From Nymphaea colorata (lineage: Eukaryota > Streptophyta > Magnoliopsida > Nymphaeales > Nymphaeaceae), in contig NC_045141.1 in NCBI RefSeq assembly GCF_008831285.2, forward strand, positions 20,332,848 through 20,396,847: a stretch of DNA of 64,000 nt. The letters run 5' to 3'. A model generated the notes under the pieces. It ran no database searches. It was not told the DNA's origin and saw nothing but the letters and a program-made list of their open reading frames with translations. Position numbers and translations under genes: made by a program. Positions within the stretch are counted from its first letter, which is position 1. Each line of letters begins with the position of its first letter. Below are positions 1-64,000 of this stretch, piece by piece.

Positions 1-481
1 TAATAATGCGTCATACGTAATGGTAGAAAGATATCGTTTTCGTGGAAATGAGTGGACCAATTGATGAATTCTCCGCTAAGACATGAACTCCCAGTAGAAT
101 CCGGATACCATGTCTCAGAAAACCAGTACGCCACATAAACAACTCAGGATTAGGGTGGCGAAGCAGATGCATATTTAGGTTAAGCGAAAGCTTGGTTCCA
201 AGATGAACACTGCCCATATATGATATATCCTAGACGAGCACCCATCTAGACTGTGGCCAGTGCCATTCATTCACCCTGGAGCTATAGCACGTAATTCAGT
301 AAATTCCACTCCCTCTGTCTTCAAATTTCAATTGTTTCTTTTTCTTATTAGTCAAATCTCAGATAACCAGTTGTTGGGGGCATGATTTTAGAGAGAGAAA
401 GAGAGAGAGAGACAGTGCATATGTTCACTCGGCAAGAGCAAACCAAGGAGTTTTACTACCCGGTGAACTTCTGACCCCCTT
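1..481. other. Left edge, no recognised gene
   Basis: Short open stretches exist on the minus strand (for example about 11-217), but none shows a domain I recognise or convincing splice sites at both ends. A short GA-rich tract lies near 391-412. This could be the 3' part of a gene that also includes the ORF at 482-757, but I cannot show it. Confidence 0.3.
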
Positions 482-757
482 CTACTGCTTGATATGAAGA
501 ACAAAGTTGACAGCCCATTTAAGGTGATCACCTCGACATTCTTCACTACCCTTTCCCACCTGCACTTTACCTGAGGCAAAAAAACGTCGATAATATCTAT
601 GTGCAGCTGCGGTTTGGCCGCCGTTACCAGAAGATGCTGTACTCTGCAAATATTTTAAAGAAGGATAGGTGAATTCGTTGACGAGGGTGAGTCCCACCAG
701 CACTTGACGAGGCTCACCGGCATTTGTACTGCCTTGGTAATGAAACTGAATTTTCAT
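482..757 (-). CDS. Unassigned 91-codon ORF, possibly an exon
   Basis: An ATG at 757 opens a 91-codon reading frame on the minus strand. I do not recognise the protein. It begins MKIQFHYQGSTNAGEP, is of mixed composition and is not low-complexity. About two thirds of the way along there is a plausible splice donor (CTCAG followed by GTAAAG, near 573), so the first 60 or so codons could be an exon rather than the whole ORF being a gene. There is no clear TATA box or partner exon. It may equally be chance. Confidence 0.2.
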   Translation of the reverse strand: MKIQFHYQGSTNAGEPRQVLVGLTLVNEFTYPSLKYLQSTASSGNGGQTAAAHRYYRRFFASGKVQVGKGSEECRGDHLKWAVNFVLHIKQ

Positions 758-1610
758 AAGAAAAAAGAATACCCAGGTAATCGGCTCAGGTAGTCTATAT
801 ACCCCTCTCTATAAATTAGTTATGAACCATAACGTATGTATATGTGCCTGCAAGTGAGTTGGCCCCAACAACGTCCCACTCTGCAACAGAACCTTATGTC
901 ATCATATTACGCCATGCAACTGCCTGATAATACATGAGGCATGGCGTCACAAAGAGGCAACCCGAGACATCAGCTTCTTTCCCTTTCCCATGGACCACAC
1001 CCATATATAACAGTGCACAGCATTTGCAGACCACCATTAATTTACGCAGAGGTTGGTAAATGAGAAAATGAAGACAAGCTATTAGCTTACGTTGGGATAA
1101 GCTTATTGTGGAAAACATTTTCTTTTATTGCTAATCGAAATACAATTGAGACCATAAACCTCTCAAGTCATGTATGTCAGGAGCTTATTGTAGAAGATTC
1201 TTGTTTCAAAGATGTAAGTGTGGGATTTGGATCTGAAGTTGTTTACCTGCAGCAAGCCAATTGATTAAGATATGGACTCTCCCATATAAAACGGCCATCT
1301 TTAGATAACGTTTAATATTAGCTAAGAAATGCTGTTCAATCCATTGGAGCCAGAACTATGGTTTCATATGGTTTTGGTAGGTCTATAACATATCTAATCC
1401 GAAGGCTACTCTCAGTTAATTTTGTTACTTGATCACTAATTATTTGGAGATATAGCTTACCAGGCCGTAGGAAGAAGCCAGTTGATATCTTAAACTTCGT
1501 TTATGAAAATTATAAAGAACTTAGTGCATCATGTGTTTATGAACTCTATAACACAAAGATGATAACAATACTAAGAAAGCCAGAACCTCTTGCTTTGTTA
1601 ACTCATGTCA

Positions 1611-1615
<5 letters not shown>

Positions 1616-1651
<36 letters not shown>

Positions 1652-1678
1652 GAGAGAGAGAGAGAGAGCGAGAGAGAG
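1616..1678. repeat. Compound microsatellite (TA)n(GA)n
   Basis: About 15 TA units run directly into about 13 GA units. The same TA-then-GA order (CT-then-AT on the other strand) recurs at 8904-8970, 9190-9335, 10140-10214, 51417-51496 and 51664-51710. Confidence 0.95.
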
Positions 1679-3074
1679 GTGCCCTCATTTGAAGAATTTT
1701 AATTGACCCCCCAGTCTGTGGGCAACACAAATGGCAAGTACAGGAGCATCAAATGGAGGTTTAGGGTGTGCAACGGAAGATTAATTTATTTATAATAAGA
1801 GCAGCAGAAGCAGCTGTTGCTGCAATACTAATAAAGTAATAGATATTATTGTAGGAAAATCATCATTATTATTTATTTTATTCTAAATAATTATAAATGT
1901 CGCTGTAATTATCATTATCAATAGTATGCTGGTGGTCCATTTATTAAGATATGGCTGAAATCTCCATGTTATAGTGAATGGCAAGGCTTGTGATACTCCA
2001 AGGAGTTGAGGGCTATTATGTTCCCGTTCTTGTATAATTGAAGAAATCGGCTGTCTCTTTTTCCACCCTGAGCTCCCTCCCTCTCCCTTCATGCTTCCCT
2101 CTCTCTCCCTCTCTTCTTATGGGTTTCTTGTATTCTTTATGGTTTTTGTTTTAGATGCATCAGATTCACCCTTTATTCCGGGTTCTGGTGCATTTCTTTG
2201 AGGCGAAATTCATGGCATGCTCATCTTGCCGTGTCAAGATCTCTTTGTAGGTAGATTTTGTAATCTTCATTTTGTTTTCCTTTCTCATCTGGTTTCTATC
2301 CAGCCATTAGATTAGGGCTGATTACCTCTGGACAGCATTAGATTAGATCTGATTGCGTCCGGATACTGTCCAGGGTCCATGGATCTTTCAGGCTTTCTTA
2401 GTTCAAAATTTTGGTTCAAACTTTTGATAAATCATGATTTCCCTTTTTCCTGCAACAATGATATCCTGGTTTTACATTTTCCCGATAAGAAAATTTCTTG
2501 GTTTGCTAAGTTACACATCTACCATCTTTCTTCAAGCTACTGGCCATTTTCACCTAGAGAATCAGTACCATCCCTCCAATATCAGGGCAACGCCAAAGGC
2601 AAACCACAGGTTTCCCTCAGGTATGCTCTTAAATCCTGCTGACTTATTCTCTTTGGAAAAGAAGAGCAGAGTTCTTTCAGTCGTGTTGGTTACGAATATT
2701 TCATTCTTTTCTCAAAATGGGTACCATAAATCTATTTTTGGTAGTCAACAAAACGTTTTTACGGCGATCAAAAAGGAGCGAAAACGATTCAGTTTCGGAA
2801 GCCTGCCTCGATTCATTCCCCAGTTTCCTCATAACCTTATGAGTTAGAATTAAAGGCCTCAATATGGTGTATACTTAGATCCTCCTCAGTTTCAAATCGA
2901 TTCAGAGGGGACTTTTCGTTCTCTTTCTATTTTTAGGAAGAAAGGTTCTGATCATCTTTTTACCGATATAAATATTGCTAAATCGGAAACCACTTCTGAC
3001 ACGATCATTTACAGTTTTCCTACTATTCGTAAGCTACAGCTACCAGGATTCCTGCTTTTTTTTTTTTACCACGA

Positions 3075-3077
<3 letters not shown>

Positions 3078-3110
<33 letters not shown>
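3078..3110. repeat. (CT)n microsatellite
   Basis: About 16 uninterrupted CT units, preceded by a T homopolymer at about 3057-3066. The short protein frames that cross it consist mostly of Ser-Leu or Arg-Glu dipeptides and are not genes. Confidence 0.9.
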
Positions 3111-3112
<2 letters not shown>

Positions 3113-4639
3113 AGAAGGGCCAAGGGGTGCAAGAGTTGCATAAAAGTTGTACGGGAGAAGAGTGATGTTGTTTTCCATGGAGCTGTGGTGCATGCACCAT
3201 AACACCGAGGAAAAAGGTGCTTTTGGTTTCAGAGGGTCCTCCTACTGTCTCCTGCCCACTGCTGCTGCTGCATGGATGGATCCATCGATGGATGGTTGTG
3301 GGGATATCTTTCGGTCGCTGCTTGCAGATGTAGCATCAACAAGATTCACATATATCTGAGGTGGCCCACTCCGCCATTTCTCTCCTTCTGCACATGCAAT
3401 TACGTGCAGATTGTACGTGTGGGGACATGGAAAGAGTGACAGATATGAGAATCTTGATGATGCTGCATCGGCAATTAGCGACTAATTCTCGTTTTGATAC
3501 GCGTTCGTTCTCTGTAGACGGATGGAAGCCCGCCTGAGGGGAAGAAGACAGGAAAATCTAAGAAGAATGGTTGCGGTTGTAGACTATTGAAAGGGTATTG
3601 TGAATCTATTATTGCGGTTCATTGTCACCCTGAACTTTTCCGTCATTTATATCCTTCCAGCAAGATCATATAAGGTTTGTGAAATATGCAGCTACTGGTC
3701 AATTTGCGAGGAGGAAGATTGTTTTCTCTAGCACCCTCTTCTTTTTTCGTAGAGAGAGTATATTGGATCCGTAGTTTCTTATTTTACTTCCTATTTTAGA
3801 TGAATGCATCGTTCGGTTTAAGAGAAAGAAGAAAAAATTCTGGCTGTTGATTTGAGCTGTTGCAGCACTTACAGGATCTATTTTATTCGCCGTGGCCGCT
3901 GCACATCTGTAAGTGTTCCTTTTGTGTTCGCTCTCACGATCTAATGATCCGCGAATAGCTAAGTTATTTATCCATGAGATCTATCCTCTTGGCAGACAGA
4001 AGATGTACCATCTCTGCGATCTTTCGTTTTATACTTCCTAATTTCCTTAAGTTTCTGTTGCTAAAACTTCCAGAGGTCTGTTCTCCCTACCAAAGCAAAT
4101 TAAAGAAGCAAAAAGAAGAAAAAATCCGCACATCGGATATCATCTTAGCAGACTAGTTGCTGATCTTAAAGTGATATGCTCAAGAAGAAATACAGGAAAT
4201 TCAAATGGCCGAAATATTATATTCCACTCCCAAAGGAGTACTTTTGAAATGCTAAAGCAAATGATTTGACCTTTTTTGAGTGCTACTATTCTCGTTTGAC
4301 GTGATCCGTGAACCAGGTTGCTTTTCTGAATGCAAGTTGACGTTTGTATTATTTTTTATTAGATTTGATTAGTGGTTGATGAACAATAAATTGAATTGAC
4401 ATGAGCTTCTTAATTTCTTAATGCCGTCCTATACTATGTAGAGTAGTGAATAAGTGGAAGCTGTTTAAGATTGAATTAGTGGAAGGAGATATGATAAATT
4501 GATCTGATTCTCTAATTAAAATATTGGTAAAGCTTTCCCCTGTTCTAGCATCAGTGGATATCTTTTTCAAAATTTAAAAATCTAGGATCACAACAAAAGG
4601 GGTACATGCCTTTCATAAAGGTACAATATTCCTTCATTT

Positions 4640-6660
4640 GAAGTTTTTCAATGGCATTAGCCATTATGGCATTTATATTCGCTTTTCTAGGTTGGTGTTC
4701 TAACATTCACGCATTTTTCAAGCTCTTCTATGCCCATGTTTTAAAAAATGTGCATTCTTGGTCCTTTCAGCTTCTATACTCTACCTTCTCAAGCTCATGC
4801 CCTGCAAATTCCCACAAAAATTTTTTCAGCTATCAATTCTATGTCCAGCCTCAAGGCGCCGGTTCAAACGGATTTCTTGTCGACTTCTTTAAATGGCATT
4901 GGGATATAGTTAATGAGGACACATGTAATATTTTTAGAGAATTTCATCGAAGCACATAGCTTCCTCTGGACATGTACAAGTGCTTAATCACACTCATTCT
5001 CAAGCATAGATAAGATAACCATACATCAAACTATTGTCCAATCTTTATAATGGGGAATTTAAGAAGGATTACTGCTAAGGTAATTGAGACAAGAACTAGG
5101 TCACTCCTCGAATTAATTTTGCATGATCTGTTTACACTTATACTGGAAAGAGATATTCAACATGCTCTTATTATGGCACCCATTTTTCATGTTTAAGGTG
5201 GACTTAAGAAAGGCATTTGACTATATATCATAGTCCTATTTGCTGCAATTGTTGAAGTATATGAATTTTGGTAAACAATATATGTCTTGGATCAAAGAGT
5301 TGCTTACCAAATCAAAGACATCTATCGTTATCAATGGACGCTTAAGACCCTCCTTCATACCACAACGAGGAGTTTGGCAAGGTTGCCCCTTTATCCCTGC
5401 CTTGTTCAACAAAACAATGGAAGGTTTAGTAGTTTTAATTAAAAGGGCAGCCGCAAGTGAGTTGCCTAACCCTATCAATGTGGATGACCTCTCATCTAAT
5501 ATTATTCAGTATAAAGATGACTTGATGTTTTTTGGGGAAGCAACTTTTCAACAGATAATGGTAACATTGCTCATTATTTGTATCTTCTCTATGACATCTT
5601 ATCTTGACATTAATGAAGACAAATTGTCTATTACCTTGTTAAATGTTGATGCATACATTAAGTTTGAATCTTTGATGCATCTCTTTCAATGCAAATGATC
5701 GATCTTTATATTGAATACTTGGGGCTTTCCCTTCAACTACAAGCAATCAAAACACCTTCTTGGTTGCCAATCATTGATAATATTAACAATAGATTGGCTT
5801 CTTGAAAATCTAGACATCTATCCCAGCTAATAAAGTAACCATGATCAAGTATGTCCTCTCCACTCTGCCTTCTTATTTCTTGTCGGTGTTCTCCCTACCT
5901 GCTAAGGTGGAAAATGGGCTGAATCACATTCTCAAAAAAATTTTGTAATGTGGGCCTAGCCTGAAGAAGAAAAAACATCTTGTAGCTTAGAAATCTATTT
6001 CTCTACCCTTTTCTCGTGGAGGTCTAAGAATTCCACATATCAGAAAAAGAAATATATCTTTCATTTTAAAGTGGTGGACTTTTGTCCAAGACTCCAATTC
6101 AATTTGTGCGATGGCTTTCCGCCACAAATGCAATTTGCATAGTCTCTTATGTGCAGTTCAAAGATAGTTTCCATATAACAATTTTCTTCATGGGAATGAG
6201 ATGGTGAAGGGCGTTTCTCTGTAGCTTGTGCTTACAATTTGTTTTAACCTCTCAGTGTTGATTGGTTCCTTCATAATATCCTTTGAGCTGGGGGTCCTAC
6301 TCGACGATCCAAAACTTTTTGCCTAACTTATTAAGATGGACCACATATAGACTCAAAATAGCCTAATGAGGTCTGGTTTTCACCTTGCTAGCAAATAGCC
6401 ATTAAGTTGTTGTGCCGAAGAAACTACCACTCACTTGTTTTGGTTTTGTTGAGTGTCTCAAGATATTTCATGTGCTTACCTGGTTTATGCTTGAAGTCAA
6501 AACATATCTACGATTCAGGATCTTATTCATGGACCAGTTACTTCTTGGTGGGTCATATGGAACTCCAAGAATGATATTATTTATAAAAATAAGGTTGTCT
6601 CAGTTTGCATTACATAATTCATTTTGTATGATGTTTGGTTAATTACTCATAACTTATAGG
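4640..6660 (+). pseudogene. Fossil LINE (L1-type) ORF2 reverse transcriptase
   Basis: A decayed non-LTR retrotransposon reverse transcriptase on the plus strand. Motifs appear in the right order but in shifting frames. A fingers-like segment (GSNGFLVDFFKWHWD, about 4860-4905) matches the usual PGPDGF..EFF..FW. Next comes KVDLRKAFD near 5195-5225 with its catalytic aspartate, followed by an in-frame stop. Then RGVWQGCPFIPALFN lies near 5367-5412, and YKDDLMFF near 5509-5532 stands in place of YADD. A thumb-like EYLGLSL motif follows near 5714, and remnants of the zinc-knuckle RT tail lie near 6400-6640. The ORF1 and endonuclease parts are not recognised. Stops and frameshifts show it is inactive. 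The 5' and 3' limits are approximate. Confidence 0.8.
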
Positions 6661-8901
6661 GGAATGACAGTATCTACAACCTCTTACAAGAATTAAGAGT
6701 TGAGTCTTAGAAGTAACCTATATTCCAAGTTCAACCCTTCTTTGGATGTTATTTTCCTCTCTCTCTCATCCCACCACCCCCACGCCCCTAGGTTGGTGAG
6801 TAGAAAACAAAGTTCAAAGGAAAATTACACCCTCAGAAATCGTATACAATATAATTAAATCATAGCAGTGGCCACACGATGTGCAGACACTAATGTTCGC
6901 AGCAGCTGGTCATTATAAGCAGTAACTGCTTAGAGTCACCTTGCGTTGCTCTGCGAACTGATCAGGCTGTACTTTTTTGGTCCCTGCTTCACCTATATTC
7001 ATATATCTAAAAATAAAAGCTCACCCCCACATGGGCAGACATAAAGCACGTACGCAGTCAATCATAATCACATGCATGTTCATAGAAGCACACGCATTCC
7101 CCTCTTTCTCTCTCTCGGCTCACTTTGTGATGAAATACTTCAAACCAGCCGAAGGATTTTTTGCTAAACCTTTATCCGGAATTTTGTGTGGAACATGAAC
7201 GAAAAGAAGAAAATCTTAAAACGCATATTTCCACTCTTCGATTCAACACGATGGTTAAAGACTAAAGAACCATGGACGTACAACGCATGGACTTGGTTTC
7301 AACATTACACTTGATGAACTTGGTCGATCTCCCTTTCTCCAGAAGCTGAAGTCCTGTACATCCAGATGGCTGGAACTGTAAATGTCTGTTTGTTGAAATA
7401 TAGTCTTTTCCGTCTTCTATAAATCATTCATGCACAGTGAAAAATTGAAAAGAATTTTTTAGAATCACAAATCTTGCAAATTGGGACGGGAAAAAGAGGG
7501 TGACTGCAACACGTAAATCATTCACGGTTTCTACTTCAAATACAACGATGGTATATGTCTACCTTCCTGCAAATTCACCTTTTTATTTCATATATAATCT
7601 TTTAGAACTTCAACGTCTCCCACTCTGATCGAAACTACTTATTAACAGGAAAAAACTGCGACTATGGTCACCGACCATTCAAGCTAGCTTCCATCAGTGA
7701 ATATTTTTTTTAGATTTCAAACTTCCTTCATGAACAGGAAGCTCCGTTCCATGGCGGTGCAAGGCCTTTAAGCTATCTCTGTAGGTTGTCTTTGATGCCT
7801 TGGGAAAATTTCCTGAGTGGGCCAGCAATTGCTTGTGGCATGTGCCCTACTGATATCAAACAGTTCGCCCATTGAGAAATCAAGGACAGGCACGCAGAGA
7901 CGGCAAAAGGACCCTGCAGTGTCTCGATGGGAGCCATGCCATGCAGGTACCACCGTCTTTTGAACCATGCACTATATGTTGCCAAAATTAGCAGAAAGAC
8001 AGCAACAGTAAGAGATCCCCTTGTTTGTTTGTTTCTTATCGTTGCCTAAAATCGTGACTGTGAGAGATATATATCTTTCTTCTATATTCAATATAGCTTA
8101 GAGTAATATGTCTCATTGAAACATATAACTTATGTACTGTAACCAGGTGAGATGTAAAGTGGAGATTGAGTTACTATAAGTAAAGGTGGCTCTGGTTCCA
8201 AGGGCCATTGATGTCTGGCCGTGCAAGATATGCATTGGAATGCTTGCCTATCGAATAATTTTGAAAATTAAAAGAAAATGTTCAAGAGGGCATCGGCTTC
8301 CTGGTGGTACGTACATTTTTTATTTGGCATGCATTGTTCTCATTGGATTCAGCTTTGCCCGCGTTACAGAGAAAATGTGTCCTAGAATATTCATCATTAG
8401 GCCACAGACTATTATTATTCAGAAACTGCCAGACGAGGACCTACGGTCACCAAATCGTCGTTGGTCGTTCTTTTTCCCCGAAAGAAAAATTCATTACTTC
8501 ATGTTAAAAAAGTTTTACAACTTAGGTGGGCGTGTATTAAGTTTTCATTTTAATCAAGGACAATATTGAAAAGTATACCACTTATACATTAGGCACCTAC
8601 ATATATAGATGGTGTGTAAATCAACTTTTCAGAATTCAGCTACTAACTTACTAAGACATGAGAGTTGTTTGTGATTAAATTGCAGTCGTTTGCCTCCTCC
8701 ATACTTTCAGAATGCAGTTGTTAGATGATAAGTTGCATAATTGACGATTCAATATCCAAAGTGCTATTCATCCTTTCTTGCGAATATGTGAAGTTGGTGA
8801 TTATGATGCATCTCCAACTATGTATATGGATGGATTTATCGACTAAAACTATAAGATTCGAAATGAAGAATGAAAATCAAAAGTAATATTAGATATAATG
8901 G

Positions 8902-8903
<2 letters not shown>

Positions 8904-8970
<67 letters not shown>
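8904..8970. repeat. Compound microsatellite (AT)n(AG)n
   Basis: About 17 AT units are followed directly by about 15 AG units with one interruption. This is the same unit order as at 1616-1678. Confidence 0.95.
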
Positions 8971-8973
<3 letters not shown>

Positions 8974-9189
8974 GAAACAGACAGACATGCAGACAACAGA
9001 CACACCCAAGTCCTAATTAACAACTGTAACTATTGAGCCAGCTTCTCAGTTTTCTCCTTATTAATTAATCATATTTAATGAGAGAAAAAAAGAGATTAGG
9101 ACATTTAAGGTTGTCGCCAATGTACATGTAAGGATCTAGTGTTCTGTTTGTGCATGTGCACGCATGCGTGTATGCCTCCCTCTCCCTCT

Positions 9190-9337
<148 letters not shown>

Positions 9338-9452
9338 GTGCTCTTGAGAACACCTTATACACCTAGTTATAGATGTTCATTTTTCATAAACAATGTTTTT
9401 TTTTGTTCAGCCAATCTTGCAGGTAAGATCTACATATATATTTTACTAGACA

Positions 9453-9497
<45 letters not shown>

Positions 9498-9589
9498 CAA
9501 ATTTTGAAGACAAGAAAATTCATGTTTTCAAGCCCAACTTACACAATTTCCTTCATATAAAGTTCGTAACATAAGCATAGCTTCCGGCC

Positions 9590-10137
9590 AGAAGCACCAT
9601 TGCATTATTCTCTCTTTCTCTCTCTCTCTTTCTCTCCCCTCTGTCTCGTTGCGGCTGAGTCTCGAGTCCACCTTTTTACCTCTCGCCACTTTTTTCTTTA
9701 GTGTTCTTGTCTCTTTCTGGCTTTTTCTTGTTAGTAGCCTTTTAGATCCACTCTCCATTTGTCTTTTTTTCTTCTTCTGTCATTCCCCTCGCTTGGCGGT
9801 TTCCTGGGGTTGTGTCTGGAGGTTGTGGCTCATTTCAGCTTAGTGGCGCATTTGAGAAGCGCGCAATAATACGGTCTTCAGGGGCGCCTTCTCTTCGTCG
9901 GAGTCTGTGGCTCGTCTTGTGCAAGGGGGTGTTTATTTTGTCATTCGGCTACGACGTCGTCCTTCGTCTGCGACTGGGTGATTGTGCCGCTCCGTCTCCC
10001 CACTCTCTCTCCACCCCTTTTATTTTGTTTTACTATACATTGTATTATATATTTCGTTTCTTTGCTTATATTTGCGGCTGTTATTGTATTGGGGGACTTC
10101 TTGTCTCGAAATTTTGGTATAAATTATCATTTTATCG

Positions 10138-10138
<1 letters not shown>
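9590..10138. other. GC-richer unique island between microsatellites
   Basis: About 550 bp of pyrimidine-rich, comparatively GC-rich sequence on the plus strand, bounded by (CT)n-type tracts on both sides. It has open frames but no recognised domain. The composition resembles a 5' leader or first exon, but no donor site or downstream exon could be linked to it. Confidence 0.3.
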
Positions 10139-10139
<1 letters not shown>

Positions 10140-10193
<54 letters not shown>

Positions 10194-10230
10194 GATATAT
10201 ATATATATATATATGTTTGTGTGTGTGTGT
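10140..10230. repeat. Compound microsatellite (CT)n(AT)n(GT)n
   Basis: About 15 CT units, then about 22 AT units with one GAT interruption near 10194, then a short GT run. It repeats the unit order of 9190-9335. Confidence 0.95.
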
Positions 10231-11429
10231 TTATTTATTTCTGTGAAGAAATATGCCGTCTGACCTTTTAGAAAAACGAATCAATTTTGAACCTTGAATA
10301 TTATAAAGAATTACATTAAGGAGGTGAATGGTTCATTCTACCTCCCCAAGCACTCAGTTTTTTTCCAATCTATAACGTTGGTACACAGAGGTACTTAAGC
10401 ACAGTGATTTGTTCACATTATTCCATATAATTAAAAGGTACGTTACCTCTAACATCTTCCAGTGTCGTATATAGTATCATAGAAAAAGCTTGAAAAATAG
10501 AACCAGAATATTAATGTACGAAGCACAACGTTGCATGAAATGTAATAAAATGATCGACATGTACACAAATTAGAAAATAAAGTTTTTGCATGAAATGAAT
10601 TAGTGAAATGAATATTGACTTTGCTACGTTTTCGCTAGTTGCCCACACATGCTATTCAGCTTAACCTTGCATAAAATGTCTTTACCGAACCCTATTGATC
10701 AACTGCCTATTTGTCACATCAATGTAACTGAAGTTTGTTGCCTCCACAGTGGCATCCGAAAGTTCTAAGTAGTTTGGTGAAGAATGAATAAAAATGCATT
10801 TTTGTAGGAGAGAGAGAGAGAGTGTGCATAACGACTCGTTGCAATACTAACTCGGGTGACTAGTATATGAATAACACTTATAAAACCTTCAAGGGTTCTT
10901 AATATTATCAATATAAAACTATTTTTACTTCTCTCGCATAAAGTGTCACCACCCTCCACTCCTTAGCTGACTACGATTCACTCTTAAAGAGACATGCATG
11001 TATTTGGACAATTGATAGTAAGGGTCCTAAGAAACTGTTTGATCCTAACAAATAAGGTAAATTCAAGGAACAATGTGTGTAGGGTGACGTGAATCTGCCT
11101 CTTTATTTGCAGAGATGATAGCAATAATGTGTTACTATTGTCAAACACTGATTTTCCTTCCATTGGAGGTTTTTTCTTTATTTGGCCCTTTCTATAAATA
11201 ATTGAATAATTATTTTTCTAATTTTGTATGTTTTGCCTCGCACAGAATAGGAATTACCTCACTGTGTAAGAAGGCATGCATTATTATGCTGTGTATCTTG
11301 TATAAAAGACAAGCTAATGAAATTTTCAACTTAGCTCAACCTTTTAGGGTGGTGTTCACTCTTTCTGTATCATGTATTACGCTGTCCTGATCACTATACA
11401 ATAGCATATGCCCGCTAGATCGGTCTGAG

Positions 11430-11680
11430 TTAGAAGTGGACAACGGGTTGGGTACCGGACGGGTCGATCAGGCCCGGGTTTGGACCCGACAAAAGCCCAG
11501 ACTGGCCTAATTCGTTTCGATAACTTTTTAATATTATTTTTATTTTATTAATAATATATAATTTATTATTAAAATATATTATATTCAAAAAAATATTTTA
11601 AAAATATTTTTTATTTTGATTGGGCCTGGCCTGTCAGGACCTTACTTTTACTTTTGTCGGATTGCAAACTCGATGCCTAA
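11430..11680. repeat. MITE-like element, GC-rich ends and AT-rich core
   Basis: A G+C-rich segment (GGTACCGGACGGGTC, CAGGCCCGGGTTTGGACCCG) is followed by a strongly AT-rich core at about 11525-11620 and then a second GC-rich segment (TTGGGCCTGGCCTGTCAGG). This layout is common in degenerate plant MITEs. Terminal repeats are imperfect and no target duplication was identified, so the limits are approximate. Confidence 0.4.
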
Positions 11681-12959
11681 GCTTAGTCTCAGTATTGCAC
11701 TAACAAATGCATAATGGGTTCAAATCCTATAACTAATATTCTTTTGAACTGTAAATGATGGTGACAGAACGGGCATCATAGATTCGTAGGGTAGGGGGCG
11801 AAGAGAGGTTAGCTTGGCCTCTTGCAAACGACCACTATACAGTCGCATATTTTTTTTCTTGGCAATGGACAACAACTTTTCAGCTTAATTAATTCCCATT
11901 TTGTTCTCATACATAAGAGTGGACACCTTTTTTTTATCTTTTGAGGGTATTCTTGTTATTTCACCGCGTGGAAGCCAAACATATGATAGCTAGCTTCCAG
12001 GTCCAGCCAACTCAACCTAATAGGGTCACCTTTCCAACACTCAACCCCATATTGAAAATGAAAACCCTTAGAACCTCAAGAACCTGAGAGGAGGTTGCCT
12101 AGGTCAAAAGAAAAGGGGATATTTTGATAATTATTTAAAAAAATGTCCTTTTTAATCTTTTCATATTTTTTATTTTGTTCTTTCTCTTTACAAAAACTTT
12201 TCGTTTTTATTAACTGAAGGTATTTTCATCATTAACTATATTAATGCACAAAAAAATTGTGCACCAGGTGTACATAATCAGTCCCAACAACTTTGAGTCG
12301 CATGAAGCACAGGTAAACCCTGCCCCTGGAAAGGAACAAGTTGAGGGTTCAAGGACAAGAGCGAGGTTTGAACCCTCACCCAACTATCCACCGGCTTGCC
12401 CCCTCTTCAATTATTACGTAAAGTATTTGTACTTAGGAAAGTAAATAGTTATTATATATATATATAGCTATTGTATCTGTCTCAAAGATACAATGAATGA
12501 ACCCACCATATAACCCATGATTTTCTTTGTGCTGCATGTACTCTTCTGGCATCGCCATTGAATTCAAGTATGACACATATTAATGTATATGCGCTTATTC
12601 TTTTGCAGTTTCGGGTCATTATCAACTGCTGTTGTTCATCTGTTATGTATAATATCGTTTCTCCTTGTTCTCTGGTAGCTCTGAGCTCTGCATGTATTGA
12701 TTGCCAAGACTTGATAAGTTCATGATCCTCATAAATGCTCTCGTTGCCTGGATGCTGCATCATAAAGTTTGCGTCTTCCAGCTGCTAAGGGTGCAGACGG
12801 GTCGGATTCATCAGTCCCATCGAGTTTCTACCCATGTATTTGAATTCATTGTGGATCTGCATGCCAGTCCCAAACATTAATCAGATTGACCGCAAAAATC
12901 AGGAATCTGTTGATGGTGGAGTATCTTATATAGAGTAAGTGCCCGACATGATGCGAATT

Positions 12960-13340
12960 TGCTTGTTAAAACTCTATTAAAATTCAGATCGGACTCAAGT
13001 GTAAATGTATGTTTGAAATGTTAAATTAGTCGAGTTACAGTTGTAAGAACTTGACTCTTTTAAACTCAACTCGGCTCAACTATATAATGAATGCTGAACT
13101 ATAATAAATGAATAGTTAAACGAGTAGCAATTGAACGAGTTGAACAAATTAACGATTTAAACAAGCTAAAAGAAACAAAACAGACTTAATAAAAACAAGT
13201 TAAGCGAGTTGAAGATGGTATCGTCAAGTCAAGATCGACATAGAATCAAGCTCAATCCTATTCTACTTGATCAGGTTCAAACAGTGTTCGAGCTCAAGTT
13301 TTTTTAGTTGAATTGAGCTCACTCGGTTCGTGTGCAGCCC
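12960..13340. repeat. Dispersed plant repeat rich in GAGCTC and CGAGTT words
   Basis: Repeated short words (CGAGTTGAA, AACGAGT, GAGCTCAAG, GAGCTCACTCGG) and the end GTGTGCAGCCC are typical of a degenerate dispersed element found in many plant genomes. No coding capacity is seen. The element class cannot be decided from one copy. Confidence 0.35.
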
Positions 13341-13627
13341 AATATAGGGGTTGGGTACTTTCCGCAACAGTTGGTGAGCCTGATCATGATGAAGGGCACA
13401 TGCCAATTGCCATACATATTTCAGATATCAAAGGGGGTGCCGACATCTTCCATAAAACAGAAATGCTTGTATGAACAGATCAAAGAGAAGCCTCGATGCC
13501 TGATGGATTATACTCTTGAAAAATGAAAACCCATTATGATTCATTATTAGGAGTTAGAACAGATCATAACTACAATGCTTATATTGTGTAAAGCCACGTG
13601 AAATGTACAGGGTAATTAAATTGGAGA

Positions 13628-15650
13628 CTACACACGCGGGGGTGTGGTCTCTATTGGGGTTCTCACGGATGCCACGCGCTTGCCTCTCTCAGGCCTGCTG
13701 TTCTCTGCAAACTTCACGCTTCCATGGTGCAGTCCCTTCTCTTTCTCCGCGCCGGTCCACTCTGATGCATAGAAATGCTCCTCGGTGACGCCCTTCGATT
13801 GCGGCAGGAACATGCTCCCCCACGGAGGGAAGTGCACCAAAGTGGCCGGGAGGGTGCAAGCTATGATCATCACGCCCATGTAGGTGAGCCCATCTGCACC
13901 AGAGTATTTGGCGCTGGTGAAGAAAAGGAACTGAGTTAAAGCAGCACCCACATTTCCCCCGGCACCCGTCATGCCGGAAATTACGCCGAGGGATCTCCGG
14001 GATATGAAAGGAACGATGCCAAACGTCGCCCCTTCTGCCGCTTGTGTACATATGGAGAATAAGATCATGGCCAAGATCGAGAGTGGTAGAGTGTTGGCCT
14101 TTCCTAGCCAAATGCAGAAGAGACCTCCTAGAGTTTGCAGGATCCATAGGTTCCACAGACGGCCGCGCATGCCGAATTTTCGAGCTCCAAAATCAGACGC
14201 AAGTCCACCAACTGAGCGAGCAAATATGTTGGCCAATCCGGAACTAGCAGCAACGATGCCGGCAGTGTGGAGTTTCAGGTGGAACCGATCGTAGAAGTAC
14301 TCGGCGATGACATTGTCTGTGGTAAGCTCGACGCCTAAAGAGTAGCCATACAGAAAGACAAAGACCCATGTCCTGTAATTGGTCACCGCACACCACAAGA
14401 CCTGCAATATTTCCAGTACAGAAGTGAACACTTGTCCACGAGACAGAAATCATAATATAATTTGACCATCTAATTAGTGTCATTATATCTATAGTTCTGA
14501 TTCTCTTTCTCTTTAACTATCATAATCTAGTTTTACAAAAGTACCAAACTTGATTATTTGCCCGAAAAGTACCACACTTGAATATTCAAAAGAAAAATAT
14601 ATTTTGTCTTAAAAGGTTAATTAAACTGTATTATGTAATACATTCTTTCCAACCAGAGAATGAAGAGCAGAGGTGATAAATAGATCCATATACAGCATTA
14701 CATTCCGTTTGGGATTAGAAAAAGCTGTAATCTTACCTTCTTCTTATATCTATGATAAATACCATATGCACTTCTTTGAACTTGAATGGAGAAATAGGTT
14801 TAATTGTGTATGTGTGTGTGTAAATATATAATACCTTAGAGAATTCATCCTTGTGAACATCTCCCTTCTTGTGGAGAGTTCTCAAGTTTCCATCCGGCAG
14901 GTCCTGTCCTTGACAGAGGATAAGGATGCCCATGATGAGAAGCATGAGTCCAGGAACAAAAAAGGCTATCCTCCACGCAGTAAATGGAGTAACACCCATC
15001 TTGTGAATCACCTGATACAAGAGTGGCATGATGAGTTGGGTAGCTCCCCCTCCCATGTTACCCCACCCAGCAGCCGTCCCATTGGCAGTTCCCACGATTT
15101 TGCTGTTGAACATGACGCTCATCCAGTACTGGCACGACACGAAAGTCGCCAGCGAGAATCCAATCACAAACCGGACGGCGACGAACCCGGTGGCGGTGGA
15201 CACCAGGGCCATGCAGAACACCGCCGGCGCCGATAGCAAGAGGAGGAATGCGCACCCATGGCGCGGCCCCAGCATGTCGCAGACGGCCCCCATGACGAGC
15301 CTGGAGAAGATGGTCCCGGACACGGAGGCGACGCCGGCGTGGCCGATGTCGGCCTTGGTGAGGTTCAGGTTGTCGCGGATGATCGGAACGAGGGGAGCGG
15401 CGGCGAAGGTGGAGACGAAGCAGGTGAAAAAGGAGAGCCATGAGAGATGGAAGGTCAGCATGTGTGGCCTGCTGAAGGACAAGAATTTGATCACTTTCGC
15501 CCTGTTCTCGGAGTCCACAGGCAATGCGAACCATGGTGTGGCTTCTGTGGGGACTTCAGGGGAAGCCACAGACAGGGGAAATGCCGACTTTGTGCCATGG
15601 ACTCCGTGCATGGAAGTGCCTGGAGACCCTTCTGTGTTGTTGGCAGCCAT
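13628..15650 (-). CDS. NRT2: High-affinity nitrate transporter NRT2, two exons
   Basis: Plasma-membrane nitrate/proton symporter of the NNP branch of the major facilitator superfamily. It usually works with the partner protein NAR2 (NRT3), which is not in this window. Exon 1 is 14835-15650 (272 codons) and exon 2 is 13628-14401 (257 codons plus stop), joined in phase 0 by a 433-bp GT-AG intron; total 529 aa, the normal family length. The start at 15650 was chosen because [17 protein letters not shown] matches the usual NRT2 N terminus; an upstream in-frame ATG at 15683 is less likely. Visible hallmarks are [18 protein letters not shown], the MFS loop [12 protein letters not shown], the NNP signature [35 protein letters not shown], a second glycine-rich signature [11 protein letters not shown], and the C-terminal [11 protein letters not shown]. 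It appears intact. Exon 1 is GC-rich compared with its surroundings. Confidence 0.96.
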
Positions 15651-15738
15651 GGAAGCAACTTCAGAGGTTGCGCGCAACAGCAAATGAAAGAGAAAAGGAA
15701 GAATGGAGATGTTGTGACCCCCAGGCTTTCGTTTGGGG

Positions 15739-15748
15739 ATTTATATAA
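15739..15748 (-). promoter_or_regulatory. TATA box of the NRT2 gene
   Basis: The minus strand reads TTATATAAAT here, about 90 bp upstream of the NRT2 start codon at 15650. A start site about 30 bp downstream would give a leader of roughly 60 bases, which is reasonable for a plant gene. Confidence 0.65.
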
Positions 15749-16418
15749 GCTTTAAGAGTGGAGATGATGCAAGAGATGCCAAAATGAATATACTGTGTGG
15801 GGGTCAAGAGTAAGGGAAGGGATAGGAATCCATGTCGCCACTTACAGCGTCTCTGAGATGGCCCTTTGGACCCGACGAGATTCCAAAGGTTGGAAGATTG
15901 AGTACTCACCAGTTCAAGATTCCATCTCAACATATGATCTAATATTCCTGTTTAAATGAATCAATCTCCGTCTTCAAACTCTGTTAAAACAAGAAATTAG
16001 TTTCCTTTTAACTGAAACATAGCTTTTTTCCTGATCGAAGGCAGCATCTGGGCATTCAAATATTTTTACAAAAGATAATCAAGAAGTCGTAATTTTAAAA
16101 AATTTTCAGGGCGCTAAAGATCTTTCTTCAAAATATGGTGGTTTTAATCTCTATCCAGAATGTGAGGGTGCCGAGGCCACCTGTCTAAGACTCTGCACTA
16201 TAAGTCTCAAGTCGACGCACGTTGCCGTGTTGTGTCATGGAGGAGAGAGTACCCGGGGCTACGCTTTCGTCTCTTTACATGTGTCTTTAACGTTTTTTTT
16301 TGGTTAATAAACGGGAGGGAACCCACCGCCTTCTCACTTGAAGTTGAAGTATTTCCTCCTGCTTGTAAACCCTTTAGGGGTTTAGAGTAGCGTTTAGAGT
16401 TACTTCAGTAGTACACTC

Positions 16419-16470
16419 TTTTAACTTAACATGTTATTGTTTGGTTTTAACTTAACATGTTATCATTTGG
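16419..16470. repeat. 26-bp tandem duplication
   Basis: Two copies of TTTTAACTTAACATGTTATN followed by a short TTTGG end, at 16419-16444 and 16445-16470. They differ at two positions. Confidence 0.85.
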
Positions 16471-16826
16471 TTTAAAAGAATAGTATCTATAGGAATCAAA
16501 TTTATATGCATTGACAGCATGCCACTCGACCCGGCCGGTTATACCATGCTACTCAAGGAAGCATTAAATTGAATTTTGAGACGTTGGGCAGAACATTTTT
16601 AACAGAATAATAGTAACACCGAGCAGGGATATAAACGGTTTGGACCCAGATGCGGGTCTGCCATCTACCGGATCTGACTTAATTGGATTCTCAATCTAAA
16701 TTGGAACTCAGATTCAAACAGCCATTTGATCTTCATCAGACTTTGAATCCCTTACAAACCAATGGATATAAACAAATGGCCTATTCCAGAATCCAACTTG
16801 TTTCTATGAATGTTTTATTGAGCTAT

Positions 16827-17053
16827 TTAGGGGGCAATTGATTGCCCATCATCTAAAATCCTCAAGATTTGAAATCATTGATGTAAAGATCGTATCATTC
16901 CCTCTTCAAATGTAAAAAGAGAAAATAAGCATTTCAAGTGTGGATCTTATGTCTGTCCTAAGATACTTTAGTTTGATGAACTATGAATCTTACTGCTAAC
17001 CTTTTGGTACATCAAATCCATAGATTTTAAATTCGAAGTAATCAAACACACCT
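16827..17053. mobile_element. MITE-like element, copy A
   Basis: About 230 bp that begins GGGGGCAATTGATTG and ends AATCAAACACACC, giving loosely inverted ends. Its right half closely matches 50650-50795 (shared words include TTTCAAGTGTGGATCTTA-like, TTAGTTTGATGAAC, TACTTTGGATTT-like on the other strand). A shorter related stretch lies at about 21085-21200. It has no coding capacity. Exact ends and target duplication are not resolved. Confidence 0.55.
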
Positions 17054-18050
17054 TCAGATTTACATCCGGTTGGAATTTGGGTTGGAACTAGACATTTCCA
17101 AAATTAATATTTAATATGGACTGCATGTATGTAACGAGACTCCGATTCGAATGTTGTTTTTTAAAGCAAATTCTGGTCCAACAGATTCGTTGAATCATTC
17201 TTGGATCCTTATTGGAAGCGGAACCAGGATTTTTGCAGACTTTTCTTTCCTTTTCTTTTTTTTTTTTTGGAGTGCGGGCTTGTTCCAGCACCTCTTAAAT
17301 TTACTGAGCATGGGTTGCCCAAGTAGCTACGCTCCGGACAGAAGCATTCAATGCCATTCTTTGATGAGAGACTTCATATTCGAAATTCAATTAAATCGTC
17401 AGATATTTGGGCACCTGTTATTCACGGAATCCTCCGGCAATGTACATCCATATTACTTCGGCCAATTGCTTTAACGTGACGCTATTTAAAAAAAAGAAAA
17501 CAAAAAGTTGAATTCCTATAATATTAATACGTCAGTTTTTGAGGCCCCCCACTTGTTAAAATGAAGACCCAAGAAGAAGGAATATATATTGGAAATAGCC
17601 ATCCAGCTCGTCCTTTGGGAAGCAGAAAAGCTTCTGGGTTAAGTCTATTACGATCTAATCCGCTCTAGCTTAATGAGACATATACTTGAATCATAAACAG
17701 AAGCAGAACAGTCAAAACCAAATGCTGATCACTCACTCGGTATAAAATCTCATGAGCCCCAATTTGGGCAGTTGGTCACACATTCATTTTGAACTAGGAT
17801 CTTAATTTGGATTTAAACCTTCATATCGGGGATTATCCTAATATAATATGATTTAAATCCAATTTGTGCTACTTAATGGTAAGTAAGGAGGATGTTTGGA
17901 TTCATGCTTTCACAGATTTGATCTGGATACAAATGCCAAACTGCTTAGACCCCCCTTAAGGGGGTGTTTGATGTGAAGGTCAAATTCACAAACATATTCC
18001 TTTTTCTTTTTAATGTTTCCTTGAGACAAACTTGAGATATGTACTTAGTG

Positions 18051-18234
18051 GTGAAGCCAAAAGGGGCCGGCCGGGTCATGGTCATTTTAAATTTAAAAAA
18101 CAAGTAACTTTAAAATTTTTAATTTGCCACATAAAAATTTTGAAGAAATATATTTTGGTCCCTATCAAAATTTCGAAAATCATATTTTAACCCCCAAATA
18201 AAAAAATTCCTAAATGTTCCCCGGCTGGACCTAT
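18051..18234. mobile_element. Degenerate short element related to 48336-48481
   Basis: Starts near GGTGAAGCCAAAAGGGG and ends near CCCCGGCTGGACC. The core (AAAATTTTGAAGAAATAT, TCAAAATTTCGAAAATC) lines up with the element at 48336-48481. It looks like an older copy of the same non-coding repeat family. Confidence 0.45.
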
Positions 18235-18345
18235 ATCCCAAAGTCTTAATTCCATTAACAAATGGGTCTTGGGTCTCTTGACAGCGCCTTTGGGTACCAA
18301 GAAATTTCTCAACCCGTCATTTACCACCTGCGTGACACATGCATG

Positions 18346-18351
18346 CACACA

Positions 18352-18382
<31 letters not shown>
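18346..18382. repeat. (CA)n(GA)n microsatellite
   Basis: About 12 CA units are followed by about 7 GA units. It lies about 190 bp downstream of the stop codon of the IDA-like gene (which is on the minus strand). Confidence 0.9.
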
Positions 18383-18383
<1 letters not shown>

Positions 18384-18569
18384 TTGATTTGTATATTATA
18401 CACTCAAATATTTGATATGTTTCCTTCTTTGTCTTAATAAAGATATGATATACAATGGAATATTGTATAAAAAAACATGAACTTTCACTTGCTATGAGAT
18501 TTTGACAACATCTACACAAAACCGTATCCCTCCTCTGTAAAGGGAGGGTCATAAACCCGTATCCTCTCC

Positions 18570-18890
18570 TCACTGCCTCGGCTCAGACGCCGTTCGAGAA
18601 TCACACGACAAGTACTCAAAAGGGTGAGAATTCACGTATCGGCTCGGCGCGGACGGCGGCGGCCGGAAGCCCTTTGGCAAGCAGTTCTTCAGCTGGGGGG
18701 CTTCCGCGGCTTGTTCGTGCTTCTTGGTTACTCTATGCACTTCGGCAGCAACGTCTCCGGACTCTACGGCAAACGCCTGCATCGCTGCGGGACCAAGCCT
18801 CCGGTAGGTCGCTGCAGATTCCGGCGGGAAGAGAAGCAGCAGCAGGACCATGATGATCATGGTGGTGGTGCTACAAGGGGCCGGAGACAT
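18570..18890 (-). CDS. IDA-like secreted peptide hormone precursor
   Basis: A single-exon 106-aa precursor of the INFLORESCENCE DEFICIENT IN ABSCISSION-LIKE family. Family members are secreted, processed to short peptides and perceived by HAESA/HSL receptor kinases in organ shedding, lateral-root emergence and stress. The start at 18890 (MSPAPCSTTT) is the first ATG; an earlier in-frame GTG is not a likely start. Residues 11-27 form a hydrophobic signal peptide (MIIMVLLLLLFPPESAA). A polar, variable middle follows. The conserved peptide core is near residues 71-83: LPKGFRPPPSAPS, then RYVN. The known core has LPKGVPIPPSAPSKRHN, so the proline block and the final Asn are kept, while Arg-His is replaced by Tyr-Val. 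About 20 residues follow the core, whereas IDA itself ends close to it. No intron is seen. A CLE or PIP peptide is less likely because of the LPKG..PPSAPS pattern. Confidence 0.8.
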   Translation of the reverse strand: MSPAPCSTTTMIIMVLLLLLFPPESAATYRRLGPAAMQAFAVESGDVAAEVHRVTKKHEQAAEAPQLKNCLPKGFRPPPSAPSRYVNSHPFEYLSCDSRTASEPRQ

Positions 18891-18952
18891 TTTAAATTCA
18901 AAAGAGAGAAAGAGTATATTGATTCTTAAATGGTAGGGCACTGGGAAATACC

Positions 18953-18983
18953 TTATATATATATATGTATCAGTATATATATG
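18953..18983 (-). promoter_or_regulatory. TATA-rich promoter of the IDA-like gene
   Basis: The minus strand holds two TATA-type runs here (CATATATATACTG and ATATATATATAAGG), 63-93 bp upstream of the start codon at 18890. Either could act as the TATA box, although both may also be simple AT repeat. Confidence 0.45.
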
Positions 18984-18989
18984 GGAGAG

Positions 18990-21900
18990 AGAGAGACGAG
19001 CAGGTCTAATAAATGAACTCGTGACTACCGCATCGCATGTTGATGGAGAAAGCAGAGGGAGTTGTTCTTGGCAAGGCAGGCGGTACAGCTCATATCCCCT
19101 GGTGGGGATGGCGTGAACCCCCGCAATTTGACCACATTGTGGGGAGAATGCTCGTGCACCTCCATTAATTTACTCCCTCCGAGCTCTGCGTCGTATGGTA
19201 CAGGACCTCCTCTCCTGCTGGTCAGATAGAGAGAGAGAGAGGAGCTTATTACTCAAGCCTCAAGGCCTGTGTAGGGCACCCCTGCCCCCTTACATGCCCA
19301 CACATGCGTAAAATTTATAACTTCCCCTCATAGATGCATAGGATACCCTTTAATTTGAAGAGGGTACTGGTCTTTTCCCTTTTTTTTTTTTCTTTTGCAG
19401 TACTGCCTAGGATGATTTCATGCATCCCTTTAATCAAAGGAAAGAGCATAGGTGATCCCCTTCCCACTTTTCCCTCACATTTAAGATCCAATGTTTCTTT
19501 GGAACGGAATATGTTTTGATTCGAATGTTGCACATGTTACTACTCTTTGCAGTTCAAACAAATAACACCCATAAAAATTGGACTAAGACTATATCATCAA
19601 CATGATACTCAAACCAACCTACCACACCCTTAGAGAACTTATGATTCATGAGGTTCGTTAGCTAGATTCCCACAAGAAAAGTCAAAAAAACAAGAGCAGC
19701 ACCAACATTGTCAACGATCTAACACTAGGCCCTCTTCCACCTTAAAACTTTTAAATGGTCAATCTTCTTGCATCTGGTCAGGTTGGTAAGGTTTTTCACT
19801 TTATATTTGTATGAAAAGGATCCATCCGCCACTTTATAAGGTTCGCTATAGTATCAACTAAAAACATGAACCTAGCAAAAGATATTCATCAATTGACCAC
19901 CATTAAGTTTCACTGTCGTAAATAATTGTTTGATTCACACCTAAGGCAGTCAACTAGAACTGCTGTGGGAGAAATAAATAAATAACCAACCTAAGGTGGT
20001 TAATTGGCCGACCTATCACATTATGCCGACTTTCTGACTTGGCTCGGTAAAGATGACTAGTTCCCAATGGGAAGCAGCCACTTTCCTTGTGATGGACCGA
20101 CTTTATGGCTTTATTGTCAACTGCCGGCCAGTCCACCAGCTCCCCTTCAACGTTTAGTCTACCGGACGAAACGCAATTGGAGGGCGCGGGACTCTCTCTC
20201 GCAGGTGCACTGATAGATCTCTCAGCCACCTAACGCTTCTCAACTGCAAATTCAATTCGGTGGAAACGATACTTAGCATCAATGTTTGTTCACTTGTGAT
20301 TAAATATCGGGTCCCGATGGGTAATTGAGTATCAGATATTGGTATATAAAATATTTTTAATTGTCATGCTAATAGTTTGCTCTCTTAAAACTTTTGATGC
20401 TTTGTCGAGGGTTTCTAAGATACGAAAAGAAGAAATGTTAAAGGTTTAGTAAGTCTTGAACCGGATTCAATGGACATGAAGTTGATAGTTGGGTGAAGTC
20501 CAATAACTAATTAGACTAGGAAGGACTTCAGGCCTACCCAAGCCACGCTTTATCGAACCTCAGCCCAATGCCCATCCTGTATATAGGAGGGCCTCTGTGT
20601 TCAATCCAGTACCGGACATGTTTTTATATGTTTTGTATGTTCAATTTGAGGGCATTTACAAAGGCGTTCTTCCAAGTGAAACAGACACTGAGGGGCGTTC
20701 CGACTGTGCCCTCTTCTTGCCATGGACTGACTTCATCATGAAAAAACGTTCTGCCCCTATAATAGGTAGCTGTTCTTTTCTGGCAAGTAAATGAGTTTGC
20801 AGAAACTGCAAATCCAAGTGTTGAATCTTTGACAGTTATATATACATGCATACATACATACATACATATAAAGGAGCATGGGCAGAACCGAATCTGCTAA
20901 CTAAAGATTGACAAGCTACTCAAGCCTTATCAGACTGACCCATTTGCAACTATTAAAGGTAGAATATACATGTGGAAGTTTATGAGTTTAACATAAACTA
21001 AATGCTCCAGTTTTGTATCCATGAACAGGGTTTATTTGCTTGCGCTGTTCATAGCTCCTGTAGTGAAAGCCTAAGATCGATCTAGTATGAGATCAAACCA
21101 TGATTTTGTATTGAATTTTATCAGTGTAAAGAGTAAAAAGAAGATTTCAAGTGAATCTTTGGTCATTTGACTTAAGATGCTTAGTTTGATGAGCCATAGA
21201 AAGGGCCAATAAGACGAATTGGGAGAGAGCTTGTGTATTGTGCTAAACACCGATGAAGGAAGGATGCAAATAAATCAAAACTGATCACTAATAATCTCAC
21301 TAATGTAAGAACCTGCTGCAAAAATTGACCTTTAGCCGGCTTCAACTTGTATATTTAAACGCTCGAAACCTTGCTTAAGAAACACCCATTTTCGTATGTT
21401 GGACCTTATACTATACAAGCAATTAAGTCCTTGAAGATGTCTTATAATCTTTATATAAGACTATTATGGCATTATTCTCAATTAGTCTTCCACATTTAAG
21501 TCCTTAAGTGCATTTTAATAATTTCAGTTAGTTAAATATGGTTTGCCTTAATGTTAACTAGGCATAAGTTCGATAACACATACTATTAGTGCATCTAGCT
21601 GCGTGGGGGAACACAAAGGTCTTACTATGATTGGGATGAACGTTAGGTACTTACTACTGAGGCACTCTTTCTTCAAAACCAAGTAATGGGAAAATTTTGC
21701 CGAGATTTAAGTTTACATGTTTAGATGGCTGCAGGTTGGGGCTTTTACTGTTATTTGATTTCTTTTAAAATTTTCATTTACAACATACACGAGATATTAC
21801 AGTGCTTTTAGTTGAGAGCTTCAGTAGCTTGCCTGAAGACATATAAAACCTACAACAGTCGGATCCAACCCACCTGAAGTTGTGTTTGCTCCAAAAGCGC

Positions 21901-23150
21901 TATGAAGCAGAACATTAGTCATTAAGCCAATCCCTTTATGAACCCTTCAAAATTTCCAAGAATCTTCAATAAAAGAGTAAATTCTCCCATAACGAGGTGA
22001 CATCTTGCCTTAACTATCCTTTCTAACCCTTGGAGCTTTATTTATCTAAAAGTTAAAATGTCATAAAATCAAATAAGGCATTGATCGTTTTCTAACATGG
22101 GAAGAAAGGAACTAAGAAATGGCTTGATTACTTTTCCATGGAACATTTGACCAAAAAAAAGAAACACCCAACTTTCTAGAGAAATATCAAAAGCATATTC
22201 TAGTTTGATAGTGCTAGTTTAACTGCGAATGGCATTGGGTTGGAGATGATCCAATTTAACAATTAAACGGAATCATGCTGCACTTTGAAGAAGAAAAGCC
22301 TGAACGATAACTGAATTTTGATAACAAAATAACCTGGTTTTATGTAAGTTTCGGATGTCATGCCTGTCAGATCCAGATTTGGCTTTAAGAATTCAAATCT
22401 GAGTCCCAACAGGATTATCTCTGACTCAGAAGATTCTAGGAATGAACGAATCAGAACCATTTATTCCCTAAGCGCAACAGTGTAGTGTTTAAATAAAAAT
22501 CACATTTTACTATTCCTTTGGGAGTTAAGAATGTCATGATGGAGTGTTCTTTTCTATTAACAAATGCCATTCCCACTATTTTCTTCGACTTGAATTGGAC
22601 GTCGACGAATTTTTCTCTAAAACCAAATATGGATGCAAATCTTTGTAATAAGATTCAGATTTTTTAACGAATTTCATTAATTTCAATTTGTACTACGATT
22701 CGAACATGATACTGCAAATGTGCTCCCGATCCAGTGTTGGTTTCAGTATCAAACTGAGGTAATGGGATCTGAATTGAGGTCAGCTATGAAATAATCGGAT
22801 CGATGATGTTCTAGGTTGCAGTCAGCATGAAACAGGGCCCGCTTCGTTCACTTAACAGGAGTGGAAAATCTGAATCAGTTCCGACGCCATTGTTGAGGAA
22901 AATGTGACGGCTTGAAAATGCGGCAAAATTTTTCCTGACAAAGGCTCCTGAAAGCGGATCAAAGCAACTAAAGCCCCCTTGAATCTCTCCCGCGTATCTT
23001 CGTGAATCGCGTGGGAATCGTGAAGCAAATCATTCTTCAGGGGCTAGGATTCATAGTGTTGGAGCTATAAGAAACTTTTCTGCAGTTCTCCTCTCTTTCT
23101 CAAACGGTCATCATTAGCTTTTCGCTTACCTCTGCGGTCTTTCCTTCCTC
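18990..23150. other. Intergenic, no gene recognised
   Basis: AT-rich DNA with short GA repeats (near 18985 and 19228), a (CATA)n run near 20844-20868, a fragment (about 21085-21200) related to the repeat copies at 16.8 and 50.6 kb, and no supported gene. An open frame at 19954-20226 (minus) opens at a GTG and shows no domain that I recognise; it could be a retroelement remnant. Confidence 0.5.
21085..21200. repeat. Fragment of the 16.8/50.6 kb repeat family
   Basis: Shared words with the copies at 16827-17053 and 50560-50795 include GATTTCAAGTG.ATCTT, CTTAAGATGC and TTAGTTTGATGA.CCAT. It appears to be a truncated copy. Confidence 0.45.
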
Positions 23151-23304
23151 CTCCTTTGATTGCAGGTGTGAATCAATTACAACACCCCCCGCAAGAGATC
23201 GATCACGGTTCGATTTTTGTCCATCTTCCCTCTGTAACCCTCTCTTCAGAGGGCTTGCGATCGTGGTTCACTTCTGTTTTCTTGGGCTTCTCTCAAACAA
23301 TACC

Positions 23305-25491
<2,187 letters not shown>

Positions 25492-28400
25492 TCATTAACA
25501 TCTGCAGTATTTGCTGTATCGGTGGTCATTTGCGATCCACAATTTGAGAAAATTGATATCGTCTTTCATTAGTTTGTGACTAGTAATTTTTGTTTCAAAA
25601 AGGAAATTCCTTCTGCTTCATACTTGCTCCTTCCAAATGCGGGATGACCCCAAATTATGTTTTCATGGTTCTCATGTTCATCCATAGAGATTTGCCTAGG
25701 TATCTTTTGCATCTCGCTTAGTGCTGACAAAGCAGTTAAATTTCAAGGTGAATCCAAATTCTAAAGTTACTTTGAACTTTCCTTTATGATCCACCATCCT
25801 CAATCTTCTTTTCTGGGGTTGCTTAATCAGAACGAGTGACGTTCCCCAAGTTTTGAGCACTTTTTTTTGCATGCAGTCAGTTTTGGGGGATAATATATGG
25901 GAAATTCAGATTTTCAAACTTTATGTATTATCCAGGCCAGGAATCTCGATTTAATTAGATTATAATGGAATTATAATTTGGCGGATTATCCAAATATCCC
26001 ATTACTTAGATGTTATTTGATTCATCGGCATCACTGCATTGATAATGAGAAGTGCCAAGCATGGGCTTTGGAAAACCTGAGAATCTACTTGAAAAATACA
26101 ACTGAAGTCTACCGATTGAGGTTGCATACGCTGGGGAGCATGAAGTCTACCAAATTTTCACCTATAAAAGGTAAATTAAGGAAAAATATTATGTACTTTT
26201 GAGTAAAAGGCACTACCTGAATATTTCAGTCATCAATATTTCAGTCACCAATGTGCTCATGAAACTAAATGAACAGATGTGATCCGCAATTTGTAAGTGG
26301 AGCAATGGGCTAATTTGTTTTCTTTTTTTCTTTGTAAAGTTCTTATTCTGTAAAAATTCAAAAGTCAAGTGACAGAACATTAGTAACTTACGGAATGATA
26401 ATTGAACTTTGAAAAACATGAATTACTTTAGTCTATGGTTTCCAAAGATGAAACGCACATTCGTATTCTCGTGAAGTTCAAATTGTGATCAATGGAGACG
26501 TTGAAGTAGTATGCATTGCACTTGACTTTACATTAACACTTTCCAGTCCAAGTTTTCCTTCCAAACATATTTTTGCAAAAAAATATAAAAAGAATAGAAA
26601 ACCAACTGCACCCAAAGGATTCTCTTCACAAACGAATCTTTTATTATACGCAGAATGCAGATACATGCACAATAATAATAATTTAAAGATGTAACTGGGG
26701 TGCTTAGGACCGCTGTAGCCAAATAGGAAAGATCGTAACTGGCGAGCGTAAAAGTAGTTGAATCTTCGATCAAACAGTAGACATGTCCCGGAAGGCAGTT
26801 CGAAAGTAAACCCCTGTGATCTTTCTAATCAGCTAGTTTGCTGTAAATAAGAAAGAAAAGAATCAGGAAAAACTATGGTTACTTGCATGCGGAACCCCTT
26901 TAATTGATGTCGGTAAGACGATGATGATGATTCGCGTCGGTCATGACACCTCACAATGAATAACACATAATACAAAAGAAGCTTGTCCAAGCTGGTGCTG
27001 TAGCCATGCCCCTAAATAATAGTTTTTTATCAGCTTATGATCCACTGATTTTATGCCGTACATGCCACTGGAATTACAAGAAGCCATCTACAAGGACCAT
27101 GGACCTGCTACAATCAAGGTGCTTTACCATTTAGGGGTTGAGAATTTTGCCGACAAACATCGCAGCTCCCCTTGAAAATGTGGTACACTTGTAGAACCTG
27201 AAATAAACTGCTGTCAATGAGATCCAGCAAGCACATTAAATGGAGTGTTACCATGGTCCGGATGCCATCAAGTAGTGAACGCCTGTGGTAACGGATAACA
27301 TCTGTTCTATGATTGAATATTAAAATCCAGCAGCAGTTAGGTCTGCTTTCTTTAATTTTTAGCCGTACTGTTCCATTGTTCATATAATGCTGATCTATGT
27401 AAAATCACTAGTTAAACCTGGAAGGTTCAAGTTTGAGGCGCTCACTTTAACCTGAAAAAGGGAGCAACTTTTAAATTCAACCGAAATCTACCTCTAGCAA
27501 TGAAGAATAGACAATTTATTAATCTACTTCTGCGGCTCTGCCTATAAATGTACTAGCAAAATTTCCAAGCAACTAATTTAAACATAGAAGATACATATCT
27601 GGTACACAACCAATGTAAAGCATAAGAACATAGGTAGCAAATGGCATATGCAAAGTGGAAAAGTAGGAAAATTGTGGTTTCCAGACCCAGCCACATTATT
27701 CAAAACAGGGTAAAAAGAAAAGGAACCAAACAAAGAAAACTTGAAGAGTAGAAATTACAAAGGACGATATAAAAGCAACTACCTAAATAAAATAATGCAT
27801 ATACCCACAAAGTTCTCAAGGTCTTTTTCTAACTAAACTATAAATGGCGAAACTAGAAAACCTTAAAAGATGAAATGCATTTGGTTTCTTTTCTACCACA
27901 AAAACAAATGAGCAGCTTCCTTCTACGAAGGAGAGGGAGCTGTTATAATTTGTGCAGTGCATTTTTTTCCTGATAAGCCAGAAAAATATTACGTCATAGA
28001 AATGTCCATGGTAGCATCTTACCTCGATGTTTATCTCTAAAGAAAAATCTCGCAGCATCTGATCATTCAGCAGTACACCAAAATGAGCCTTGTGACCACT
28101 AGAATTTAAGCCCCAGCTGCTAAATATATTATTGAACAAAATGAAATTCTCTAATCTAGCATTCAAGGTGCAGAATCAATCTGACTCTTTAGCATCAAAT
28201 GCATAAATTAGGTTTCTTGCTAAATTGATGTGAACAAGATTGTAAACCCATGTTTACTTAAGTACGGAACTGCATGTAAGCATGAATAAAGCAGAACTAC
28301 ATTTTCATTTTTTGATTAAACAAATCGAAAGAGGATAAGGAGACACAGACAAAGTTCTACTGCCACCATATGCTACATGAAAGACAAACCATCCATGCCC

Positions 28401-29276
28401 AAATCTTACAATATTAGATGTCTATAAATTACAAATGGATTTTATTTTTCAAATGTATTCATACTTCGGCACTTCTGCAATAGTAGATCACACTTAGATG
28501 CACACAATTTATTAGCACAGTTTGGCTTTGAGGAAGCAACTTGAAGTGACGGGCAAAGCAAAGCAGGGAAGTGAATATTAGAAAAGGAACACTAATTTCT
28601 TGTTAGCTATGCATCTTAGTAGACCAAAATAGATGGACCTGTTAAATGGTCAACTCCCAAACTCACGCTACCATCATTTATTTATTTATTTTTCTTTTAG
28701 GTGAAACCAAGTTGAATCTTAACTCATTTCTTTATGACAAATAAAGCATGAAAAGTGACATGTTAATGGTCAATACAAGCATTTGTCATGAGTTAACCAG
28801 AAAAGGAAGCAAATATCCAATACCAACTTCATCTATTAAACCAGGGGATCGCAATAAAGTTGATGGTCAATAGCTCCAACACTCGAACTACACAATAAGG
28901 AGATGACCAGAATTATAGAAAACATAAAACTTACTTTATGCTTCACGGAAGGTGTGCAAATGCCTAAGAAAGCTGCATGAAGAGACAAGGCCAAAGTGTA
29001 ATCTGGGACAAGTCCAAAGTGTAATCTGGGAAATATTGAAATTGAGATATTGGAAAGGCACAAATATCTGACATGTTGGGAGCATCCTGCCAAGCCTTCA
29101 TAGGAAGAATCAGTAGATCTGTTACCTCCAAAATAAGGTTTTCCAGATCCTAGTTTCAACTGTTGGTCAACAAACAGTTTGCAATTCATGATTCTGGAAG
29201 CATTTTCTAACACATAACCATCATCCTAGACAGCTTTGTGGCCCATAAGCAGCAATTCTGCTCAAACAAAGAGATA
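25492..29276. other. Region between the thioredoxin and PPR genes
   Basis: The first few hundred bases should be the thioredoxin 3' UTR and the last ones the PPR 3' UTR. Between them I see no gene. Short unsupported frames occur on both strands. The sequence is AT-rich and largely unique, with few simple repeats. Confidence 0.55.
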
Positions 29277-31826
29277 TTACTGCTGCTGAGGTGAAATGCA
29301 TCCCCTTTCCACAAATTGCACCATAAGCCTCTCTGCTTCACTTGAATTTCCCACTAGAATCAATCTCTCCTTCACTTTTCTACATATTTTTACATCAGGA
29401 ATTAGGTTTCTCTTAAACATTCGGCAAGCAACTTTGTAAGACCATAGTGGGAGCCCTTCATCCAAGAATCTCTTGATTAGCACATGACATGTATCAGCAT
29501 CTAATTTGGAGGCTGTCCTTAAAACTTTATCCAGATGCGTATAAGCCTCCTCAAGTTTTCCAAATTTACAAAGCTTCTCGATTACCTGGTTATAAGCAGT
29601 CCTAAAATGATGCTTCTGCATCATCTTTTCCAACAAGCCCAATAGTTCTTCAACCTTTCCCTTCTCACAATATCTATGAATTACTGTTCTGTAAGTTACA
29701 GCAGAAGGAATCAACCCCTTTTTAAGCATCTGGTTTATTAGTCGAGTTGTTTTGGCTAGCATGCCCTTCCGTCCGAGAGCATCAATCAACGTAGTATATG
29801 TCACCACATCAGGATGCCTATTGTTCAGATACATGTCATCAAATAATGAAAGTGCAGATTCAGTATCATCTTCCTTGCAGAACCCATGAATGAGAGTTGT
29901 GAAGTTCACCACATTAATCTTACATCCCTTTCTCAAGCATTCCTCCATGAATTCTTTTGCATTAGCTGATTTCCCATCTCTACACATATCATAAACCAGT
30001 AAATTGATTTCAACAGCAGTAGGAAAAAACTGTTTCTCTATCATCTTCATAACCAATTCACAAGCCTCAGCAAATTTCCCCTCTCTTCGAAGACCATGAA
30101 TGACAGCACCATATGTGATAGCATTTGGAGTCCACCACCTCTCTTCACTTGCATCAAGCATTACCCTTGCCTCAGTGGACCTCCCCAGCTTACAAAGCCC
30201 ATTAAGCAAAGCAGTATATGACACAGTATTTGGCTTGCATCCATTTTTATGCATCTCCTTGATTATCTTCTTTGCATGGTCTATCTTTCCTACCCTACAG
30301 TACCCATCCACAACAGCACTATAAGTTACGACATCAGGAATGCAACCATCCATGAACATCCTATTAACAACCTCTTTGGCTTCATCCATTTTCCCTTCAC
30401 GGCAGAAAGCATGAACTATTGCACTATATGCGACTTTATCAACTGGAAAGCCCTTACTCTTTGATTCCTGCAGGAATTCAAATCCTTCTTTTGCATGTCC
30501 ATTCTTTGAGAGAACATGTACCAGTGTGGAATATGTAACCTGGTCAGGAATTAAGCTATTCTCTGTCCACATTTTCTCCAACAAGCCTCTTACTTCTCCA
30601 ATCCTTTTATACTTACACAGGAATACCATTATAGTATGGTAGCTAATCTTATCAGGTGAACACCCATTTGCTTGCATTTCTTCAAATAAATCTATTGCAT
30701 CATCAACTCTGTGACGAATACAAAGGCCCTTTATCAAAATATTGTAGCTAACAACGTCAGGAGGTACACCTATCCTCTGCATTCTGTCCAAGAACCGCAT
30801 TGCCTTCTCTAATCGGTTGGCCATGACAAGGATGTGGAACACGGTGTTGCAGATGAACAAGTTTGGTTCACGCCCTGCCCTCTGCATCCAGTTCAGTGTT
30901 CGCAATGCACCTCTTAACTTGTTTGCACGGCTACAAGAGATCATCACGTTTGCAAAATCCTCTGACCTTTGATCAATTCCCCGGCGCTTCATCAATCGAA
31001 GGATCCGACGAGAATCTTGGCAAAGCTTGGTCTTGCTGAGGACCTCAAGCATTGTGTGGTAAACTTTACCCCCATGCCGATAGCGCCATTGTCGATCGGC
31101 CCAATAGAAGAAACTGAGGGCAACATTTTCATTTCTCTGAGCACGGAGAACAGCACAAACTTGTTCTTGTGTCAAGCTTCTGAGCAGGTTCCTCAACTTC
31201 CCTTCCAAGTCAGTATTCCATGAGAAGCGTTGCCCAATTAGTCTACAGATTTCTCTTACTAAAGGGTGCTTAGCTGTATTCTCATCTTCTTCAAATTTCC
31301 GAATTTGCTCCTTGTGTTTAATATTCTCAGAAAATACCAAGTCTCCACATTCAAGGTTTGATTCTGCCTGTAATTCCCTATTTTTGCACTCGCTGTCAAA
31401 CTCTGCAACAATTTGTCCCTCTTGGTCTTCATCATCACATTCTTCTTCTTCTTCTTCTTCTTCTTCTTCTTCTTCTTCTTCTTCTTCTTCTGTTTGATCA
31501 TGTTGTTGATTCTCTCCATCCTTCTCTACAGAACCCAAAATTCTGAATCCCAAATGCCCTGTCTCTTCAACCGCTGCTCTTTTACTGCCATACTCAAAAA
31601 TGTTTAGAACGTCAAAGCCTTCCATGTTTTCTTTGTGTCTCCTAGACTTTACAGACAGTTTCTTCACAAACTGAAACTTTTCATCATCACCATCATTGCA
31701 GTGTTCCGTATCAGCATGGGGGTTGCAAGAATTGAAGGTTGCAGAGTCAAAATTACAGAATAATCTAGAAACTAGAAAACTACATGGGCAGCCATGCAGC
31801 CTCTGAGGAGTTGCTTTCAGCAGCAT
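29277..31826 (-). CDS. P-class pentatricopeptide repeat protein
   Basis: An intact, intronless 849-aa PPR protein. Such proteins bind organelle RNA and act in its processing, stability or translation in mitochondria or plastids. The start at 31826 (MLLKATPQRLHGC) gives a basic N terminus with no acidic residues in the first 25, consistent with organelle targeting. Residues 112-129 are an uninterrupted glutamate run followed by more acidic residues. A conserved non-PPR segment follows (LVREICRLIGQRFSW, ALSFFYWADRQWRY). About 15 tandem 35-residue repeats occupy roughly residues 250-830, for example VVSYNILIKGLCIRHRVDDA, VTYSAVVDGYCRVGKIDHA and VTYTTLIDALGRKGMLAKT. No E, DYW or SMR domain is present, so it is a pure P-class member rather than an editing factor. 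I recognise the family but not the orthologue name. Confidence 0.95.
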   Translation of the reverse strand: MLLKATPQRLHGCPCSFLVSRLFCNFDSATFNSCNPHADTEHCNDGDDEKFQFVKKLSVKSRRHKENMEGFDVLNIFEYGSKRAAVEETGHLGFRILGSVEKDGENQQHDQTEEEEEEEEEEEEEEEEECDDEDQEGQIVAEFDSECKNRELQAESNLECGDLVFSENIKHKEQIRKFEEDENTAKHPLVREICRLIGQRFSWNTDLEGKLRNLLRSLTQEQVCAVLRAQRNENVALSFFYWADRQWRYRHGGKVYHTMLEVLSKTKLCQDSRRILRLMKRRGIDQRSEDFANVMISCSRANKLRGALRTLNWMQRAGREPNLFICNTVFHILVMANRLEKAMRFLDRMQRIGVPPDVVSYNILIKGLCIRHRVDDAIDLFEEMQANGCSPDKISYHTIMVFLCKYKRIGEVRGLLEKMWTENSLIPDQVTYSTLVHVLSKNGHAKEGFEFLQESKSKGFPVDKVAYSAIVHAFCREGKMDEAKEVVNRMFMDGCIPDVVTYSAVVDGYCRVGKIDHAKKIIKEMHKNGCKPNTVSYTALLNGLCKLGRSTEARVMLDASEERWWTPNAITYGAVIHGLRREGKFAEACELVMKMIEKQFFPTAVEINLLVYDMCRDGKSANAKEFMEECLRKGCKINVVNFTTLIHGFCKEDDTESALSLFDDMYLNNRHPDVVTYTTLIDALGRKGMLAKTTRLINQMLKKGLIPSAVTYRTVIHRYCEKGKVEELLGLLEKMMQKHHFRTAYNQVIEKLCKFGKLEEAYTHLDKVLRTASKLDADTCHVLIKRFLDEGLPLWSYKVACRMFKRNLIPDVKICRKVKERLILVGNSSEAERLMVQFVERGCISPQQQ
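31440..31491 (-). repeat. (GAA)n microsatellite coding a poly-glutamate run
   Basis: About 17 GAA codons in a row, inside the PPR coding sequence between the targeting region and the first repeats. Being a trinucleotide tract it keeps frame when it changes length. Confidence 0.95.
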
Positions 31827-34091
31827 GGTTGACCACTAAAAAACAGATGCCCCATAAACTTGTGGATGTTCTTACATAAAAGAAAACAGAACAGAAGTTT
31901 CAAGTTAGCAAGCCCTGCCCACTGTCTTTTCCACCAGAATTGTAAGCTAGACTGGTGAAGAATCATTGTAAATGGTGTGAGTTCTGGAGGTTTTCATATA
32001 CTCGGATGCTGGTGCATGTTTGCACTCAGAGTACTCTGTTCAGAAATATTCTTCTTCGTAGAAGACGTACTGAAAATTAGGCAATGCTTCTGGGATGAAA
32101 AACATAAAGAAGATCATGTTTATTGCATGGACGTTCCAGAAATATTTCAAAGGTACGTCAATGAACAGATGTAAATTGGCGGAGATTGTCAATACAGAAA
32201 GAAATGCAGCTAACTATCCTGTTAAGTGTTAACTGGGTTAGACATGTCCAGAAACAAATTGAACACATATGGGAACGATCTCAGTAAACAGATGCCGTTT
32301 TGAGTTTTTGATGCAGTATCAGCTGAACACTGTTAAAGGTACAACAAAAAACCCACAAATAGTAACCCAAAATCTCAAATGAAGCAAATTTCTGCACTAA
32401 AATGGTAGCAAGAAGCACGAGAAAAACAAATGGAATTTCTCCATTACACATTCATATTGAGCAAGAAATATGCACCTAAAACAGGGAATTCTTCTGAGGG
32501 TAAGTACTATTTAAGAGACTTGGAGTTTGGAGTCTATACTCAAACAACGTTTCTTTGGGGATCATTTACAACCAAGAAACCGAAAAAAAGTTCACATGCA
32601 CGACAGTTTGATTTCAAAAGGGATATTTGAACATTACGAGTGAAGGGTGAAAAAAAAGCATAGGAATACAATGAAGCGTGAAAACAAGGAAGAACCACCT
32701 TCATAATCACGTACGTAAGATCAGCATGGAGGAGAATGCATGCCAATTTTCTTCGAAATTCGCCCAAATTGATGTCTTCAATCCTGCCATAAAGAAGGTC
32801 GTCTTCGTTTGGTAGAAGTTGCAAATGGAGTATACATACGGAAATGGAAACTGCAAGGACGATTCAAAGTGAACAAGAGCAAACTAGTAGATGAGCCGGC
32901 AAATGCAGATTGCCGGATTCTGCTCGAGGATGGTTCCTCCTTGGCCATCCTTGGACGGCCATCCTCGGCTGGAACAATGGAACCCTGGCATCGGAGTTCC
33001 CGGCCCGAAGAGATGAGTATATTCCGAAGAAAAGCACGACCCCACCCCGCCACATCGATACTCCCATAAATAGAGAGAAAATTAGGCGCCAACAAGTTAG
33101 AAAACCCAACTGGCTACCATATAACTAATACACAAAGACGAAAAAGAATGCCTAAATTTCTCCGATACAGAGACAAATGAGAAAGAATAGCCAAGGTATG
33201 TGACGTAGTGGGCTCCCAGAGACTGTCACCGGTGCCTCCAGCCGGAATTGCCGGTCTTGGCTCCGGCGCTGCAGTCCACTGATGAGAGGCAAACCTTTCA
33301 TAGCCGGAGAACTTGACCAACGCCGTAGACGTATGCCCAACGGACCAGCTTCTTCATGCTTCCCTCTTCTACGCGCCGGCGGCTGGCTAAGAGAGGGAGT
33401 CAGAATGCGACGGAAGGCGCCTTACATACAGGGTCGTTTATGGCCCCATTCCAAACCAGTGAGATCCAAATCTGGTGTGGGCGAGAGAGATCACTCCCAT
33501 TAATGTATTGTTCAGTTTGGAATATTTGATTGAACCTTGTCCCACATGGATCAAATAACTGCATGAGGCCGTTTTAGCTGTTACCATCTTCGACTAATTG
33601 GATTTTTTTATCGGACATAAGATTCAAATTCGAATGTCCAAAATGCAGAACCAAAATCAGACTTGCATGTCTGTTAAATTAGATCTTCTCTGGGCTCTCG
33701 AACTTCCTAATGTCATTACCAAGAAAATTTAATACTGAATCCAAATTCCGTCGTTAATCAGAACCGCAGGCGCAGTTTCTTATTGCGACAGACTGAAAGA
33801 ATTTTGCAAGACCGCACTGATCCGATTTCCCTGGCTTAATGTCCTCGGCCTCTTTCACGTGGAGGGAGAGAGAGACGATCGAAATGACTTGCTCCTCGGG
33901 CTTAATGGGTGACTTCAGTAAAGTCTTTGCAAGGTGGACATGAAGATGTGAATTTTAACATTTTTTTATTAGGAAGGATTGAAGATTTGTGACTTGACAT
34001 TAAAATAAAGTAAATTAAGCCAGCATTGAATCAAAATTCAATAAAGAACGTCAAGCCTTGCTACTACAAGAGAAGCCAACCTACCCCTTAA

Positions 34092-34289
34092 CACTTTGTT
34101 TGGATAGAGAGAAAAGGGAGGAAAAAGGAACAGTCAATTTTGTCTTTGGGTTGTTAGTTCTAAAAGAGAGAAAGGAAAGGATTAAATGAAGTGTATTTGA
34201 AAAGAACGGAAAGGAGAGGAAAGAAAGAGGTCGTTCATCTTCAATCCCTCCAGAAGTATCATTTCCTTTTCATTCATCCAAACAAAGCC
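34092..34289. mobile_element. Tourist-like MITE (PIF/Harbinger type)
   Basis: A 198-bp non-coding element. The left end is CACTTTGTTTGGATAGAGAG and the inverted right end is GGCTTTGTTTGGATGAATG, sharing CTTTGTTTGGAT. It is flanked by TAA on both sides (34089-34091 and 34290-34292), the 3-bp target duplication typical of PIF/Harbinger and Tourist elements. Its interior is purine-rich (GAGAGGAAAGAAAG). Confidence 0.75.
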
Positions 34290-34811
34290 TAAAGGTTTGC
34301 TGTTGATTATCTTTATCAAAGCCTCTAAGCATATGTCATGCAAGTACATGCTGCTCCATCCTGGTGTCCGAGATTACGAACTTAGTCCTAATCTCCAACT
34401 CTCTGTTCTTTCCACTGGATTGAACAATGATTGACTTTAGTAAGCGAGAGATGCCCAAAGACGGCCTGATGCTATCCCCCTTTCTCCAATCCCCAAGGCC
34501 CAAGATTGCTTTTGAATTTGGATGGATTCCAGTAGACCCATCAGCTTGAGTATTCTGTGTTTTACCGTCTCCAATCCAAAACATGCTGCCTACCCAACCA
34601 GCTATGCTACATCATTTGGAACAGACAAAGATTGTCTTGAATCACGACAGTTTTATTATGTAAAAGTATGTTATCTAAATCTTCAAATTTGGCATTTTTA
34701 TAACTGAGATTTACAAAAGTGAAAGGTAATCTTATTTAAGGAAACCTGCTGACGAAGTTCTCTAACTATTACAGCTCTGTAATAATCTTACTAGCAAACA
34801 ATTTACGTAAC

Positions 34812-34812
<1 letters not shown>

Positions 34813-34860
<48 letters not shown>

Positions 34861-34865
34861 AGAGA
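34813..34865. repeat. (CA)n microsatellite with (GA)n tail
   Basis: About 22 uninterrupted CA units pass into a short GA run. It lies about 235 bp beyond the stop codon of the AVT1-type transporter. Confidence 0.95.
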
Positions 34866-35099
34866 CAGATCTTGGACAGTAGGTAAGAGATCCTGCGGAA
34901 ACATAGACAAGGCTTATTGGCAGATGAATAGGCGGCATACAACAAAAAATGAGAACATCTATATCTCCACTCATCGAGACAAAATTTAGGCCCATAGGAT
35001 GGTTCATTCTTATCCGCTAGAACATACAAAAACTTAACTTGACAGTGCCAACATATTACAGATGTGCCCCTTCATGTGCACGAGAGAGAAAGAGAGAGA

Positions 35100-38000
35100 T
35101 CAACCTAGGCTTTCAATAATTTTAGATACAGCAGAATATGTGCCTGAAATAGAGGAAGCAATCCCTACTGTGATAATGAAGGAGCATAAAGAACCCTGCA
35201 AGAGCGACGAATATATTCAAATCGATTGAGTAATTAAAAAAGAAAGGAAATATTACGGAAGGTGCATAAACAACCAGTACACATGATCGAACACAATGAG
35301 CTATAGCCAACCACCAGAATACACAAAGACACTTCAATGTGCTTTCCATATAGAAAATAAAATTTGTCAATCTGGGTTATGAGCCAAATCTTGACAGCTT
35401 TGACCAGCAATTTCATTTAGGTAACTGCATGACATGTCGGATGTGCATCAATCTGGCTCTGATTTCAAACACATTTATATTTTTAATGGTCCTCATCTAG
35501 TTTAGGTTGCCCTCCTTTTTCATTCCAACAAAAATTCAGGGAGATGATACAGAAATTCTAGTGGCAGCATATGCATCTCCAGAAAACTGCATTTCGCCTA
35601 AACTACTTCTGAAGAATTTGTTATTTTTATCCAGAAGTATAAATGAGTTATATATATATATATACCAATGATCTCAATTAGGACCCAAAAAAAAACATTG
35701 GAAAAGCTTCACCGGCCAGCCATACAAAAGATCAAATACCTGTACAAATGTGATCTTTCCCCGAAGGATGCTGAGGAAGCAAGCACAAGGAAGAATCAAG
35801 GTCTGTCAAAGTTGAATGCACATTTAGTTTCTGTAAGATAAGTAATGGACAAATAAAATAGTGAAAAGCAATGTCACATACAACAAGCATTGTTAGGAGG
35901 GACCCAATCAGTGCCATCACAAGACCTGTTTATAAGATAAATAAAACGTCAGAGCTATCAACTATAGCTTCCATTGGCAACCAAAATTTTAATTGCAAGA
36001 TGACAGCGGTATTGAAAAGGATTCTCTCATAGAATGACAAAAAATATCAATAAAGAACTATCCAACTGCTATTTGTGAAAGAAAAAATAAAAAACGCTGA
36101 ATGCTGATAATTTGAAAAATTCTTCAGTGTACAAACACAGCTATACTGGCACCTTCAAAGTGCTGACTGTCTCTGGAAAATATAGAGTATTATCTTTGCA
36201 AACAGCTATTCGGTTCAGGAATGTACATGATAATGCTCTGAAATAGTCCCACCATATTCACACAGATTTTTTTCACAAAGAACAGGGGGAAATGGTCCAT
36301 GTTATTCCCAAAAATGAGACAATAGGAAGCAAACTTTCTGTCACTATATGCAAGCACAAGAGCTAGTAACAGAAGAGTATATTCTAATGTGGTAACAAGT
36401 TTCTCTAAAGCAGATTAGGAAATCAAACTCACCAAAAAATGGAACACTCAAAGCCACAACCAAGGTGGAGATGACAAGCACTGTTCTGATGACGATTGCA
36501 TAGATGTGAGACTTGAGGTGGGTTGAGGGTATCAACTCTTCTAAACTTAGAGCCACTGGAGACAATGTCAATGCAAATGTACTTCTTGTTAAGGAATGCA
36601 ACCATCAATAAGTGGACAGGTCCAGTAAATTTGAAAGGATGAACTTGATGTATGATACAGTGATGCCAAAGTTGTCAAGAACTATGGCAAAACTAATAGC
36701 AATCATGAATTATGCACAAGAGTTGTGGAATCTATGCAATTCTTGCCCACATCCATGCAAGGATGTGAAAGGCCAGGAGCCCAATCCAAGGTGTACCCAG
36801 AAAAACGAAGTTATATAGGAGCTGAGAAGGAAGAATAAGGTCTTCTTCCTTTTCCACACTCAGCCTAATCTTTGGAATAATATGATTTATCATTTGCCCC
36901 CTCTAATACCCCTTCCAATAGCCACTAGGGGAACAACAATATATCAGCTCTGAGTGTATTTCATGAATTACCAGATAGTAACAGAGTAAGACTATTTCTA
37001 TTGTAGAGAATTACTAAAAGATGAGATGCAATAAGAGAAATCAGTATGTTGTGTGGTAAATATATAAATGTACATATAAAATACTTACATAAATATATAC
37101 ATTCATGCATGGATTCAGACACAGACACACACAGAGAGAAGAAGAAGAAGAAGAAGAAGAAGAAGAAGAAGAAACTAAAATCATTTCTGCATGCACATGC
37201 AGATTTTGGAAAAACAAACTCCATAGTAAATGCTTGGCAAGTCAAAGGGAAATGGCCAAAAAAATGGAAAGAGATAACAAGTTGCAGAAGTGTAATAGTT
37301 AATGAAATATGAATTATATTTTATGAGAAAAGAATAATAAAGGATCGATAGATAGAGAAACATCAATCATCAAATTAAAAGGAACGTAAAAGAAGTCAAT
37401 GAGGCCAGAGATGAACTTCATAAGAGGTTGACGAAGGAATGACACAGAGACTGTCACATGGATACAGATGAATGAGGCAATAACTGGATTTGCTTGGCAG
37501 AATGCAGTCATTTTTCAAAATCAGGATATGGGAACACAACACAATTCTCAATGCAAGCTATAAAATATGATTATTATCAAGTTATTATGATAAAAAATAA
37601 TTAAAAACGAGCTCAAAAGTTAATATAATGTAGTTCAGGACAAATTACAGGAAAAGCCAGGTGAACACAGAATATGAAATCAAGTCTATGGAGACCATCG
37701 AAGAATAGATAAAGCCAAATAACACATTTGACGACAGAAGACATTGGCTTGTCTGTATCAACCAAGTATCTTAGCATGTAGGAGAAATGGAGAATCATGT
37801 CATGTCGGGAGGGGTTACACATGCTAACTCTCAAGCGGAATTCAAAATTGGAAAGCTTTCTTAAATTAAGCATTATGTTATCCAGAATAAACCATATTCT
37901 ACATACACATAAAATGTCTTCAGCAAGTATTAAGCTTAAAACAAAAGATCAAGATAAGTTTGTGGATATTTTGTAAATGGGTTCACCACCTGCAAAAGAA

Positions 38001-41000
38001 CCACAATTAAGTCATCCACTTGCTGAAAAGAATAAATTGTTCCAAGACAATGTTTGCAGAAGCAAGAAAAGGTACTACATGTTCCAGCTGCATACCGTTG
38101 TCCAAACTGCAATCTTTGAGGCAACAAAATTTTGGGGCATGTTCAGTGTGAACTGTGAGGCTGTTGCATCTCCAGACATGGTGTAACCCATGAAAGCAAC
38201 TCCAGCATATAAAATTGTACAAATTACAAAGCTGAAATTACAAAATAAATCTTTTAATGTCTCTTTAATGTCTCAGAAAATAGAGAATGCTCAATAACAG
38301 AAGAGATACCAGATAATGGTTACTGAGGTGGTCAAGAAAGACAAAAAAAAAAAGACACCTTGTCAGAAGAACCGTTGGGTACTGGCTGGGTTTCTTCATT
38401 GAAGAATAAATATTTGGGAAGACAGCATGCCCCGAATAGCAGTATCCAAAAAGTCCAATTGCAACAGGGAAGTTGGTCAGGGAGAGAGCAGTCCCTTTAT
38501 GTTTGAAACCAGCTTGATCGACCAAACCAACCCAAAATAAACAAAGTGCAACCAGTATTGATGCAATAACTCCTCCAGCTGAATATTAGCAAAATCAGAC
38601 AAAAGATTTTGCAAACCAATAGCATGAATGTGTTTGCCAAACAAACTCCCATTGCATTTAATATGTAGTCAGTCCATTCTTAATTAAGTGGAAATCACAG
38701 AAACAAATATCATATTAAGACAGCAAAAAACCAGAGGCACAGCAGGTATCATTTTTCTTTGTGAATTCATGTCCTGATCAACATTATACTACAACCAGAG
38801 AAAAGATAATGCTTGGTAGACAGTAAAGGTACAGAATTGGTTTCCCTTTATTTAAGCAGTGGAGCCCATCTTGCTGGACAAAACAGTGTTTTCATCAGCT
38901 GGCAATGGTGGAGCCACATATGAGCCAGAGGGGCCACAGATATATGACAATGGCTATTTTTCTTCCATTCAGCTAAAATGGTTACATATCTATACACACC
39001 ACACCCCCCCCCCTCCCCCAACCCCCAACCACAAAAAAAAAAAAACCTGTAAATTTATAGTATTACCACTAAGTGACTGGGTTAATGCAATGCATTCCAA
39101 GCCAAAAACAAGTCCTGATAGCCCAAACAAACAAACTCTTCATGACATGAGTTCTTAATGTGTAAACTTAAAGTCGTTGGAAAGAGTAATGAGGGAAAGA
39201 AAATTCTAACAGATACATATGTCTATGTTATGTTGGACTGACGAGGTACAGCACCACACACTGAGTATTCTTCATCAATGCTCTCAGAATAGGCCTGAAT
39301 GAATCGAATCAGTTGAATCGGTGGGAACTGATTCAATTCAGTGGGCAATTTAAGGGTGTCATCTGTCAGCTTTTGACACATTTTAAATATTTTAAGATTT
39401 TTGTACGGTTAATTTTGATATATTTTCTTTGTTTGTTTTGTTCAAAAATTTGTAACATTTTTAGCTGATTCACAACTGAATCAGCTGAATCAGTGAATCA
39501 GTTGATTAACAAAATCAGCGGACCTGCCAATTGATCCAGTAACTAATTTTTGCAATACTGCTCCTCATTGTTACCCCACTATTCTAGACCATCAATAGAA
39601 AGTCTTTTCAGGTATGTCTCATGGGTGTGAGTATGGGCATGGACACAAGTGAGCCTGCGGACATAGGTGTGGACAATTCCAAAAAAAAATGAGTACAGAC
39701 ACAGCTATATTATGTGTGTGTGTGTGTGTGTGGATACAGAAGTATCCACATCTGTGTCCAGCCATATTGACACAAATCTGGCACCCATTTTGTCATGTCC
39801 GTGTGACAAAGATTTTTCAGTCAGTCAATGCTGGTGTGGTGTTTCAAGAATATGTTCACACGCTAAGGGGAAAAATTCGAAACATTCACGAGATGCAAGT
39901 AACTCATTTTTTGCCAAAAATAAAAGTTTGAAATGCAAGGGTGGTATATGCTATAAAAGGAACCCAGAAAGTGGAGGGACTTGTGAAAAGTTTGCAAGGA
40001 TGGGTGCAGCACTTTTGGACGATGGACAAGAATCAAGCATACTTTTGAAACAAGCACGGATAAACACATGCATAATTTGGCCTGTCATCAAAGTGATATA
40101 AGCCTTTCTTCAATAAAAAATGACATCAAGCAAAAATTATACCTGAGATGTAGCTCAGTAAGCTTAGATCGCGAAGCCAAACAGTGGGAAGGACAGCAAG
40201 GCAGGTCATGATAGCGAACAGGTGGTGGGGATCAAGTTCAAAGCCACCTAGACTTAGATGTGCATTGGGAAAGAGTGAAGTCAAGTTATCACTCTCAAGA
40301 ATTATATATTCAACACAACAAGCCTGTTTCAACAAAGCCAACAAAACCAGCATTAAAAGGCAGCGATACAGTGGGAACAAAGAACTAGGTGGCATCATAT
40401 TGGCATGAACAAATCCTTGGCATGTAGACGCAGTTCAGATCATGTGAGAAAATTCCCTCACTGAACTTACATCACACAAACATTTGACTCATGAATGAAA
40501 GTGTGTGAGATCAGATCACAAGCAGGATATCAGAATCAAGAGAAAAGAAAAAGGTATAATTTGAGTGCCGAACAATTTGAATCCTCTTTCTTTACTTTTC
40601 ATGATATGGTAATTCAATATTTCAACCTAATTTGCAAACAGAAGAACTCAGATATGTAAAAATAACTTTAGAAGTCCATAAGACAAGAAATGGGTAGGCA
40701 TATGAAACTGTGAAGAGAGAGTCACACTTACGTACAATTCCGTGTATAAAATTATCTGCATAAAAAAAAAGAGAGAGAGAATCTATTAGCTTACATATCA
40801 ATGACAAGTTGCACAAAACAAAAGTTTGTAGGAAACAAGTAACATATTTTGACATACTGCTTATGTTAGAGAATGCCACAACACCGAAAAAAAACTTGAA
40901 AAAAGAAGAATTAGATGTCCCCATTGCAATGGATGCACTAGCACTAGCAGTACGGCATAAAAGATTCTGTAACATTACAAAATGAGCTGCAGTAGGTCAT

Positions 41001-43127
41001 GCGGGCAAAAATAGCACGTATGACATGGAAGGTGAGATGAATGCTCAGCATTCATGAAAGGAAGACTAACAGTTTGCTTCGAATTTTAGAGTTAAATAAG
41101 AACCAAAAGATTTAAGAGACTTTGAATCTCACCTTTGAACTACTGTCCTACCTTCTGGTACGTATAATCTACAAAAGCAGCATTCCTAGAAAGGAAGAAG
41201 CTAAGCACCAAGGAATCACATTCTTATTTTTGAATACCATATATTAGAGCAATGTACATGGTGAATTTTTTTGGTACAAAATGGTCTTGTACAAGTATTA
41301 GGTCCACTAGGTAAAGACCAACATGAGATGATTTTCTGAAGTAGAATGAGCAAACAGCATGTGTATATGCATGTTCCGTGTACTAGACGGAGGGGAGAGA
41401 CAGCGACAGTATGAAAAAGGTTCCATGACTTGACTTGATGTTTAGCAACTCTAAACTAGTGTCCTTATGTACCAATTAGTGTCATTGGCATCACTGAGTA
41501 TTTCTGTAGCTGTCCATAAACATGCTTCATCTGCCAACACATATTAGAAGTGTTCAATTGTTTAATAGTGTTCTGCACAGTTGTTTGAAATATTCTGCAT
41601 AATAAAGGAAAATGCAATTTCCCTACCAGCAAGACCAGTTGAAGCTGCTGAGATTAATACGCAATCTTAAAATTTGTACTTTTCATAAGAATAATAAGAA
41701 ACTCACGGATATAGCAAGACGACCAAAGGTGCCAAATGCAGCCTGTCCAATATCAGGGTAAGTTTCGAGCCCAGGTTCACTGTCCAAGCAGTGGCGGAGA
41801 AGGATCCCCGTATAATAAGAAAGAATGCCAAAGGTAAGCAACACTAGGAGTCCAAGCCACCCTGCTTCCTTAACTGCATATGGGGTAGAAAGTATTCCTA
41901 CTCCACAGAGAACATTTATCCCTAAACAAGAATAGTAAAGAAAGGCATGTCAGTTTGTATCAGGAGTAACTATTCACTGGCCATCACAACATCTAAAGAA
42001 TAGGTGCATGCACCTCATGCAATGTTAGTTTCACACATTTTGTTGGCACCTCAACAGGAAATATGCATGTGAGGAAACTCACCTTTCCTCATAATCATTT
42101 TTTTTTCCTCCAAAACTCCATTCACTCGTAATTGGATTTCACAAAAAAATTAAGGGCTTTCTAATATCCATATTTTCAAGGACAGAAAAAACAGAAATTT
42201 TGAAAATCAAGTTTTGGCAGTCAAAACATAGAACACTAATTTGAATAATTTGGTTCTTTCACGAATCAGTATAATCCATCAATGACTTTTGGGATTGGTG
42301 AGTGGCTGTGCTTCAAAAGATTACTGAAAAGAGAACTAAAATGAAAAGTACCATTGATCACTGACTGTCCATAAGAGCAATCACGACCAACTGGCATCTC
42401 ATGTGATGTCCATGCTTCATCTTTTTCATGTATTGCCTTCTTTGATGAAAGCCATGTAGATTCTGCAGGTATGGAAGCATGAGAATCCTGCTCTTGCTGC
42501 TGTTCAGACCTTGTTGGTAGTAATGGCTTAACCAGCGAAACAAGTATCTCAGGAGTATGCATTCTTTGAAGTGAACTTGTTAAATAAGAGCTGCTCAAGC
42601 GGGACAAATTTGGAGTGCCCAGAAACCCGATATTTGGGGAAGCTACAGTAGTGTACATATCAATGGATTGCCTGCATACAAACAATACTACTTTCACTTT
42701 ACCAATAGATTTGAATTTAGACAAAACAGATGACAAGCTAACGGTTTAATCTAACTGCAGAAGAGAGAACATCAGTTTAAGCATGTATCCATGAAGCTTC
42801 AGCCTTTTGTCCAAGCCCGTAAAACAGAAGAACCTTTTGGCCCAAGAACAAGAGCTCTAACACCATGATAGTCGACAGTTACAGCCAAAAATATGACATG
42901 CAAAAGAAAATCACTTCACATAATATCTCAAACTACAAAACATTATACCTGTAACTTTGTGGCCATGATGTGGTATACGAATTCGGCCGTGTACGCTGAG
43001 GGCTGTCAGGTGGAGAAGAATCTGAAGAATCCGATTCATCTTCCTCTCTTCTTTGATCCTTGTCAGCTGCACTTTCATCATCCTCGCTCTCAATGTAAAG
43101 CCTCTGCTCGGAACTCAACTTCTTCAT
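35100..43127 (-). CDS. AVT1: AVT1-type vacuolar amino-acid transporter, 12 exons
   Basis: Member of the amino acid/auxin permease family related to yeast Avt1. Plant relatives sit mostly in the vacuolar membrane and move neutral amino acids using the proton gradient. Exons on the minus strand, 5' to 3': 42949-43127, 42352-42671, 41707-41921, 40732-40755, 40143-40323, 38359-38578, 38096-38231, 37970-37989, 36433-36578, 35882-35925, 35740-35802, 35100-35195. All phases agree and give 547 aa. Residues 1-165 are a hydrophilic, acidic, serine-rich N terminus ([19 protein letters not shown]). The membrane core begins [21 protein letters not shown] and contains [79 protein letters not shown] and [15 protein letters not shown]. 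It ends in a stop at 35100. One intron (36579-37969) is of the AT-AC type. It appears intact. A 5' UTR intron with donor near 44545 is possible. Confidence 0.93.
36579..37969 (-). other. U12-type AT-AC intron in the AVT1-type gene
   Basis: The intron begins ATATCCAC, close to the U12 donor ATATCCTT, and ends AAGTAC. The branch-point word TTCCTTAAC, identical to the U12 consensus, lies at 36588-36596, about 10 bases before the AC. The join restores the conserved VVNPFTK-FALTLSP in frame. No GT-AG pair near either end keeps that sequence. The intron is 1391 bp and includes a (GAA)n tract near 37138-37172. Confidence 0.88.
37138..37172. repeat. (GAA)n microsatellite within the AT-AC intron
   Basis: About 11 GAA/AAG units on the plus strand. 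It is intronic, so the glutamate or lysine runs read from it are not protein. Confidence 0.9.
37970..37989 (-). other. 20-nt micro-exon of the AVT1-type gene
   Basis: Encodes VVNPFTK (split last codon). Its acceptor is TTTTGCAG and its donor is the AT-AC site. The flanking introns therefore probably use two different spliceosomes around a 20-nt exon. Confidence 0.87.
39280..39560. repeat. Intronic repeat with GAATCAGTTGAATC words
   Basis: Two clusters of the word GAATCAGYTGAATC, at about 39305-39345 and 39465-39515, bracket an AT-rich middle inside the intron between exons 5 and 6 of the transporter. This looks like a degenerate dispersed element. Class and exact ends are not determined. Confidence 0.4.
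40732..40755 (-). other. 24-nt micro-exon of the AVT1-type gene
   Basis: Eight codons (IILYTELY) between TATGCAG and GTAAGTGTG. The family has an equivalent ILYMELYA segment here, which supports it as a real exon. Confidence 0.88.
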
Positions 43128-44351
43128 GTTTTACCCCAATAAATGTTTTGTCGATGTGTTGAAAAAGGTAATTGTTATAAATAGCCAAATCTTCAAGTGG
43201 GAATGGCAGTTCTGAGCAGCGGAGTTGCCCTCCACTAACTGTTAGGCAAAGATACACAGCCTGCTTGGAGATAAAAGAATCACATATCCTTCAGCTATCA
43301 ATATGCCAAAATCAAAAGCCGTAGACAGTGAGTTAAGATGAAGGAAGACTATTAACAATAAAGTATGAAAAAACCATTAACAAATATGGCAAGCAATACA
43401 AAAGTCTAACATGCACCGTCAGGGCACTAACCAAAAGCTGAAAATGCAAACGGACTCACAATGGTTTAAACTCTCACATTGGGCACAGCAACACGAACCA
43501 GACATAGGATATCACGAAAAGACTCTTAAGGACAGGATGTCTCCGGTTTCAATGACTCAGATATCTAATTACGGACGAAACTCTTCAAATGAACAACATC
43601 CAAGTGACCACGAAAAACTTTGCATAAAATTGGCCAGGAAGTATACCTGAAGTGGCAATTCACACATAAAGGCAGGAAAAATCCGCCTTTTTGAACATCA
43701 AGAAAGATCATCCAAGAGAAACGAAGAGAAGAAAAGGGGAGTAGAGAAAAGAAAAGAAAGCGAGATTCTTATTCTTAAATTTGGATCATGAAAGGTAAAA
43801 AGGAGACACGTCTGCAAGATAACTAGGACCTTCTGCGTGAAAAGAAAAAAAAAAAAACAAATAAATGTAAAACTCAAAGCCACTTCAGTCAATCAAGAAA
43901 AGCAGAATCTGCCGATGAAGTTCTGATTTTGCAATTTTACAAAGTTTCAAAACAAAAACATAAGTAAACACAAAAATAAAATTGAACCTAAGAAAAGCTA
44001 CGAGATCAGGGAAGCGAGTTCGCAATGTTCCAGAACAACTTGAATTTCCACGGCGGAAAAGTGACTGCTATGAATAACGTTCTACAAACAAAGGAGGAGG
44101 AGATCATTGCTTTAACGAATATTAAAATCCCCAGAAACTCAAAAAGAGCTCTAGTAGATATTTGAGAGCTAAGACGTAACAAATTCAAAAAAATATCAGA
44201 TCCAATGTGGAGCAGAAACGTTTGAAGGCTTCGAAAACCAGAGTAAATCGCAAAACACATTCCCGAGATTGAATTTCATAAGAAAAAAAAAATCTTCGGA
44301 ACCAGAATTAATTTCGAGAAAATCTGAATCAGCTAGAAAAAAGCAATACTC

Positions 44352-44389
<38 letters not shown>

Positions 44390-45560
44390 CTTCGATCTCC
44401 GCTTCTAACAAAGGAGGACGTGTATCTAAAAGCATGCTTAGCATCATTCGGACTAACTAAATCCAGATTGCTTCTGCAAAGCACGCTCAGCGGAAGAGAA
44501 GGAAAAAAGAACAGATACTTCAGATCCATAGCAAAACAACTTACCGGGGCGAAGAAATCCGCACCTCAACCCAATCTCTAACTCCGACGCTCGTTTTTGC
44601 GAAATGTGACAACAAATTCTCACAGAAAACTAACAGAGAAAACAAGCACCAGAGACTGGACAGCGAGCTCTTTCTTTTCCTTCCTATATCTTCACTGCCT
44701 CGCTCCTTAGCTTGCCACAAAAGATGAAGAGCTCCGGATGAAGAAAGAAAGCGATATGAAGAAGAAGAAGAGAGGAGGAGGAAGAGGAGTATAAATAGAG
44801 AAGAAGAAGATGAAGAAGAAGAAGAGGAAGAGCGTTCTTGCTGGCTCAAGGCTGAGTCACGCAGAAGTGAGTGGAATGCGGGAGCTTCAGGCCGCCTCCG
44901 ACGTCATCCTCTTATTTATTGACAAGCATACAGAAGCAATCAATTGGTCGTCTCGGCTCTCCCGGGGTGGGGGACGCCCCCGAAGGTACCACATCACAAA
45001 TCGACGGGACGGACGAAGGCCCACAACGAAGATTAAAAAGAAAAAAAAAAACTATCCAAATAATAGACGGAGGAAGGGGGAAACTGAAATAATGAATATA
45101 ATAGAAGGCGAGAGGGATAGGACGTGGGACATACGCCGTCGAAGTACTTTCTCCTCTTGTCTTCGTCCCCGCTACCAGTCTACTGCAACCCTCCTTCACC
45201 GCACAGAGAGAAATGGAAAGCAATAAGATATTCAGATTCAAACCTTTCCACCTTTTCCTCGAATCTCTTCTCCTCCGCGAGAGAGGACTCGCTTCTTCCA
45301 AAATGAACAAGTCTCTCTCTCCGTCTCACCCTCCCTCCAAGTAAGGAAAGCCAAAGCTCGAAAGGAAGGAGATAGCCTTCGCCGGAAGGCCTGGGTTGTG
45401 AGAAGCAATCGTCTTCGTCATCTCCCGCCATGCTCTCCATCATTTCTACGGTTTGACAGGTTTCCCGCTCGACGTCCTCGCCTTTTCTCTCTCTCCCTTT
45501 GACTCCTTCGTTCAGACAACCTCCGGGCCGCGAGCTGAAACTCGGACGTGGTCTTCGGCG
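43128..45560. promoter_or_regulatory. 5' leader and promoter region of the AVT1-type gene
   Basis: On the minus strand a good donor (CCCCG then GTAAGT, exon end at 44545) upstream of the coding start suggests a leader intron of more than 1 kb. The acceptor was not fixed. GA/GT repeats lie at 44351-44385 and a GAAGAA-rich block at about 44758-44830. A GC-richer segment runs from about 44870 to 45560. A plus-strand TATAAATAG at 44790-44798 points the opposite way and may mark divergent transcription, but no plus-strand gene could be built. Confidence 0.45.
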
Positions 45561-48335
45561 TGTTGATCTGAACTGCGAACCGGGTCCGACCTAGCAAAAC
45601 CAAGATCCAGTCCAGATGCATATTTGGATCAAGTAGGGCGAACAAATTATGTGTCCAACCAAACGTTCATATCTTCTTTCTTGTTATTACTACCAGATTC
45701 TTTGCCTTTTCTGCTTATTGTATGGTTCGTATACTATTTGATGGAGATTCATTTTCATGTTTCGTATTGTTTTTTTGCGTTCATTTTTGCTTCGGATTTC
45801 GCGTTCTAGGTCCATTTCATATCTTGGTAGTTGCTTCCAACATCGCTGTCCGGGTATCCAGTTGGTATCTTTATATCTACATGGCTTTGATATGAGGTCG
45901 ACAAAGCAACCTATTTCAATATGTCATAAGTCCTCGCGTCTTCTCGATACATCAAAATATTCTCCAGATAATGTTCATACGTCCTTTTGTAAAGAGTTGA
46001 ATGTCACGTTCTTGGGACATCGAAACTTCAAATTTAGTGCACAAGTAGGACAATGTCATGTTACGCTCATTCCAGGCTTCCGTATTGCCCAATTTGAGAC
46101 CATGCCCATTTTTATATTTCATAATTAATTAATAAATTAAATGTATTAATATTTTAAAATTCTTGAATTTCCAATTATTATTTAAGCCCATAAATGGATT
46201 CACATGTGACCTTTAATTTAGAGAGAGAGAGATAGAGACCTTATTGTTCCTAAACAGCAAACCTACAAAAACTCACATGGGCTGCCATCACACAGTCTTG
46301 TAGTTAGTTGTTTTCTATATTTCACCTGCAACGGTAGAACGATATTACAATACTTAATGAAATATACCAATGTTCTTGTAAGCATGTAAAAGATTTCAAA
46401 TACACCAATGTTGCCAAATGATTGGAGATTAGAAATTCACAACATATGTTGCAACAATGGTTTATGTTTGTGTTTTTCATTAATAGTTTAAAGTGCTTTC
46501 AAACAACAGATTTTTAATTTTTAGCCATTTAATAACATACATCTAGAAGATTTAAATTATATGGCAAATACAATTTTAGAAAACCCTGATTGTTGTTTCC
46601 ATATCTTCTTCTTCTTCTTGTGTGTTTGATTGAATCATAAAAGAATAAATGAAAAAGTAAGAATTGCCAAAAACGGCTTGACAAAATACCCAAATAATTG
46701 CTAACCGAAGGCCAAAACTTTGTTTGAATGTTTATTCAAATCAAAGAATTTAGCAATAATGATCACATTTACTTGAATGGAGAAGATACATGAGTGGCCC
46801 ACACCAGCGTACCAAAAACTTCCACGTAAAAGGACTTAAAATTTATATGGAGTGCTCAAATCAAACCGACTAGAGCGCCGTTCAACCAAAAAATCCTGGC
46901 TCTGCCACCGACTTACGTGCTTACATATGCCGGAAAGCATGTTGCAAGAGATTTTTCTTCTTGACGTCCGACTCGGAGTATTTAATTAAGCCATTAAAGT
47001 GAACGGTCCATATGTAATCCCACATTGGATTTAAAACTGAATCCAACAAGCTAGATTCTAAAAGAAAACTCAAATCTGATTAATTATTAACAGGATTCTG
47101 ATTCCGTATGCAAAAGAAAAGTCCCTTGCCCTAATCTTGCTCTTAAAGGCGAAACAAGCAGTTGTTGGCAAGCAGTTGTCATTTACCTAAAAAGCATTTA
47201 AAGATTGCCAAGTACCCCAATAATTGAACATTACCCAAATGCGGCTGCCCAATATTCTGGATTCATATCTTTCAATCCCATTTAATGGGGCGGCTTGATG
47301 CGAGGAAATAGCCAATGCGAGCAATTAATTATGTAAGGATATTTCTTTCAATTGTCGGTAACATACAACTTGTGCTTACATTAAGTTGTCGATATCAGAA
47401 TCGGAGATGAATCATTTTATACAATGACATAGGGAAGTGGGACACCTCAACCATATTAAATGCGGCCACAGGCATAATCATTGTATGAAAAATGCGTTTG
47501 CTTTAATAATGGCTTTAATTGCATGACAATGCATTAAGTTATCCATAGGTGATTGCATATGACTTGACAAGTCTTGGTATTTTTCGTTTGATTTTCATAA
47601 GCATTAATTTAGTGAAGGAGCATTAGGTACAAAATTTTAAACTTTTAAGGGGGGACATCAATATATAATTTAAATGAGAAAAATAGTCCTGAAACATCAA
47701 TATGACAATGAAAACTTTTTGGGTATGTGCGGACAATTGCTCACACTCAGCTCGCACCTGCCTCCACCCCTGGCATTAACCCAGTGCAGCCCTGAAGCCT
47801 AAGGGCAAAGAGGAGAATGAACTTTAAGGGTCGTTCGGCCATGGGAACATTAAGATATTGTTTCGTGTATATGACTTAAAAATTGGAGCACATATATGTA
47901 ACATTTTTCTATTAATCTATCTCAATCTTTAGGACAGATACATAGAACGGTATGTTACTAATTGTATTCCCCTTAGCTCCTCAGCAAACTATAACTTGGT
48001 AATCATAATTGTGTTATAGGTAAAACTAGGGTTAGTCTTATACCTAGCCAAATATTGAAGTATTCAACTCTTCTAATCTAATACCCCATGGTTTGAAATC
48101 CACCGTCCGAGCCCAGTGCACAAAATGAATAGCTTCTAACAAAGAAAATACAAAAAGATAGAGATTTTGATAGAGATTTTGTTTTCTTTGCAGTTTTTTT
48201 TTTCGTAGACTGGGAAAGGGATGGACCGAGATAAGGTTAGCCAATAAGTTATCGCTAGAAACATGTGGGTGCTGGTCCCATCGCTTATCTCTAATCACAA
48301 ACTACTTATATTCATAATCATATGATAAGGAACAA

Positions 48336-48481
48336 GGGCGAAGCCAAGGTAGGGCTCGCATGGACCCTGACTCCACCTCATTTTTTTTATGTAAAAATTT
48401 TGAAAAATGATATTTCCACTCTATTCAAAATTTAGAAACTTTAATTCTGCCCATCTAACAAAAAATTTCTAGCTCCGCCCC
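48336..48481. mobile_element. Short MITE-like element with GGGCGAAGCC ends
   Basis: A 146-bp AT-rich element. The left end is GGGCGAAGCCAAGG and the inverted right end is GGGGCGGAGCTAGAA. A related older copy is at about 18051-18234, and a related end (CCTGGCTCTGCCACC) occurs near 46890. Elements bounded by GGGGCGGAGCC-like words are widespread in plant genomes. No clear target duplication was found. Confidence 0.5.
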
Positions 48482-49619
48482 TAGTAAGAAGATTTTATAA
48501 AAAAATATATATAAGATTAACTCTTATGATAAATGAAAAATGTTGGGTGGAAAGAATTATATGAGGGGGGGCAACTGATGTAGGACATGATTATTATGAG
48601 TCAGCACCTTCAAGTCCAAGACGAGGCCATTCCATCTCCCTTGTATGTCAAAATAAGCCAGCGCACATATCCAGAGCAGAGGCGTTCGGCCAAGGGTGGC
48701 GGGTCCCAACTCAGTTGGATTTGCCATGGAGCCTGAGCTCAACGGACCTCGATAGACCATGCTAGGCCCACTTCCTGCTAATGACGACTCGGCATCTCGA
48801 TGTCGTGTTCTATATGAAAATTACATGCTACCAACCCACTCTGTATGTGAGAGAGAGGGCGGCATTTGACAACTGAACTTTCAGATTTTATAACAAATGA
48901 AGCACACAAATATGATTTTCAAAAAATTCGACAATCCCTATATGCAAATAGGACTGCATAAGCTAATCTCATACATATTTTTCAAGAACTATGTTTCTTG
49001 GGGTTATCAACATGATATTGATGTTACCTGACTTGAAATTTATAAAGGGAAAATACCATTTTAGGCATGAAGATGGGGGCAGATTAGCTTGAGAGATTGC
49101 TTGGTCAGGTGCATTCCAATGTAAGGGTCCACCTTATATGTATTTATTCAGATTATGCATGTTTGTCACATGTATGCCAGGCTAGGGGCCCGGCTTGTGA
49201 GTATATGCTTCAAATTGAAGGCCATCACAATCTTTGTGGTCAAGGTATCTCGTAAATTTTGAATTCGAAATATTCAAAGTTACATATGCATATATCGTGT
49301 CCCATTTACGCCTTAACGCACCCTAAAGAACAAAATGATGCGATGAATAATAACGGAAAAATGACCATCATATATATATATATATATATATATTTATTGA
49401 ATTGTGACTTTAGCTTTTTAGAGTCACCTAGTCATTTAATCAAGACCATTTGATCTACCACGATGGATGGTTAATAAAAAAAATACACAGAAAAAGGTGA
49501 TGGACATTTATATCATCTAAGTTCTCACATTTTTCTTTATATTTTTCTTTCAACTATCCATCTACATTAAATGGCCTTGGTTAAATGATTGGGTAGCTCT
49601 TGATAACCTGAGTCACCAT

Positions 49620-49678
49620 TCTATATATTTATTTATTTATTTATTTATATATTTATATATTTATTTATATATTTATTA
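49620..49678. repeat. Imperfect (ATTT)n/(AT)n tract
   Basis: A mix of ATTT and ATAT units about 58 bp long. Confidence 0.85.
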
Positions 49679-50559
49679 AAACTAAGTAAACAATGGTAGG
49701 TGAGATGCCTCACGAGGGTTGGTGCACCAGCTTGATCCAGTAAGTGGTAGGTGGTTAGCCACTAGTTCTAGTGGTGTGAGTGAGCCAGTATACTAGCTGA
49801 CATGTAATGGGTCCCTAGAGTGCTAATACAGCCTTATACCTTAAAGCCAAAGGAAGGGAATGAGGGCTTGTGCTCTCACTTAAACAGAGGCGCACACCTT
49901 CCACTCGCTAGAAACAAGTAGCGAGATTTGGAAATTAGTTCAATCTTCTCATATCCCAAAAAAAATTGGTAATTGTTCGAGACTTGATGGAATAATCTTG
50001 TTTGAGTTGGCATTAAATATTGAATTTGTGCATGAAAGACATCTATCATATCCGGTTTTTGTGGGCCAATAATATCAAAATGTTTAGTAGAAAGATGAGG
50101 ATAAGTTGAAGGGAAAATATGAAATGAGTTTGTGGGGTTTCCCACATTTGGAGTTGGAGCGCAAATATATAATGGAGGATGGAGAAGGGAAGGGGCCCCC
50201 ATGTGTAGCCTCTCAAACCCACACCGTATATGTACGGACATAATACAGGGAGGCCCCAACCCTTGTGAGTTTCCCTTCATCCTTATCCATCGGGAATTAC
50301 ATTTTTACTGCGCTTTAAGTCCACAAAATACATACATGGGCTCGTCTTCTAGCGTAATTTGAACATGTGCCTGGTATTTTCTTATTTTCTTATACAAGTT
50401 CAAAACTTTTTCTTGTCGACAGTTTATGGGTCATGAGACCATCGGAATTGCATGGCATCACAACATTTAAAGGATTGAACCTTTTGAAAATGTTAGAACC
50501 AAAGTAAGACAAATTTTAAGAACCAAATGAATTGGAATAGCATCTCCAACATGTGTATA

Positions 50560-50795
50560 TTTTGTCCGTGTTTGACTGCCATTATCCTCGTGACATGAGA
50601 TCCATGGGTTTAAGAACAGATTTTAGAACAACACTTTCTTCAAAGTAAAAAGGTAAAATGAGGATCTCAAGTGTGAATCTTAAGCTTGATTTAAAATCCT
50701 TAGTTTGATGAACCATGACTCTTACTAAAGACATGATCAACACAAACATGTCACATCAGATCCATGGATCTCAAATCCAAAGTAATGAAACACTC
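50560..50795. mobile_element. MITE-like element, copy B
   Basis: The right half matches copy A at 16827-17053 almost word for word (TTAGTTTGATGAACCATGA, GATCCATGGATCTCAAATCC against ATCCATAGATTTTAAATTC). The right end, read inward on the minus strand, is AGGAGTGTTTCATTACTTTG, against AGGTGTGTTTGATTACTTCG in copy A. The left end is less certain (CCGTGTTTGACTGCC). Confidence 0.5.
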
Positions 50796-51416
50796 CTTTA
50801 AAGTTATAAACAACCCAAAAGTGGGTAGAGTACGTTACATGGAAGCATCACGTGGTCAGACTTGATCGTACAGAACTTACTGGACCCACTGGGCGGACCT
50901 TGGACCCACTTACGCAACCTTTTATAGCACCCACCAATGATATTTGCATCCTTGGAATTAATTTCTTGGTGCTCGCGAGAATCATTGTCGGTCATTCGAC
51001 CATGCTCATTCAAATGATTTCAAGCACAACAAAAAGTAATTTGGTGAAGTCCAAGACAAAATTGGGGTGAAGAATATCCAGATTTTCAGTTTTATGACCA
51101 ATTTTAGGCATCTCATCAGTTTTGATCAACACATCAACTACCATTTCTTTTTCCTAAGATTTTACAAATTAGAACGTTTCGCATTCAAGCAAATGAGTAG
51201 ATCTAGAAGCAAACGAAAAGAAGACGACCTTTAGCCAACAATCGAATGTAATATTTCATCTAAATATAAAAATCCTTAAAAAGCCACTATGTTTGTCCGA
51301 TACAAAAACCACACTGAAGCCATTTCTTTACTTAATATCTTAACTAACAGATATGCTTAAATTATCTAAGAAACGAAAAACTCCTAAAATTTCAACCCAT
51401 GTATCAACTAACATCA

Positions 51417-51496
<80 letters not shown>
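51417..51496. repeat. Compound microsatellite (CT)n(AT)n
   Basis: About 12 CT units run into about 27 AT units. A second tract with AT followed by GA lies at about 51664-51710, in the reverse orientation, with about 170 bp between them. Confidence 0.95.
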
Positions 51497-51500
<4 letters not shown>

Positions 51501-51663
51501 GACAGACTCACATGACAGCACATGGCAGGACATCCGGACTGCTCATATGTCAGTTTAATGGATGTACATGAATGTGACGTGGAAAAAAAAGGCCGTCGAC
51601 TGTTTCATCAAAAATAGCTGCTATATATATATCTATTTATCTGTTTGATCAAAAATAGCAGTC

Positions 51664-51710
51664 ATATATATATATATAAAGAGAGAGAGGGAGAGAGAGA
51701 GAGAGAGGGA
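51664..51710. repeat. Compound microsatellite (AT)n(GA)n
   Basis: About 8 AT units and about 16 GA units with G interruptions. It is the inverted counterpart of the tract at 51417-51496. Confidence 0.9.
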
Positions 51711-53798
51711 GGATAGGAACCATCGGCCATTGAACTGGTGGGGCTCCATTATTGATCTATGATTAAGAGCGAATCATGTGAGTAGCACGCCCAAAGTTAT
51801 CATTTGGGGCCCCAAAAATTGAGATAAGCTGCTCATAGGGTCCCTTCCTATTTCGGCTGCCGAAGCGATTCATTTTTGTACGCCAAAGAGTTTCGCGTAT
51901 AATAGCTGTACAAGTGTAGAACGTCAATTTTGTTATTGTGTCTTGAAACATGTTTTTATTTTTCTCTTAAAAAGTGAAGTGGAATTGGGTTCACTTCATG
52001 ACCCTATGATTTAACTGTAAAATCACATAATACATGAAATGACCTATGGGACTCAAGGATCTTTTATGGCTGTTTTGACATATTTTAGCTCTCATCACAC
52101 ATTGTTATTGTCTCATGAATGTGTCTCAAAAAATAGGATAGATCTATAAAATGCATTGTTACAATGCTTGTCGAACATGTCTCATTTTTCAGACTACATT
52201 CACGGGACGATAACAATGTGTTACTGTTGCCGAACGACCTTTCAATGTATTTAACTTGCTTGCATCTTTCCTTTACTTGGCAGGCTGTGCGAGACAAAAC
52301 AGGAGATATGGTTTTTCAGCATCGCCAGAAGGTTGGTACCCATCATGTAGGCTGTCTAGTTTCATTGTATCCTGAGCATTTGTATGTCCAGATTCAATGT
52401 ATGAACTAGGCATGCCCAAGGTGGGATCCACAAAGTTCGTATTGGCTGTCGGGAAGTGACTCTTTAGGCAAACACCAAATTTTGTCATCCCCCATCAACA
52501 CGTAATGGTTATCTTCCTTTGCTTGGAAAAATCATGGTTGTTTCTTTAAAAAAAAAAAAAAAAAAAATCTTCTTTGGTTAATTGCACCGGGTATCGCACC
52601 TCGTTCGGAGACTAAGTGGCTAACTCAAACCAACGTCGTCACACCAAAGTGAAATTACAAGCAGCAAATACCAAGTGGGAGTAGTGATCCACATTTCCCT
52701 TTGTGTACTCCCTAAACTAGTAGCAATTTAGAAACGTATGCTTTTTCCCTTAGTCACGTTCTTATCATACTGCCAAAAGTTGAGATCCTTTCCATTTTTT
52801 ATATGTAAGGTTTAATCATCTTTTTCCTAAGTCACTAATAGAGGTGCAGATACTGCTTCTTTGCAACAAAAGTGAGCCTGAACCTGAAGAATATTTTGCA
52901 CCCTAAAAGAAAAAATGTAAAAACAAAAATGAACGTCCAGTCACTTCTATAAGAACATTTAGCAGGGCAATTTGCTTGTAAGGTAGGCAGAAATCCGAAA
53001 CCAAACTGGACTGTCTTAACTAAAACATGCTACACACGTCGAGATCGACTCTGGGAGGAGCTTATTAAATCAAGTGTGTAACTAATCTCTACGTAAAGTC
53101 AGATCTCATGTACACAATATAGAGCGCAGGATACGCTTATCGGAAAGGCTTGTTTGAACCTCGCTTACCTTCCCGTCCACAGATGCCAATTGAACTAAGG
53201 AACAAAAAATTTGAAGGTTAATGACATCTGTATCTTTTCAGCATTATCGTCTCAGTTAGGAGATGATCTTTTGGATCCTTTGGTGGTCAAACGAACCATG
53301 AAATCTCTCAGGTTGAGAGAAAAAAAGTTCAAATCCCTTCCGTGAAAAATCTTGAATGCTTGGGATTGCATGAACTTCTCCGTGGGTCGTGATTTAATGA
53401 GAGAAGCTAGAAAAGGACGGGGCACTAAATTTAAGGTTCCAACCATGCCCGCACTCAAACGCGAGATAGGAGGCACCGCGAACAGCCCTCACTACCCTTT
53501 CTTTTCATTCCAACCACATCATTCACAACTGAAGAAATAGACAGTCGTATCTTAACACACTATAAGTATCATTCAACAATCCGATTAACACAGAGATGTC
53601 ACTCTGACACATTACACGCACAAAAAAGCGGTCCTTAGCAGATCGCACCAGTAATATCTGCACAAATCTACAAGCATATCATAGATATCATAAATGTCTA
53701 ACAAGTCCGGTTTATCTTATCGGTCGTTCATGGTAGAGACGACAGGTAGCACATCAAGGACATAAGCAAGCCATAGGCAAAGAACAGGCAGTAGATCA

Positions 53799-56700
53799 TC
53801 AGCTGTCAGATGTTGAAGAACCATCACCAGAAGACTGACTCTCATCACGGAGCCTCTTCATTTCATAAGCCCACTCTAAGCCAGGACAGTAGTGCAGAGG
53901 AGGATTGAATCTCATGTCATTGATGTCGGGTGGCAGGAAAGCTCCATTTTCAATCAGAAATTCTACTGCCGCCTTCTTTCTAGCCTTCGCTGCATTGTGT
54001 AGAGGAGTCCCTGGTAGAAATTGAAGGACCATCCACCAATTACTAAGTTTGAAGATTACGTTAACAAATAATGGTAGCAAGCAGTTCCAAATGGCAGATA
54101 GGATCACTCATAAATGATAAAATCTATGAGTACTGTTCAATCAAAAGAACAAAACGTTCCTCAACAGTAATTGACAAAGGGAGTCAAATGCATCAATACT
54201 TGCACCCTCTATGGAGAATTCTACCGTCCACGTGGAAATATAAATAGCCACTTCTGCACGAATATCTTTACATGTGTGTGAATCATACTTTATGCACACA
54301 ACCACGACCAATAACTAAAATCTTTTATTCATGGCCTCCCAGACCTCCAGGTGTTGTTATCCTTAAAAAAGCTTCATTGAAGAAATGCACTTGGATTTCA
54401 CTTTAGACTCATGAATACTTAATCTATTGCTTATTTGACATTAAACTAATGGTTTAGACATTGCTGCTGAAGAACTGGCAGCTTACCTGTCCACAAAAAA
54501 TCGAGAATACGGAACATCCACAAACTTACGGAGGTATAAATAGAACAGATTCATTAACTGACAAATTTTTAGCCCTATTTAGAGCAACCTGTTATGAAAT
54601 TTGAAATTAAAATTTCAATTCAGATTTAAAAATGTGGTTAACAACCAATTTTCAGAAGAAAAATATATTAACATGCACTAATTTTTAGTGCGACGTTAAA
54701 TGTACAGCAACACAAGCCTACAGACATGTCTGCATGGTCCACATTCATGGCACATCTGTACATTTGACAGCATTCCTTGCGCGAAAAATGAAGATTAATG
54801 GCCTAATTACAGATTTCACCAAATTTTAAATCATAAAAAGATCATTCATGAACGAAAAAAAGGCATATATAAAGGCCTACAACCATGGTCATCCATGACC
54901 CATATTCTCGATCTACCCTCTTTAGTTCGCGCTACAGTTTCCTATCACCTAGCAGAATGGCAAGTGTAGCTTAATTTCTAGTTTAAACACAACTAACAAA
55001 CTACCATAACAAGATTGTTACAAACGCAGAAAATCAAAAACTTGCTTAACAATACAAGTTTAAGTAATTTAAGAGCCATACTAGATAAAGACTTCCAGCT
55101 AGTGTCATCCGTACCATTCGATACGGAACCGTATCATGATACAGTACCATCCTATATGACACAGTATCAATACACAATGTTTGTGTATTGATACAGCCCC
55201 CATATTGATACGGGCCATACCTTACAATGCGGCGCTTTTTTAAAAGGAGGCCCCACGCCCCTGTTTGCCGAGTTCTCTGTTCAAAGCTCCTCTCCCCTTT
55301 TAATTTCAATGTTCCTAAATGCTGTGGGAGGGGGCGTTTTTACCGTTTTAGAGACACAATGAAGCAATGAAACAAAAATTGAAGCAAATGGGAATGAAGA
55401 TAGGATGAAGATGAAAAAGAGATGACGATATATCATATTGATTGATGACAATTGTCACTTAAAGATAAAAATAATTTCAGTTTTCATTTACAGTGAATAA
55501 TTACGAATTGGCTTGGATGTGATGCAACAAATTTTAAACTTTATTTTATTAATATGTCATTAACATACTAATAGCTTATGAATGATTAATCGTGAATGTT
55601 AATTAATGAGTTTCATACAAAAAAAAACCATTTTTCTTGATTTTTTCTGAAATTTTCTCTATTTATTTTATTTTTCTGATTTTTGTGCATTAAAAAATAA
55701 TTTTACAATAAGTCCACGATATGTTACAATACATGTATGGGTCAGCATGATCAATACACATTAAGGTAACTTTTCATGGATTGGAAACTTGGAATTGAAA
55801 AAATATTTCTGGAAATAAGTTTTTTGGAATAAAGGAATTGGAAAAATCTTTCCGATTCTCATTTGGATGTGTGTGTGATGGCTGAGAAATAAATTTCAAG
55901 AAATTTATTTCTTAGTTTGATGAAAAAGAAATATATTTCCAAGTGAAGAAGGCGAGCCAGGGAGGAAGAAGGGAGGCGAAGGAAGAAGGGAGGAAAAAGG
56001 GAGGCAGAGGAAGAAGGGAGCGAGGGAGGAAAAAGGGAGGCGAAGGAAGGGAGCGAGGGAGGAAGAAGGGAGGCAGAGGAAGAAAGGAGCGAGGGAGGAA
56101 GAAGGGAGCGAGGGAGTAAAAAGGGAGGCACAGGAAGAAGGCGAGCGAGGGAGGAAGAAGGGAGAAAAAGGAAGCGAGGGAGGAAAAAGGGAGTGGGAGG
56201 AAGAAGGGAGAAAAAGGGAGCGAGGGAGGAAAAAGGGAGTGGGAGGAAGAAGGGAGTGAGGGAGGAAAAAGGGAGGCACAGGAAGAAGGCGAGCGAGGGA
56301 GGAAGAAGGGAGAAAAAGGAAGCGAGGGAGGAAAAAGGGAGTGGGAGGAAGAAGGGAGAAAAAGGGAGCGAGGGAGGAAAAAGGGAGTGGGAGGAAGAAG
56401 GGAAAAAAAGGGAGCGAGGGAGGAAGAAGGGAGAAAAAGGAAGCGAGGGAAGAAAAAGGGAGCCGCAGAAAGAAGGGAGAGGCGGAGGAAAAAGGGAGCG
56501 AGGGAGGAAGAAGGGAGCGATGGAGGAAAAAGGGAGCGAGGAACAAGGCGAGCGAGGGAGGAAAAAAGGAGGCGGAGGAAGAAGGGAGCGAGGGAGGAAA
56601 AAGGGAGCAAGGAAAAAGGGAGCGAGGGAGGAAGAAGGGAGGCGGAGGAAGAAGGAGGGAAGAAGAAGGAAGGCGGAGGAAGAAGGAGAAGGGAGGCGCA

Positions 56701-59700
56701 GGAAGAAGGGAGGCAATGGAGGAAGAAGAAGGGAGACGCAGGAAGAAGGGAGCGAGGGAGGAAGAAGGGAGGCGGAGGAAGAAAGAGGGAGGAAGAAAGG
56801 AGGCAACGGAGGAAGAAGAAGGGAGGCGGAGGAAGAAAGGAAGCAGCGGAGGTAATGGTCCAAAAAAAAAAAACCGGAAAAATTTTTCCGGCTCTCAACA
56901 GGAAAAAATTTTCCGAAAATATATTTCCGCGGGGCCAAAAAAAAATTTTCCATGTTTGATAATATGAAAAAATTTTAAAAATTTGAAATAAATTTCCTGT
57001 GCTACAGTGAATTTCCAGCCCATCAAATGTTACCTAAGATACGCCTTTTACAACAATTGCTTCCAACATTATCTAAAAGCACAGTCGATCTGAAAAAGGA
57101 AGCAGATCATCATAAGCAAAAAACACTCCCAAACCAAGTCAATTTCAGGAATTCATGGAATGCAATACCAACTTGGATTAAGTTTCAAATTTTCCATCAT
57201 CATCCAAATTAGTGACATTAAGATACTTACAGCCACAAGCACCTTTCGTTCTAGCATCGATATCAGCACCACGTTCAAGTAATTCATCCATCACCTTGAG
57301 GTGGCCTCCTTGAGCAGCAAGGTGCAGTGGGGTCAGACCAAGTGATCGGGGCCCCCATGCTGCAATGTTAACGTCAATGCCATCCTCAAGAAGCCGTCTC
57401 ACCTGAGGAAAAATAAAGCATTACAATGACAACCTTTAAGAGGGCGTTTGGATGACATCCTCATCTAACCCAGCTTTTTGAAAATTTGGTTTTATGAAGA
57501 CAGAGCTTTTTAATGGGTTTAAAAAACCATTTGTTTGGGTGACACACCCAAAACCTGGTTCTTGAACAACCTGAGGGGGGCCAGGTTTTCCACTCTCTTT
57601 TACAAAACCAAGCTTTGTCAAAACCAGGTTTTTCCTCATACCCAGTTTTGCAGACACCAAAACATGCCAAAAACCTGGTCTTGAGGTGTCATCCAAACAG
57701 CCATTAAACAATAATGAGATAATTTGTGCATAAACAGTTTCTTTGCAAAGTGCAGACCAGGTTTTTTTCCACCATTCAAGCAACTTAAACAAAATACATG
57801 AGGAAAAAATTACATGTTTTTCCTTCCATCTAACCATTACAAAAAAATAATGACAAAACAGAGACTAATATTACATCCAAATCAATGTCATATACCAATA
57901 AGAAATAGATTCGTACAGAATCCCGTTTAATAATGAGAAATTGGACCAACTAAGAAAATTAGTGTAAACTTTAAAGACTTTATCCTATAAACGTGAAGAA
58001 ACAAATAGCACAAATCAACCCAACAAGTTACAAACTCATACATCTCAGTAATAGTGAAGTATAGTCACAAAAACATGATAAGCTCTTCGCCTGAACTCCA
58101 AATAAATGCATAGTTGAGAAAGTATTGCCTGCAACCACCAACAGGCAACAGCCACTTATTTGCGCCATTATATGCAACTTAGCTTTACAATGACAGGAAG
58201 GCATTATCTATTAAAGGCATGTTCTGGATAAAATTCCTATACCATATTAGAGCATATGGTACTTTTCCTTTTTCCGAGAAAAATAAAAAAACCTTTACGA
58301 GGGTAAGATAACAAACAAACACATAAGAGAAGATTTGAGAGGTCACAAGAGATCAGCCAAATGAAAATGGAAGAGAGAAATGTTCTCCAAAGACAAAATT
58401 CCCAGCCAATAATATTTGAATATCCTCACTTTGTGCCCATGTGATCAAACACCTCCATAAGTTTGTAATTAGCATGAAGGTTAATTCTACATCATCTCCC
58501 TACTTTCTTTGCAGCCAGAATTTTCATGGGGGCAATGTGTCACTCATCACTACATAATACAGCCTACAGTGAACGACTTTAATGCCAAAACAAGAAGTGA
58601 AAGAAAATTTGCATTTTAAATTTTCAGTCATTAAATTTACATTTTAAATTTGCAGCAATTTCTTCGGCAAGTTTGAAGTGAACTCATAGACTATGAATAT
58701 CATCAACTCATCCTGTTTGTATTCCACAAGTTTTTTGAGTCTTTGACATCACGGACTTGCATTCTATTTTTATTGAACAGCCTCATTATCTTTTTCACCT
58801 CATGGCTCATACACAGTTGTTGTTCTTTACTTATTCACGCAGTCAAGAATCCTTCATTTTCATGTGTTATTCTATTGACCAACAAAACTAGTTTTTAGCG
58901 TTTACCATTTCTGTACCAATTTAATTTAAATTTGCATTTAGAGTCTTAGACATCATCCCTATAATCTGGTTTGTATTTTAACAAGTTATTCATTTCGGAT
59001 CAAATAATTAGCATTTGGTAATATGCTTCTCACTTAGTTGCTTCCCGAATCATCAAAATTTTTGAAATGATCACTTCCTATTTTTCAAAGCCTTGCGTCT
59101 TCAGACTCTTCACATTTTTGTTCCAACATTCGAAACCATGGTTTAGTCAGAAATTTCATTTGCAAGAATGAAAAACCAATGGCTCCAAAGTTCTGGGATT
59201 GCCGTCTACTTTCTTTCTGGGATTGCAGTCACTCAGGTAATTACATTAAGTGGTTAAATTGTCTAATGTGACAAAGTTTAACATCAACCTTGATACAACA
59301 CTCGGACACCAATCTTATAACCGCAAGACAACGTTGTGATACAAATCAGATGCAAAAGCAAAACAGAAAGAACTAGGATGAATCAGACAGCAAAGGCTTT
59401 TTCCTTTTTATCAAACAAAGGAACTGTAAAGCAAGCTCAACTTGCAGAATCGAAGAGAAACCCATCAAAAATTCAAATCAACTTGTACGAGAGGAATATT
59501 AGAGGAGATCGCAAGAAAGATCTTCGAATCTAACTATACCATATGTATGCTGAAGAACATAGAGCGATAGCCTTTCAACGTTAAAAGAGCAAAGACTTCA
59601 CAAAGCTTTTCCAGAAACTACTGCACTTCGCGACCGCTGGGAATAAACTATAAAGATAACAAAATAATGAACAACCCAATACCTCCTTCAGATCGCCTTT

Positions 59701-59814
59701 ATGAGCACCAACATGAAGAAGAGTCCAACCTCTATCATCCCTCTCTTCAGGACATATCCGCAACCACCTTCTGGATAAATTGCGCCTCAAAGAAGGCCTG
59801 CACTCTTGAGGCAT
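53799..59814 (-). CDS. Phytochrome-interacting ankyrin-repeat-like protein
   Basis: A small ankyrin-repeat protein resembling Arabidopsis PIA1/PIA2, which bind phytochrome and affect light-induced anthocyanin responses. Three exons: 59683-59814, 57231-57402 and 53799-54010, with phases 0 and 1, giving 171 aa, the usual length. The start MPQECRPSLRRNLSRR at 59814 matches the family start. It has three ankyrin units. The first is ERDDRGWTLLHVGAHKGDLKEV. The second is GLTPLHLAAQGGHLKVMDELLERGAD. The third is ACGWTPLHNAAKARKKAAVEFLIENGAF, whose Trp codon is split by intron 2. The C terminus PDINDMRFNPPLHYCPGLEWAYEMKRL and a serine-rich acidic tail match the family. Introns are large (2280 and 3220 bp); intron 2 carries a transposon-like insertion. 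It appears intact. Function is inferred from family only. Confidence 0.9.
55765..57034. mobile_element. PIF/Harbinger-like non-autonomous element in intron 2
   Basis: A 1270-bp element bounded by inverted ends: left GGTAACTTTTCATGGATTGG and right (minus strand) GGTAACATTTGATGGGCTGG, matching at 20 of the first 25 positions. It is flanked by TAA on both sides (55762-55764 and 57035-57037), the 3-bp target duplication of PIF/Harbinger elements. It encodes no transposase. Its interior is mostly the purine-rich repeat block listed separately, plus subterminal AAATTTTTCC-type words. Confidence 0.7.
55940..56855. repeat. Polypurine tandem-repeat block
   Basis: About 900 bp consisting almost entirely of A and G on the plus strand. 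It is built from variants of GGGAGCGAGGGAGGAAGAA and GGGAGGCGGAGGAAGAA with units of about 12-21 bp and some longer-range repetition (two similar blocks around 56130-56230 and 56270-56370). Long open frames on both strands here are a by-product of the repeat. It lies inside the 55765-57034 element. Confidence 0.93.
57442..57702. mobile_element. MITE in intron 1 of the ankyrin gene
   Basis: A 261-bp non-coding element. The left end is GGGCGTTTGGATGACATCC and the inverted right end is GGCTGTTTGGATGACACCTC, sharing GTTTGGATGACA. The interior repeats the word AAAACCTGGTT and its variants. It lies just 5' of exon 2 on the transcribed strand. No clean target duplication was seen. Confidence 0.6.
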
Positions 59815-60422
59815 ATCTCACGAAAACAAAATCGTTGACAGTTTACCAGAAATTACAACAAGAAGATCACTCCCGGAACACTCAAACCGAAGACACTTTT
59901 TCCACAGCCCTTTTTGTCTATATCAGAGAACCTCAACGATTTCAAACACAACCAGAATTCTTAACGTTCCATAAGACCATAAACAACTGTCTCACGAGAA
60001 ACTAAACCGGGATTTACATGGCAGGCTAGGGTTTGGAAATTAACGAGAGAAGAAGGAATGATTCGCCATGCCGTATGGTGCGAAGGGATTCAAGCCGGGA
60101 CCAAAGATGCGACGGAGGTTCTGAGACGCGAAGCACGGGAGGAGTTTCAATGGGGAAGTGATAATCATAATGGAGATCTTTGAAAGAATCGAAAAAAGAA
60201 ACAAGAGGAAGAAGAAGAGAATCCTTAGAAGGAATCAAAAGAGGGAAGAAGATGGAATCATCACACAGATTAGAACGTGTTACCTCGTGAAGGAGGAGGA
60301 GAAAGCAGAAGTCGTTGGAGAAGAAACATGAAAAACTGAAACCCTAGAAAGAGATAAGTCACTCTCCAACGCGAAGAAGGATTCCCTGCCACCCGGGAAA
60401 AAGCAAAACCGCCGTCCCTGCC

Positions 60423-60431
60423 CATATATAC
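60423..60431 (-). promoter_or_regulatory. Probable TATA box of the ankyrin gene
   Basis: The minus strand reads TATATATGG here, about 610 bp upstream of the start codon at 59814. A donor-like site (CACGAG then GTAACA, near 60284) suggests an intron in the leader, which would shorten the mature 5' UTR. The acceptor was not identified. Confidence 0.4.
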
Positions 60432-60540
60432 AACAATCCGTCCAATTGTCTCAGATCCAAATCCGATTAATCCGGATGAGTCCACGTTTTGTCTTCCCCG
60501 ATAGCCATCGTACTTACCCGCCGGTTCTCGACGTGCTCGA

Positions 60541-60823
60541 GCGGCAGTTACATGTGTGAAATTTTAAATAACTTAGCTACGATTAGTATTTACTAATTGA
60601 ATATTTGCATGTAAATATCAAAAACTGTAAATAATATATGCTATTACCGGAGCTTACTAATTGAATATTATGTGAATATATGCGGTAGTTATGTGTGTAA
60701 AATTTTTAAATAACTTAGCTACGATTAGTATTTACTAATTGAATATTTGCATGTAAATATCTAAAACTTTAAACAATATAAGCTATTACCAGAGCTTACT
60801 AATTGAATATTATGTGAATATAT
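60541..60823. repeat. 141-bp tandem duplication upstream of the ankyrin gene
   Basis: Two adjacent copies, 60541-60681 and 60682-60823, nearly identical over their length (both contain AACTTAGCTACGATTAGTAT, AATATTTGCATGTAAATATC and AGCTTACTAATTGAATATTA). The word TTACTAATTGAATATT occurs twice in each copy. Confidence 0.92.
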
Positions 60824-62338
60824 ATAAAACTTGTTTCGATACAAAGCAATATGGCTGGATTGGTATAGCAGATCCTTACCCGTTTCGTAGTCAGCTCAGT
60901 TTGTATTTAGATGGACACGGATCTCTACCCGTCTCTTAATCTGCTTCAAACCGTATTTAGACTTTAGAGGGAGCACGTAATCAAGGCACAAGGCATGTAA
61001 AAACATACTTTCTTGTCGACGTCCAGAGATGTAGGAGACATATATACACACGAATTATATGTTTAAAACTTATTAGTAACATGCAAAAATTGATGTTGCT
61101 CCTTGATTTGATAACCAAATGCTTAATACAATTCACCATGCTATTTAAAATAAAAACATAATGTTTTTCAAACATGTATTCTAAAAGCATATGTCCCCAA
61201 AACACAATATTCTTCGTAAACGGCCATTTAATAAGAAGAAATTTTGGAAGCAATTACAAAGCGAAAGCCAGGCGTAATTATGAATCAAGCTAGGTTGAAT
61301 TATTTGTTTTTGACAATAACTGTGTTGGGATTTTTATTCATGGCTATGGGTACTGATTAAAGTTATGTTGTTAATTTTTGTGTTGGCTTCCTGCAAGTTT
61401 TCCATATTTAACTAAGTAAATACTAACCATTATAGTTTGCTGCTCAACATTCTTTGGTGAGTGAAAGGAAAATCCAACTATGCAAAGAAAATCTCAGAGT
61501 TATACTCTCTTTTTTTTTCCGATCTACAGGGTTTTTTTTCCGAACAGGATTCAGGGCTGCATTGACGTCTACCGGCAAGGCTGCTGAACATTCTCTAGAG
61601 TGTCGGTAGAAGTAAAACGATGAACCCTCAAGCCTTAATTGACCCTCCTCAAGGTCAGGAAGCAGAGCCATGAATGAAAGAAGATAACGGCTCATAAGAC
61701 TTACCGCGCAACCACCGACTAAAGCCAACACCTTTTAGAGTTCAACACAATTTACAGGTTACACTTTTGAGAAGGACGGATCAAAGACAAATCTCGATCC
61801 GCAAAACCACGAAAATATAGGTAACATGGAGTTAAACTTTCAAAAAAATTTGCATCAGAGGTGGCGTGTCAATTAAAAAAAATTATATGCATTATTTCTC
61901 CAGGAAGATTTAAAGGAAGGAGAATCCTCTAATCCCGGGTTCCTGCCCCTGATTCTAAACATTTATTTTTTTCAACTAACTTGTCTTTTTTCTTAAAAGA
62001 TGCCGGGGCTAAAATTCGAAACCATGTCCTCTAACCATCAGGCAGAGCATTTTTCTGATTGCACCAGATTTTCTAGGTGTTTCAGATGTAACAAAAGACT
62101 GACCAGACTCGTCCTGCCAACGAATATTGCAAAAACTAAATCACTTGATGAGAGCAGGTGACCGCCGTCAACAGAAGAAGCAGCTCATCCATTATGGAGA
62201 AGACAATGCTCATAACAAATTAAATCAGTATAAAAAAATATGGGAACCTGGCCATTATCTGTTTGCATTATTGGTAAACAGATATACAGATGAGGATACA
62301 AAGGAAACTAGCCACTATCTGCTTGCATTTGAATCGAC

Positions 62339-64000
62339 TCACTCCAATGGCAAAGAATCAGACAAACAAACATTTGTTCGGCAAAGCGGGCACACCCTGG
62401 ATAACAATGGTAAAGATAATCATAAATCTCAACAAGAATTTTGGAGCACGAAATTGGCAACCAGATAAAACAGCAGACAATTTCGTGGTGATAATCAGTG
62501 ACAGGAAAATGCGCATCAAATATGCAGAGTACCTGTGAACTTCTTTCAACCACTTGTCTACACATGATTGGTGGAACTCATGCTGGCAGCGGAGAATTCT
62601 CATCCAATCACCTTCCTCATATTCCACAAGACAAATGTGGCATCTGCAGGAGACGCATACAAGAAGTAAGACAGTATGATGACTTTCCAAATAATAGAGC
62701 CAAACATTTTGCAGACCTTGTGCATCGTGCTGTGAAAGGGATAAGTTGCAGAGAAATGAACTGTTGTCCCCCAAACAACTTCTGGAGGGCCTTATCTTTG
62801 CTAAAACAAACTAGTATAAGCTTCAGAAAGTAAACAGAGAAGTTGACTCTTTCACCCCAAGTACCCAAGTACAACATCAGATAAAAAATTCAAAATATAA
62901 AAGTTAAAGCAACTAAGAGTGAAATCACGTCATATTTCCATTGCACACGCTTTTTGAAGAGAAAGTACTAAACAAGCATCAGTTATTTGGGCCACACCAA
63001 TATTCACTCCTGGGCCCCACCATTTTGGGCCAAGACCACATGTATGTGGTCCTTTTCTTTAGGGGTTCCAATAGGTTAAGATGTCTTGAGAAGCTAGAAC
63101 TCTACTCCTAGTGAAAACCATTTTCACAAAAAACAGTATCCGATTGTTCAACTGGGAAGATCTGACTGGTCAAGCACATGAGATTATAACTAATATCAGC
63201 TTAGACTTCAAAATGTTTACTTTCAAAACCCCCTTGGAGCTCTTATATCCATACTTCAGCAAAGTTAACTTACATGGCTTCGATATGATATTGGTTGCAT
63301 ATGAATGGAATACAATGAGTTGAATCAGGACTGTGATTTACTCATATAATACTCACCAATTAAGGTTTAACCCCGTACTCTAGTATATAAGCTACCAGAA
63401 TAATAAAGCACCAAAATACGCTGTAAGCCCATTTGGATAACATGAATAAAGTGCCTCTGAACCGACTATAACGGAACCATCCTGATCTTAATAATTCCAC
63501 ACTAACTAAAATAGGAGATGAATCCAACCAATCAAACCAAGTATTTAGCTGAAATTTCATATGAAATAAACAAAAAGTCGGTACATTTACAAATATACAA
63601 AAAAATATTCATGAAAACATCAAGGTAGATAGTTGACAACTTACTGGGCAGCTTCTTCATTCTTAATGCCAGATCTAGTATACAGTTTTAGAGGTAGACG
63701 TTCTACGTCCTCCTTTGGAGCAGGCACGGACCCAAAAGAGGAGACAGAAGGGCGAGAAGATGAGACCACCGACTGCTGGTGAATTTCATCCAGAACCTAA
63801 ATAAAATACCTAAATGTTCATACTCAAAATTATACCATGTGATCAGGAAAATTGTTCACATAAAGATCATGTAGCCTCTTACTTCAAATAATGCTTCTGC
63901 CAACATAACGATTCTTGATATACTTGTTCTAGTGCTTGGTTCGTCTTCACTATTCTCTGCCCGAGTACCAGTTCGGCACCGACAACGGCCACTGCGATAA
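62339..64000 (-). CDS. RING-H2 E3 ubiquitin ligase, 3' half
   Basis: The 3' exons of a ubiquitin-ligase gene whose 5' end lies beyond the right edge. Exons: 63883 to beyond 64000, 63645-63796, 62533-62643 and 62339-62396, joined by GT-AG introns in consistent phase. The visible C-terminal part has a helical stretch ending [19 protein letters not shown], a serine-rich linker ([14 protein letters not shown]), and then the RING-H2 finger. The finger starts [19 protein letters not shown], continues with Gln-His-Glu-Phe-His-Gln-Ser-Cys, then [10 protein letters not shown] and VCPLCR. All eight metal ligands are present, the last two on the final 58-nt exon. The protein ends 12 residues after CPLCR (SDSLPLE). 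Such fingers recruit E2 enzymes; the substrate is unknown. The usual Pro before the third-pair Cys is Arg here. Confidence 0.88.

Follow-up and report, generated by a model that had tools for sequence, protein, structure and literature searches.

About 0.06% of plant introns have AT-AC ends (PMC6310983), which agrees with the rarity that an earlier note on this locus had stressed, and such introns are easily lost in annotation. The earlier note placed one of them in an amino acid transporter gene within the 64-kb stretch of Nymphaea colorata DNA analyzed here (the window). This raises the questions of whether the intron truly belongs to the U12-type class, in which AT-AC introns make up 26% in Arabidopsis (PMC7367187), and whether its position is peculiar to this one gene. 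Our reading, to which we give a probability of roughly 0.94 on the basis of sequence comparison, is that intron 8 of this gene is a true U12-type AT-AC intron and that it marks a U12 position common to multi-exon AVT1-like paralogs. The intron is very probably both real and old.

Host gene and signals of intron 8

The model of the host gene has 12 exons (Table 1) and is a prediction read from the genomic sequence. Its protein matches the Pfam family Aa_trans (PF01490) with 226.8 bits over residues 159-538 and model positions 4-408 of 410. This nearly full-length domain is shared with AVT1 proteins, a subfamily of the amino acid/auxin permeases, and it bears out the transporter family named in the earlier note. 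We call the gene AVT1-like, a putative assignment that goes back to this Pfam match. The best PDB match of the 547-residue protein is proton-coupled amino acid transporter 1 (PAT1, E 3.3e-14), with a one-residue gap in the alignment within the stretch encoded by exon 8. The solved structure of the plant auxin transporter AUX1 also matches (E 4.6e-8), and its alignment runs ungapped across the intron 8 junction. Ten of the 11 introns are GT-AG and intron 8 alone is AT-AC. Exon 4 is, like exon 8, very small (24 nt, window 40732-40755, minus strand), with GT-AG introns on either side. No second gene resembling this one was found within the 64-kb window.

Table 1. Window coordinates of the AVT1-like gene and of the features at and around intron 8
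Feature	Position	Strand	Description
AVT1-like amino acid transporter gene, coding part	35100..43127	-	12 exons, 547 aa, ATG to stop
Intron 7	37990..38095	-	106 nt, GT-AG, precedes the 20-nt exon 8
Exon 8	37970..37989	-	20 nt, GTGGTGAACCCATTTACAAA, encodes VVNPFT and two bases of K432
Intron 8, AT-AC, most probably U12-type	36579..37969	-	1391 nt, phase 2, begins ATATCCACAA, ends TTCCTTAACAAGAAGTAC
5' splice site of intron 8, ATATCCACA	37961..37969	-	6/9 to RTATCCTTT
Branch site of intron 8, TTCCTTAAC	36588..36596	-	9/9 to TTCCTTRAY
3' splice site of intron 8, AC	36579..36580	-	
Exon 9	36433..36578	-	finishes K432, then FALTLSP

The boundaries first proposed for intron 8, with an ATATCC start and an AC end, proved exact. 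Joining exon 8 to exon 9 gives VVNPFTK-FALTLSP in frame, in phase 2 and with the codon of K432 split, as expected from the earlier claim that splicing here restores NPFTK-FALTLSP. The branch-point word, which had been put about 10 bases from the end, leaves 9 nt between its C and the end of the intron. Intron 8 shares with known U12-type AT-AC introns the AT and AC ends, the ATATCC core, TTCCTTAAC near the 3' end and a weak pyrimidine tract. It differs from them at positions +7 to +9, which read ACA instead of TTT, and pairing with U11 and U6atac is therefore reduced to about half of normal. The donor equals ATATCCTT over its first six bases only, and because ATATCCTT is reported as nearly invariant at +1 to +8 of U12 donors (Lin et al. 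2010, PMC2831892), the donor departs from consensus at +7 and +8. Over all nine bases of RTATCCTTT, GT-AG introns 5 and 6 reach 7/9 as against the 6/9 of intron 8. A start of [AG]TATCC is absent from the other 10 introns of the gene, whose best match to the branch word is 7/9. The location of intron 8, at 79% of the coding length, is untypical of U12 introns, since these are described as enriched in the 5' parts of genes (PMC2426677). A search for repeats or RNA genes within intron 8 returned only two imperfect inverted repeats, along with two Rfam matches whose scores fall well short of the gathering thresholds.

Chance matches and competing joins

How much these motifs say depends on how the boundary is found. 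In a blind scan of the window, with the chance expectation taken from first-order Markov sequences, the exact branch word followed by an AC end was observed once against 2.5 expected, and donor-acceptor pairs were observed four times (two donors by two AC ends, around one branch word) against 2.7 expected. U12 motifs are therefore at chance level in the window, and taken alone they prove nothing. Once the protein fixes the boundary, ATATCC has a probability of about 2.2e-4 of standing there by chance, and a perfect TTCCTTRAY at 8-21 nt before the intron's end one of about 6.6e-4.

We then compared the proposed join with others that the same stretch allows. With GT-AG, GC-AG and AT-AC sites permitted and the exon 8 acceptor fixed at 37989, there are 89 in-frame, stop-free joins in the stretch searched, the proposed AT-AC join included. 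Seven GT-AG joins and no GC-AG join retain exon 8, and none of them gives exactly 547 aa; the GT-AG join that retains exon 8 and comes closest in length (37943/36545) falls 2 aa short, with a score of 67.4 bits. When the C-terminal part of the protein is scored against Aa_trans, the proposed join ranks at the top of the ten scored with 79.3 bits, and the nine others range from 59.7 to 76.9 bits. The runner-up, at 76.9 bits, is also AT-AC and of the same length, with its acceptor at the end of the branch word; its donor is ATTTAC, and the join thus lacks a U12 donor. Omission of exon 8 with the remaining sites unchanged shifts the frame. No spliced retrocopy of exons 7-12 was found in the genome, where five matches were the gene's own exons and two candidates were scored. 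Relatives sought in viral and prokaryote contigs gave 4 and 21 pattern matches, respectively, and none was confirmed.

The intron position in paralogs

The strong evidence for a U12 position comes from the comparison with paralogs of the same genome. A protein search of one assembly (408-Mb genome) yielded at least 56 matches, and 13 regions were fetched, to which the position comparison is confined; Aa_trans matches of lower similarity lie on C1, C5, C9, C10 and C13. In nine of the 13 regions (L039 and L041-L048), a U12-like intron lies at the same codon and in the same phase as intron 8. Exon 8 is exactly 20 nt long in all nine, with AG in front of it, just as the earlier note had a 20-nt exon upstream of the window intron. 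These nine introns have a GTATCC donor, an AG end and a length of 50-132 nt, and their donors read GTATCCTTT in six and GTATCCC in three; seven were located with a pattern that demands [AG]TATCC, direct reading of the sequence gave the other two, and the whole set of nine was then extracted again. A CTTGAC branch core followed by 9-17 nt is present in eight of the nine, with 9-10 nt after the branch-site C in seven. Position, phase 2, the preceding 20-nt exon and the RTATCC core are therefore common to intron 8 and the paralog introns. In contrast to these GT-AG introns, intron 8 is AT-AC and, at 1391 nt, 10-28 times longer, and it is the only AT-AC copy among the ten read. The comparison supports intron 8 as the AT-AC version of a U12 position that is GT-AG in nine paralogs.

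Three further copies (L049, L050 and L051) lack an intron at this position and read without interruption NPLTKYAL, NPLTKYAL and TPMTKYAL. Because all three read PxTKYA uninterrupted, they support the junction frame of the window gene. TK followed by YA is kept at the junction in 12 of 12 readable paralogs, and NPxTK in nine of these. The remaining region, L040, is fragmentary and exon 8 was not found there; other copies, including L043 and L045, look incomplete. Over exon blocks, identity between the window gene and 11 compared copies ranges from 41 to 54%, so even the nearest of these shares only 54% with it. In a small, unrooted tree of the exon blocks of these 11 copies and the window gene (L040 and L043 had too little sequence to be included), a split with support of 1.000 separates the intron-bearing group from the window gene and the three intron-free copies. 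The branch uniting those three apart from the window gene has support of 0.683. On the simplest reading, the U12 intron would be older than the split between the window gene and the cluster, and the three intron-free copies would either never have had it or have lost it.

The cluster itself is a group of AVT1-like genes at G000:C4:17526500-17670000 (L039-L047), some of them incomplete, with a U12-type GT-AG intron behind a 20-nt exon in eight of its nine fetched regions. One member, L046, keeps GTATCCTTTC; its intron 8 is only 50 nt long and without a CTTRAC branch core, and the copy may therefore be a pseudogene or in the course of losing this intron.

Predicted minor-spliceosome pairing, subtype and surroundings

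Genes for U12 (88.9 bits), U11 (75 bits) and U6atac (five loci) are found in the same genome, all over their gathering scores. Pairing was scored against these snRNAs over assumed pairing segments. Measured in this way, the branch site TTCCTTAAC forms 8 of 8 pairs with U12, the branch A being bulged; three paralog branch sites also reach 8 and five reach 5-7, whereas a branch word is missing from L046. With G-U pairs included, the donor ATATCCACA forms 3 of 6 pairs with U6atac and 3 of 7 with U11, the lowest of the ten copies, as compared with 4-6 and 5-7 pairs for the paralog donors. Judged by this predicted pairing, the 5' splice site of intron 8 is weak beyond +6. The earlier note had missed this weakness, and had likewise missed that the same U12 position is GT-AG in paralogs, so that intron 8 is no isolated oddity. 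Its assignment to the U12-type class stood, carried by the nine GTATCC introns.

Three other accounts of this junction were weighed. Exon 8 might be skipped, with a longer exon 7 (GT-AG donor after 38079 or 38076) joined to exon 9 at an acceptor before 36581, which would keep the frame and a length within one residue while CSWNIT or CSWNMYT replaces VNPFTK. Both such joins are in frame and without stops and score 74.0 and 74.3 bits against Pfam, yet this is 5 bits below the AT-AC join, and they drop the TK that every readable paralog keeps before the junction. They also ignore the exon 7 donor and the exon 8 acceptor, even though AG precedes a 20-nt exon 8 in nine paralogs, and their own acceptor, CTTAACAAGAAG, has no pyrimidine tract; we regard skipping as very improbable. 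We find it just as hard to credit that intron 8 is a U2-type AT-AC intron of the kind reported in a small number of animal genes, where the major spliceosome removes it. AT-AC ends are described in both classes (PMC8280824, PMC3584512) and the donor is poor beyond +6, but this account is opposed by the ATATCC core, by a perfect U12 branch word that stops 9 nt short of the intron's end, and by the U12-type signals that nine paralogs carry at this position. The pyrimidine fraction before the 3' end points the same way, being only 0.50 as against 0.50-0.90 in the ten GT-AG introns of the gene, although one of these, intron 1, is equally low.

A different kind of account, which would be compatible with a U12-type intron, is that this copy is decaying, its weakened donor leaving intron 8 mostly retained or mis-spliced as the gene loses function. 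The 5' splice-site pairing, lowest of the ten copies, would fit, as would fragmentary family members such as L040 elsewhere on the chromosome. The 12 exons nevertheless keep an intact 547-aa frame, all the other introns have GT-AG sites, the Pfam match covers nearly the whole model and the branch site is perfect, and we consider decay unlikely.

For the preferred reading, that of a true U12-type AT-AC intron, removal by the minor spliceosome, with its machinery, efficiency and regulation, is what we infer from these signals. The U11/U12 di-snRNP would recognize the donor and branch site together, with U12 snRNA predicted to pair perfectly at the branch site, and U6atac would then take the place of U11 at ATATCC. 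In mammals, U11-59K is reported to contact U2AF across exons that lie between major and minor introns (PMC8034651). The AT-AC ends should tie removal of intron 8 to the DROL1 (TXNL4B)/CENATAC route. AT-AC introns rely on DROL1 in Arabidopsis (Suzuki 2022, cited in PMC11039992), and in human cells AT-AN introns rely on CENATAC and show relatively high basal retention (PMC8280824). DIM1-family proteins are matched at three places in the genome, and the divergent match on C4 is possibly the DROL1 homologue, a label given by inference. If intron 8 is retained, ten residues follow K432 before a stop at intron bases 32-34, which gives a truncated protein of 442 aa; such a transcript would presumably be a target of nonsense-mediated decay.

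In the usual account of U12 subtypes, AT-AC introns become GT-AG introns. Switching between subtypes has been widely regarded as one-way (Lin et al., PMC2831892). If GT-AG is ancestral at this position, intron 8 would be a switch from GT-AG to AT-AC, against that view. As a tentative and rather doubtful proposal, the ends of one U12 position switched subtype while the class was kept, and the weak donor is offset by the perfect branch site. Intron 8 would in that case be removed slowly and would need DROL1/CENATAC, and retention could act as a switch that limits this transporter and that the GT-AG paralogs escape. The extra interest of intron 8, which we consider modest, comes from the subtype difference among paralogs together with the weak donor. 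One genome here offers a natural comparison, in which one gene carries AT-AC ends at a U12 position where nine relatives carry GT-AG ends. It would make it possible to study the splicing cost of AT-AC ends and of a weak donor, and to see whether the ends by themselves are what DROL1-type factors respond to. No paper naming a U12 intron in AVT1 or another amino acid transporter was found among the matches listed; the Arabidopsis survey of Zhu and Brendel lay outside this scope, and an earlier description is possible.

Intron 8 also shows where annotation restricted to GT-AG would break a conserved protein stretch. The earlier expectation that such annotation would mis-call this gene is plausible, because ab initio prediction is reported to miss splice sites of this kind (PMC5716242).

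Elsewhere in the window, an uninterrupted 849-aa frame at 29277-31826 (minus strand) encodes a pentatricopeptide-repeat protein. A nitrate-transporter-like gene of the NarK/NRT2 type lies at 13628-15683 (minus strand) in at least two pieces, which match TIGR00886 with 184.1 and 117 bits, each under the curated cut-off of 311.7. A match to the MIR172 precursor at 3318-3478 (plus strand) scores 73.4 bits, just above the Rfam gathering score of 70. A piece of a reverse-transcriptase frame at 5240-5698 (plus strand; PF00078, 32.8 bits, cut-off 29.6) is probably the remnant of a retroelement.
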